Source: Aphrocallistes beatrix (taxonomy: Eukaryota; Porifera; Hexactinellida; Sceptrulophora; Aphrocallistidae). From it: a stretch of DNA of 64,000 bases. The position numbers and the translations under genes are program-made. The notes beneath the pieces are model-generated. The model made no database searches. It had not been told where the DNA came from and saw only the letters and a program-made list of their open reading frames with translations. Positions 1-64,000 of this stretch are shown here, one piece after another; positions within the stretch are counted from its first letter, which is position 1; every line of letters starts with the position of its first letter. The stretch spans positions 3,410,001-3,474,000 of the forward strand of contig OY725505.1 in NCBI GenBank assembly GCA_963281255.1. The letters are read 5' to 3'.

Positions 1-65
1 CTGTATTTGTTTGTTTGCTTGTTTGTTTGTTTGTTTGTTTATTTGTTTATTTGTTTGTTGTTTAG

Positions 66-1568
66 CTATGATACGCATGGCTGGTTCGATGGAGACGAGC
101 ACTGAGGTGATGAAGGCCATGGCTAGCGTTATCAAGCTCCCGGAGATCAGGAAGAACATGATGGATATGGCGAGAGAGATGCACAAGGTAAGTTCTAGTG
201 CAGCGTTTTCTAACTTTTTGGCTGCGGACCCTAGAGCAATTTTCCTTTATTCTGTGGAACCCTTCCTATTAACCGTAATACAAAATTTTGAATTCTGTGG
301 ACCACTAAGGGGTCCATGGACCCCAGGTTGGGAACCACTGTTCTAGAGAATAGCAGCTGCTCGCAGGCGATTGGGCAGATTTCCGTGTTCCATGGATCAT
401 ATCTGTGGTGATTATCGGTGGAAATACAACATTGATAGTTTAGGAATCTGACACTTCCTATTTTGTTATATTTAAGTCACGGATTCATTCAATCTTATAT
501 GTTTAATTTCAAAAGTCATTAGGAAAAATAATTTCTCAAACTTATCCTTGGTTTTATTTGCTGTATCCTGTCAAACAGCTGTTAACGTGAATGTCCCTGG
601 CCTATTAGCACGTCTAAACACAGCCTGGGAATATTTAGCTGCAGCGAATGTTTGTCTCGATATTGAATTCCTATCGCATGACTCGTATCTACGCACTGCT
701 TCCGTAGGCCGGAGTGATAGAGGACATGCTGAACGACACGCTGGAAGGATTGGACGACGAAGATGTGGAGGATGTCGCCAACTCAGAAGTGGAGAAGATC
801 CTCACGGAGATTATGGAGGGTGCCGGCCCCATCCCGGCAGCTCCCAACCCAGAGCCGGTACGGGTGCATAGGAATGTTAGACTATACAACTATGGCATTA
901 TAACTTCCTAGTATACTATATGGTGTGGATGTAGCCATTAGTATTAGAATATTCTCACACTTCCTCCACAGCATAATGACGTTCTGACCAATCAATCGTC
1001 AGGATTACATTCACTTTAAATTGGTTATCGGATACTGAGCATTGTGCAATCGAGTCGTAATGACTTCGTAATTCTAAACTGGAACTAACACCTTGCAAAT
1101 TGGAACCAATTCCTTATCAGGCCCGGCTGAATCAAACTGAAGGAGCTACGGCCAATGCAGCGTTGCAATGATTATAATACGTATTTTAATAAAGTGGTTT
1201 GGTAAAATTGTTGTTGCACCATATCTGCAATACAAATTCCGTTAAAATTGGTACGGAAGTGTTCGCACCAATTCCCCCGGGGTAATGCGGAAATGGTTCG
1301 ACTTTTCGAAAAAGGAACTAGTTCGAATTGCGGATTTAGGAAATAGTTCGACTTTTTATCATTAGGATTAATGGTGTTTTTTTGCGAACTATTTCCTTTT
1401 TTGGAAAGTCGAACTATTTTCGGTTTTTGTGCGAACTATTTCCACCATACCTCCCCCGGGCCTGCCTTACAAACCGGAACTAACACCTCGTCCGTATAGG
1501 AGGCAGACAAGGACTCGGATGAAGATGTGGAGACAATGGCAGCTCGTCTTCAAGCCCTCAGAAACTAA
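66..1568 (+). CDS. CHMP3: CHMP3/VPS24, ESCRT-III subunit (3' part; 5' end outside window)
   Basis: ESCRT-III core subunit that polymerises on endosomal and other membranes for budding and scission. Three exons are visible: 66-187, 708-857 and 1500-1568, joined in phase 0, ending at TAA 1566-1568. The first encodes a helix with STEVMKAM, as in the Snf7-fold helices of CHMP3. The second has GVIEDMLNDTLE, close to the GIIEEMLEDTFE-type segment of animal CHMP3. The last is acidic and ends in MAARLQALRN, which fits the C-terminal MIT-interacting motif that binds VPS4. The N-terminal half lies upstream of base 1. The second intron holds a MITE at 1281-1451. VTA1, which also works with VPS4, lies about 39 kb downstream. 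CHMP3 is preferred over CHMP2 because of the segment around STEVMKAM and the C-terminal motif. Confidence 0.85.
1273..1459. mobile_element. MITE, family 1 copy 1 (hAT-like, 8-bp target duplication)
   Basis: The element is 1281-1451 (171 bp) in a CHMP3 intron. It begins GGTAATGCGGAAATGGTTCG and ends in the imperfect inverse (GAACTATTTCCACCATACC). The octamer TCCCCCGG lies on both sides (1273-1280 and 1452-1459), as expected of an 8-bp target-site duplication. The interior repeats AAATAGTTCG-type words in both orientations, so a transcript would fold. There is no coding capacity. A reverse-oriented copy lies at 3299-3471. Confidence 0.85.
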
Positions 1569-1726
1569 ACTAATAAACTGAATCGTTTGTACATTTGTGA
1601 GTTCAAATTTCTATTCATGGCATTACTACTCAAGTGTGAAACCATTATTTTACAATATCAACATAGATACAAACTTAAAACACCAAAATAGTCACTCTAT
1701 TTATAGAACAGATATCATCTCTAGGC

Positions 1727-2459
1727 TCAAATCTTGTTGTTGGTCATCATCCGCTTAAATTCCTCGAAGTCGACCTCTCCGTCGTGATTCGTGTCTGCTT
1801 CGTTCATCATTTCGTCCAGCTCGCTCTCAGTCAGACGTTCTCCCAGGCTGGCCATTACCTAGAAATAGAGAGTTAATAACATTTTCACACCTCAATCCTG
1901 TTAAGGAGTGCCAGTTTTATTCTGTTCGACCCTTCCTTCCCTTCCGCTACTTACTCGAAAGATCTTTTTCACAGAATTCCTAAGTTCCTATGAGTTACGA
2001 GGTTAAGAATGTTTACCGTTTTTAGCTCTTCCTTGGAGATCTTTCCGTTCTGGTCCTTGTCGAATACTTTGAAGGCCTGCATCAGCTCTGCGTCTATGTC
2101 TCCTCCCTGCTTCTTGTTCAGCATCAAAGTCATGAACTCGTCGAACTCGATCGTTCCATTTCCGTCCAGATCCACTTCGTTGATCATATCCTCTATCTCC
2201 TCCTCGGTTGGATTCTGCCCGAGCGTCTTCATTATCTGTCAGAGGTGTTAAAATGTTAATAATGTCACATCTCACCTTTATTTCCGCTATTCGGAAATCT
2301 ATTTTTGTCCTGGGGGACTTTCCAACTCACATCTCTCAGCTCCTGGCCTGAGATCTTCCCATCCATGTCTTTATCGAACAATTTGAAAGCCTCGTAGAAC
2401 TCATTCTTCTCCTTCTCTTCTGGGGTAGCGGGCTTGGCTACTTCTGATTTCCCTGCCAT
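1727..2459 (-). CDS. Calmodulin-like/troponin-C-like four-EF-hand protein
   Basis: Ca2+ sensor of the calmodulin/troponin C family. Exons on the minus strand: 2331-2459, 2017-2235 and 1727-1858, all phase 0, giving 159 residues. Four canonical loops are visible: [36 protein letters not shown] and [12 protein letters not shown], each with acidic ligands at positions 1, 3 and 12. The linker between the lobes is calmodulin-like. It differs from canonical calmodulin (149 residues) by a longer N-terminus ([20 protein letters not shown]) and by the C-terminus MMTNNKI, so it may be a calmodulin paralogue or troponin-C-like protein. It is convergent with CHMP3 (158 bp apart) and divergent from the SorCS-like gene (326 bp). 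Confidence 0.88.
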
Positions 2460-2785
2460 TGCTTACAGAACTTTTCAATTATCAAACGCTTAAAGAAAGT
2501 TATCGAACTGTGGAAACCTGGTTCTACCTCAGTTTATAGTTTCCCCCGAGTATGCCTATCCTAACGACGTATCTAGTTACTTGGAATTTACCTCGTATCT
2601 ATACATATAAACTAATCATATAATGAGCTCGTCTGACATAACTGAATAGGCTATATTATTAAACGATTAGAGTGGTTTTCTTGTATAAATGCTCGAATTT
2701 CAGATACATTTCACTTTCTGCAGAATTGCCTAATATCATTTGTCGATCTGTTTAATATTCACATTCCTTTGCACTGCTTAGCGAC

Positions 2786-5700
2786 ATGCGTAAGCTGATA
2801 GTGGCGCTTTTAATTCTATCAAATTGCGCCACCATTTTTGGCGCCATTACATCTCGTGTCGACACAATTCACACTCCGCGACCGCAAGAAATCCGATTCG
2901 ACGCTAGAGCTGAGGAAGAGAGGGGGAGAGGTGGTTCTAGAGTGGCACGGGACACTTCACGCCCTCGCTATGATTTCTCTAACCTCACGCCACTTTCTGG
3001 GGACGACAACGGGAACGCCTTGGTCCACTATTCAGGTGAGAACTCTAGCACCATCTTCATCGTGACACAGCGCTACTCAGGGGGTGTGGTGACACAGGCC
3101 AATCTGTGGCGTACAACAAACTACGGACGTAACTACAGTAACGAGACGGACAAACTCCCAGCTGACGCAGTGATCAACTTCTTCTACATCTCCCTCAACG
3201 CCAGCAAAATAATGTTCGCGGACCAGAAGAACAACAGACTCTACTTGTGAGTTGTGTTGTCATGGAATGTGTCCCTGCAATCTGATAGGTTTGTAAGTGG
3301 TATGGTGGAAATAGTTCGCACCAAAACCGGAAATAGTTCAACTTTCCAAAAAAGGAAATAGTTCGCAAAAAACCACACCATTAATCCTAATGATAAAAAG
3401 TCGAACTATTTCCTAAATCCGCAATTCGACCTTTTTCATTTTTCGAAAAGTCGAACCATTTCCGCATTACCTTGTAAGTAACTCATTGAGCGGTTGAGAT
3501 TCACAGATAGTAATCGTGTTATGGTAAGAAACTTAGACAATCCATCCCTTCCCTGTTATGCCACTTGTCACCTCTCTCTAACCTGGGAGGTCTGGTGCTA
3601 CTTAGATTCTATTTATAGGACAATGGACAGAGGGGAGACTTTTACGATGAAGTCACTGAACTTCGATCCTAGCTCGCTGGATTTCCATCCGAGTCTGGAG
3701 AACTCAGTGCTGGCCTTCGACGAGGAACACAAAGAGCTCTTCGTCTCTGACGACTTCGGAGAGAGCTGGGACATGATCGGTGAGTGTGACGTCATTAGAT
3801 AGGAATGTCAGACACACCTCCTCATGTCTTGTCTCTGATAGATCGGAATGTGTATCGCTACACGTGGGACACAGCTTACACTGACACAGCAGTCGTGTTC
3901 TACGAAGCTACGGACGCCAGTGGAAACACCTACCTCTTCAAATCCCAGAAGGACTCAGACGGAACACAGATTTCGACTCAGTTCGATCCTACACTTGGAC
4001 CTATCGAGCAGAATTCACTCGTTCTCACTAGTTAGTTGTTTGTTTGTTTGTTTGTTTGTTTGTTTGTTTGTTTGTTTACACATGTGTTATAACTGCCGTG
4101 TAGACGAGTACATGTTCGTGGAGGTCCAGCTGAACAGCTCAGACACGGACGGAGCTGGCGGGCTTTTCGTGTCCTATCGGAGAGCTCCGTTCTCACAGGC
4201 TAAATTCCCGCTCAAATCTGAGGAGCAGTACTTCCTGGTGGTGGACGCCAGCGAAGGACAGGCGTTAGTGGCAGTGTACCACTACGACAACCTCACCAAC
4301 CTCTACCTCTCAGACGAGAAGGGACAGAAGTACTCCCTCTCTCTGCAGAACCTCAAAGTACGTAACTCATTCTAAGCTCTTACATGCCATGTCACCCTCT
4401 CCGTCTCTAGGGCAGCGGTCTGCGTTCGTGGCAGGACCACGATGCCTCGGTGGAGCTGGTGCGGGTGGAGGGCGTGAGAGGAACATTCATAGCCAACCGC
4501 CTGGACCCCAGCTCCAACTCGCTCTACTACTACTGGGACTCATTCACGCAGATCTCCTACGACAAAGGTAGTAGCATCTCCCCCGCGTAGTTCCAGCTCT
4601 TACGCTTGTGGTTGTGTAGGCGCCACTTGGAGGTACATCCTGCGACCGGCGTACAAGGCGGACGGGACTGCGAACGAGAACTGCACCCTCTCCGAGTGCT
4701 ACCTGAACCTGAGGATCAGCCAGCCCAGCAGGCAGGGCGTCTACACCAAGGCCAACGCTCTGGGACTCATCGCCGCGCACGGAAACGCGGGGAAATACTT
4801 GAACGCGTACTGGTGGGGCAGATGGTTCTCTAACGTCTACCTCTCCAGAGACGGAGGTAAGCTTATGAACATTCCTATTGCTCTATACGGTTGTCTAGGA
4901 GTATTACGGTACAATCTGTAGGATTTAGTTGGACGGAGGAGTTCAACAGTGGAGCTTACGAGTATGCATTCCTGGACCATGGCGGCGTTGTCGTGACAGT
5001 TTCCAAGTACGCGGGGTACAGCGTCTACACCCAGAGCATCAGGTACTCCTGCACCGAAGGACTCTCCTGGGAGGATAGGGATATTGCCGAGCAACGACTG
5101 TACCCCATTGGAATGTTGACTGAACCTGGCTCTACAACCCTAGAGGTTAGCAGCAATTTGTGGTCTTGTAGTAGCATCGGAGTGTAATGCTCTAATGATG
5201 TAGAGTCTGACTAATTACGTCTGCACAGTGATGATGCATTGCATCAACTATCCACTGTCTGATTCCTGGAAAGATTACGGCAGCTTTGTCTGTGAAATGT
5301 TAATTCGATGATGTGAACATTTTCAAGTTTGCGCGTGACGTCATCTCCATCATCAGTTGATGAGACAATTCTGTTTAGAATGGCTTATGCCATACACGGA
5401 ATATAATCCTGAATATCCTATACCTTATAAGGCAATGTTCCAAGGAACTACTGTTGCTATGGACTCTGATAGAATGTTGTAGGAATTCTGTTGTGACGTC
5501 ATGCTATTCTGTAGGCGACAATATTCGCGAAGACACCAGGCACTTTCGTGGAGTGGCTGATCATCCAGCTGAACTTCAGTGTCCTCCTCAACACTACTTG
5601 CTCTCCAGACGACTACATCGACTGGGTCCCTAGCGACGCGAGGTAAGTATTGGAATGCAGCAGTTATAGCGGATGGTTTACTGTTCTATTTATAGACAAG

Positions 5701-8700
5701 GCGGTCTGTGTCTGCTGGGAGAGAAGACCACCTACGAGCGACGCAAGCCTGAGGTGTGCTGCTACAACGGGAGGGACTACCAGCGGCTAGTTAACACCTC
5801 CGTGTGTCCGTGCCGCTTCCAGGACTTCGATTGTGACTTTGGGTACGAGAAGTTGTCCACCGGGGCCCCCTGCACCCTCTCGGAGAACGTGCCCCCCCAG
5901 GGCGCTCCCCTGGACTGTCCGGAGGGCAGCAACTACACCGCCACGCTGGGGTATCGCCTCATCCCAGGGGACAGGTGCCAGGACGGAGACTACCACGCCT
6001 ACGCGCCCCGTGTGTACCAGTGCCCCATTCGCGCGCCCACCACCCTCGTCTTGACACCTCACCAGCTGTTCTACCAGGTGGGGGAGCAGGTGAACATTGA
6101 GTTGTCTCAGGGGTTCGGGTCCAAGATCTCCACTCAGTACCTGTGGTCCTATGGGGACGGACACTCCCAAACCCTGACAGGCTACGCCAACTCTCAGACT
6201 GTCTCCCACAGCTACTCACAGCCAGGAGTATACACGGTGAGTTCAGTGCCGTAATGTTAAATCTTGAACCCTGTGGACCCCAGGTAGGGTGCCACTGCAT
6301 TAGGTTGCAATGGGATGGAAACTGAGGTTTGATTGGCGAGTATTACACAGCCATTTTGAAATAAAGAATCTCGAGTTGTGTCTAAGGTGTGAAACCCACT
6401 GATCAGCTGTTCCCATTCACAGGTGTCGCTGTCTGCCTCTAACGCGGCTGGAGTTAACAACGTGTCTGTACAGATCAGCGTTCTAGAACAGGTCCATTCA
6501 TTCTCTGTGCAAGGAGTGGTATCCATGACTATCGTAGGATCCTCAGCCTCCTACTCCATTTCTGCCTTTACCGACGCAAATCAGCCACTTCCGTCCGACA
6601 CCTACACTGCCACCTGGAGGCTTAGTCTGAAGAGCGAAACAATTCTCACACTCACTGGATCCCAATTCTCCTACGTCTTCAACACTGAAGGAATCTACTC
6701 TATTACTGTGAGTGTAGAATTGTTTTTTTGGACCAGGGATATGAGATAGTTTATTGTGTCAATCTCAGGTGGAAGTAGAGAATCCAGTTTCAGATCAGCT
6801 GACGAGTTCTTACAGTGTCGTGGTGGTAGGAGTTCCCGCCACTCTCTCGCTCTCAGTTCTGTCGCCGCCCAACCAGCTGACAGCAGGACAGAACATCTCT
6901 TTCTGGTTCCAGCAGGAGTCTGAGCAGGACTACACCCACTACTCGGTCTCGTACGGCGATAGCAGTCCTCTAGTGGCAGGACTCACCTATCAGCAGGTGG
7001 AGCAGACTTCACACCTCTACGCCACTCCTGGCGAGTATAGTGTCACTGTAACAGCTCAGAACATCGCTGGCTCCGCTGCCACAACAACCACTTTCACACT
7101 TCTGGACGAAATCTCCTCTGTGTCCATCTCCCCTCCTCACATCCTGATTGTGGGACTCAACGAGGTGTTTCAAGGGAGCTACGTTCTCAAATATGGCACC
7201 GACGTATCAGGTTGTTTACATTCCTGAACAGTAAACAAAGACTTGTTTACTCTGTTTATGAATGTTCCCCTCAGGCACCATTAACTATATGTGGAGTTTC
7301 AATGGAGACACTTCCACATCCTCTCTGGACCCGATCTTCATCAAGCGCTTCCTCACACCGGAAACTGTCTCCGTGTCTCTCACGGTGACCAATCAGGTGT
7401 CGTCAGAGCATGGGACCACCCAGGTGCAGGTACACCCCGCGTCGGATAACATCCGGTTGCAACAGTCCGACATGAGCTATGCTGTGAACACTCTTGTCAC
7501 ACTCACACTCAACTCCACTGACAATGTCCAGCTACCCACAGAAGGTGTCGTGTACCAGTGGGACCTAGGGGAGGGGGGTAGGTATCTGCTCAACACCTCG
7601 CTTCCTTACATCACATTCCAATACCCCACTACGGGTGCTAAGCTGGTGAAGGTGTTCTCTGTGTCGGATTCTGACGGGAGTGTGATAAACCACGTGGTGA
7701 GTGGCACAGTCCACATTCTCTCCTCTCTGCAAAGTGTGACCGCTTCCTACGTGTCCGGGACCACAGCAGAGAGCGCCATGGTGAACTTCTCACTCACGGA
7801 CAGCACGGGGGGGCCTTTCAGCGGTTCCGTATCCCTCCTCCTCTCCGATGACACCAATAACAAGTGGACCTATAGCGGACAGGAATTTGAAGTGAGTAGA
7901 TGCGTGAGTGAGTGATGATAATACTTAATTCTGATTGGGTATCTAGGTGACAGATGGGTTCCTCCCCCTATTGCTGTCCCCCCTGACCAAGTACACCGTG
8001 TACAAGATCCAAGTGTCGCTCTACAACGCCGTATCGCGTCTGGAGAGACAACTAGAAGTGTCGCGTGTGAAGGAAGTGGATCAGACCGTGGTGGTGACTC
8101 TGGAGTGGGTCAGCATTCCTGAAGGATTCAGTGTGAACGAGTGGCAGGAGAAACTGGAGGACACAGTGTCGCAGCAGATCATTGACACCTTCAAAGTGGA
8201 GGAGTGGAGACTGAGTGTGGATGTCAGCGTAGAGGAGAACCAGCAGTACCTTGTTTATGTCAAGGTAACCAATAAACAAACAAACAAACAAACATAACTC
8301 TTGTGAATGAGGTTACTTTGATATTGTTTACATCCTTGTTGTTGTTTACTTAGCTGCTACCTAACAACATGACGGAAGAGGGCATCGACGAGTTGATGAC
8401 GTCTCTCCACGACATTTCTGATTTCTACAATTCCCAAGAATCTGTCAGCGTTCCTGGCAACCCACCCATTCCAGTCACGTCTGCTCAGATTAACGACGTA
8501 AGTGGTAGAAAGGAATGTAGATACATGGGGCTGATAATGTATACAAAATAACTGTATATCCCGTCTTATTCAAACTCAACTTGATTACCATAAACATTGA
8601 GATTTGTCTCCTTCACACGTTTTGTTTCACACCTTACGGTGGGTCCATATTTGGGCATAGTTCACACTTACTGTTTCACACCTTACGGTGGGTCCATATT

Positions 8701-9070
8701 TGGGCATAGTTCACACTTACTGTTTCACACCATACGGTAGGGGTCCGTCAGCACAGTCCACGAGTACACGGTGCTGGGCGTGGCCATCGGAGTGCCGGTC
8801 CTCCTGCTCGTCTCCCTGCTCGTCATTCTCCCGCTCATCGTCTGCTCAGTCATTTACGCGCGCAAGTACCGGAGAGTCTCCCACGCCTATTCCCGCCTGC
8901 GGCAGTCGCGCGCCAGTAACTTCACCTTCACGCAGGACGGACTGGACGAGGACGACGACGAGGCGCCAGTTCTCCTGAAGAGCGACTCCAAGACCAAGTT
9001 CTCTCTGGAGGAGAACTTCGAGCAGGGCAGCTTCATGAACCCCAGCTCTGAGAAGGACTCGGATCTGTGA
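2786..9070 (+). CDS. SORCS: SorCS-like VPS10-domain sorting receptor with PKD repeats
   Basis: Type I sorting receptor of the sortilin/SorCS family. Fifteen exons: 2786-3246, 3619-3779, 3842-4030, 4104-4357, 4411-4567, 4620-4856, 4922-5145, 5515-5642, 5696-6236, 6423-6707, 6769-7210, 7275-7891, 7947-8264, 8354-8497 and 8741-9070, which join to 1495 codons. Seen in order: signal peptide (1-20), possible RVAR propeptide site (52-55), VPS10 propeller with Asp-box-like turns (TMDRGETF, SDDFGESW, CTEGLSW), 10CC cysteine-rich region, PKD-type domains (YGDGHSQ, SYGDSSP), SorCS membrane-proximal region, one membrane helix and a tail of about 65 residues with a possible ExxxLL signal (EAPVLL). Vertebrate SorCS proteins are roughly 1150-1200 residues, so this one carries extra ectodomain. 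Intron 1 contains a MITE. It is convergent with Notch-ligand copy A. Confidence 0.88.
3291..3479. mobile_element. MITE, family 1 copy 2 (reverse orientation)
   Basis: The element is 3299-3471 (173 bp), inside SorCS intron 1, and is the reverse complement of the element at 1281-1451 with scattered differences. It begins GGTATGGTGGAAATAGTTCG and ends CCATTTCCGCATTACC. The octamer TTGTAAGT flanks it on both sides (3291-3298 and 3472-3479). That this duplication differs from the one at copy 1 shows two independent insertions. Confidence 0.88.
4031..4077. repeat. (TTTG)n microsatellite in SorCS intron 3
   Basis: About ten uninterrupted TTTG/GTTT units follow the exon 3 donor site. Similar TTTG runs lie at about 5-60, 8275-8293 (reverse complement, AAAC), 9113-9135 and 38312-38338. 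They are almost all intronic or in transcript ends. Confidence 0.9.
8624..8740 (+). repeat. 49-bp tandem repeat of the SorCS exon 15 splice-acceptor region
   Basis: Two near-perfect 49-bp units run into a third partial unit that contains the real 3' splice site. Each full unit carries TGTTTCACACCTTACGG followed by GGGTCC; the third reads TGTTTCACACCATACGGTAG and then GGGTCC, where exon 15 begins. The upstream units have GGTGGG in place of the functional GGTAGGGG, so they lack the acceptor AG at that position. The unit also carries a CArG box (CCATATTTGG, 8645-8654 and 8694-8703). Confidence 0.85.
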
Positions 9071-9258
9071 GGCTATCTGCAACTTTCTATTTACAGCGCT
9101 TTTTGAAGTCAATGTTTGTTTGTTTGTTTGTTTGTTTTATGCTTTTAATAGTTACTGTAGGTTTTGGAATATTTTTTTAATTTTAACTTTCCTGATTACT
9201 GTACATACACATGTAATGTATTCAAACTGTTACTAAATATAAATACAAACAATCCGTT

Positions 9259-12200
9259 TTATTTTAAGTTTTCGTACATCGCTTCCAATTTTTTCTTTTC
9301 CTCCGCCACATCTTCGAATCCGAGATTCTCCACGCCGTACGTGTCTATGATGTCTCTCTTCAGCTCCGACACTCCCTCGTAAATGTTGTCGCTGGCTGGT
9401 GGTATTGTGTCCTCGAGTGGCGTTTTCACCACATCTCCTCCTCGCACCTCCATATAAGTGGGCAGCTCCACCACCGCATCCATTCCTGCGTACACCGGGT
9501 TGCTAGCCACGCCCGCGTCCAGGTGTTGAACCAACACCTCTTGGCGCCTTTTTCTTCTGAATCGGATGTGGCACGCCATTGCCACTGTGAGTATTACCAC
9601 CAAAGTAGCGAGCACACCCACCAACACCCCCAGGATGGCAGGGATCAGCTCCACACGGAGTCCAACGCCTTGCTACAGGGAGGAGGGGATTGGTCCGAAT
9701 TAGGGGGGGGGGAGAGGGAGGGGATTGGTCAGAATTAAGAGGAGAGGATTGGTCCGAATTAGGGAGGGGAGAGGGCGTGGGACTTACCGTGCTGGAGAGT
9801 GTCTCGTCTGAGCAGTCAGTATCAGCTGTTTCAGCTTCACACCTGCACACGTAGGATCCGATGCCCTGGTAGCAAGTGGCGCCTTTCTGGCAGGGAGAGG
9901 AGTCACAAAGGTCGACTAGAGTGTCGCAGAACTGTCCCGTGTACCCCGTGTCACATCCGCAACCGAATCCCTACGACACAAGAACACATAACATCTCTGC
10001 CTCGAGACAAACCTGAGCAGTGACGTCACCATTCCATACCAGGCATTCCCCGTGGTTGCTACAGGAGGTTCTGTTACAAAGCAAGATCGACTGGCAGACA
10101 GGTGGCACTGTGTCGGCAGGACAGTGACACGAGAAGGTGTTAACCGCGTTCTGGCAACTGGCACCGTTGAGACAAGGATTGGACTGGCAATTGTCGATGA
10201 TCTGATCGCACAACTCTCCACTGTATCCTGCTGTGCAATCACACCTAGGAAGTAGACGTAAACAACAACAACAAGAAGTTATGTTTGTTTGCGTCTAACT
10301 CACGCGAATCCGTTGAGCAGATCTGAACATGTGCCATTGTCGCCACACGGGTTCCCCGCGCAATCGTTGATGTCGTTTTCACACCTCGCTCCATCGTACC
10401 CTGTCTCACACCTGCAGGTGTACCCCGCGGGGGTGTCTGGGGTGTTGAGGCAGGCCCCCTTGTCCGCTGGACAGTCCGACGGGCTGAGCCGAGTGCCACA
10501 CACGTCGACCACCTCAGAGCAGTCGTCCCGCGAGTAGAATTCCTGACACTGACACCTCCCATCCTCGCAGACACCTCCGTTCAAACAGCTGATCTGTGTT
10601 GGGCGTTTGGTAAATTATTCCAATTGGACGATTCCTGTTCTAAAATTACCTCACCTCAGAGCAGGGGTCTATGAAGTATTCACAAAGTGTCCCATTGTAC
10701 TCACTGCCACATTCACACCTACACGAATGACCTGTTAAATGTGTCCCGTCGCGACACTTTGAGGTGTGAATAACTCACGAGGTTCCGAACATCTCGTCCC
10801 GGCACTGCCCTCCGTTCTGACACGGGTCATCCATCGAGCAGTAGCTCAGCTGTTCGAAAGTGTCGCAACCCTGTCCTGTGTACCCCTGCGGACACACGCA
10901 GGAGTAGCTCCCGACGCTATTCACACACTCACCTCCGTTCCTGCATGGCGCAAGTTCGCACTCCGCCACGTCCTCTTCACACCTCTCCCCCGTGAACCCG
11001 CCGGGGCAGTGGCACGTGTACCCGTCAGTCCTGTCCGCACACACTCCTCCGTTCTCACACTGCCCCCGGCAATCGTCGATGTTGTGGTCGCACGCCGTGC
11101 CGTTGAACCCGGCGCTGCACACACAGCGGTACACCGGGGGTCCGGAGGGGGCCGAGTTCAGGCAGCGCCCTTGGTCGCACTGTGGCGCGCACTGACACAC
11201 GCAGGCGCCGCCCTCGCATTCCACACTGCCACAGCTGCTGACGTGCTCGGTACAGTTGACTCCTGTGTAGTTGAGCGGGCAGTAGCAGAAGTAGTGGCCT
11301 GGCCTGTTCGAGCATTGACCGCCGTTCTCACAGGGCGAATCCCTGGCGCACTCATCCACGTCCTGGGAACAGTTCTTGCCTTGGTAACCGGAATCACACT
11401 CACAAATGTAGTCTCCAATCTATAAATAGACGCATGTGGTTAGTTCCCAATCAGCTGCACTGCTATGCCGTCTCACTCACAGCGTTCGTGCATCTTCCCT
11501 GGTCGCACGGGTTGTCCTGGCAGTTGTCTATCACAGCGTCACAACAAGGTCCCGTGTACCCATTAGCGCACTCACACACGGTCCCACTCGTCGCATTCCT
11601 GCACACGCCCCCGTTGCTACAGGCCTCAGCGGGGGCAGAGGGGCATACGGTGTTGGGACATATCTTCACTTCACACCTCTGTCCTGAGTACCCACTGGGA
11701 CACTCACACCCGAAGGTGTCGTTGGACGTGGAGACACAACTCCCACCGTTGAGACAAGGGTTCCCCCAGCGTGCGCAGTAGTTCAGGTGCTCACAGTGCG
11801 CGCCGTGATATCCCGTGTGACATCTGCATTCCATAGGAGCCTACCATAGCAACATTAGCTCTAAATCATGCAAAGTTATTCAATCATTTTGGACCTTACA
11901 CTCTGTTACCTTCTCTCTTCAAATATCAGTTTACAGCCTTGTACTAGTGACACGCAATGTTTGTATCTGGCATCACTGATGCGTTACACTCTAACCTACT
12001 TCATCGAAATGCTAACTCATATTTGGATTATAAAATCGCTTTTTGCTGTTTATAATCTATGCATACCTGTGTATCCATGGTTTAAGGGATGTCAGTTATA
12101 ATACGCTGTGGTGCTAGAATAGTTGTACAACATTTGGACCAATTACCTGGCAAAATCCTCCCGTGAGATCACAGCCACTCTCTGGAATGCAGGAGCAGTT

Positions 12201-13026
12201 AGCGCCCGCATATCCGGGTGCACAGGTGTCACACCTGGCCAAGTCACACCTCCTGTTGAAGACACAAGGGGGAGAACATGTGGTGATGGAGGTATTGCAC
12301 GTAATCCCAGTCCAACCGAAGAGACATTCCTTTGTACCGTTTGTGTTGCAAGTGTAGTGTCCTCCACTGTCGTCCCTAATAACGAACTCTTGTCATGGAA
12401 TGTTGACAGGAATATATTAACAGAACTAACCTAGCAACACAGAACACAGCACAGTATTCCCCGTACCATCCCTCCCAGCAGTCCACCTTCAGTGCCAGCT
12501 CTACGATCATGTTCATATAAACACCAACATACGTCCTGTTGTCCAGTTCTCGCCCCGCGGGTATAGTCCAGTTCACGTCGATGTAGTCTATGTTAGTGAA
12601 TGAGTAGTCAGAAAGTTCGAAGTCCCTGGCTATCAGTACTGTCTGTATCCGCTTGCTCCAGTTTCCGGAGAACGAGTAGACTAGAGGGTTGTGTAGTCCT
12701 ACTCCGAACACGTTGTCCCCCTCAAAGAATGTAATGTCCATCCGATCCAAGTATGCGTAGTGGAGAAATGAGATGTGGCTCGAAGTGTTAGAGTTACAAA
12801 TGTCCGAGGTTTCATTGTGGTCTCTGATACACACCACAAAGTGTACGTCACATCCCGCTGGACAGTTCGTACTTCTATCTACGTCGCAACACATCCCGTT
12901 AGCGACTCTGCCACTCAGGGAACAGGACCAGAAGAAGAAGGACACATTGTACCCCTGTGGGTTTGTTCCCACAGCACCGATAGCGGCCCAAGTAATGACC
13001 AGACAAACACAGAACACCCAATGCAT
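9259..13026 (-). CDS. Delta/Jagged-like Notch ligand (DSL-EGF), copy A
   Basis: Membrane ligand for Notch in cell-cell signalling. Nine exons (transcription order): 12431-13026, 12147-12375, 11481-11840, 10779-11419, 10655-10718, 10304-10593, 10013-10244, 9788-9970 and 9259-9672, giving 1002 residues. Seen: signal peptide (about 1-20), MNNL-type N-terminal module with paired cysteines (NGMCCDVD), DSL domain starting DCWEGWYGEYC and continuing GGHYTC...CLFGWTG, then about 13 EGF-like repeats, several with calcium-binding DVDEC or NIDDC starts. A membrane helix (LVGVLATLVVILTVAM) and a cytoplasmic tail of about 100 residues with Tyr motifs (LPTYMEV, NPVYAG) follow. Copy B immediately upstream has the same exon plan, including an identical 64-nt exon 5. 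Delta versus Jagged assignment is unresolved. Confidence 0.88.
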
Positions 13027-13135
13027 AATATCTCCCAGTTAAGTCACTTCTTGTGTTTATATACGACATACGTACAGCCTATGTATCATGGAATTATCAA
13101 ATTACAGGAATGTTCGGGTTGCTAGTGTAAGGGAT

Positions 13136-16100
13136 TTAGAGGGGGATTTTGTTCTCGAACACCTCGTGTTTCTCGGAGATGATGGCGGTCTTGAAAATCT
13201 CCTTGGAGGTGTCACCGATTAGAGAGTTGTAGGCTGGGGGATCCATTATCGGGAAATTCTCCGTCCCCGCGAAGAGCGGGTCGTCTTGTTCGGCTATGAG
13301 GAGGGGGTTCAAGGACATTCGTCTGGTGCCATCGTTTCGTCTCCGTTGCCTCTTCTTCTTCGCGCGTAGATACAGGAGGCCGAGCAGGAACCCGACTAGG
13401 ACGCACCCCAGCAGCGTCAGAATGACCCCCAAACTCAGCCCCCCCAAAAGCCCCGTGACCGAGTTCTCCACTCCTGGGATTATCTGTAGAGATAGGATTG
13501 CAATGAAGTTATATGCCACACTACGTATCACTATTCACAGCAGTTCTCCACTCACTGAGTTAGTTGAAATGGCTGCTTCTCCCTGCTCGACACATCCCGG
13601 GACACTATTTTCACACCTGCAGTAGTAGGAGTCCACCCCCTGGTAGCAGGTGGCGCCGGGGGTGCATGGTGAAGAGGCGCAGTAGTTAATCAGCTGTTCG
13701 CAGAAAGTCCCCGTGTACCCAGGGTCACAAACACACAGTGCCTGCTTCAGATCTTTAGAAACTCCCTAGCATGGAATGGGCTGTTATAGCATACCATATA
13801 AGGAGTTGTGATACCGCGTCTTACCATATAAGGAAACGCTTAACTACCTTGCATTCGCCCTTTTGATAGCAGGAATCGCGTCCGCAATCTCCGATCTTCT
13901 CACAGAGTGGTTCCACATATCCGGAGGGACACTTGCACGTTTGCGCGCCATCCTGCACCACACAGATCCCCCCGTTCAGACACGTGTTCACATCGCACAG
14001 ATTAATCACATTTTCACACCTCTCACCATCGTAGCCTCTCTCACAGTCGCAACTAACGCACACTATCAAAGCACTGTACACCATGGATATGTTGTGTGGG
14101 AGAACTCACATGAATGAGTCCAGACTGTCTGTACAGTTTCCTGCGTTGCCACAAGGTGCTGACGCACAGTCGTCGATATCATCGCGACACGTATCCCCTG
14201 TGTACCTGGTGTCACAAGCACACCGGTATCCGGTGGCAGAGTTGAGATCGTTGATGCACTGTCCGTTCCCACAGTCCCCGGGTTCCCTCAACACCTCACA
14301 CACATCCACCGGGACCTCACACATGGAGCCAGTTAGGAAGGGCGGACATACGCAGCTCCCGTCCTCACACAGGAAAGGATACTCACATGATATCTACAGT
14401 GAACTCGTGTAACGGACTTGTCAACAGTCGATACAGTCAGGTATTTAAACTCACAGTGGCACAGGAGGGTACTAACTCCGAGCAGTTTGCTCCGCTGAAT
14501 CCATTTGCGCACATGCACCTACAACAGAGGTGTTAAAATATTCACACACGCCTGATTAATCATATTTCCACGAGCATACCTGGTGGTGAACATCTCATTG
14601 TGACAGCTGCCTCCATTCAGACATGGGTCATGCATTGCGCAATAGTCCAACTGTACGAATGTGTCGCACAGCTGACCAGAGTAGCCTGTGTCACACGAAC
14701 AGGTGTAGCTACCCGGTGTGTTCACACACATTCCATTCTGGCACATGTGTAGACCCGTAGCACACTCGTCCACATCGTCAGCACAAGTGGTTCCTGTGAA
14801 CCCGCCAGAGCAGTGGCAGTTGAATGCGTCTACTCCGTCGGTGCAGTTAGCTCCGTTCTCACACGCACCCTGGCAGTCGTCTATGTTGACACTGCAATCG
14901 CCCCCGGAGTATCCACTCTCACATTGGCACACGTAGCTGCCATTGCCATTGCCACTGGCCACACAGCTCCCGAATCTACATGTAGACTCGCAGGTACACA
15001 GACTCGTGTCAGTACAAGCTTCCGTGCAGTTCTGTCCCATGTAGCTAGAGTTACAGACACAGACATAGCTAGCTATCCTGTCATGACAAGTTCCGTGCTC
15101 GCAGGGCATCTGGTCGCACTCATTGATTGTGTGATGGCAGTCCTTGCCTGTGTATCCGGATTCGCAGTTACACTTGTAGTCTCCTATCTAGAATTAGCAA
15201 TTTACGAGATAGCGTATCAGCTGTGTTCTGGAATGTTCTGGAATGTTCCGTTGCTTACCATGTTATCGCACGTCCCATGGGCACAAGGGTTGCTCAGGCA
15301 GAAATCCACTTGCATGTCGCAGTACCTCCCCGTGAACCCAGACTCGCAGGAACACCGGATATCCGTGCTGGTGTTGGCGCAGGTTCCACGACTACACAGC
15401 ACATCCGGTGTCTGGCAGGCCCGGAGTTCACAATATTGGCCCCTTTGTCCGGGCGTGCACACACAAACATAGGTGTTGTTGCCCGTGGGTGCACAGGTGC
15501 CACTGTTCATGCAGGGGTTTCCATTCAGCGCGCACCAGTCCCTGACACCACAGTCTGTGCCGTCGTACCCAACTTTGCAGCGACATTCGCCTGGTACCTA
15601 TGATGTAAGGAATTTTTCAGTTTTAAGATTTGTTGCATGCATATATACATACATACATACTTGTGTAAGGAGTGGTTACCTGGCAGAATCCTCCAGTGAG
15701 ATCACAGCCCATACGTGTGACACATTCACACCTCTCTGCTACCTCCACGAACCCGTTCTCACACTCACACGTCCTCGTGACGTTATTGCAGGTCGCGTGG
15801 CTAGGGCAGGAAGGAATGCAAATCCCAGTGAGACAGTGGACTCCTGTCCAACCTCCCAAGCACCGCTTCTCTCCCTCATCTGTGCACTCGTAGTGTCCCG
15901 AGCTGTTATCTCTATAAATAGCGAGCTTTGAGTCGTTTTGGCAGTGGAAGAGTCAATTTAAACCAATCATTTAGTTTGGGAATTTCAACAAAGTTACTCG
16001 TTGAGTGGCTCATAAGTATTGGGCCACATTGACTCAAATGTTATTTGCAACTGTTTGGGTTCTCAATTGAAAAGACTAGTCACAGTACTGCAATACATTC

Positions 16101-16856
16101 AAACTGCTTCTAACGAGCACTGTTCTATCCTATTCACGGTATGCTCATACTATAGCATGGTGGAAGTTAACATAGAGATAGAACTGTTGTTGCATTCACT
16201 GCTTGAGTTTCAGAAAAGTGTTTTTATCGTTCTTACAGTATTCACTCGAATATAAATTCAACAAACCTCGGCACACAGAACACAGCACAGTAGTCCCCGT
16301 ACCATCCCTCCCAACAGTCCACCTTCAGTCCCACGTTCACCACCATGTTGTTGTAGGTCCCGTTGAACGTCCTGTTGTCCACTTCTCGCCCCGCGGGTAT
16401 AGTCCAGTTCACGTCGATGTAGTCTATGTTAGTGAAGGAGAAATCAAAAAGTTCGAAGTCCCTGGCTATCAGTACTGTCTGTATCCGCTTGCTCCAGTTT
16501 CCGGAGAACGAGTAGACTAGAGGGTTGTGTAGTCCTACTCCGAACACGTTGTCCCCCTCAAAGAATGTAATGTTATTCCGATCCAAGTATGCGTAGTGGA
16601 GAAATGAGATGTGGCTCGAAGTGTTAGAATTACAAAAGTTTGAGGTTTCATTGTGGTCTCTGATACACACCACAAAGTGTACGTCACAATGCGCTGGACA
16701 GTTCGTGCTTCTATCTACGTCGCAACACATCCCGTTAGCGAGTCTGCCACTCAGGGAGCAGGACCGGAAGTAGAAGGAAACATTGTGGCCTTGTGGGCAC
16801 TGGGCTGAGACCACTAACCAGGAAGATAATACGAAGACGAGAATCAAGCGTAGCAT
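13136..16856 (-). CDS. Delta/Jagged-like Notch ligand (DSL-EGF), copy B
   Basis: Tandem paralogue of copy A. Nine exons: 16267-16856, 15680-15911, 15259-15597, 14580-15187, 14455-14518, 14110-14393, 13848-14052, 13556-13765 and 13136-13483, giving 959 residues with intron phases matching copy A. Order: signal peptide, MNNL-type module, DSL (DCWEGWYGDYC, then SSGHYEC and CLGGWTG), about 13 EGF-like repeats, membrane helix (GGLSLGVILTLLGCVLVG) and a basic juxtamembrane stretch (KKKRQRRR). The tail differs from copy A and contains DPPAY, a PPxY-type motif of the kind bound by WW-domain (for example Nedd4-class) proteins. The first exon is nearly identical to that of copy A, while the EGF repeats and tails have diverged. 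Confidence 0.88.
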
Positions 16857-17594
16857 CTTTATTATGAGTGTGAGGGATAGAGATGTGTTTTATACATCAT
16901 GTTGTTTGTTCCGGTTTGCTTTTCACGTCAGTTCCGTTCTCATAGCAACTGCATTCCATTCCCAGTCATGAGTTCACTTCCACTTGCTATCTTTCCTTTC
17001 ACTTATGTGAGCAAAATAGTCTGGTTACTTCTCGAACTTCTCATTCAGTTTCTGGCTAAAGATGTTCGCACCTCCCTCCGAGGTTTCTCCAGCCATGATA
17101 TGCAATAACACTGCTAGCTTCATTGGCGAGATTTCCCTTTTATTTCTCTCTCTTGATATAAATCAAGGTTGAGTAGTTGTGTTTCCCTGGAATCCGAACT
17201 AGACGAATGGAATGTAACTTAATACTCTCCTCCAAAAGATCGATTAAAACATGTAACATAGATTATTCCACCAATACACTCTGCCAGATTATATTGAGTT
17301 CCAATGGGCCTTAATTTAACTTTAATACGAGAGGAGTATCTTCGATGTTCTGCGTTGGTTAGTCAACCACTTCCATCTGGAGGCTTACTACCCGTACGCC
17401 TCAACAGAATTATATTCTTAGAATATTTTATCTCTTATTACCTTACTCAATACATTTCATTATTACAAACACTTATAAGGATAGTTCTGTATTTCCATCA
17501 TATCCAACCACCGTTGATGGAGTATGGGGGGCTTGTACGTTCTTATATATGACCATATAAGGAATGTGATTTAAGTTAAGTGAGATTAGAGAGA
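16857..17594. other. Intergenic spacer between divergent Notch-ligand copy B and SNX3
   Basis: A 738-bp stretch with no open frame I believe. A CArG-type decamer (CCATATAAGG, 17553-17562) lies 32 bp before the SNX3 start codon. Promoters for both divergent genes presumably lie here (inference). Confidence 0.5.
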
Positions 17595-18645
17595 ATGTCA
17601 GCTGAGGGAGCGACGGGCGGTCCTAAGACGGAGCGGCTCCTGACCGACAAGAAGCAGAACCTGGACGAGGCGTACGCGGCCCCCTCCGACTTCCTGGAGA
17701 TCGACGTCATCAAACCGGAAACACACGGACTCGGCAAGAACCGGTACACAGACTACGAGGTAGTATCTCCTGCATACCTTTACTCCTCTGCGGTTGCTTG
17801 GGTCAGATTTACGTTTATCTGTGATTTGTAGCTCTCCATGCGCACCAACATTCCCATCTTCAAGATGAGGGAGAGCTCAGTGCGGCGGCGCTACTCAGAC
17901 TTTGAGTGGCTGAAGAGCGAACTGGAGCGAGACTCCAAGATCTTAGTCCCTCCACTCCCGGGCAAGGCCCTGGCCAGACAGCTGCCATTCAGAGGAGACG
18001 ACGGTATAGGCCTATCCGCCTTCTATAAATAGACTGAGTTGTGGTTTATTTGTTTGTTTTGCAGGTCTGTTCGATCCTGCATTCATAGAGGAGCGACGGA
18101 GAGGACTGGAGGAGTTCATAAACAAGTAGGTGTAGCATTCCATGCCGTGACTTGTGAAACTAGGGATGTTTCATAAAACACTTGACTCTTATAAATTATT
18201 TAATTTAACACTTTTAATTGCGCATTTGTGTTATGGTTATACACAGCTACTTTAACACATTTCATTTTATAACAAAGTACGGTAGAACTCGGTTTGTACT
18301 ACGTACTCGGGATAAGACGTACTCATTTCTCTGAACCAAAATTCATTTAATACATAGATTCCTATATAATATCACTCGGTTAGTTAAGTACTTTTTTCCG
18401 CTTCCCAGAGGGGTACGTCTTATCCGAGTTCTACGTATTCTGATACCGGAGTTGTCCTTAGAGGTGGGGCCATAGCGGTGTCCAATCCTCTCTCCCGTCC
18501 TTAGGAAGTGGGTTTGAATCCCTTCCCTGTGTCTAGGATCGCTAGCCACCCTCTGGCACAGAATGAGCGATGTCTGCACATGTTCCTCCAAGAACCGATC
18601 GTAGATAAGAACTACATTCCAGGAAAGGTCCGCATGGTGAAGTAG
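17595..18645 (+). CDS. SNX3: Sorting nexin 3 (SNX3/SNX12-like)
   Basis: PX-domain sorting nexin that binds PtdIns3P on early endosomes and works with retromer in cargo recycling. Exons 17595-17759, 17832-18003, 18065-18125 and 18537-18645 join to 168 residues (human SNX3 has 162). The start is the ATG at 17595; an in-frame upstream GTG is not needed. The whole protein is one PX domain: [13 protein letters not shown], the [10 protein letters not shown] motif containing the phosphoinositide-binding Arg and Tyr, the [19 protein letters not shown] loop, and the C-terminal [10 protein letters not shown] helix. The last exon is easily missed because it lies 411 bp downstream of exon 3. Confidence 0.93.
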
Positions 18646-19982
18646 TCTTGTTTATGCCTGTCGGATTGTTTGTTTGTGTCAGGTGTTAGCTATTCTATTT
18701 CAGGTTTGTCAAGCTTTCAGCCAGCACCTATTTCTGTTGTTGTTTATTGCAGTAGAATCTGCTATTTATTTTCTTAGACATGCCTTGTTTATCCAAATAT
18801 GGAATATCCCATTTACTCTATTTGTAGAAATATCACTGCAATGTTTAACCAATGAAATGAGGGGATGTGTGTTTACTGAGTAACGTAGCTATGACTGGGT
18901 TGCTGCCATTCCATCTATGTGAATATTTGGTGATAAATTAGCTGATTATACAATGTATATTTATTTTAATGGTCCGGGTTGCTATAGATAATCTCGGGAT
19001 AGGGTAAATGTCGCGATCTGATATCTACAGGTGCTTAAGCTCACTCAGATCTTGAAACCAGTCAATTAATCCGGCCTGACCCGCTGCGCTAACAAGTCAG
19101 TTGCATATGTGAATATGTCTTGGCGTGTAATCGTGTAATGAGGCTTAGAGCAACACTTTCTACATCAAAGTTTAGAACTTTCTTTACTCACTCATTCGGT
19201 GCAATGACTTCAAAGTTCTGAACAGTCTGGGCCACTTAAGAAGTGTGGTCGTGTGTCACCACGCGTTGGCGTATCCAGCTTGTCAATCATAGGCCTGGGT
19301 ATTCGCTTGATTGAGTAGTGTAATTGATCTCTTTATTCGGCGGATATCTCAATTTCAAATCAACTTTGATAATTAGCACATTAGAGCGCCCATACAACTT
19401 CCTCTGCTAATCCAATTTGATACCCGACCTGGCTGCTTCTTGGCAAAAATTTATTTTATCGGTTTCACAACTTTCGCCTCCTTTCCCAGTGGTAGGTTTT
19501 AATCATCGGCATTTCATTATTTATTAACGGTGATGTGGGAATTATCGTGTATGGGTGTTATATTTTTGTAGAATATGATTGGCTCATTGATAGCATTCTC
19601 AGTACTTGACTACGATAGAGCTGCTGTATGACTATCCTAATATGCTCTTGGAATGTCCACTCAACTAAATGCACAACAACTGGAACTTATTGTTGTTTAC
19701 TTTTGATGTTGATTTCGAGAACTGACTGATGAATGAATGTTTGTTTACTCAATGGTTAATAGTCACAGCGAGGCACTCACTGTCAGCTGCGCCATTCATA
19801 TCGGATTACTCACTCGGCGCTACTATAAAAGTACTGTTGGATTGTGCTTTAAAAATATAAATACACTTCTCAATAGAAATTTCATGATTTTTTTAAGTTC
19901 GAAACTTGGCCTGATCAAATTTTGCTTTCTGCATTGTTTATTTGGAATCATAATGCTATCTAATTTGGGAACATTTCTAACG
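18646..19982. other. Gene-free stretch between SNX3 and the SMOC-like gene
   Basis: AT-rich DNA with short unconvincing open frames only. No recognisable protein similarity, no tRNA fold and no tandem array was seen. It presumably holds the SNX3 3' UTR and the promoter of the next gene. Confidence 0.5.
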
Positions 19983-22900
19983 ATGAAGCTTTTCCTGTCT
20001 AATTTCACGATTTTTTTCTGTCTACTATTCTGGCCCCTCGCGGTGAGTTACAGCTGTTATTCATTTGCTTATTTACGATATTTTCATTATTTATGTGCCT
20101 ACAATACTATTTAACTTGCTTATAACCGCGTTTGATTGGTCAATCGTTGAACAATCTAATTCGAAATTCGTTTTATTTAGTTCTTTGTTAAAAGACTGCA
20201 GTTTATTCTCGATTCAAAGTTAAATTTAGAAAACACGCGTAAATATAGAACTAATTTTAGAATGCACAATTCAAATCGGAGCTGAGTGGAATGTCAGATT
20301 CAGTTAATTGAATTGAAAGTATCAGAAATAAATGCAAATCTTCCTCAGCTCCCTCCACTCAGTGTTCCTATATTGCCATTATAATTCTTAATTTAGTTGA
20401 AATCGGAGACAGGGTAGGGTGTATACAAATTGGGTTATTAATACGTCTTCGCCAAGTAATCTACTGAAACTCATGTTTCTGCTCAGGCAACCCATGAGGC
20501 GTTGCTCGTTTGACCTTGAGGCCATTTTCTGACCTTAACACCCTCACCCGACCGCATTCTCACCAGCTAAACTTGTATTCCCGATACAGATATGATCTCC
20601 ACAGTCTGCTAAGGCGGGAATTACGATCACATTTAATAAGATTCCTTGTTTCAATATTTGTGTTTCCTTCTCTTTGGATATCCCATTTCACTTATAACTT
20701 ATTCCTGCAGATTAGAATTGATTGAGTTGCTCACGTAATGATTCTAGCCTCCATGAAGCATGAGTTTGGTTTTGTTATTGTTTCCTTATTGCAACATTAA
20801 GAATAAATTCACACGCATTCCACTGAAAAATTCAATTTCCCCTAATTGCAGTCTGCTTGAGCATTATCCTATCGAGTATCTACCCGCCCTCTCGTCTACA
20901 CCTCTCGAGCTTACTCACCCACTCACAGGACACTGCCTAGGGACACTAAATTATATTTATAGACACTCTCAAATAGTGCATAATTCTCCTTCAAAACAGG
21001 TCTGCATTCCGCGGCTAGACAGAGTTCTAATCGAATCACACAATCCGAATAATGAATTAAAAATTACGAATACTGATTTGCGCCCGAACTCTTGAACAAT
21101 TATTTCACTTTTCCTTGTGATGCTTGTATCCAGCAGCTTGCAAGCCTCTTGAGATTGTCCACTCCTGTCCCATGGGTGAAATGCTAAAAATATTGAATTG
21201 CCTAAGGTTGAACTGCCTGGGAATTCTAAACAACGATTTTTCATGATATTGCAGCTCTGCACAAGCTAGTTTGAAAGTTCGCGGCTTTAAGTGCCGCAAG
21301 AGTCGGTTTCTGGTTGTTATACCATTCCATTGTTCTCGACATTAAACCCACTCAACCACTTAAAACTGCGAAATAGCTCGCTCTGCTCGTCTATGAATAA
21401 ATTAGTATTTTTGTCCTTTGTCATGCTCGCGTCTTTATTTAGGAGTGTTTATTCTAGTAACCAACTTAGAGCACCCATTAAAACAGGACTGAGTCTAGAG
21501 AAGCCATTCTGTGATCGCAGCTTGTTTGATAATAACGTCCGTCCGCTAGACCACATACTGTCTTAAACCTGTTCTGTTGCTATTTCATATCAATCTATGC
21601 TATTTGATTAGTTCGTATATTACGAATATTCATATGCACCTGCGTGATATTATCATCAAATAATATTTAACAAGTAATATCAGGATATTCCGTTTTGCAT
21701 TGTTGATAAACTTTGGTCAATTTTAGGTAGAATCGCGCGCTATTCCTTCTACAAGAGACAAATTCGGTGAGTTACTATATCTTAGTATGTTTGCATTTTG
21801 CATGGGTTATTTGCAATTACCAGGAGAATTTGTTGGTTTATGAGCTTTTAATAATTTAATTGGTTGTTGTGTAAGTCATTGAGAGTTCAAGTAAGAGCGG
21901 ATCTCACTCTTTGAGACAAAATTGCTTTGTGAGAGTTTGAAGAGGTACTAATTATGTATCTAGTGGCAACTTAGCAACACGACCTACAATTGAGAATGTG
22001 CTTAATTGGTTAATAATTGATTTAGTTATTATCAATTGAAATAGAGCTTAAGAATGTAATTGGATTTCAGTGCAATGTTGTCTCCTCGTGGACTGCGGGA
22101 GGCGTAGCACAGTGCAGTCCAATCTCTCCGTTGCTAGGGTCTTCACTCAAATATGTATTTCTTTCCAGGGCTGGATAGGAGTCAGAGAGCTTGCTTGTAC
22201 GTCAGATGCGCACAGGACGAAGTTTGCATGACCAGAAATGGGGTCCCGTACTGCCAATCCTCCGAGCAGACCACACCTCCCCCTACACAGCCCCCGTGAG
22301 TTTATGCTTAATTGAGCTACTTAGTCATCTCAACACAGCCTATCAGCACTCCTTTGATTTGCTGTGGAACAGCGTAATTGTGTAATTGCATGCTGATTCT
22401 CTCCACTGTAATTCTATCTCGAGTTTAAGCCCACTGCACTCATCTCTTAACTTCACCGCAACTGTTTGTTACGACTCTCTCCAAGGGAGAGGATTATCTG
22501 ATTGGTCAGCTGGAGTTGCTCTTCAAAGCTTAGTTAACTCCAGCTCACCAACATAGTCATTGTAGCTAAAAGCTGCTGCTGTATCGCCATGTAACATGTC
22601 TACTGGCTATTGGGCGTTATTGCATTATGCTGTGATCATTTGCTCTTGCAACTTAGGTGCGCCACGGAACCTTGCGAGGCCGTTACTGCTGTGTGCGACC
22701 AGTTCGGGAGTGCTTTCCCCTCTGAGTGCGCGATGAAGTCCTTCGCTTGCAACTCTTCTCAGAACTTGACTGTCGCCCCTTGTCCAAGCGGTAAGATTAA
22801 CACGTCATTATTTATTGTAAAGTACCTCTTTTATTTCTGAATCTCAGACTGCTACTCCGAGATCAGAAGCCGTCTCATCTCCTACACAGCGCCCACCGCT

Positions 22901-24211
22901 CAACAGCTGACTGACCTGGCCAGTAGAGCGGACCTCGGGACGCTCTCCTTTTCACACCTTTCCGACTACACCTTACCCAGTTGTCAGGCGAACGGGAAGT
23001 TTAAAAAGGAGCAATGCTATACGGACATTCCGAACCACATTTTCTGTTGGTGTGCTGCACCTAGCGATGCTGCGTATGTTCTGGGAACATTCCAGAGTGG
23101 TCGCATGGACTGCGAGAACTTTGGTTAGTTACACAATTGCCTAATTGCCCTCCTACGACTTTTAATCGCGAGTGAAAATTATATATAATTACATCTCCAT
23201 TATACCACTTTACCATAGGAACACGTGCTGCGTTCATTTGTCTTCTCTAATCTCAGTTCTTGCCGCAGGCAATCTCTGATCTTTGAGAAATCGTTTTCTA
23301 TCTTGTTCGCGGATATATATTATACGTATTTATATAGATTATATCTATTAGGTAGTTCCCAGCTTAATTAATCACATTTATACGCAATGCTATCGCTTTA
23401 ATTGCGTTCACTGTTCTGGTATTTGTGTTGGCGGTCATTAACATGCTTCGTTACATAATTCAGTGTTATAATTACCAGCAGCGCTGCTGCACTGGACACG
23501 TCATGGCGTAGCTCGTCTGGGAATGGATGTTTCAGGGTTGTTTCTTTATAGCCGCTCTCAATTGCTCTCTGCCCACTGAAACAGGAGACCCGGTGCCACT
23601 CAGGCATGGAGAGAGCTACCAGGACAGCTGCACTATTCAGTAAGTCATGTTGCTCGGATTTGTTTGGGTCTTGTTGCCATTCCGATTGGAACCAAGACAA
23701 GCAGCGGGAATGCAGTGCTTATTTGCCTTATTTATAGCACTTGCAACAACGGAGTAATACTGCCGCGCGAGGACAGCGAGTGCTCGCGATGTTCCTCTGA
23801 CCAAGTGGCCGAGGCGAAGCGCACGCTGTTCGCACGCAAGGGGGGCGTGTTCCGGAACGTGACTGGGCGTGACCCGGGGAACCGGCCCCGGCAGACTCTG
23901 AACTGGTACTTCCGGCGGTGCGACAGGAACAGAGGAGGGGAGCTGACGTATCTGGAGTTTTCTCGCTGCCACAGACGTATATGGCAAGGTGAGTTGGCGC
24001 CAGATAGGCATAGCTACCTCATCTGCTGGCATTAACCTTTCTGACTCTTGTAGTATCGTCTGACTGTTTGGAAGCAGTCTTCCATAACTGCTCCGGACCT
24101 AACTCAGATTCTATTCTCCCCGGACAGTGGCGTAGATGTTTCCTGAGTGACATAACCACTTCACCACCGCCACCTAGCACCTCTCCACGACCACCTGACA
24201 CCTCCAACTAG
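19983..24211 (+). CDS. Secreted SMOC/testican-like protein (Kazal, thyroglobulin-1, EC-like)
   Basis: Probable secreted matrix or growth-factor-modulating protein of the SPARC superfamily. Proposed exons: 19983-20042, 21727-21766, 22169-22295, 22657-22790, 22848-23123, 23585-23639, 23738-23988 and 24054-24211, joining in frame to 366 residues. Exon 1 is a bare signal peptide (MKLFLSNFTIFFCLLFWPLA) ending at GCG/gtgagt. Then come a follistatin-like cysteine pair (RACLYVRC), a Kazal-type module (PSECAMKSFAC), a thyroglobulin type-1 domain (SCQANGKF, then CWC), and a C-terminal region with paired cysteines and a degenerate EF-hand-like loop (CDRNRGGELTYLEFSRC) resembling the SPARC EC domain. The tail is Pro/Thr/Ser-rich. 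The order Kazal-Tg-EC is simpler than SMOC and differs from testican. Exons 1 and 2 are the least certain. Confidence 0.68.
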
Positions 24212-24368
24212 CCAGACCTTCCAATGCAACTTCTCTCTTAGCAGCTTTTATCGATCACTTAGTATTGTATATTTTGCTTTTTAAGTAGTTTCTATATCTG
24301 AGTACAAATGATCTCACTTCTGTAAAGTGTGAATGGAATATGAACTATAGGAATATAACACTAGCTCA

Positions 24369-25835
24369 ATGCGTAACTCCGTCCTTACGGCTGCCATCGT
24401 TGCCACCTGTCTAAAAGTGTCGCTCATCCCGAGCTACCACTCCACTGATTTCGAGGTCCACAGGAACTGGTTGGCCATCACACATTCCCTTCCCCTGTCC
24501 CGGTGGTACCACCACAACACGTCCCAGTGGACCTTGGACTATCCGCCCTTGTTCGCCTACTTCGAGCTGTTCCTTTCCTACCCCGCTGCCCTCCTGGACC
24601 CTGAGATCACCCGCCTGGACAACCTGGACTACGATAGCGACACGTGTGTCACATTCCAGAGGCTGTCAGTGGTTGCTAGCGATCTGGTTCTAATATTAGC
24701 TACGGGTTTGTACGTGGACGCTTTGGTACCTCAGAAAGCCACCGCTTTGTCGGTCCTCCTCGTCTGCTGTCCTTGCCTCGTCCTCGTAGACCACATCCAC
24801 TTCCAATACAACGGCATGCTGCTAGGCATTCTTCTGCTGTCACTGGTTGCTATGAAGAGAGAGTGGTATGTGACAGCTGCGGCGATTTTCACACTTCTGC
24901 TGTTTTTCAAACACATTTTCATCTACCTGTCACCCGCCTACTTCGTGTTCCTGCTCGCTGGCTACTGCCTACATACCACACATTCCAGACATTCCTTTCT
25001 CAAGGTAGCAACCACGCGGTTTGTAGCACTGGGTCTCACTGTCCTATCAATTTCCTTCCTGAGCCTGCTGCCATTTATTTCACACCTCGACCAGCTGGTG
25101 TCGCGACTGTTCCCTTTCAAGCGCGGACTCACTCACGCCTATTGGGCGCCGAATATTTGGGCTATCTACAACGCCGCTGACTTGACTCTGTCTAGACTGC
25201 TCCTCTCGTACCCGGACACTTCCAGCACCAGGGGGCTAGTGGGCCACGTGTCGCACCTCTTCCTTCCCTCCCCCACCCCCCTCTCTACCCTGGCATGCAC
25301 CATCCTCGCTATGATACCGGCAATGCTCATTGGAATGCGGTCTAAGGGCAGTTCACACTTCGACAGGTTTCTCACCTCGCTCACTTTGTGCGGACTCGCT
25401 GCATTCATGTGCGGCTGGCATGTGCACGAGAAAGCGATCCTATTGGTCACATTCCCGCTCGCACTCCTGGCCGTGGAACACGCGGATGCTGCTCCTATTT
25501 ATACCCTGCTCTCCACAGCTGGCCTCTTCTCCCTCTTTCCATTGGTCAACCAGCTGAGAGAGGCGCCAATCAAGCTGTGTCTCATAATCCTAAACTTCAA
25601 CACCTGCCAGTTCTTCCTGCCCAGGTGCGCTAACACCTCGCGGAATTTATCCCGGTTCGAGTTGGTCTACCTCGCCGGCTTCGTCCCACTCGCGGCGCTG
25701 GACGTATTGGGCTCCGGACCGGTGGGACTGAAGGGGTACACTTTCCTTCCCCTCCTTCTAACCTCGCTCTACTGCGCGCTAGGGAATGTGTACGTCTGGA
25801 TGAAGATGCTAAAGTTCGCGATTAATCTCGCTTGA
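24369..25835 (+). CDS. ALG8: ALG8 alpha-1,3-glucosyltransferase
   Basis: ER multi-pass glucosyltransferase that adds the second glucose from dolichyl-phosphate-glucose to the lipid-linked oligosaccharide for N-glycosylation. A single exon encodes 488 residues, the family length. Hallmarks of the ALG6/ALG8 family: STDFEVHRNWLAITHSLPLS near the N-terminus, TLDYPPLFAYFE (lumenal loop with the catalytic acidic residue), VDHIHFQYNG, FKHIFIYLSPAY, RLFPFKRGLTHAYWAPN and GWHVHEKAILL. The phrase TDFEVHRNW and the VDHIHFQYNG pattern favour ALG8 over ALG6. No intron interrupts it, although most neighbours have several. Confidence 0.95.
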   Translation: MRNSVLTAAIVATCLKVSLIPSYHSTDFEVHRNWLAITHSLPLSRWYHHNTSQWTLDYPPLFAYFELFLSYPAALLDPEITRLDNLDYDSDTCVTFQRLSVVASDLVLILATGLYVDALVPQKATALSVLLVCCPCLVLVDHIHFQYNGMLLGILLLSLVAMKREWYVTAAAIFTLLLFFKHIFIYLSPAYFVFLLAGYCLHTTHSRHSFLKVATTRFVALGLTVLSISFLSLLPFISHLDQLVSRLFPFKRGLTHAYWAPNIWAIYNAADLTLSRLLLSYPDTSSTRGLVGHVSHLFLPSPTPLSTLACTILAMIPAMLIGMRSKGSSHFDRFLTSLTLCGLAAFMCGWHVHEKAILLVTFPLALLAVEHADAAPIYTLLSTAGLFSLFPLVNQLREAPIKLCLIILNFNTCQFFLPRCANTSRNLSRFELVYLAGFVPLAALDVLGSGPVGLKGYTFLPLLLTSLYCALGNVYVWMKMLKFAINLA

Positions 25836-26707
25836 TATTGTCACTATCATCGCGTTGAAGACTTATTTGTAGAATGCAAATCTGATTATTTGTCGCTTTT
25901 AGTGCTATCAGATTCTGTTAAGAATTCCGCTCAGTGCTTTTCGACTACTTGTGACTTAGCCAATGACAGACGGCGCTTATAAACAAATATATTTTTACCA
26001 AAAAGTGTTGAATGAATTCTAAAATATTCAAATGTTGGAACATTGCTAGTTAACACCGCTCTAGGCTTCTACACACTGTCTGGCCTTTACTCTACCAACT
26101 AATTAATAACCAAAAGCGAACAATCTCATTATTCTATGAAAGTAACCAATATTTTCTAAAAGCTGAATTACGTACAATATACAATGATCCAATGGTTATT
26201 ATTAAAACCATCCTTCTATTGGACAATAATTCTCTAAACGAACAAGTTCCACCTCGTGTCAGTCTCTTGTATATCCTCGTCCCTCCCTTCAGCTGGAGCT
26301 ATTCAGCTCATTACGGGTCAGGATACGAGAGTCTGTTTGGGGTATCTGTTTCATTATCTAGCTGATAAGGCGTATTTACAGATTGTCCCTGTAACCTTAA
26401 GCCACAGCTTTGATCTGGCTTTGTACACGAGATGTGGGAACAAGAGTATACTCATTACGCCAACAGTAATACGAGAACTCTCTGTTAATGCACGCTCAAC
26501 AAAAACGCAATGTTTTGATCTTATATGTACAGCCAGTGGTGTAGAGCAAATGTATTGTTGGATAATTCCTATTGCCTTGTCAGTGAGTTATGCCCCTGTT
26601 GATATCGACACAAAACTTCATCAGTTTTTAATTAATTAGAATTAGCGAGTTCCAATAATTTGAGTCAGCAATAACTTCTCGTATATTGTGTAAGCGTATT
26701 GGCTAGC
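25836..26707. other. Intergenic, no supported gene
   Basis: AT-rich spacer of 872 bp between ALG8 and CAMSAP. An open stretch of 127 codons (26256-26639) has a GTG start, AT-rich codon use and no family similarity I recognise, so I do not call it a gene. Confidence 0.5.
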
Positions 26708-29197
26708 ATGGCGTCACTGCAGAATCTGCGCTTCCGCTGTGCAGTCTGTTGGATCCAATCGTTCTACGATGACGTCACGTTCCCCTTTCCTCGGGAGGTG
26801 CTCTCCTACCCCTACACGGACCTGTACACCTCCACGGTCCGTCCGGAGCTCATCTCCTGCCTCACACAGGGAACTCCGTACTTCCGTCTCGTGGCGCACA
26901 TCCGCTCGCTCCCCTACGGCCAGATCGCATCATTCGACGATGCTATAAATAGATTGCCACAGCCGGATATCGACTTGGATGCTTTCCCATTGGCTAGCTG
27001 CGACCCGTTCGTGATGGAGCAGCATTTAGCTCTGGTGGAGTGTGTCATGAAGCTGTACTACTCCACATTCCTCAGTCTAGATTTCATTGCCATGGGGATA
27101 CAGAGGCTGTCGGGAGCTGTCCAATCAGTGTCGAGTGTGGAGGATGGGCTGCTAGACTGGTTACGGGTGGTATGTGGTATTTTGAGACGACGTGACAAGA
27201 TTCACACCCCAGAGTTAGAAAGTTTGTCTTCTTCTCTTTCCAACGGCTGCTTACTCCTACTGCTACTCCACTTCTACATTCCGCACTGCATCCAGCTTAG
27301 CAACGGCAAGTTCAGTCCGGATGGCACGTTAGGGCTTGAAGACGCATTCCATAACGCCACTCTGGTATCCAACGCGTGCACCCAGGTGGCAGATCTGAAG
27401 TTTTGTTTGAGTCCACAAGGAATCGTCCGTAGCGGAGATCCCGTCCTGTCCCCTTATGTGCTGGTCAGCCTCTCCTCGCTATTTATATGCTTCCAGGTAT
27501 CTGATTCTGCCGCCATTTATAGACCCCCCACCTTGTACGGCGCTCTCATCGACCAGTCCAGGCATACCCCAAAACTCAGGGCATCTCCTAAATTCCATAG
27601 TATGGACTCTGTTGCCAGGATAGGCACGCACTCCAGGGGATCTTCTGTTGCTAGGAACCTGATTACCCCCTCCACTGAGAATCTCTTGTCTGCGTTGCAT
27701 TCTAATCCCCCGGTTCTGTATCCACGCAGCGATAGGGGTATGGGTAGGTTCCGCACTAAGTCCTCCAGCACACCGGAACTCTCCCAGACCGTACTGCCCA
27801 GTTCCGGCACATCCCGGCAGCAGAATGTACTCAAGATTTCCAGCGAGTGTGACGCCATGCCTGTTAGTGTGAGTAGCCAGTACATTCCAGAGCCTCGCCC
27901 TGTTGCCAGACGGGAGGTGGAGGTGTTTCCTGAGGTGTCAGAGCCCAGAGAGGGCTGGTCTCCCTGCGAAGGTGTGAATAGTCACACCTCGAGTAGCGAG
28001 GTCAGCTTGGATGGCAGAGGGAGTGTCTCCAGTCAGTTTTCCGAAGTGAAATCAGGACACAACACACGAAACATGACACCTGAGGATCCGAAACAGAGTC
28101 CCGGCATACGTCTCCACATATTTCCCGTCGCTAGGGAGTCCCCTGCCAGAGACCCCATCTCGCTCCTCCTCAGGATGGAGGCCAACCGGATCCGAGCTGA
28201 CCAATCAGCTGAGCGCTGCAATTCCTCTAAGCATGACGTCATCAGACAGCAGTTGGGACAGCTGGCATTCTCTTACCTCACAGCCAATCAGGATTTGCCG
28301 TTTGAAGCGTTCATTCAATCCAAACTCGGTCTCGCTGCAGAAGAGCGCGATTCGGACCATGGATGCAGTGCGACTGAAGCACCCATTCCATCCTGTACTC
28401 CTGCTCGCCAGGTTGAAGCTCCATCAGATTCAGTCTCAGCTCAGATAGAGGAGTCTGAAAATACGCATATAGATTTGACACCTGACAAATCTAGCAAACC
28501 CACGTCCTTCTACGTCACAGGGGCCGGGGTACCAGCGGATGAAGCCGCTGGACCCCCGTCCCCCTTCGTAACGGAGCGAGCTAGAAATAGACTGAAAATG
28601 CTTGAGAATCGGAACCTGGCGAGGCAGGTGTCGAAGCAGCCGACTCTAAAACCGGAAGTGCCACATTCTCACGCGAGACCAGCGCCCACGGAGCGTTTCT
28701 CACCCTCCGCCAGTTGCCACTCCATGCATTCCAACCCTCCAGTTCCGTCGTCAGGCAACCACCGGGTGGTGAGAGGGAAGCGATTCGGAAGTGCGAATGA
28801 CGTCACGGCGCATTCGGCGCCTAAACACAAGTCCAACAAGCAGATAATCAAGAACGCGATCAGCGACGTGTGTCTGGCGGGCGGGCCGAACGCCGCGAAG
28901 AAAGTGGAGGTGTTGCGCAGCCTGGTGGACACCCAGTCGGACCAGTTCCTCATCCTGTTCCGGGACATCATCGGCTGCAAGTTCCGCGGTCTCTACGCCT
29001 ACCAGGCGGACACAGAGACGGCGCGGCGCATCGGGGGGTCGGGCCCCCGCGTGGTCTCGCAGGACATGCTGGTCAAGCTGTACAAGTACAACTCCGGGGC
29101 CAAGGAGTTCCAGGAAATCCCCGCCCGGCGGATCTCCTTCTCCACGGACGGGATCACTATCCTGGACAACTTGTGGGGCGGACGGAGGAAGTCTTGA
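26708..29197 (+). CDS. CAMSAP: CAMSAP/Patronin, microtubule minus-end-binding protein
   Basis: Binds and protects microtubule minus ends. A single exon encodes 829 residues from ATG 26708. The N-terminal third has a CAMSAP-type CH-like region (about 150-270; LLLLLHFYIPHCIQLSNGKFSPDG). A long low-complexity Ser/Pro-rich linker follows. The C-terminal CKK domain (about 705-829) is complete: KSNKQIIKNAISDVCLAG, FLILFRDIIGCKFRGLY, LVKLYKYNSGAKEFQEIPAR and ITILDNLW. The CKK domain is the minus-end recognition module and is found in animals and some relatives. It is shorter than vertebrate CAMSAPs (roughly 1250-1600 residues), and I see no strong central coiled coil. Being intronless at this length is unusual in this window. 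Confidence 0.93.
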   Translation: MASLQNLRFRCAVCWIQSFYDDVTFPFPREVLSYPYTDLYTSTVRPELISCLTQGTPYFRLVAHIRSLPYGQIASFDDAINRLPQPDIDLDAFPLASCDPFVMEQHLALVECVMKLYYSTFLSLDFIAMGIQRLSGAVQSVSSVEDGLLDWLRVVCGILRRRDKIHTPELESLSSSLSNGCLLLLLLHFYIPHCIQLSNGKFSPDGTLGLEDAFHNATLVSNACTQVADLKFCLSPQGIVRSGDPVLSPYVLVSLSSLFICFQVSDSAAIYRPPTLYGALIDQSRHTPKLRASPKFHSMDSVARIGTHSRGSSVARNLITPSTENLLSALHSNPPVLYPRSDRGMGRFRTKSSSTPELSQTVLPSSGTSRQQNVLKISSECDAMPVSVSSQYIPEPRPVARREVEVFPEVSEPREGWSPCEGVNSHTSSSEVSLDGRGSVSSQFSEVKSGHNTRNMTPEDPKQSPGIRLHIFPVARESPARDPISLLLRMEANRIRADQSAERCNSSKHDVIRQQLGQLAFSYLTANQDLPFEAFIQSKLGLAAEERDSDHGCSATEAPIPSCTPARQVEAPSDSVSAQIEESENTHIDLTPDKSSKPTSFYVTGAGVPADEAAGPPSPFVTERARNRLKMLENRNLARQVSKQPTLKPEVPHSHARPAPTERFSPSASCHSMHSNPPVPSSGNHRVVRGKRFGSANDVTAHSAPKHKSNKQIIKNAISDVCLAGGPNAAKKVEVLRSLVDTQSDQFLILFRDIIGCKFRGLYAYQADTETARRIGGSGPRVVSQDMLVKLYKYNSGAKEFQEIPARRISFSTDGITILDNLWGGRRKS

Positions 29198-29747
29198 TTC
29201 ACACTTTTGTCTCAATTTTATGATTAATCACTTCAAGCCTTTATATCAGTTCTGTCGTCTTGCCTGTTCAACGATCTAACACGAGCTCATAGCGATGTGA
29301 GTACAGTACACCTGTCTGAACCTCGCCAATCCGAACACTTCATTCTTAAAATCCGAACACCCAAAATATAATTTTATTCGCCTTTATGCTTTGAATAAAC
29401 GTTTATAAACTTAAATCTATAAATAAGATTGAGAAACCGCGTTATAGCAAAATAATATCCTTAATATTCTAACAATACAAATTTATTATAATTAATGTCC
29501 TATTGAATTAGTGTTATTTCACTAATCGGAACAAATTCACTAATCCGAACGATTTTTTCGAACATTGGAACAGAGCTGTTCGGATTAGCGAGGGTGTACT
29601 GTATTATAATACAATTTGACACCTTCCTATAGAGTACTTATAATCTTCCCATAACACAGCGTGACTGCTACTTATTAGTATCAACCAATATAATATCTAG
29701 CTCCATAGCAACACACGCAAACTCAGAAGTTTAACACCTCACCGCGA
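29198..29747. other. Intergenic spacer CAMSAP to acidic-protein gene
   Basis: AT-rich 550 bp with repeated phrases such as ATCCGAACA and AATCCGAAC (29328-29580) in both orientations, possibly a decayed inverted repeat. No coding signal was recognised. Confidence 0.4.
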
Positions 29748-31194
29748 ATGGCTTCAGCCGGACAAGAAAGCACGAAACGATCGCTGCCTCAGGACGAACT
29801 TCCGTCCTCGGACGAGAAAGCAGAGTCCGCGAGTAAGAAACAGAAAGTGGACGCCCCCGCCCCGGCGGTGCCGCACAACCAGCCGGACTCCACCGAGCGA
29901 GACCCCGGCACGAGCGAGGAGAGCGACGACGAGAGCGTCGACCTGGAAGGAGAGTCCGACGAACTGGTGGAGGGGAAAGGGAACGAATTCGAAGACGGAC
30001 ACTCGGGGGACCCGCTGGAGTTGGTAAGTGCATCCATGGTTCACACTTGTCCATTTTAACTCCTATGCACGATGATGAATTGCGTCTGGTGGCACAGGTT
30101 GTAGTTTATTCATTGGGTTGAGCAATTTATTTGAAGTCTTCAATTATGACGAGTGTAGATTTCGATTCAGCAATCAGTAATCAATATTAGACACCCATTG
30201 GCCCCTGAATTCTTAGATATTCCCACGAAGTGTTCGCTAGCAGCGATACGAAAGAGCGCGTAGCGTTCTTGTTAGTATTACTCACGTCCTTACTCACGTA
30301 TATCCGTACCAGGTCCTAGTCAGCAGTGCCAGACGATTTGTTTATCATCTTCTTGCCACATCCTGCAAATGTTCATGCTAAATTAAAGAAATATTTTACC
30401 ATGTTAATGCCAAAAGGTTCTTATCACATTTATGCCAGAAGTAAAGGTTCTTATCATATTTATTCCAAAAGTAAAGGTTCTTATCATTTTTATGTCAAAA
30501 GTAAAGGTTCTTAACATGTCTATGCCAAAAGTAAAAAGTTCTTGACACGTAGGGCCGGCTACCTTTCATGAATATTCACACTGAATAGCTCCGTAACTGA
30601 CAATCACACTTTCCATTGCTCTTTCCTACGAAAATACCCTGCGTAATCCTGCCCATTCCAATCTGACGGGTCTGTGTCTAGGGAGATGAGGACGACTCAG
30701 ACGTGGACGGAGACGGGTCGGGGGACGAGTCGGAAGAGGAGCTGCCCATCATCGAGGGCCAGGAAGTGGAGCTCGTCAAGGGCGCCTCGGAGCCCCCCGC
30801 GCAAGCGGACGGCGCCAACAACGTGGACGCGGGCAGCTACCTCCTGCGCGGGAAGGACGGACGCGTCTTGAAGCTCGCCATCTCCGAGACGGCCATCTCT
30901 GAGATCCACAACGAGTGCCTATCGCTCTTCGACTCGGACCGTCTCCCGCACATCCGCGCCTCTGACCTGGAGGTCATCTCGGACACGGAGTCCGAGCTGA
31001 CGGTGCACGCGAGCGTGGTGGGCGTGTCCGCCTCCTACCCGGCGAGGAAGTACTCGGAGGAGGAAGTGGCCGCTCTGTCCAAGGCCGGGAGTCTGCCTTC
31101 ACACCTCCTCGCCTTGGAGAAGGACTGGTGCGTGATTGAGGTGGAGGGCTTCCCTATGCTGTTCGGCTCGAGAGACCTGATGCCAGAGGACTAG
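29748..31194 (+). CDS. Unrecognised acidic, probably nuclear protein
   Basis: Two exons, 29748-30023 and 30682-31194, join in phase 0 to 262 residues. The first half is disordered and highly acidic, with a basic patch (SKKQK) that could be a nuclear localisation signal, then Asp/Glu/Ser runs (EESDDESVDLEGESDE; DEDDSDVDGDGSGDESEEE). The second half looks folded: LLRGKDGRVLKLAISETAIS, then HIRASDLEVISD and KDWCVIEVEGFPMLFGS. I do not recognise a family. Acidic-tract proteins of this kind include histone chaperones and chromatin or RNA-processing factors, but no diagnostic motif is present. The single intron contains a 30-bp tandem repeat. Confidence 0.75.
30403..30542. repeat. About 30-33-bp tandem repeat in intron
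   Basis: Roughly four units of the type AAAGGTTCTTATCA followed by TTTATGCC and AAAAGT, in the sole intron of the acidic-protein gene. The units stay open in one frame for a while, but lie between a clean donor and acceptor and are judged intronic. Confidence 0.8.
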
Positions 31195-31343
31195 AGTTAG
31201 CGGCAGTAGTAGCCGTGAGACATTTTGTAGCACTCTCCGAGTAATGAATGCTATGCTATGCCATTATAATAATTGCCCTTACTCTCCTCTCGCTTTTTAC
31301 TGGCGTGGGTGGTTTATTGTTTGTTTGCACGTGATTAGCTACC

Positions 31344-33127
31344 ATGACCACTGAGGGCGCAGACCTCTTCAATCAGCTGATTTACCCTCAGAAGCAACCA
31401 ACCAATCAGTATCAGGGACTCACTATTGCGCCTAGCAACGCGCTTGCGCAAGGGAATGTGCTCCTCAAGATTACTTGCGGAGAAGACATCCGGTGTAGGT
31501 AGGTTAGCATTCCCCAACACCTTTAAAGGAGCTAGCACCTCCTTATAAGGAACTAGCGTTTCTTTATGAGGGGCTAGCAACTAATAAGGAACTAGCGTTT
31601 CTTTATAAGGAGCTAGCAACTCCTTATAAGGAACTATCGTTTCTTTATAAGGAGCAAGCAACTCCTTATAAGGAACTAGCGTTTCTTTATGAGGCGCTAG
31701 CAACTCCTTATAAGGAACTAGCATTTCTTTATAAGGAGCTAGCAACTTGTAAGAAACTAGTAATCCTCACAAGGCGCTAGCAACTCCTTATAAGGAACTA
31801 GTAATCCTTATAAGGAGCTAGCAACTTGTAAGAAACTAGTAATCCTTATAAGGAGCTAGCTCCTTATAAGGGCATGCGTGATAGAGCGTGCTAGGTCCGT
31901 GTCGGAGGACTACGGGTGGGAGGACCTGCAGTACACCATTCAGCAGATGTTCGCAGCGGAGATCTCGCCGAGAGACCCCATCCTGCTGAGGTTCAGAGAC
32001 GCGGACGGGGATTGGGTGACGATGGCCAGCGAGGACGAGTACAACCTCGCCAAGCAGCTCTCTCCCAAGCTGTACATCTGCGTGTCGCAGAAGGAACAGC
32101 CGAAGCGGAACCTCAACATTCCTCAGGTATCCATAGTGACACGCCTGTGTTTAGGTATGCATTGATTGTGGATTATCTTTTCAGTTTAGGAAGGCGCTAG
32201 TGCGTCTGAGAGAAGAGATTAATTCCATTCTGGAGTTCCTGCCGACACAGGGGACCAATGAGGAGACACCTGACACTTCCCCTGCCACCACTCAGCCACA
32301 GGACTCCAAGAAGAAGCAGAAAGATCCTCCCGCGTCCGACGCCCTCATGAACTCCGTTCTAGGTAAGGCAGCGATGACGTCATTGCTCGTACTCTGTCTC
32401 TGTCTTAGGACTCCAAACTTACTCAGCACTGAATTGCCTATGTTTATGTACCCCTCCCCTCCCCTAACTCGGATGTGTTGGCCCCTATGACGTAACTGAA
32501 CACCACTTCAACTATTGACAGTAGAGTTCCTTATTAGCAACAAACTTTGAAGTCCCGAGTGTAGATTTTGTATCGATCCCGTTCCGTTATTAGAAACATT
32601 GCATATTAGCAACCATTTTGTGCAATTCCAGTGTATCTGACCTGATCCTGTTTAGACGTGATCGAGGAGTCCAAGCCCGCCCGCACCGTTTCTCCCCAGC
32701 AGCCCCTGCCGGTCCCGCCTCCGACCGCAGAGCCGCGGCAGTACAGCAACCTCAACCTCCCGCCCAGCATCATGCCCAACAGCAGCCAGGCCTTCCCGGA
32801 GTTCGGCTTGGGGATGGACCCGCACGTCCCGCCTGCTTCCCGCGCTGCGGCCATCGCGCCCCCCGCCATCCCCGCCTCCACCCAACCCTCCGCCCCCACC
32901 ACCGTGCCCTCCGCTTCCGCTCTCTTCCACACGCAGAACATTCCATTCAACGGTACGTGTTGCTAAGTGATGTACATTCTTATTCACAGTTCCATTTTGT
33001 TTTATTTTAGTTACTTCTGATTCTATTTTTAGTTCCTCAACCCCCGTACCCTCCCCAAGGGTTCGGACCGCAACAGCCTACCTCCGTCCCCTACTCGACT
33101 CCCTACTACAACTACTACCCCAAGTGA
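31344..33127 (+). CDS. TFG: TFG-like ER exit site protein (PB1 plus coiled coil)
   Basis: TFG forms oligomers at the ER/ERGIC interface and organises COPII carriers. Exons 31344-31492, 31871-32126, 32185-32362, 32656-32952 and 33033-33127 join in frame to 324 residues. The N-terminus has an extension of about 40 residues, then a PB1 domain (VLLKITCGEDIR, split by intron 1, then LQYTIQQMF and the acidic OPCA-like DADGDWVTMASEDEYNLA). A short coiled coil follows (KALVRLREEINSILEFL, as in the TFG ELIELRNKVNRLL region). The rest is Pro/Gln-rich and ends with Tyr-rich PYSTPYYNYYPK. SEC31, its COPII partner, is also in this window. Intron 1 holds a CArG-box array, and the exon 2 acceptor lies within the last unit. 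Confidence 0.82.
31520..31871. repeat. Intronic array of CArG boxes (CCTTATAAGG) in TFG intron 1
   Basis: A degenerate tandem array of about 20-45-bp units of the type CTCCTTATAAGGAACTAGC. The perfect palindromic CArG decamer CCTTATAAGG occurs eight times, starting at 31541, 31622, 31664, 31706, 31786, 31806, 31844 and 31862, with further one-base variants (CTTTATAAGG). The last copy overlaps the 3' splice site of exon 2. Confidence 0.9.
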
Positions 33128-33308
33128 TGACGTCACCATCCTAGAAGAGATTTTGTGCATTCAATGTGAATTTAATTCTATTTAGTTATATTATGTTGCG
33201 CTATTCTCATCCATGGTCCATTCCTGTAATTGCTGTTTGTCTAATAACTTATCTTTACAATGGAATAAACGAACCGTGAATTAGTAAAAGAAATGCGAGA
33301 TTGTAGCT

Positions 33309-33321
33309 GTAACCTAGCAAC
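33309..33321 (+). promoter_or_regulatory. Possible RFX X-box upstream of SUPT3H
   Basis: GTAACCTAGCAAC fits the X-box consensus GTNRCC(N0-3)RGYAAC exactly and lies 17 bp before the SUPT3H start codon. Function is inferred from the word alone; similar words occur elsewhere in the window inside SEC31. Confidence 0.35.
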
Positions 33322-33338
33322 GCGAACCGTGGCTGAGA

Positions 33339-34432
33339 ATGGAAGCGGTCTCGTTTGTCTCGGAAGTTCAGTCCATGATGCACGCCTGCGGAGACGCGCG
33401 GCGGCCGCTCAGAGAGTCCGCGGCGCTGGTGGAGTCCACCGCGCGCCAGGCCGTGTGCCACCTGTGCGCAGAGGCGGCGAAGCTGTCGCGGGGAGAGGAC
33501 CTGATGGAGGCGGTGCTCTTCCTGATGCGCCGCGACAAGGAGGGCGTGCGGCACGTGCTGCGCACCATCTCCTACAAGAAGCTGGCCAGACAGGTGCAGC
33601 GCTCGCTCTCGGAGGAAGACCCGCTCTTCCCGCCTGCCCCCGGACACAAAGTGTCGCTCAACCTCTCTTTCCTCGACCCCATCGGCGCGGACCCCCGCCT
33701 GGACTTCCATTCCCTGCTCGAGGGCGGAGATGGCATGGACTCAGTCACTAGACAGAGGTGCTTGTTTACTATTGTTTACTCTTGTTTACTATTGTTTACT
33801 CTTGTTTACTACTCTTGTTTACTATTGTTTACTACTCTTGTTTACTTCTGTTTACTCCTGTTTACAGGTACGAGAGGTACGAGTCCCTCACGCGTTGCAT
33901 GGACACGGCGCAGTACCTGGAGTTCACGGAGTGCCGGGCGGTGAACTTCACGCGGAGGCCGGGCAAGTTCCGGGAGTGGGTGGGGGTGTCGGAGGAGGCG
34001 GGGAATCCGCGCCTGCTGGAGCTGCTGGGGTACCTCTGCTACGAGGCGGTGCGCAGGATCGTGGAGCTGGCGCTGGAATGCAGGGAGCAGCAGCAAGGAA
34101 TCTCGCGGATATTCGATCCCCTCTCTTCCCTCCCTCCCCATCAGCTGCCCCCCGCGTCCGCACAGGAGACAACGCGATCCCTCAAACGCCCCGCTCCCCC
34201 CACGGACTCTTCGTTCCCCCCCTTGGTCTCCACCTCCCCCCTCTCTCTGCGACCCCCCAGCAAGCGGCCCCGTCCCTCCCCGCACGCCTTCCACCCCCTG
34301 CACCCCCCGCTGCTCCCCTCGCACGTGAGGGAGGCCACTCGGCGCCTCTGCCAGCAGACGCCGCAGTTCCAACTCTTCTCGGGGCCTCGCAGCGCCGCTC
34401 CGCTCAAGAGGACCAGCGCTCTCCTCCTCTAG
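33339..34432 (+). CDS. SUPT3H: SUPT3H/SPT3, SAGA-complex histone-fold subunit
   Basis: Subunit of SAGA-type transcription coactivators that helps deliver TBP. Exons 33339-33757 and 33868-34432 join to 327 residues. The N-terminus is the TFIID-18/SPT3 histone fold (residues 1-95): VQSMMHACGDARRPLRESAALVE, then LMEAVLFLMRRDKEGVRHVLR. The second exon has the conserved SPT3 C-terminal region: RCMDTAQYLEFTECRAVNFT, KFREWVGV and LELLGYLCYEAVRRIVELAL. A Pro/Ser-rich tail follows. The intron between them is built almost wholly of TTGTTTACT units. Confidence 0.93.
33758..33867 (+). repeat. Intron made of TTGTTTAC (forkhead-type) repeats
   Basis: This 110-bp intron contains about ten TGTTTAC words in units of the type TTGTTTACTAT, TTGTTTACTC and TTGTTTACTACTC. 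TTGTTTAC matches the consensus of FoxO-class forkhead factors. The array runs from 6 bp after the donor up to the acceptor, which itself reads TGTTTACAG. Confidence 0.9.
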
Positions 34433-34565
34433 CTCTAGACTCTTAGACCACTTCCTTATAAGGAGTTTAGTTATGTTACGCTATTTGGTTTAATTTCCTT
34501 ATAAGGAATGAACTTCATCTCTCCTCAGTGCTATTTATAGCTCGTATCGCCATTAAGGAATAGAG

Positions 34566-35832
34566 ATGACGTCACGGATTCTGTTCGTGCTATTAATAGC
34601 CTCTCTGCTGTCTCCCGCCAATCAGACGCTGTCTCGTTCTGACCGGAAGTCGCGCGCCCCCAGAGACACCTGCACCCCCGGAGACCCGGTCTGTGACAAG
34701 GCCGCGCGGGTACCGCTCTCCCTGGATACCACAGTGGTGGATAGGAATTTGGTGCAGGTGCAGGTGTCATATGAGAGCATCCTCCGAAACCACAAGGCTT
34801 ACTCGCGCGCGCATACCGGAATCAAATCCTTCTCCATGGCAACCACTCTGGCATTCGTAACGCCGTGGAACCGGAAAGGCTACGAGACAACCGTCACATT
34901 CGCGCAGAAGTTCTCCCACGTGTCCCCCACATGGCTCCAGGTGTCGCCAGCTGGGGAGCTGATTGGTCGCGAGGATGTGAACAGGAAGTGGCTCAGGAAA
35001 CTGATGAAGGCCAATCCCGAGGTGCGAGTGGTGCCGCGGCTGATCTTCCACGAATGGACGCCAGGCCAGTTCGACGCGTTCCTGTCCAACCAGCAGCGCT
35101 GCCTGCAGCTGGTGAGTGACGTCATCTCCCTGCTGAAGGAGGCGGGCCTGCACGGAGTCGTGCTGGAGCTGTGGAAGCAGATGCCGTCCAGCGCTTTCTC
35201 CTTCTTCCTCGAGTTCCTGCGGGCTCTGTCGGAGGGATTCCGCGCGGAGGAGTTCTACCTGAGTCTGGTGGTCCCGCCCACCTCTCCGGACCCGGAAGCG
35301 CCGCCGGAGGGGAGCTTCAACTCCTCCCACTTCTCCCTGACCGGTCCCCTCCTCGACTCCGTCGTCCTCACCACCTACGACTACCCGCTCATCACCAAGC
35401 GCCCCGGCCCCTCCGCGCCCCTCCCCTGGATGGAGGCCTGCGTGCAGGTGCGACTAATCAGGCGCCAAACGCGCTCTTTCCAGCTCTGTTCAGCCATTCT
35501 ATTTTTAGATGCTGTCCCCTGACTACCAGATGCGCCACAAGATATTGCTGGGCGCCAACCTGTACGGCTACGAGTTCACGCGGGAAGGCCTGCAGCCGCT
35601 GCTGGGTCCGCAGTACCTGGAGCGGCTGAGGAAGTTGAAGCCGAACATCCTGTGGAACGATCAGGTGTCGGAGCACTTCGTCCAGGTGGACAACCCCTCG
35701 GAGCCGCGCATGATCGTCTACCCCACCCTCCTCTCCCTCCAGACCCGCCTACAGCTGGCCGAAAGGCTGTCCGTGGGGGTGGCGCTGTGGGAGGTGGGGC
35801 AGGGCCTGGACTACTTCTACGATCTGTTTTAG
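34566..35832 (+). CDS. CHID1: Chitinase domain-containing protein 1 (CHID1)
   Basis: Secreted or lysosomal GH18-fold chitinase-like lectin, a partner of stabilin-1 in vertebrates. Exons 34566-35447 and 35509-35832 join to 401 residues (human 393). Seen: signal peptide (FVLLIASLLSPANQT), VQVSYESILRNHKAYS, VTPWNRKGYE near the barrel start, KFSHVSPTWLQV, then VVLELWKQMP in place of the catalytic DxxDxDxE motif of active chitinases, and TTYDYP. The absence of DxxDxDxE implies no chitinase activity, as in known CHID1. The exon 2 acceptor is CTATTTTTAG. CRE (TGACGTCA) overlaps the start codon and two CArG boxes lie at 34454 and 34497. Confidence 0.94.
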
Positions 35833-35926
35833 TAATTTTGCTCTAGATTCAATTTACCTTATCCATGGTCCGCTCTATGCTAGTGTATTACTGTGTTAGA
35901 TCCCGTAGCTGTAGTGTCTAGCTAGA

Positions 35927-36280
35927 ATGGCCTCGAAGAGCTCGAAGAAAGCGATGGAGTCCATCAACACGCGGCTCCGCCTCGTGATGAAGAGTGGCAA
36001 GTGCGTGCTGGGGTACAAGCAGACGCTGAAGTCGCTGCGGAACGGCAAGAGCAAGCTGGTGATCATCTCGGACAACACGCCGCCCCTGCGCAAGAGCGAG
36101 GTGGAGTACTACGCCATGCTGGCCAAGACGGGCGTGCACCCCTACCTCGGCACCAACAACGACCTGGGCACGGCCTGCGGGCGCTACTTCCGCGTCTCCA
36201 TGCTCTCCATCATCGACCCCGGCGACTCGGACATCATCAGACAGGAGCCGGCGCCGGGCGTGGACCCGGAGAAGAAATGA
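35927..36280 (+). CDS. RPL30: 60S ribosomal protein eL30
   Basis: Large-subunit ribosomal protein. A single exon encodes 117 residues, near the animal length of about 115. Conserved runs: [50 protein letters not shown] and [16 protein letters not shown], the kink-turn RNA-binding L7Ae/L30 fold. No intron is present within the CDS. A CRE palindrome lies after the gene at 36347. Confidence 0.97.
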
Positions 36281-36455
36281 ACGCTGATCCCAGATTGTTG
36301 TAGCGATAATTATAGATTTGATATTCTAATAATAGCAATGTAGTGATGACGTCATGTTCAGGTCTAGTACATTCCAATTCATTTCGTTATAACACGCGTT
36401 ATGACGGCAATATAATGTTACTTAAGTATATCTCTATGACGTCATATCTGTCCAG

Positions 36456-39400
36456 ATGAATAGCATGTTCCATCACCAGGGGATTAAGTTCGAGTCGAAG
36501 TGGAAAGACATCGCGGAGAGCGCTGGCAAGGTGTTGAGACAGGAGAACTTGAAGAGGAAGGAGTGGTGGGATCTATTCCAGTGAGTTAACACCTCCCACG
36601 GATCAGCTGATCGTTCAGTTACTCATGCATTCGTTTAATCGTGTAGAGATATCAGCAACGTGTGCAACTGGGATGAAAAGGGCGCGCACAAAATCCACGA
36701 CGAGCTCCGACAGCTGATCAAGGGTCACATCAACCAGATTCAGGAGGTGTGCCTGCCATTCTAACGTTCAACCTATGCTGTTTAATCTATGCTGTTTAAC
36801 CATGCTGTACGATCTCTAGCGTGTGCTGTCCAACGTGGACGAGGCCAGCTTGCTGTCGGCCTACATCCGCGAGTGGACGCGGTTCTTCCAGCAGTGCAAC
36901 TACCTGCCGCTGCCCTTCCGCGTGGTGGAGGACGCCATGCGCAACAAGATGGCCGTGGCCACCATGAAGAAGGACGTGGACCAGTCGCTCATCTACAAGC
37001 TGATGCTGCAGGAGTGGAACGACAACATCTTCCAGTCCATCCGCGACAAGATCCACGGCGCAGCCATGCGCCTCGTGGAGATGGAGCGGGCCGGGGAGTC
37101 CTTCGACAAGCAGCTCGTCATCGGCGTCCGGGAGTCATACGGTAATTTCATGACGGAGATCTATGCCCATATATGGTGTTCTTAACTCCCGTCTGTAGTT
37201 AACCTGTCCACGGACCACACGGACCCGCTGCGCATCTACAAGGAGCACTTCGAGAGGAAATACCTGGAGAGCACGGACAACTACTACCGGGCCCACGCCT
37301 CCTCCTACCTCGCCGCCAACGGCGTCCTTAACTACCTTAAATACGTGCGTCCTTTCTCACCGCTATTCCAGCTGCTACGTATCAGCTGTAGCTCCCAGCT
37401 GCTACGTATCAGCTGTAGCTTGACTTAGCGCGCCATTCTATTCGCTAATTCTCTTATCTCAGAATGTGTCGTGTAGGCTGATGGGAAGTTGGCGGAGGAA
37501 GAGCTGAGAGGGAAGCAGTACCTCGAAACTCAGAAATCCATCAAATCTGTAGAGCTGGTAAGTATGCTATGCTATGCTATGCTATGCTATTCTATACGAT
37601 GTGATAACTGATAATTATGCGCTGCTATTTCTGTATTTCAGCTGAAAGAAACGCTGGTCAGGTGTTTGGTGGACGCGTTCAAGGATCCGATTCTAGCTGA
37701 GTGTCCCAGACTCATACGAGAGAACAACATAGAATGTGAGTCTGAGTGCAATGCATAGATAAGATCTCAGCATTGTTGTTTTGTTGTTGTTTACTTGTTT
37801 ACTTGTTCAGATCTGCGGCTCATGTTCATGCTGATCGACAGAGTGCCTGGAGCGGTGCAGGCTATCCTCAATCATCTCGAGGATTTCATCTATCAAGCAG
37901 GCCTGGACGACATGAGGCAGTGCGCTGACACTATAACCACGGTACGTGACCATATAAGGGCATGGGTATGATATACAGGTGTTAACGGAAGTGCCTAGGA
38001 CTCGGAGAAGTACGTGGAGGAGCTGCTGAAGCTGTTCAACAGATTCTCCACCCTAGTGTCGCAGGCCTTCAACTCGGACACCAGGTTCCTCACCTCGCGG
38101 GACAAGGCCTACAAGAAGGTGGTCAACGACACCACCGTCTTCCGCATAGAGCTGCCCACCAGCCGCGCCACCGCAAATAAAACCGCGCCCGAATCGAAGT
38201 GTCCCGAGTTGTTGGCTCTGTTCTGCGATCAGCTGCTGAGGAAGAGCCCCCTCTCCAAGAAAATGTCCCCTCAAGAGATCGAAGAGAAACTCAAGAACCT
38301 CGTCAGTCGATTATTTGTTTATTTGTTTGTTTGTTTGTTATTATGATTGCCTGTATCCCCACACAGCTGCTGGTGCTGAAGTACGTGCAGAACAAAGACG
38401 TGTTCATGAAGTGAGTGCGCGTAGCGTCCGTGTTAGTTAGCCGTGTTATCTGACTGCATTGAAGGTACCACAAGTCCCACCTGACGCGGCGGCTCATCCT
38501 GGAGACGAGCGTGGACTCGGAGCTGGAGGAGAGCATGGTGGAGTGGCTGCGGGACATCGGAATGCCGGTGGAGTTCGTGAATAAACTGGCGCGCATGTTC
38601 CAGGACATCAAGGTGTCGGAGGACCTGAATCAGAGGTTCAAGGAGAACCTGCACGACATTGAGCCCTCCACGGCAGGTAAGCTCTCTCGCTCCAACTCCG
38701 CCATCCTAGCTGTGATGTCACGTGTCTGTAGAGTCGGTGAACATCAAGATCCTGAACGCCGCCGCTTGGTCTCGTGGCTCCGACTACGTTCCTGTGGCGC
38801 TGCCCAGCGAGCTGGATGAGTACATTCCTTCCATCGAGGACTTCTACAAGAAATCCCACACCGGCCGCAAGCTCCAGTGGCACCACCTCCTCTCCAACGG
38901 CACTGTAAGCTCTACCTCATTATATACTTCCTTATATGGTAGTATCATCTCCTTATACAATTCCTTATATGGTAGCGTATTTCCTTATACAATTCCTTAT
39001 ATGGTAGCGTATTTCCTTATACAATTCCTTATATGGTAGCGTATTTCCTTATACAATTCCTTATATGGTAGCGTATTTCCTTACACAATTCCTTATATGG
39101 TAGTGTATCTCCTTATATACTTCCTTATATGGTAGTGTATTTCCTTATACAATTCCTTATATGGCATTGTACTCCTTATGCACTTCCTTACATGGTAATG
39201 ATTTCCTTAGAGACTTCTTAACATGTAGTGCATTGCCTCATATACTTCCTTGTATGGCAATCACTCTATATAATATATAAAATTGTCTATTCCTCTTAGG
39301 TCACATTCCAGAACGCGATCGGCACGTTCGAGTTAGAAGTGACGACATTCCAGATGAGTATTCTGTTCGCGTTTAATCAGAGACCTTTGGATCAAATTTC

Positions 39401-40086
39401 CTTTGAGAGTTTAAAGTCAGTTACCGTTCGAAGGTGTTAGTAGCTATAAATAACATTTTCACACTTCTCTTGTGCAGACTAGCCACTCAGCTGCCGGACA
39501 CGGAGCTGAGAAGGACCCTCTGGTCCCTGGTCTCCTCCATGAAGATGAAGCTCCAGGTGCTCAAGATGGAGCCCGCCGTGAAGACCTTCAAAGACTTCGA
39601 CAACGCCACTCTCTTCTCCATCAATCAGAACTTCGGCATTTTGTGAGTTCCTCTGTTGTTATTGTTATTATTATTTGTTGTTTACTTGTTTACACTTCCA
39701 CAGCCGCCAGAACAAGCTGCAGAAGCGGGGCAAGCTCTCGCTGGTGGGGAAGTTGATCCTGACCACTGAGAAGGCGAAGAAGGAAGAAGAGGAGGGGATC
39801 GTCCAACTCAGGATCCTCCGAATCCAGGTAACACTTCATCCTCTGAACTCAATGGTAACGCAGCGCAGTTCTATTACGGCAGTTCTGACAGGAAGCCATC
39901 GTGAAGATCATGAAGATGCGGAAGAAGGTGAACAACGCGGCTCTGCAGACGGAGCTGGTGGAGATCCTGAAGAACATGTTCCTTCCGCAGAAGAAGATGA
40001 TCAAGGAGCAGATCGAGTGGCTCATCGAGCACAAGTACATGCAGCGGGACGAGGAGAACATCAACACCTTCATCTACCTCGCCTGA
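36456..40086 (+). CDS. CUL5: Cullin-5, scaffold of CRL5 ubiquitin ligases
   Basis: Scaffold that binds elongin B/C-SOCS-box receptors and RBX2 to ubiquitinate substrates. Fifteen exons: 36456-36580, 36647-36746, 36820-37141, 37199-37344, 37477-37557, 37642-37735, 37811-37941, 37999-38301, 38367-38410, 38465-38676, 38732-38904, 39300-39415, 39478-39642, 39704-39827 and 39892-40086, which join to 776 residues (human 780). CUL5-specific runs: FDKQLVIGVRESYVNL, TTDSEKYVEELLKLFNRFS, NKLARMFQDIKVSEDLNQ and NMFLPQKKMIKEQIEWLIEH. The neddylation segment IVKIMKMRKK keeps the acceptor lysine. Intron 11 is a 32-bp tandem array with CArG boxes. Confidence 0.97.
38905..39299. repeat. 32-bp tandem array with CArG boxes (CCTTATATGG) in CUL5 intron 11
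   Basis: Eight perfect copies of CCTTATATGG start at 38930, 38963, 38995, 39027, 39059, 39091, 39123 and 39155, almost exactly 32 bp apart. Each unit also carries ATTTCCTTATACAATT. CCTTATATGG fits the serum-response-factor consensus CC(A/T)6GG. Beyond 39165 the units decay. Confidence 0.92.
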
Positions 40087-40286
40087 TCCTCTCCCCTCCA
40101 GATGTAGTATTTATAGCTTGCAACCTATTTGTAGGATTGGATGTGTTATACAGGTGTCTGGTAGCTTTTTAGAGTCTGCAATTAAACTATTGTCTTGTTG
40201 TTCTTGTTGTTGTTGTTGTTTAGTTGTATTATTGTTTACTTCAGCTGTGCATTCATGTCTCGGTTTAGAGTTGCTAGATAGATACT

Positions 40287-40577
40287 ATGGCTGCGGATCT
40301 GAGTGCGCTGAATAACATGGGCCCGGCGGACAGGTCGAAGCTGATGCAGACTGTGCGGGAGCAGGTGGCGATCCAGAACTTCCAGCAGCTGTACGAGAAA
40401 ATGGTGGACAAGTGTTTTCAGAAGTGCGTCCCGAAACCCAGCACCGACTTGGACCGCTACGAGAAGCGATGCCTGGAGATGTGCATGGATAGGTATACGG
40501 ACGCTTGGAATGTAGTTTCGCGCGCTTACAACTCGCGCCTCACCAAAGACATAGAGTTAGGCGTAGGACTGAAATAG
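40287..40577 (+). CDS. TIMM13: TIMM13, small Tim chaperone
   Basis: Mitochondrial intermembrane-space chaperone that, with TIMM8, escorts hydrophobic inner-membrane precursors. A single exon encodes 96 residues. The twin CX3C signature is intact (CFQKC and CLEMC), spaced as in the family. VREQVAIQNFQQLYEKMVDKC and CMDRYTDAWNVVSRAYNSRL closely match animal Tim13. Confidence 0.96.
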   Translation: MAADLSALNNMGPADRSKLMQTVREQVAIQNFQQLYEKMVDKCFQKCVPKPSTDLDRYEKRCLEMCMDRYTDAWNVVSRAYNSRLTKDIELGVGLK

Positions 40578-40682
40578 TGCGATTGGAATGTTAGCAATTT
40601 TATCATTATTAGAATACTCTGATCTCTGTCCCCTGAATGCTAACTGAATTCTGAGTTTGTTTGTTTGCGCGCCAGATTAGCA

Positions 40683-41572
40683 ATGGCAGTTCCAGAGTCT
40701 ATGAAGGTGTTGCAGCCATTCCTGAAAGTGGCAGAGGAGTTCAGAGGCAGAGACCCCGTCATCTCCTACTACACAATGCTGTGAGCCATGCTGCACTGTT
40801 TGTTATGTTTGTATATTGTTTATGTTACGGCGCAGGTACCTGGTGCAGAGGGGGATAAAGCTGCCAGGCAGCAAGGAGAAGGCGGGGAAGACGTTCCTGC
40901 TGCAGAAGATGAACGAGCTGGAGAGTCTGAAGGCCGCCGTGTCCACGAGGGAGGAAGTCGCGGAGGAGACGGTGGGACAGGCGCACGTCGAGACGGGGGC
41001 GATCAAGCTGTTCTCCTGGGCGGACGACCAAGACAGGAACTGCAACTTCGGGAAGGCAGTCATCAAAGCCTTCTACACCGCTTCCTCCATCTTCGAGACG
41101 CTCCGCCAGTTCGGGGATCTGTCGCTGGAGGTGGAGGAGAAGATGAAGTACGCCAAAGTGAAGGCTGTCTACTTGTCCACCTGTCTCAAAACGGGGGAGA
41201 CGCCCGTGCCAGGAAACCCCGCCGAAGATCCTGTCCCACTGCCTCCTGTACCCCCTGCTCAGGATCCTACGCCTACTAGTGTTGGTGAGTTCCCTTCACA
41301 GCCCTCTCTCCCCTTCTGTCCTTCCTGTCTCTTACTGATCCCCTCTAGCCTCCCCCGCTCCCGGCCTCGCCGACACCTCGGAGGAGAGCTCACAGGAGAC
41401 TCCGATCGCCTCCACCTCGGGGGCGCCCATCCCCACGGACCTGCTGGCGCGCTCGGAGGAGCACGTGAAGTTCGCCGCGTCCGCGCTGCAGTACCAGGAC
41501 GTGAACACGGCCGTCACCTTCCTGCAGCGGGCGCTGTCCATCCTGACTTCTGGACACGACATTCCGAACTGA
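40683..41572 (+). CDS. VTA1: VTA1/LIP5, VPS4 cofactor
   Basis: Cofactor that stimulates the VPS4 ATPase during ESCRT-III disassembly. Exons 40683-40780, 40836-41284 and 41349-41572 join to 256 residues. The N-terminal tandem MIT-like domain is clear (YYTMLYLVQRGIKLPGSKE, FSWADDQDRNCNFGKAVIKAFYTAS, KMKYAKVKAVYLSTCLKTGE). A Pro/Ser-rich linker leads to the VSL dimerisation domain that binds VPS4 (HVKFAASALQYQDVNTAVTFLQRALSIL). CHMP3, a possible pathway partner, lies at the left edge of the window. Confidence 0.95.
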
Positions 41573-41765
41573 GATTAGCGTTGCTATAGATTAGATCATA
41601 TGCTATTATGTTTATTTGTTTGATTAATAATTATTTATTAAGCAGAGCATCTCACCTCTCACGCGTATCTGCCCACACGTACATTCCAGCTGACACAGTA
41701 TGTCTCCTGGAAATGTAATGCCACTGCCAATCTATGTTCGTAGAAACTAGCTTTTATAACGCACG

Positions 41766-43596
41766 ATGAATGAACTAGTAGCTACATTCCAACCTGACAC
41801 TGCCGTCTCCGGGGTTAGAGAGCGCGTGGTGACGGTATTCGAGGAAGCGTTCAGCAAGAACTTGTACCTGCACTCTGACAGTCAGCTGTTGCAGCAGATA
41901 ACCTCCGGCCTGGATGAGGAAGCGCAAAGTTTCGCGAAGCAGCGAGGTAAGCTTGTAGTGTTACTGGACCAGGGATTGTGTGATGTGCTGTGCGTAGGCG
42001 GAATCCGGCAGCTGCTGCTGGGAGAAGAGATGCGCGGGGCTTTCTCGGAGATGGAAGGGATTCTATTCATGACGCGGGACAGCGACGCCATCAGACAGAA
42101 CGTCCTGGACAGCTACCCCGGCAAGGACCCGAACGGACAGGTCTCTCCCAACGCCGACAAACCGCACATCATCTCCGAGGCGACGAAGCGAGCGCTGTCC
42201 GCCGAACTCACACAGACGCACCCGCGCGGCCAGCATCCCCGCCGAGTCACATTCAGAGACCTGAGTCAGCGCCCGGAGTTCCCTCCCCAAATGGTGACGC
42301 CACGCGGCGCCAAAGTCCCGCAGCGGTCCCTCTCCTCCTGCGTGTCCGCTGCGCCCTTTTTCCCGAAGGACCATCGCCCGCCCAACCAAGCCCACCCCTT
42401 CTACATCCCGCGCAACGCCCCGGGGACGTCGCTCTCGCCCGCGTCCCCCCCGTTCCAGCCGACCGCCGCTCCCAATGTGTCCCCCCTCTTCGGTCCCACA
42501 TCCGTCCCCTACGCTCCGCCCCCCACAGCCACGCCTCTCTTTTCAAGCATTCCAATATCCTCCGTGCATCAACAGGGCGGGATGTGGTCCCCCACGGTTC
42601 CCGGGCCCAACCCCGAGCGCATCGTGGACAGCGTGCTGAAGGGTGAGGAGCTGCGCGAACAGCTGACGGAGTTCAAGGCGGAGCTGCGGCGCCTGGAGAG
42701 TCAGCTGGAAGCGCGCGGGAGAGAGGCGAGGCAGCGAGAAGAGGAGCTGTCCTCGCTCAGGAAACTGCTGGCAGAGACTGAGACTCAGCTGAGAGAAGCC
42801 AGGGAGTGGCGGGCCAACACGCAGAAAGAGGTGAGATCCCGTAGCACCATTCAGCCGTATGCAGTTCTGACTGAGTGCGTAGCTAGAGAGAGAGTGCCAG
42901 CTGAGTCGCGAGCAGAAAGCGCGCGCGGAGGAGTCGCAGCGCGAGCGGGCGGAGCTGGCTGAGCGGGCGACGCAGGCGGAGCGGAGAGTGCTGAGCTTCC
43001 ACCGCGACCGCGCCGTGGACAACCTGCAGCGAGAGATCGCGGAGCTGGACAAGCTCGTGAAGTGGACGGAGCTGAACCCGAACACCAAGGCGCACGCACT
43101 CCAGCTGCGAGCGCACATCGGCTCTGTGCGGGACTTGGCGGGCAGCGTCTGCGAGCAGTTCCAGACACAGCTGCAGCAGCTGGAGCAAGGGATCCCCCTC
43201 TCCAAGCTGGAGTACATCGCCTCCGAAATCCCCTCTCGCCCCCTCCCCCCCGTGTACCTCCCGACGGAGCGGGAGTACCCCCTCCCGCACCTCGCCACGT
43301 CCCCGCCGCCGCCGAGCGCGGCCACGAGCGCCAGCTTCGCGCAGCCGCGCTACGGCCCGCAGGTGTCCGCCGCGGCGGCCCCGACGGACGGGAGAGAGGA
43401 CGCGCAGACGCGGCTCGTGCGGAAGCTGTCCGACTGGCACCCCGAGCTCAGCGAGACGGAGCTGTTCGGGTTCATCAGCCGCGCCAAGCAGGAGCGCAGC
43501 GGCCAGTCCTTCTCGGGGATGACTCTCAACCAAATCCTCAGCTGTGTGCATGACGTCATCAGCCGCGAGCGGAAGCAGGCGGAGGCCACTAACTAG
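41766..43596 (+). CDS. Unrecognised coiled-coil protein
   Basis: Exons 41766-42830 and 42883-43596 join in phase 0 to 592 residues. Residues 1-110 look helical (GIRQLLLGEEMRGAFSEME). Residues about 130-285 are Pro-rich and disordered. About 290-470 form a strong coiled coil (LREQLTEFKAELRRLESQLE; REIAELDKLVKW). The C-terminus has a compact helical segment (LSDWHPELSETELFGFISRAK, then SGMTLNQILSCVHDVI) that weakly recalls the C-terminal helical module of RNF214/DZIP3/TTC3-type proteins, but there is no RING finger. I do not assign a function. It lies 107 bp upstream of ATG16L1 and uses the same GC-rich codon style. Confidence 0.8.
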
Positions 43597-43722
43597 CTTT
43601 CTCTGTAGCTTTAATGATAGAGTTATTTTTGAACCTGTCAGCAGGCAACGTACCCCGCGGGTTTCTTATTTACATTTTCTGTTACCGAGTTTAATTGTTC
43701 AAAATGGTTAGTGGTTCTAGAG

Positions 43723-45803
43723 ATGGCGACAGAAGGTCCCGTGCCCAGACCCAGCGCCGGGGAGGTCCAGCGTCTGATCGTATCTCTCCGCGAGCGGACG
43801 GTGCGGGAGTCCCTGCCCTACAAGGAGCTCATCACCTCGCACGGAAAGCTGATCGAGTCCAACGACACGCTAAGACGCAAGCAGAGGGAGCTGGAGTTGG
43901 ACGTGAGCGAACTGCAAGTGAATCTGCGGAATATGACGGCTGACAGTCCGGGCAGAGGGAGAGGGGAGAACTCCAGGAAGGAGGTAGCCTAAATTCTACT
44001 GATAATCCCCACTACATATCTCGTTTACTTTCTGTCTGATAATCCCACTACATATCTCGTTTACTTTCTGTCTGATAATCCCACTACATATCTCCTTTAC
44101 TTTCTGTCAGGCGAATCTGCAGCAGCGGATCATGACGCTGCGGGAGGAGCAGAACCAGGCCATCTCGCGGGAGAAAGAGAGTCTGAACAAACTGGTGCAG
44201 GCGCGAGAGGACCTGGACAAGCTGCGCGGGGACCTGGACGGGAAGGAGCAGGAGCTGACGCGCCTGAGACTCGTGAAGCAGGAGCTCCAGGACAAGCTGA
44301 AGCTGAGGGAGATCGAGCGGGAAGAGGTGTCCCGCGTCAACCAGACGATGAACGACGAGTACCAGGCCCTGCAGACCACCTGCAGCTCCCTCGAGGAGAA
44401 GCTGCGCCAGCTGCAGAAGGACAACCAGGAGCTGATCACGCGCTGGATGGACGTCAAGTCCCGCGACGCAGACAGGTAGGCACGCGTGGCATGTGAGTTT
44501 TCATGCTGTGTTGAGTGAGTTTGTTTGTAGAATCAACACGACCAACGATGCAGAGAACAAGATGCGTGTGCTGCTGAAGGAGAACGAACATCTCAAGTGC
44601 ACACTGGAGAAATCGCAGCAGCTGCAAACTAGCAATGGCGCTCCCGCAAGCGATGCGAAACCTCCCAACTTGTTCGATCACATCAAGTCCCGCGCATTCT
44701 CGCTGTCGCAGAAGACCTCCATTCTGGCCCCCCTCACCCCCAGGGACCTAGAGAGTCCCCTCTGCATGGCCGCCTTCGTCCCTTCTAAGCCTTCGCACCG
44801 GTGGGACGCACACGAGGGGAACGTGACCGCCATCCAGTTCTCGCCCTCCGGACAGCTGACTGCCACTGGCGGGGACGACAAGGTGGTGAGGCTGTGGGAC
44901 ATTACGGAAGGAAGGACACAGCTCAGGTGAGTGGACAATCTCTAACGCATGGACTGGACTATGGATAATGAAATTAATGCTGTGGCAGATCGACCTTGAG
45001 AGGCGCGAACGCCGGAATTCTCTGCATCGACTTCGATCCGCAGGAGAAACTCCTCCTCGCCTCCAGCTCGGACTTCGCGTGTCGGCTGTGGTCCCCGGTG
45101 GACAACCGACTCAAGCTCTCACTCACCGGCCACACCAACAAAGCCATGGCGGCGAGATTCATGCCGGACTCCAAGGTGATTTCCGGCTCCCACGACCGGA
45201 CGCTCAAGCTGTGGGACCTGCGCAGCAAGGCTTGTATCCGGACGATCTTCGTGGGCTCCTCCTGCAACGACCTGGTCACCGGCGAGGGCACCGGCAACCA
45301 CATCATCTCCGGCCACGCGGACAAGAAGATCCGGTTCTGGGACCCAAGGTAGTATCCTCGAATTGCTTAATTAGAATGCTCGCTCATTCCTCTACTCCAC
45401 TTCTGTTTCTAGGTCGGACATGGGCTCGAACGAGATGCTCCTGCAAGGAAAGGTGACCTCTCTGTCGCTGAGTCCCGACGGCAGCCAGCTGCTCTCCTGC
45501 TCCAAGGACGACACGCTGCGGCTGATCGACCTGAAGATGCACCAGGTGGTCGGGACGCTCACGGCCGACGGCTTCCGCGTGGGTCTGGAGTCCTCGCGCG
45601 CCTGCTTCTCGCCGGACGGGCGCCTGGTGGCCGCCGGGTCCGTAGACGGGTCGGTCTTCATCTGGAACGTGGCCAAGGCGAAGCTCGAGACGTCCATCCG
45701 CGAGCACACGAAAGAGGTGACCGCCGCCCTCTGGCACCCGTCCGGCCACTACTTCCTGACGGCCGAGAGGTCCAAGCGCTGCTTCCTCTGGTCCGAGCAC
45801 TAA
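43723..45803 (+). CDS. ATG16L1: ATG16L1, autophagy E3-like subunit
   Basis: With ATG12-ATG5 it directs LC3/ATG8 lipidation on phagophores. Exons 43723-43983, 44111-44475, 44531-44926, 44989-45348 and 45413-45803 join to 590 residues (human 607). Start ATG 43723 is chosen over an upstream in-frame GTG. Seen: N-terminal ATG5-binding helix (residues 1-45), long coiled coil (about 45-230) and seven WD40-type repeats in the C-terminal half (HEGNVTAIQFSPSGQLTATG, VRLWDIT, SGSHDRTLKLWDL, DGSVFIWN). The WD40 half is typical of animal ATG16L and absent from yeast Atg16. It is convergent with MCM3AP, 106 bp apart. Confidence 0.95.
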
Positions 45804-45909
45804 TTTTAGACTTTAGCCTGGACGAGTGTTTGTATTTATATTTGTATTACTGTTTTGATCAATGATGCAGATGACACAATGGAGAGTTTACTTTTGAAAA
45901 TAAATAAAT

Positions 45910-48900
45910 CTAGCAAGGGTCCCTGAGGGTGCGCACCTCCTCCGCGATCCGCTCCAGCTGCTGCTCCCACGACGCGGACAGCTGCTCGGCCTCGTCGGCT
46001 GATTGGATGAGAGCGCCGATGTGCGCCGTGCACCGCTCCGACGTGTCCACTTCCTCGCGCACCATCCCCTCCAGGCGCGCCAGGGACCTCTCCAGCTCCA
46101 GCCTAGACAAGCGCATTCTAAATTTAGTAGACCCTAGATGGAACCAGCGTAGCCGGGATTCTAAATTTAGACTTGGGCGCTTACTTCGCGGATTTCCTCG
46201 CCAGCTCCTGAGGAGAGAGAGGTGTTAGTGGCTCGGGGTGTCGTTTCCGGTTCTGTGCCTCTTGTCGATTCCTCGCTTCTGACTGGCTGATCATCTTCCT
46301 CCGGAGCGCGGGGGCGATGCGTGTGGTCTGGTGGGTGAGTTGTTCCAGAGAATCCAGCCACTCCTGAGGCAGCCGAATCTGAGCTTTCATGTTTGGCTCG
46401 AAGCATATCCAGGTGTCATACTCGGGACCTTGCATTCCTGCGTTCATTAGCGTATCTATGATGTGCGCCCATGGTGGACACAATGGGAGTCCCATTCTCT
46501 TCAACCTACAACAGCGCGCATAAATTCGCGCCTCTTAGGGGAGAGGTGGCTTACCTGGCGAGGTGTCGGGAGAGGAGAGAGTTGCACTCCGAGGCGAGGG
46601 AAGGAGACATGTGCGGACACTCAGAGAGGAACTTCTCCAAACTCTCCGCGCGCTCTCCTCCCAGTCTCAATCTGTCCAGCGCCGCGCACAGCTCTTTCAG
46701 TCTGTCCTCCTCGTTCCACTTCCAATCGTCGCCTTCCCCGCGCGCCGGCCAGCTCAGCTCCCGCGCGCGCCTTCCCGCCAACTGCTCGCGCACGCAGCGC
46801 ACCGCCGCCGAGTGAAGCGCCCGCAGCGTCTGCAGACACGCGCCGCGCACGCCCAGCTGCTCGCGCGCCGCCGCGTGCTCCGCCGCCGGGCGCGAGAAGA
46901 GCGCGTACATCCGGTCCCCCGCAAACTCGCGGAACCCGCGCCGCACGAGCAGCGGCTGCGGACCCGCGCGCTCCGCGAGGAAGAGCAGAGCCTGCTCCAG
47001 GACCGCCCGTCCCGGCAGAGAGGGCGATGGGGCAAGCGAACCCGTCCCCACCTCCGATACACAGGCCGGATATCGGGGCTGGACGGGCGACTGTCCTGTG
47101 TGGAGAATGAATAGTGGGACCTGGGGGTCCCTCCTCACACCTCTGAGCAGCTGTAGGCGCTCCCTCGCGGCGGAGAGGTTAGGTCCGGCTACCAGCAAGA
47201 CTGCCGAGCAGCCTTTCAGGTGGCTGGAGTGGCAGGGACCCTCCACCAGCCGCACGCGTACTCGCACGTGACCCTCTGCCCCCCGCGTCCCTCGGTCTGA
47301 GAGTGTGCGCACGTGATCTCCATTCTCCTGTGCCCCATCCCCGCCCAGAACCTCCAGGATCCAGTCGGCGACCGGCTCCTGCGCTGACACCATCAGTAGC
47401 AGCAGCCAGTCAGCTGAGAGGGTTCCTTCTTGACACCTACAGACAGTGTATGCATACGCGCGAGGAGAGAGAATGGGAGACAGTCACGTACCTGCTCTTG
47501 GCCAGGGCCCTGGCTATCAACTGAGGAATGCAGACAGGTGTCGCTAGCTGTCTCTTTTCGTTCTCCGCTCGCTCGCGCCGCTCCTTCAGCCAGGAGCTGA
47601 CCCTCTCCAACTGCCCAGAGGGCACCTTCTCTCCAAGCGGGGGGATGGGGCCCAGAGCCCACTGGCCTCTGTCCACGCTGCCCGGGGGCAGGATGGGGAA
47701 TCGGCGCACCGACTCCCTGCGCCGCTCCCTCACCACGAACGCGTCCCGCCAGACGTTCCACTTGTTCCTGAGCCGGATCCCTCTCACGGCCAGCCGCGTC
47801 CGCTCCAGCCTCTCTTTGCGCTGCTGCTTGGCGGTCTGGACGGCTGCGTCCGCTTCCTCCGTCGCCAGCCGATCCAACACCTCGGCCTCCAGCTCCTGGA
47901 AGCTCTCCTCGCTCAGTGACTTCACCACGCGCGACACCAGTGCTCGGTGCTCGCGCGCGGAATCCACTTCACACCTCGCGACATCACTGACTACTTCCCT
48001 CAACAGCTGATCCAACAGCTCCACCTGGACACGCGCAATGAACTCTGCCCTCTCCTCTTTCCGCCTCCTCTCCGCCACTTCCCGTGCCATTTCACACAGC
48101 ACCGCTTCACTCACGCACTCGGCTATCTGTAGACTCAGCAGGTCAGCGCACTGCTGCTCGCTCATCTCGCGGATCAGCTGATCTGTCCGCATTCCACTTA
48201 ACACCTCCCCCGCGACGCTTGCCAGCTCAGCCGAGAGCAAACTCTCCACGCACAGCTGCGTCTCCCGCTCACTCACCGATTCGACGACCGCCGCGCGGTC
48301 CGCTTCCAGTCTCGGGGGCTGGGAGGAGAAGAACGGGTCGCGGGGGGGGAGAGGGGGCAGAGGAGCGCCGTAGACCGACTCTCCCAGCTCGCAGGAGCTC
48401 TTGGACCGGATCAGGGCGAGCGGGAGTCCGCGGGCGCTGGACGCGTCCAGGTTCCGAGCACCGGTCAGCTGCACCCGGCTGGCGTCGCACTGCAGCCCGG
48501 CTCGCGAGCAGACGTCCGCGCACTGAGCGACGTCATCGAAGCAGAGCAGCCGTGCCAGTCTCTCCGCGTCCACGTGGTCCCCCTGCTTGCTGCTGGCGCT
48601 GCTCAGCAGCTGCAGACCTTTCTCCCGGAGGTCCGGCACGAACCGGTTGAGAAGGGAGGCGACGAGGAAGTCTGCACGGTTCAGCAGCCGGAAGAATCGC
48701 GCGTAATCCTCGCAGTGCACGGCCTGCCACACCTGCAGCACCGTCTGCACCTGTCGCGACGCGATGACGTCGTCCGGGACCTGCAGCAGGTCGTAGGCTA
48801 TCAGGCCGGTCTCGATGGCCAGGACGAGGGAGAGCGAGACGAAGACCGGTTCGTGCGGACTCAGGACTCCGTTCAGCCGCAGGTCCCGGTACATCTGCAG

Positions 48901-50064
48901 CAGGGGCGTGAGGATGGAGCGCAGCTTCATGTCGTTCATCTCCAGGTCCGGCCCCTCCATCCCCGCCTCCAGCAGCAGGTGCGCGGACAGCGCGTGGAAG
49001 CGCGCGCACGCCTCGAGCACGCGGACGCAGCGCAGCGAGCACAGGTGCTGTATGGTCATGTCCTGGCGCAGGGACTCCAGCCGGTTGCTCAGGAAGCCGT
49101 GCCACTCGCGGGAGTGCGGGCGCTCAGGCATCACGAAGTGGCACAGGTAGAGCAGCGTGCGCTCTAGCGCGTCGGGCGTGCGCAGCTCGTGCGGCAGCGG
49201 CTGCGACTTGTCCGCGGCGTTGCGGGAGAACTCCTTCACGGCGGCGGCGTGGTCCACGGCGTAGCCGGGCCCGGGCAGCAGCTCGTAGCCGCTCAGACAG
49301 CGCCGCTCCTCGCGCCAGAAGCGCTCCTTCTCGGGACACATGTCCTCGCAGGTCCCCACCAGCGTCTCTCCCGGCCTCGCGCGCTCCCTCAGCCCCAGGT
49401 CCCGCTGCTCCAGCTGGAACAGCGCCTGCTCGCGGCCGCGCCCCAGTCTCGGGTCCTCCACGGAGGGGGAGAATACGGCTGGAGGGACAGGGGGCGGGAC
49501 CTGCTCGGGAGGCTGAGGGGGTGCAGTGGGGATGTGCGGCTGCTGGTTTTTTTCCAGACGATCGAACACGTTCCTCTTCTTCTCTGGCTTCTCGTAGAGG
49601 GACAGGGTTAAGCTCGGATGTCCTTCTATGATGAGTGGCCTCGCCAAAGCCTCGTTAGCCTTCTGCTCGCTTTTGAAGTATAGAAAGGCGTCCCCTTTCT
49701 CTCTGAAGACGCGGATAGTGCAGTCCAGCTTGCTCTTAATCTTCTGGCCTAGGCCAAGGTCCAACGGGTCGAATCCGCGCGCTTTCAACTTGTACGTGTC
49801 CGGTATAGAAGTGCTTAGCCGCGAACGCTGGGTCTTTGGCACTAGACACATACAATTGAATTACAATCCACCCTTAGCGTAACTAAGTACCTATGGGAAC
49901 GTACGTGTCTTGCGTGTCCGAGTGAAGGGGTTGGCGTCGGGAGGAGTGTGGGAGGAGGAAGGAGTGGGGACTGTCTGGTGCTTGGGTTCAGGGGGCAGCG
50001 AGGTCAGGAATGGGTTGTTAGGCTCCAGCTCCGAGTCGGAGTGCCTCCTTTTTTTCGTGGCCAT
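45910..50064 (-). CDS. MCM3AP: MCM3AP/GANP, SAC3-domain mRNA export factor
   Basis: Scaffold of the TREX-2 complex linking transcription to mRNA export at nuclear pores. Exons 49905-50064, 47492-49841, 46555-47436, 46185-46505 and 45910-46102 join to 1301 residues (human about 1980). Seen: N-terminal NPF motifs (NNPFLTS, ANPFTRT), an RRM-like domain (CTIRVFREKGDAFLYFKSEQKA), then the SAC3/GANP domain beginning TCEDMCPEKERFWREE and continuing RTPDALERTLLYLCHFV. A long helical middle region follows and then a GANP-type C-terminal region. The long Phe-Gly nucleoporin-like N-terminus of vertebrate GANP is mostly missing. It is tail-to-tail with ATG16L1. Confidence 0.9.
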
Positions 50065-50192
50065 GATTCCTAGCTAGCTATAACACCTCTGTACTATAAT
50101 AACTACTGTAACAGCCCGTGTCCCGTATACAAAGTAAGCTATTGGTTTAATGCAACAATTCAGATACAATTTCCTAACTGCCTAGTCTACAG

Positions 50193-53100
50193 TCACACAT
50201 GGAGGAGTTTAGCAATGTTGATGAGAGGCTTGACGCCCGTGAGGAAGCCCAGCTCGGAGAAGGAGCCCGAGGCGACCAGCGAGTTGAGGATGGGGAGGCA
50301 GGCCTCGTAGTGGCGCTGCTGGATGCACATCGCCATCTGCTGCAGCCCCGCCACCACACCCGGGTCCAGGCGTCCGTACCTCAGCGCATCCTTCAGCTGC
50401 TCCAGCTTCGCTCCGATGTCTCCCAACTTCTGCCGCTGTCCGGGGTTGTTACTCGCCTGCGTGCAGCGTAGCAGCAAGTCCTCGAACACCTGCGTTCACT
50501 CAGATAATCCATGGTCCGTTTCACTAAGAAGGGATACGGGTAGACAACTCACCTGGAGGAGAGGTCTGAACTCCTGCGGGATCTCTGGCACGGGGGCGGG
50601 GACGGGGACACGAGCAGGCGCAGGAACGCTGGGCCTCGAAGTCTCTGCGACCGCCATGGGCGGCGCCGGCAAAGTTATGGGAGCAACGGCGTCTATCTGC
50701 GCGCTCTTCTGTCCGAGCGGAGGAGGATCGTTCCAAGCCGGAGCCGGAGCCACGGACTGAGTGAAGGACGGTCTCATTATGGGGGCAGGGTACGGGTTGG
50801 AGGATGGGGCAGGGTACGGGTTAGAGGGTACAGGGAATGGGTTAGAAGCGGGGGCAGGAAATGGGTTAGAGGGGGCAGGAAATGGGTTGGAGGGAGGAAG
50901 TTGCTGAGTATTGGAGGGAGGGTGAAAATTTGGGATAGGCTTGGAGGCCACGGGTGGCTGTGAAGTTAGGGACGGCAGTTGCGTTGGAGGCATGGGGTAT
51001 TGCGAAGTGATGGGATGCTGTGAAGTTATCGGATGAGGCTGCATGTTGGAAGGTTGATCGGACGGCGGAAACTGTGATGTTATCTGAGAAAAGGTGTTCC
51101 CTGCCTGGTAACCGCGTGCGGGATTGGGAGGAACTGGAGGCTGTGCCGTGGCTGCAGTAAATTATAGCAGTTTTATACTCGACGTGAATTAGTTTAGAAA
51201 AGAGAATGAAAAATAATTCTAATAACCTGCGCTTGTCTGTGAGTACTGACCTGTTGGTCCTGGGGGGACGTATTTCTCGTTGGGTGTCCCTCTAGGAGCA
51301 GAGGGTCTGTACCCCTGCTGTTGGGAGGTCTGCACTCTCGCTTGTGCCACTCTTCCTGGAGTTAGCTTCTGTACCTAACAATGCATGACCGCTTTTAGTA
51401 TACAGAGTCTCGACTCCTTATAAGGACATACGGCTAATACTGAGTTGACAGGAAGTATAGGTTATCAGAACAAATTCACTCGTCTAAAGAACTTCAGTTC
51501 TAATGGTCAGGTGACTCACCGAGAAAGGGGGAGCGGACTGCTGCTGGACGCCCAGACACTCCCTCACGCGGTAGGCCATCAGCTGACTGTCCGGGGAGCG
51601 CAGCTGGAGTCTGTCCACGAAGAGCAGGGCGGACTGCAGCTGTCCCTGCGAGGTCAGCATCTGGATGTAGTCCAGCAGCACGCGCTCCAGCGTGGAGCCC
51701 GGCCTGATCTCCTCGGGCCGCGACTGCTGCTCGATGGAGAGGCGCAGCAGCACCACTTTCTCCACGATGCGCACCACCCCGTCCGCCGCGTCCCCCTCCG
51801 TCAGCTGCAGCGAGTAGGACAGGCGCTCCAGGTCGCCGGAGCAGATGTAGCAGAGCAGCGCGGCCTGCGTGTACTCGGGGGCCCCGCCCTCCCTGGTGAG
51901 TCTCTCCCCCAGCTGCGCGCACAGCTGGAAGAACTCCTCGGGCGGAGCGTACGTGATCAGCGCGGCCAGCACCTCGCGCCAGGAGGCGATGGTGCAGCCG
52001 CTGGCGATGTCGGCCCACTGCTTCCACACCACGTGGCTGAGGAAGCGGCTGAACGGGTCCCGCGAGCGCCGGAAGAACTTCTCGAGCGTCAGCTGGTACA
52101 GCTCCTTCCCGCCCGCCAGGGCCAGGATGAGCGCCTCCGGGAACTTCTGCTGCTGCAGACACAGGTCCACGGCCGTGTCGTAGTCCGCGAGCAGAACGGC
52201 GCGCGTGATCAGTCCCTCCGGTGAGCTGTCCTCCGCTTGGATCATGAACTGCTTCAGCTAGCGAGGGGAGAGCTGAATACTCTGCATGCCAATGGTGTGC
52301 TACCGTAACTACGTACCTGCTGTGCGATCTCGCCCATGGGGATCTCGGACGGTACTCGGGCGCCCAACGGGCGTGCGGGCTCTGAGAGGAGGTTGGCGAG
52401 CTCCTGGTTGGCGGGGGCCGGGTTGGAGTCAGGGGCTTGGAACTGCGAAGAGAAGAAGTCGGCGGAGTTGTTCGAGAAGAGAGCGCTCGCCCCGTCCGTC
52501 CCTGCGGGGTCTGCCGGCTGAGTCCGCACATCCTGCAGACACACAGCGTCAGGCCGCACTAGCCGCGATCTAGGGCATTAGGGTCTTTCGATCCATGATC
52601 GAAAGATCCCAGGATCACGATCCTTTTTTTGAGGATCGAGATCGGATCGACGATCCTTTTTAAAAGTACGATCGGGATCGGGATCGGATCGAAACCTTTA
52701 CTGAATTCGATCCTTTTTCTTTTTAATCCTCAAGTTGGAGGTGAAAGTGTTGAAATTTATGTTGATTAAATATATTTTTTAATGTGTTTTATGGTTTGGA
52801 TACTAACTTAAGCACTAAGTACGCCCCAGGCTGCCGCAGACAGAAGGACATTGCACGCCGTCCATGCCATAAGGCATCTCCTTCCAGGAGCTGTACTAAC
52901 AATTATAGTCCTCTGACTATTATTGAAAGGATCTTTTTGTGGATCGTGATCGGATCGAAGATTCTTTTTTTGAGGATCGACTAATGTCCTACCGCGATCT
53001 ATGAGTCGTACCTGTGCGGAGGAGCTGCGGCTGGAAGGGGACTGGCTCTTCTCCCGCAGCAGCGCTTGCATCTTCTCGGACAGCTCGGCCGGGTCCACGC

Positions 53101-54821
53101 CGGGGGAGAGGAGCGACGGGCGCAGCAGCTGCTCCGCGCGCTCCTTCAGGCCCGCGTCCGTGTAGCCGAGCAGCTCCAGGAAGCGGGGCCGCGGGTTCTG
53201 GAGGAACGCCGCCTCCAGGAACCGCCACTGCATCTCGTCCATCTGTCCGACCCCGCGCTGCACGCGCTCGCTCGCAAACTCCAGACACCTGTTCTCTCGC
53301 AGCGCGCCCTCCAGACCTGCATTCCTCAGGAGGAAGTCCGTCTCCGTGGTCACCAGACTCAGGCGCGGCTGCTGGCCCTTCACGAAACTGACGAGTCTTC
53401 CTCCGAACCCGAAGTTAGCTCTACACGCAAGAATCCGTTCAACCTGCTGCGCCTATTTATAGAGTGTCTGGCTACCTGCTGGGCACGTGCATCCACCGCG
53501 GGGCTCTGGGAGGGGGGTAGGAGGGCGGGGACAGGGTCTGGTTCTGTCCCAGCCCTGCGAACGGGTCCGAGGAGTCGGACAGCTGGACGGAGAGCTGCTC
53601 CTGGCTGGACTGCAGCTCCTCCTCGCTGAGGCCGCCGCCCAGCACGGAGTAGACGCTCACGCGGGAGTTGAAGGAGGCCGTGGCGATGAGGCCCGCGTGT
53701 CTGCCGCTCCACTGCGCGTCGAAGCACCACTCGGACGTCTGCACCAGGTGTCCTAACCGCAGAGATCAGTCCACAGCTCAGAACCGCGGGATTCAGGGGA
53801 AGCACTCACCTTCGTCCGAGGCGACGTTCGGGTTCCAGAGGAACATCTGGCTGTCCTTGCCGCAGGAGAGGAGGAGGTCCGGGTCCTGGGGACACCAGGC
53901 CAGACTCAGGATCCCCATCTGGTGCTTCTCGAACGCGCGCAGCGGCGTCTTGGCCATCCTCAGGTCCCACAGCTGGACCAGCGGGTAGGTGTCCTCCTCG
54001 GACCCCACCGCCATCTGCGTGGGGACCTCGGGGTGCCAGACGAGTGCGCGCGGGCGGAACCTGGTCCCGGGCTGCGAGACGCGGAGGATGGGTCCGTCCT
54101 TGCGCAGGTCCCACACCACGGACTGTCCGGACGGGAAGGTTGACCCGAGGATGGGCGCTGCCTTCACATTCCAGCTTACGCTCGTCACCTAGCAACAGAC
54201 AGGTATGCATAACTACATTTAGACTTAGCTAATGGTCTCACACCTCTTCGAAAGGCTGAATCCGGCCGCCGGGGGACATGGGTTTGGAGGGGGCGTTCAG
54301 GTCCCAGATGTAGATCTCGGAGTCCGCGGCCCCCGAGGCCAGGATGTTGGGCTGGATGGGAGACACGTCCAGAGTCCGCACGGAGCCGGAGTGGGAGCTG
54401 CTGGTGTGGAGGAGAGGGTCCCCTTCTCCCGAGAGGATCCGCGCTGCGTCCATCATCCAGATGTGTCCCTCCTCTCCGCTCCCTAGCGCGGCAAACGGCG
54501 TAAAGGAATGCAATGGCGATGAGTGTGATAACACTGATAGTGCATGGTAGGGAGCTTACCTATGATAGTCCCGCTGTTCTCTCCTCCGAACGCGGTCCAC
54601 ACGAGGCGGTGCATCTTCTGGGAGAGCGCCACTTTCCCGCGCACCGCCAGCTCCAGCGTTCCCGAGAGCTCGGGCGCCAGAGAGAAGAGCTCCAGCTGGC
54701 TGGAGGTGCTGAAGGTGTCGTCCAGCTGCTGTGCCAGCGTGGCCGTTGCTAGGTAACACCTCTGCAGGGGAGCAGGGGACCAGCTGATATTCGCCGATCT
54801 CTCGACTTCTTTTACTTTCAT
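50193..54821 (-). CDS. SEC31: SEC31, outer COPII coat subunit
   Basis: Forms the outer COPII cage with SEC13 on ER-derived vesicles. Ten exons: 54560-54821, 54244-54482, 53810-54188, 53476-53752, 53012-53420, 52317-52532, 51520-52257, 51251-51374, 50553-51151 and 50193-50489, joining to 1179 residues (human SEC31A about 1220). Seen: start MKVKEVERSANISWSP, WD40 propeller (ASGAADSEIYIWDL, LLSCGKDSQMFLWN), the SEC13-binding blade (RWMHVPSRANFGFGGRLVSF), the alpha-solenoid (DTAVDLCLQQQKFPEALILALAGG), a Pro/Asn-rich linker with repeated SNPFPAP/SNPYPAP, and the conserved C-terminal helical domain (FEDLLLRCTQASNNP). Intron 5 carries a 421-bp MITE. Confidence 0.95.
52563..52999. mobile_element. MITE, family 2 (hAT-like, GATC-rich) in SEC31 intron 5
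   Basis: The element is 52571-52991 (421 bp). Terminal inverted repeats read TAGGGCATTAG at the left and, in reverse complement, TAGGACATTAG at the right (10 of 11 match). The octamer CCGCGATC flanks both ends (52563-52570 and 52992-52999). TAGGG-type ends plus an 8-bp duplication fit the hAT superfamily. The subterminal regions are packed with GATCG/CGATC words in both orientations. No transposase is encoded. Confidence 0.88.
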
Positions 54822-54985
54822 ATCTAATCTTACAACGTAGAACTAAGCACTAAATCTCCGTCTTATAGGAGCATACGTTCCAGTTATGACGTCACAACGC
54901 ATGAGTTGAACTCAACGCTGCGAGTGACGTCACGACTGAGGTTAGCGGAGAGTGAGTTAAAGCGATTGAATAGAACAGAGAAAGG

Positions 54986-56483
54986 TTAGAACTTGTTAGT
55001 CTCCGCGTGGCAGGGCTTGTACCGCCTCCGGCGCCCGGAGACGCAGGGGGACGGGGGCGGACCCTTGGGTCTCCGCGGGGCTGTGCTCCCACTCACGGAG
55101 CTCGGCGGGGGAGGCGGACTGAGCGGGGGAGTGGGGTGTGAGAGGCGCGCCAGGAACGGCTCAGACTTAGCTCCCGCAAGTCTAGGGGCGGCGGGCTCTT
55201 CCGGGGGACACAGGATCCGCGGGACGGTCCGCTCCCGCGGGCCGATCTCCTCCATGAGTCCCCTGTCCTGGAAGCTGTCCTCGCCGCGCGAGTGCGTGAC
55301 GATGGCGCAGTTGGAGTCCTGCCTCAGGCGCTGATTGGCCGCCAGCGCGTCGCGCCCGCGCTTGGGGCGCTGGCAGGACTGCAGCGGCTCGGAGCAGTTG
55401 GTGCGCGAGTGCGTGGCGGTGCGGTTGTCCGCGGGGGCGACCTGGGAGGGCGCGGCGGGCGGGCTCAGCTCCCAGTCGAACAGGTCGTGCTCGCCCACGT
55501 AGAGTCTGCGCGCGCAGGTCTGGAAGACCACGTGCAGTGCGGGGTAGTCCGGCTTGTCGAAGTAGGTGAGGGAGCGCAGGTGCGCGTAGAACGTCTTGAA
55601 CTCGTACGGGAGCGCGGCGAGGAAGATCTCGTGGTTGTACGCGTCCTTGATGCATCCCACAGCGTCCTTCTCTTTGATCTTCCGCCAGGGCAGCTGTCCC
55701 GTGACGCACTCCACCAGCATGTAGAACAGCGACCACAGGTCGTCCTGCCGGCCCAGCTCCTCGCCCTTGTGCGCCGCGGGGCTCGCGTAGCGGACCGTCC
55801 CTCTGAACGCCGCTTTCTCCCGCCGGGGCCGGACTTCGCCGGTTGGAAGTGTGAACTGTCGCGCGAGTCCGAAGTCCAGCAGGTAGATGGTGTGGCAGGA
55901 GTTGGAGCTGCGTCCGATCGTGAAGTTGCTCGGTTTCACGTCGCGGTGCAAGAACCCGCACTCGTGGATGGCGCGGATGGCCTCCAAGGCCTGCACTCCG
56001 ATCCTGAGCGTCGTGGAGAGAGAGAACTTGAGTCCGTCCTGGCGCTTCCGGAGGTCGGAGAGGCTGGGCCCTTGCAGCGTCATCACCACGTAGTTGAACT
56101 CCGGCGTCCGGCCGCAGCCCAGGAACTCGCAGGCGTGCTTGCAACCTGCGGAGAACAAAGTCACGGAGAGCCCCGGCGAAGGCGCAGAGAGGAGACTCAC
56201 CCTGAAGCTTGCGGAGCACGGCCACCTCCATCTTCAGGACCTGCTTGCTGGAGGCGAGCGACTCCACCTTCACAGCCACGGCCTCCCGCGTGTCCAAGTC
56301 CTCCGCGCGGTAGATCTGTCCGAAGCCGCCGTTCCCGATGCAGCGGACGACTCTCCACCTCTCGCGGATGCTCTGTCCCTCTCGCAGCAGCTCCTGCAGC
56401 TCGGGGGGGCCGGGGGCGGGGGGCAGGGGGTCGCCCGGTTGAGGGGGGAGCGGGGGGATTCCTGGGTCTCCGTGCGGATCCAT
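54986..56483 (-). CDS. TTBK: Tau-tubulin kinase (TTBK), CK1 superfamily
   Basis: Ser/Thr kinase of the CK1 group. Vertebrate TTBKs phosphorylate tau and tubulin, and TTBK2 starts ciliogenesis. Exons 56201-56483 and 54986-56145 join to 480 residues. Seen: glycine loop IGNGGFGQIYRAED, VAIK-equivalent AVKVE, catalytic FLHRDVKPSNF, LLDFGLARQF (DFG present), FRGTVRYASPAAH activation segment and PWRKIKEKD. GFGQIY and the VRPRREKAAFRGT segment match TTBK rather than canonical CK1 alpha or delta. The C-terminal 180 residues are Pro/Ser-rich and disordered, much shorter than in vertebrate TTBKs. An RFX-type half-site (GTTGCTAGGAAAC, 56539-56551) lies upstream of the start. Confidence 0.93.
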
Positions 56484-56611
56484 TCTAGCTAGTGTAATAC
56501 GGAACACACAGAAGTATAAATACACGACACAGCCTAACGTTGCTAGGAAACGGACTAACATAACTATACACAGGACTCAGTAATTGAATTAGCCACACAA
56601 CAAAGTCAGTT

Positions 56612-57707
56612 CTAAGCCAAGGCGGGCGGAGCTCTGCCTTTCTCCGACGGGTCTTCTGGCGGAGTCGGGAGGGGAATGTGGGAGGGCGTGGGGGGGTTGG
56701 GGAGGGAGTACAGGAACACAGCGACGATGACGAGAACTGCTCCGACCAGGAAGAATAGAGAGGGCGAGAAGTCGTTGAGGAGGAAATAGGAGAGAAGGCA
56801 GGACAGGACGATGGAGATGGAGGTGGCGAATCCCTTCAGGATGTTGTCCGCGTACTTGATGACCATCGCTATCACCAGCCCCCCGAACGCCTGCAGCGTC
56901 ACCACCAGCCAGACCACCGGCGTGTACCCCACGAAGAAGCCGGAGTCCAGGACGGCGCGGCCGTCGTACGCGAGGACCCCCACCAGCGAGAAGACGAACC
57001 CGAAGGAGCCCAGCTGGATGTTCCGCAGCCAGATGGACACGTCCGATCCTTTCAGGATCTTCTCGAAGTAGACCCCCGAGAACCCGGAGGTGAGGCAAGC
57101 CGCGACCACCGCGCCGACTCCCACGAAGGCCTCGAACCCGATCCTGTGCTCCTCCTCGGAGGTGTCGCCCTGCGGCATCTGCACGAGTGCCACTCCCACG
57201 AAGAGAATCGTGAGTGCGAACCACTTCACCAAGTTGAGTCTGCGTCCCAGCAGCAGCACCGAGAAGAGCGCCGTGGTCAGGATCTTCAGCTGGTACGTCA
57301 CCTACACGCGAGCACTTAAACTGACTGAATTCAAATCAGCTGCAGTCGCATAGTGTTACCTGGTAGGTGGCGGCGTCCAGATTGGAGAGGGCCAGGTAGA
57401 GCAGGTTGTTCTGAATGGTGTAGAGGAATGCCGGAACCGCCACCTTCACCGTCTCCACCGGCTTGGAGAGGATATGCGTGTGGATGACGTCGGAGAAGAC
57501 CTTGCAGTCGCCGGACTCGAAGAAGACCATGAGGAGGCAGGCGAGCAGCTTCATCAGCTCTGCCAGCACCACCGCCGTGCTCGAGATGTAGAGCGGCTCT
57601 CCTTCCGGCACGCGGCGTGACACGCGCATGAGAAGGACCAGGGACGTGGTCTGCAGCACCAGCACTCCCAGACTTACGTACTTGAGTTTCCCGGCGTCCT
57701 TGCTCAT
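56612..57707 (-). CDS. SLC35A3: SLC35A3-like Golgi nucleotide-sugar transporter
   Basis: Multi-pass Golgi antiporter for UDP-N-acetylglucosamine or UDP-galactose. Exons 57360-57707 and 56612-57301 join in phase 0 to 345 residues. Strong family runs: [97 protein letters not shown] and [17 protein letters not shown]. About ten membrane helices are expected. The N-terminus and motif spelling favour SLC35A3 over A2, but substrate cannot be decided from sequence alone. It is head-to-head with NDUFB8, 91 bp apart. Confidence 0.93.
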
Positions 57708-57798
57708 TATAAATCTAATTATAGCTACCGAGCAGGGTTAATGGAGTTATTAGTATAGAGCGAGACCTGTTCTTATATTTGCCTGTGCAAAAGCTAGC
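57708..57798. promoter_or_regulatory. Compact bidirectional promoter region
   Basis: Only 91 bp separate the SLC35A3 (-) and NDUFB8 (+) start codons, so both 5' UTRs and core promoters must share this AT-rich stretch or overlap the genes. No TATA box at a fixed distance is convincing. This is inferred from gene spacing. Confidence 0.5.
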
Positions 57799-58423
57799 AT
57801 GAACTTCCTGAGGCTGGCAGCCGTGCGCTGCTACCCTCGCCTTACTGTCGCCCGGCGGTTCGCTTCGGATCAGAAGCAAGTCTTCCCGCTCCTGTCACAT
57901 GACTTTGTCCCCAAACCGAAAGGTAAGTTCGAAGGGCGCAGCGACCGGCTCGGCGTGCCGGACGACTACCCGGACCCTCCCTTCATCTCCTACCAACTCC
58001 GGCCGGCGCACGGGTGGATGGACGACATGGGGCGGCGGAACCTGAACACGCCGATGCACCAGGAGGACGACCTGCTGTCCATGTGGCTGTGGGACCCCCC
58101 GCCTCCTCGCTACACGCCCTTCCAGCAAGCGATGCAGCTGCTGGGAATGCTAGGTAGGCCAGTCTCGGATAAATATGTAATGCATTCTTTCGTGTCTGTG
58201 TGTGCGGTTAGTTTAACACAGCAATCTACGGATTAGAATCTGCATTGTAGGGACGCTGGTGCTGTTCACCTATGTCTGCTACCTCTACGACGAGTCCTGC
58301 GAAGATGTCGCCGTGCCCAAGCAGTACCTCAGAAACAACCTCTACATCGAGCGGGGATTCGACCCAGCCCTGGAGCCAGAGGTCTTCACGGACACTGACG
58401 TCACGAATGGCTTCCCTCACTGA
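57799..58423 (+). CDS. NDUFB8: NDUFB8 (ASHI), complex I accessory subunit
   Basis: Single-pass accessory subunit of the membrane arm of mitochondrial complex I. Exons 57799-58153 and 58251-58423 join to 175 residues. The N-terminus is basic and poor in acids (MNFLRLAAVRCYPRLTVARR), a likely mitochondrial targeting sequence. Family runs: DDYPDPPFISYQLRPAHGWMDD, LNTPMHQEDDLLSMW, one membrane helix (LGTLVLFTYVCYLY), and YLRNNLYIERGFDPALEPE, which matches the diagnostic NNLYLERGGDP segment of NDUFB8. It is convergent with the ARF-like gene, 149 bp apart. Confidence 0.92.
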
Positions 58424-58572
58424 CATGCGTAATAGAACATGAACGAATTTGATTAATTATAAAACTTTACATATTTACAGCATGTCTGAGCCTTGGATAA
58501 TAGAGCATAGTTACTATTTACTATTTACAATTAAAATCTAAAATATGTACATCTTTGCTGCCTGGCGCGTGC

Positions 58573-59428
58573 CTATCGCTTCTTCGTCTTTTTGTAGTTC
58601 TTTACGAACTTGGAGAGCATCATGAAGGCGTCCAGCAGTCCCTCTCCCGTCATGGCGGAGGTGCCCTGGATGTGCCACTCCCTGTCCGTCAGGCGGTGCA
58701 TGCCCAGGCTGTCCCCCACCTCGTGCGGCGGGACGCGCTCCTTGCAGTCCTGCTTGTTGGCCATTATGACCACCGGGACGCCCCTCAGCTCCGGGTCTTC
58801 CAGCAGGAAGGTCAGCTCCCTCTTCGCCTCCTCGAATCGGAGTCTAGAAATAGAGTTTAGTCAAAAGTGGAATAGTTCAGTTGGCACTGACCTAAAAGAA
58901 CCATCCGACCTCGCTCACTCAATAAGTGATGAGTTGGAAGGAGAAGAGATGAATAATTAAAATTGAATAACTAACAATGGTAATCAGAAGGGAATGGTCA
59001 TTGCTGAAACAAGGGGAACTCCATCCCAAAGATTCGGGGATGGTCCGCTGACAAGGAACATTTATATTTACCTGTCACAGCTGTCCACCACGAACATAAT
59101 CCCATCAGCTCCGGACGTGTAATGCTTCCAGAGAGGGCGGACCTTCTCTTGTCCAGTCACATCCCAAACCAAAAATGACACATTTTTTACTAGAGTCACT
59201 GTCTCCACATTGAACCCTATCGTCGGCACCGTGTCAACCTAAAACAGAAACCAATGAGACACTGATTCGGGGTAATGACTCTACGATCGGACGAACCTTT
59301 TCATTCAGCTTGATACGATAGAGTATTGTCGTCTTTCCGGAGTTGTCCAGCCCGACCATCACAATCCGAGACTGTGAGTTCGAGATCCCCGCAAGAGTGG
59401 ACCTTATCTTCTTGAAAACGTTCCCCAT
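58573..59428 (-). CDS. Divergent ARF-like small GTPase (ARL11/14-like)
   Basis: Small GTPase of the ARF family. Exons 59297-59428, 59072-59238 and 58573-58843 join to 189 residues. Seen: myristoylation-type MGNVF start and amphipathic N-terminal helix, P-loop GLDNSGKT, switch 1 TIGFNVET, switch 2 [17 protein letters not shown] and TSA-type G5 box (GTSAMTGEG). Switch 2 has DVTGQ where ARFs have DVGGQ. The C-terminus [26 protein letters not shown]-type ending is Lys-rich and resembles ARL11/ARL14. The ARF/ARL subfamily is uncertain. Intron 2 is comparatively long (228 bp) and AT-rich. Confidence 0.85.
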
Positions 59429-60777
59429 CTGAAAACTAAATGCTGGTTTGAATAACTTTAAGAATCAATTCAGTGTCGGCATTTATACAAGTCGAAAGCA
59501 ATCCTACATCTGTGAGTATAACGATGACCTTGGATAACTTTCACATTTAAGAACGCAAATATACGAGCACCAGAAAATAACTATAATATCATCATCAACT
59601 TTGAGGTAAAAGATGGCAGATGGGGTCAAATAAAATACGTGCGTACGTGCGAATTTCAAAATTTAATATCAAAAATGATAGTGGTTTGAGTCATAGACCA
59701 ATTTTCACTGCAAATATTAATGGTAATCCAAATATTGATGATATTCATTATTTGTATAAATATTTACTAGAGCGGTAATTGGCGTTAATATTTGAGGATT
59801 ATTTTTGTAACAAAGACAAGCTACCGTCCTTGAGAGAAGTAAAATTTGGTATATGGCCTAAACCCCTCTCAATATGCAAATTCAAATTATTTAGTAAAAT
59901 GGACTCATTATTTGTATGAATATTTACCATTTGATTGGTATTAAGGTCAACGATTGAGGATAATTTTTGTTCCTAGGACATAGCAGCATCCTTCTGATAA
60001 CTAATATTTGGAGAATGTCCTGGAACCCTCCCATTATTTGAAGTCAAAGATCAAAATCGAGATATTTTACCTTCATTGATTCAGTAAAATGGACTCATTA
60101 CTTGTGTGAATATTTAGAGGGTTAACATGCAGTATACCAACGAATTCCTATGGACCAGTATAAAGCGGAAACAAGCAGTATAGAGCAACGAATCGAAATG
60201 TAATACTATCGAGGGTTATTAACATGCAATATCCCAACGAATTGATATGGATCACTATAAAGCGGAAACAAGCAGTATATAGCAGGGAAACGAGATGCAA
60301 CATTATCGAGGGTGAACATGCAGCACATTTAGATTGAATCCGAGAGCACACATTGAAATCGTTTCCTCAAGAAAAAACTTAATATCCTCATCAACTTTAC
60401 GTCATATAGGATGACAGATGGAGTGCTTATGTTGCCAGGTACGTGAAATATAATATGTGCGTTACGTGTACTATGAATATGAAGAAGTAGTTATGACGAA
60501 TTGATATTGATTTCAGCAATTTAAGAATTAAGAGATGAAACGGAGGCTGAGGAGGTAGGGCTTCTTATGTTGCTATATTAGATTAGTTAAAATATGCATA
60601 TCATTATAATTAAATGTTTACTGATCCCGGAAAAACGATTGTAATTTTTTAATTATTTACCCAGTAGTTCAATATGAAATGAGACCAAATTTGTAGCTAA
60701 TTTAATATTCAAATTGTGTTCAAATACAGAGTATATAATATGCATACACGACAAGAATAATAGAATGACATTAAACA
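59429..60777. repeat. AT-rich gene-free region with decayed tandem repeats
   Basis: No gene was recognised. From about 59748 to 60116, units of about 160-188 bp recur; each contains a phrase like CATTATTTGTATGAATATTTA (starts near 59748, 59908 and 60096). At 60117-60325, two units of 94-97 bp plus a partial third recur (GAGGGTTAACATGCAGTATA, then AAAGCGGAAACAAGCAGTAT). The phrase around 59585 (ATCATCATCAACTTT) reappears near 60390. The block looks like a degenerating satellite or nested repeat. Confidence 0.7.
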
Positions 60778-60897
60778 GCTCCTTCATCAATGTGGTTCCT
60801 TCATTGGCGTAGTAACGCGGTCCGTGTAGCTCCTCCATCAGTGTAGTGACGCGATCCGTGTAGCTCCTCCGTCAGTGTAGTGACGCGGTCCGTGTAA
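60778..60897. repeat. Short tandem repeat, about 37 bp x 3
   Basis: Three imperfect units of the type GCTCCTCCATCAGTGTAGTG followed by ACGCGATCCGTGTA. GC content rises sharply relative to the flanks. No coding role was seen. Confidence 0.75.
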
Positions 60898-61859
60898 GTC
60901 CGCCTCGGCTCCACCCTTTCCTCTCCGGTCGCCGAACTGTGGCCCCCCTGCTGTGTTTGCCCCTTCTATGTTTCCCTCCCGCCCATTCCTATAGTTAATT
61001 ACTCAGGTTGACCCCTCAGGGTTCCAGCAGCCGTTTTGTGGCTAACTGTGAATGCACTTGGGACGCATTCATGTACCTTTCCCCAACCTGAGCTAGAATT
61101 GGAGGGTGTCAAGGCCGGAGCCCCTCCGAATTGAGAGACCCCTCATTATGTAACCTAACTGTATACTTACTATGCCTATACTTATACCTTGACACCATTT
61201 AAGGACCTCCCAATACCCTTAGGATGCAACAATGAGTACGATTGAATTTTGGATGTAAAATTATGACTAAATCGGACATTAATTTAAACTTAACTTAACT
61301 GAACTTTAAACGATACGAAGGTATTCGAACTTACACCTACACTGAACTTAATTTTGAACGATATTCGAATTCGACCTTATAACCTAACTTTCCACGTCAA
61401 CGAGAACGAAGAGTTACTCTCTTATTCGACCTTAAGCTGAACCTTAACCTATCTTAACGAATGTATTGAGGAGACCACATGGACAACTTCGAAGCTCATA
61501 ATTAACAACCCTCCCCCCTCCCCCCAAATAAATATTCTAAACCTAATAGAATCAACACTTTTTAGCTATACCCCTCTAAAGGGTATGCACGACAACGATA
61601 AACTGAACCTAGACGGGAGGTATAATTTGGAATACCTCATAAAGCGCACTGAAAGTTTATTAACCTAGTCTACTGACCTAACTGCAAAATAATGTACCCT
61701 ACTACCCAGAAAATGATGAAGTTAGCGATGAGTGAGGAATGAGGCTAGAGACATCTCACACCTAGAAAGAAGGAGGGAGTTGATTAGTTCGAAAATGGGA
61801 AAGAAGTGAGTGTGATGGTGTTAAGATTTGACACATACCTTAGCCCGACAATCTGGCAG
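60898..61859. other. No supported feature
   Basis: About 960 bp with frequent TAACCTAACT and AACTTAACT-type words and a C-run (CCCTCCCCCCTCCCCCC near 61509). No protein family, tRNA or clear repeat was recognised. Confidence 0.4.
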
Positions 61860-62170
61860 TTTGGAAGTCCCTCAGTCTGAAGATCTGGTAGTCCCTCGTC
61901 TGAAGATCTGGTAGTCCCTCAGTCTGAAGATCTGGTAGTCCCTCAATCTGAAGATCTGGTGGTCCCTCAGTCTGAAGATCTGATAGTCCCTCAGTCTGAA
62001 GATCTGGTAGTCCCTCAGTCTGAAGATCTGATAGTCCCTCAGTCTGAAGATCTGGTAGTCCCTCAGTCTGAAGATCTGATAGTCCCTTAGTCAGAAGATC
62101 TGGTAGTCCCTCAGTCTGAAGATCTGATAGTCCCTCAGTCAGAAGATCTGGAAGTCCCTCAGCCTGAATC
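61860..62170. repeat. 24-bp minisatellite
   Basis: About 12-13 head-to-tail units of 24 bp, each containing GTCCCTCAGTCTGAAGATCT. Variants are few (GGTAGT or GATAGT; TCTGAA or TCAGAA), and one unit lacks a base near 61900, so the array is young or homogenised. Confidence 0.92.
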
Positions 62171-62779
62171 TGGCGGTAAGAATTCTAAAAGAGAATAGAT
62201 CAGGTCGGTCTATATGTAAAGTCTATTTGTCAAGTGTAAGAGTAGGATAATACTGACCTGCTGGAGAGTTGGCTGTGTAGCGATGCCCCCGGGGGTGATG
62301 AGGTGAAGCGTGAAGAAGGTAGCGAATATTGCCGGCAATATAGTTTCTGCAGCTTCTTCACCCGTATATATACTCTCTCCGGTCCCACACAGCAGTAGGC
62401 ATCTGTCAGTAGGCACCTGCCAATCATTATCTGGAATAGACACCTGTAAGACTAAACACCTGTCGACTAGACAAGAGTGTGGACACCTTTGAAGCAGGTG
62501 TTGCCTCTGACAAGTGTTTAGTACTGAGTTAGTTCTAATTATAACTGCAATAGACAGGAGGTTGCGACAGGTGTCTTCTCCTGCATGGGACGGTGTCGAG
62601 TATATATACAAGTGATGAACACAGTTTCGAACAACTTCAACAGATCCTTTTCGCTCTCCATCACTCTTCCAAACTTCTCATCTGATGGACTTCTCTCTCC
62701 AACTCATCACAGCTAGCTACGTGACAGCAACTGGATACCTACGCCACATCTACAGCACAACCACATCATATCTCCGGGA

Positions 62780-63300
62780 AAGCTCGTTACAGCTATGTTA
62801 CAGCTACAGCATATCTTCGGGAAAGCTCATTACAGCTACAGCATATCTTCGGGAAACTACGTTACAGCTACAGCATATCTTCGGGAAAGCTACGTTACAG
62901 CGACAGCATATCTTCGGGAAAGCTACGTTACAGCGACAGCATATCCTCGGGAAAGCTACGTTACAGTGACAGCATATCTTCAGGAAAGCTACGTTACAGC
63001 GACAGCATATCTTCGGGAAAGCTACGTTACAGCGACAGCATATCCTCGGGAAAGCTACGTTACAGCGACAGCATATCTTCTGGAAAGCTACGTTACAGCG
63101 ACAGGATATCTTCAGGAAAGCTACGTTACAGCGACAGCATATCTCCGCGAAAGCTACGTTACAGCTACAGCATATCTTCGGGAAAGCTGCGTTACAGCTA
63201 CACCATATCTTCGGGAAAGCTACGTTACAGCTATAAGATATCTTCGGGAAGGTAACGCTACAGTTCCAGGATATCCTCGGAAAAGCTACGCCGCAGTTAC
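62780..63300 (+). repeat. 33-bp minisatellite, open in frame on both strands
   Basis: About 15 units of 33 bp, each with AGCTACGTTACAGCGACAGC followed by ATATCTTCGGGAA. Because 33 is divisible by three, long open frames run through it on both strands (11-residue periods such as ESYVTATAYLR on plus). Differences between units mostly change amino acids, and an early unit changes frame. It is treated as non-coding repeat unless a transcript shows otherwise. Confidence 0.85.
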
Positions 63301-64000
63301 AGCAGAACCGTCTACAAGAGTGAACATTAATGTTTGATGTCATAATAAGTTACGATGTATACTATTGTAACTTATTCTTATAGAAATAACAATTAAATTA
63401 GTCATATGGGGTAGAAACAAATCAGAAATGAAAGGGTGAATAAGTAGTATATATTTAGTGATTGTTAAACCTTCCCATTCCAAAGCTATGGTGTAAATAT
63501 ATCTTGTGAAAGTAGGCAACTCTGAGTCTTGATTCAAACGAATAAAACAAGAAAATTAATATATACATTTCGATACATATTTGAGGACATCTAACCTGGC
63601 AACATAAGCAATACCAAATAGCATTTGCAATCGTCTTAAATGTATAACAGCGTGCATTAAAGTAAATTATCGTGAAAATAAATCAACAAACCCCCTGAAT
63701 GAATTCAAAAACAACACGTTACTTAGTTTCAGAGTAGAAGGGGAGAGTAAATCTTTTTCCACTTCATTAATCAATAATTGAGAAAAATAAAGAAAACAAC
63801 GAAGAATTAATTGGAATAAGAGCAAAGTAAACCTAGCAACATAAGTGAAATAGTTGTATGTTAAAGAATTTTGATTTAAATAATCTGCGCCCGAATGGTC
63901 TTAACAAGATGGTGAGTTATGTTGTTAATGACTGACCTGACTGACCTGACAGTGGTCGAGTAGTATGTATTGTGCGGTATGTTGCGGGCTTGCGGAACAG
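63301..64000. other. AT-rich window end, no supported gene
   Basis: No recognisable coding sequence. One CCTAGCAAC word (63832-63840 region) and a tandem CTGACCTGA phrase near 63930-63950 were seen. Nothing else is supported. Confidence 0.45.

Follow-up and report, generated by a model that had tools for sequence, protein, structure and literature searches.

Intron 1 of the TFG gene of Aphrocallistes beatrix consists largely of repeated CArG boxes, and we judge the chances evenly balanced that it is a homotypic SRF-type cluster that arose when a genuine site was tandemly duplicated again and again, the genome treating a second type of MADS-box site likewise. The gene lies in the window, by which we mean the whole stretch of 64,000 nucleotides analysed (C19:3,410,001-3,474,000). 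From there 8,042 bases remain to the end of the 3,482,042-base contig, in a genome of 100.5 Mb and 28 contigs. The locus reads as follows:

31344..31498, forward strand: TFG coding exon 1, from the ATG to the donor AG/GTAGGT (phmmer to TFG chain 9e7c; open spliced frame)
31499..31894, forward strand: TFG intron 1, 396 nt (open join; PB1 scores favour acceptor 31894)
31520..31871, forward strand: CArG minisatellite with a unit of about 21 bp and 18 cores, nine of them CArG-competent and eight exact CCTTATAAGG
31872..31894, forward strand: 23 bases from the last box to exon 2, with the likely acceptor CTAG at the end
31895..32126, forward strand: TFG exon 2, the remainder of the PB1 domain

The word CCTTATAAGG is found exactly at 31541, 31622, 31664, 31706, 31786, 31806, 31844 and 31862, spanning 31541-31871, and CCTTTAAAGG at 31520 also matches CC(A/T)6GG. 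Nine of the 18 core positions fit this consensus, cores being counted at up to three mismatches and a 19th position with four being excluded. The preliminary description was right about the eight exact copies, all of which were located, whereas the variants between them carry one, two or three changes and not one only. TRF returned periods of 21, 42 and 84 bp within 31521-31871, in the minisatellite range (units of about 10-100 bp), and most of the intron is a 21/42-bp minisatellite. It is equally a homotypic cluster, with several sites of the same type in a short stretch beyond chance; six RFX-type half-sites are also carried by the intron.

The acceptor of exon 2 is probably 31894, which lies 24 bases further downstream than the 31870 proposed earlier. 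Joining at 31870 (TATAAG/G), inside the last CArG box, adds eight residues to the PB1 domain; the match to Pfam PB1 then scores 26.5 bits and that to TFG chain 9e7c 21.1 bits, against 30.7 and 28.0 bits for 31894 (CTAG/G). Position -3 is C or T in all nine other open joins (CAG/TAG) and A in the CArG boxes (AAG), a comparison that is partly circular in that the nine were picked by eye; w37945, whose frame is not open, was excluded. We preferred 31894 because of the higher PB1 and TFG scores and the CAG/TAG ends, and the claim that the last box holds the acceptor was abandoned, since both place it outside the array. As position -3 is C or T at the other joins and A in the boxes, the spacer GCTAG seems more suitable as a cryptic acceptor than the TATAAG of the boxes. 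A DUF5382_N match in the Pfam search of the PB1 region fell below its cut-off and was discarded. The array had been described either as a regulatory cluster or as a minisatellite that had grown out of the splice site. The minisatellite stands, but growth from the splice site is improbable because the likely acceptor lies outside the array and the other intron arrays share the core and not the spacer.

Several further arrays lie in the window:

38905..39299, forward strand: cullin intron, a whole-intron CArG array of 395 nt with a 32-bp unit and eight exact CCTTATATGG
8612..8738, strand not assigned: array with a 49-bp unit, 2.6 copies and two exact CCATATTTGG
33758..33867, forward strand: nearby 110-nt intron, an array of TGTTTAC (FOX-type) in 10 copies
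34454..34506, forward strand: a pair of CCTTATAAGG at a distance of 43 bp, lying some 60-110 bp upstream of the ATG at 34566 (321-aa open frame)

Close to this last ATG there are also a MEF2-type word at 34531 and a CRE word at 34567. The host gene of the cullin intron is supported by Pfam and an open join. A DNA search with the TFG array found similar arrays on C6, C9 (two) and C10. Pfam support places the C10 array (66 boxes) in a subtilase intron of 2792 nt and the array L008 in an aminotransferase intron of 206 nt. L007 and L012 were placed in introns by open joins alone, and a Pfam search of their flanking fragments gave no family. Further CArG arrays occur on C3 (33-bp unit, 64 boxes), on C12 (6 boxes) and on the left of C6 (3 boxes). 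Spacers vary among the arrays, while the main cores all fall within CCWTATAWGG except that of 8612-8738 (CCATATTTGG), and CCWTATAWGG arrays recur in unrelated introns with unrelated spacers. Two long minisatellites, with 24-bp and 33-bp units, were also noted near the contig end (61862-62168 and 62791-63290).

The scan of the genome for CArG clusters that had been proposed as a check bore this out, with 24 placed CArG-pair loci, and the TFG array is accordingly less unique than had been claimed. MEF2-type pairs or arrays were placed at 68 loci. The search took pairs with a start-to-start distance of 15-45 bp, so that longer periods are missed, and used the pattern read backwards as control. 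Close pairs of CCTTATAAGG number 69 against 9 for the reversed pattern, although 51 of the 69 come from one C10 array (3 on C3, 1 on C6, 6 on C9, 51 on C10 and 6 in the window, with two unplaced). Close pairs of CCTTATATGG number 61 against 0, and those of the MEF2-type CTATTTATAG 100 against 0. By comparison, GGTTATAACC, palindromic and of the same letters, forms no close pairs genome-wide, and nor does CCAATATTGG, which is also CC(A/T)6GG. Single copies of CCTTATAAGG show no excess across the genome, with 282 against 344 for the reversed word. A regular helical phasing of the 24 CArG loci (R 0.48 at 10.5 bp, Monte Carlo p 0.013-0.023) was considered and set aside as unsupported: when restricted to the 18 loci from the CCTTATATGG search it gave p 0.11-0.18, and the 68 MEF2-type loci gave R 0.25.

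The motif is also common beyond the arrays. The whole window holds 33 CC(A/T)6GG against 2.62 expected, a number reached in 0 of 100 shuffles. Outside the arrays there are 13 against 1.60 in 100-bp local shuffles, an eightfold excess that 0 of 100 shuffles reach. Any other pair of flanks around (A/T)6 reaches at most 5 there, against the 13 of CC/GG. Nine of these 13 are CCWTATAWGG, which we take to be the form preferred by SRF, where the expectation is 1 in 16. MEF2-type words outside the arrays number 19 against 0.65 (0 of 100 local shuffles). CRE-, TEAD-, RFX-, NF-Y- and FOX-type words and CAGCTG are enriched in the window as well, by shuffle counts that include coding sequence; the names FOX, TEAD, RFX, NF-Y, CRE and MEF2 are our presumed assignments. 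The window was a reader's choice, and motif enrichment in it may not represent other contig ends. For comparison, we sampled the interior with a single 10-kb stretch from each of 19 contigs, taken at 1.5 Mb; C5 has only 33 kb. In 185 kb of it CRE is strongly enriched and TEAD and CAGCTG slightly, whereas RFX-, NF-Y-, FOX- and MEF2-type words are not. CArG boxes there number 33 against 13.2, ten of the 33 looking like one repeat (CCTATAATGG/CCATTATAGG), and CCTTATAAGG is absent from these 185 kb. The CRE word TGACGTCA occurs 17 times in the window against 0.98 shuffled (for example at 3787, 5336, 5494, 32375 and 36347) and 38 times in the interior against 2.06 shuffled and 0 for the reversed word, repeat copies possibly being included in these counts. 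For a list of 35 transcription factor motifs, noncoding window DNA holds 295 matches against 165 for the reversed words; the reversed word is commoner for AP1 (3 against 9), GATA (7 against 12) and Myb (10 against 24).

Enriched motifs and arrays coincide. When the test was restricted to motifs enriched outside arrays, 6 of the 19 window arrays bear one against 0.91 expected, which 0 of 500 unit shuffles match, and in the interior 1 of 45 arrays does against 1.17 (unit shuffles). Among the six, the array at 15224 (2.5 copies, 10 bp) is weak. A broader proposition, that transcription factor motifs generally populate arrays, was dropped: all 35 motifs of the list over 64 arrays gave 27 against 17 reversed, 8 of the 27 being Myb-type.

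The genome encodes the factor itself. An SRF MADS domain lies in two exons at C10:4538076-4539613, and the joined domain scores 122 bits to 1hbx; a second MADS gene reads as MEF2, an identity that we presume. SRF targets are expected to be a cytoskeletal set, and the named host genes (TFG, cullin, aminotransferase and subtilase) fall outside it. In mouse, CCTTATAAGG is described as the CArG box that recruits SRF at the Eplin-alpha promoter region (PMC2848193). In the first intron of the smooth-muscle gene Cnn1 it is described as SRF-bound and required for expression (PMC10805486). The Cnn1 and TFG sites share an identical 10-mer in a first intron, but Cnn1 has one box where TFG intron 1 has many (PMC10805486). 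A regulatory reading gains support because SRF-type sites are enriched outside the window arrays, SRF is encoded and the same 10-mer is SRF-proven in mouse.

According to the preferred reading, a genuine CArG site would have been multiplied by tandem duplication inside the intron, SRF would bind the intact copies, and the cluster would serve TFG as an intronic enhancer close to the promoter or as a platform that holds SRF. Sites in the germline, when bound, would be prone to tandem duplication. Judged from sequence, binding of the intact copies by SRF is likely, and a putative effect of the array on TFG regulation is possible. A wider version, which we put forward tentatively and regard as rather unlikely, is that short tandem arrays, several of which make up an entire intron, are systematically built from MADS-box sites (SRF CArG and MEF2) in a single motif-rich end segment on 18 of the 19 large contigs. 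Bound sites would then be turned into intronic minisatellite enhancers by a process acting across the genome.

Comparison of cores and spacers, with units aligned without anchoring on the core, gave a mixed picture. The core is less diverged than the spacer in four of seven arrays: TFG (0.106 against 0.234, p 0.072, the core window ranking 3 of 21), L007 (0.014 against 0.113, p 0.072), L012 (0.067 against 0.233, p 0.005) and the cullin array (0.055 against 0.118, p 0.062). It is equally diverged in the other three, namely L008 (p 0.37), C10 (p 0.30) and C3 (p 0.60). Since L007, L008 and L012 were found by their likeness to TFG and their cores thereby selected, the divergence is suggestive only. 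A better-kept core in some arrays would be compatible with selection acting on some of the copies. A bias towards W-to-W changes in the cores (13:14 against 20:43 in spacers, raw counts summed over six arrays) was rejected.

A neutral intronic minisatellite seeded on a common motif is a serious rival, and one that we hold to be quite possible, if somewhat doubtful. On this account replication or recombination errors, common near chromosome ends, would copy short AT-rich intronic palindromes, and CArG would be duplicated only because it is common in that compartment. The positions of the arrays are in keeping with this. Fifteen of the 24 CArG-pair loci, four of these in the window, are no farther than 100 kb from a contig end, a zone that makes up 3.8% of the genome, and arrays with a TRF score >200 number 7 in the 64-kb window against 3 in 190 kb of interior. 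Changes in the TFG cores also ignore the CArG rule. Of 19 changes, 16 break the consensus (six from W to S and ten in CC/GG); simple arithmetic gives 24 breaking changes among the 30 single ones possible, and the cores do no better than this. The first base of the CC is altered in three cores and the second in five, and therefore many copies may be dead as SRF sites. The intron at 43984-44110 is filled by an array that bears no motif of the enriched set, and CeRep25B offers a palindromic intronic precedent (PMC4039745). Against the neutral account stand the 0 pairs of GGTTATAACC, the 0 or 9 pairs of the reversed motifs and the failure of all 500 unit shuffles to match the six motif-bearing arrays.

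The chromosomal distribution has features of its own. Of the 68 MEF2-type loci, 13 are found in the outermost 100 kb of a contig and 56 in the outermost 500 kb. In the terminal 600 kb, CTATTTATAG pairs are confined to one end on each of 18 of the 19 large contigs, a pattern that is informative in the 14 contigs with at least two loci each, as if chromosomes had one motif-rich end; the window is the right end of C19. In 10 of the 12 contigs that allow a comparison, the terminal CArG loci are on the CTATTTATAG-bearing end; C6 is mixed and C8 opposite. GC content is 0.52 in the window against 0.33-0.41 across the 19 interior samples.

A structural role for the intron, in which a giant hairpin joins donor and acceptor and selection keeps a foldable palindromic array with CArG as a by-product, seems improbable to us. 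TFG intron 1 is indeed predicted to fold into one hairpin of nearly full length (MFE -177.5, z -13.0, 0 of 100 shuffles), a predicted stem that shortens the distance between the splice sites. The L007, L008 and L012 introns fold too (z -9.5, -12.5 and -7.2, with end-to-end paths of 12, 13 and 16), and such zipper stems are documented in yeast introns. In addition, 10 of 64 sampled arrays, TFG among them, fold far better than unit-shuffled tandems (z <= -3). However, the cullin CArG array reaches only z -3.9, the FOX-type intron z -2.0 and 43984-44110 z +0.7, and a palindromic tandem array folds on itself with no need of selection. Because these three fold little, folding is not the common denominator of the arrays; that denominator is the motif. 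No known RNA family reached its gathering score within 31000-32400. Palindromic short-period arrays were also seen in the interior, at L033 1491-1675, L038 1437-1716, L026 5004-5063 and L034 5676-5982 (e.g. GCTGTTAACAGC and GCGCATGCGC), and 43984-44110 is a non-folding whole-intron 36-bp minisatellite in what is presumably an ATG16-like gene.

Insertion of a dispersed mobile or introner-like element, a hairpin with a CCTTATAAGG core placed in several genes and then locally homogenised, is very improbable: several introns do share the core, some arrays nearly touch both splice sites and symmetrical proliferating introns occur in fungi, but spacers and spacings (18 to 43) differ, cores vary within CCWTATAWGG, and the non-self DNA matches, among the best candidates scored, are at 68-78% identity and not near-identical copies.

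If the intact copies were bound, the TFG locus would be a natural dose series of one intronic regulatory site, and the 24 CArG and 68 MEF2-type loci would let one ask whether such arrays are enhancers or debris from tandem duplication. The link between germline transcription factor binding, minisatellite birth and intron growth would then become directly testable.

Among the matches listed from the open-licence literature there was no report of CArG minisatellite introns, but several known systems resemble parts of this one. CeRep25B of C. elegans is likewise a short-period palindromic minisatellite, 75% intronic and clustered on chromosomes; it is tied to alternative splicing, and CArG is unmentioned in the description available (PMC4039745). 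Homotypic clusters of transcription factor sites in the fly are similar in that local duplication, over about 50 bp at most, gives rise to adjacent sites, whereas TFG has an outright minisatellite that forms the intron, with one motif repeated many times (PMC3188502). Tandem duplication of transcription factor sites in the germline offers the same mutational path by which a bound site may become a homotypic cluster, although the cases described are short insertions at human CTCF, NRF1 and PRDM9 sites and the TFG array is long (PMC8559717). The tandem-repeat enhancer of IFNB1, with 45 PU.1 motifs, is likewise a dense homotypic repeat of transcription factor sites and shows that such arrays can function; it is human, of PU.1 type and repressed by MORC3, whereas the TFG array is SRF-type and intronic, with a putative function (PMC13373173).
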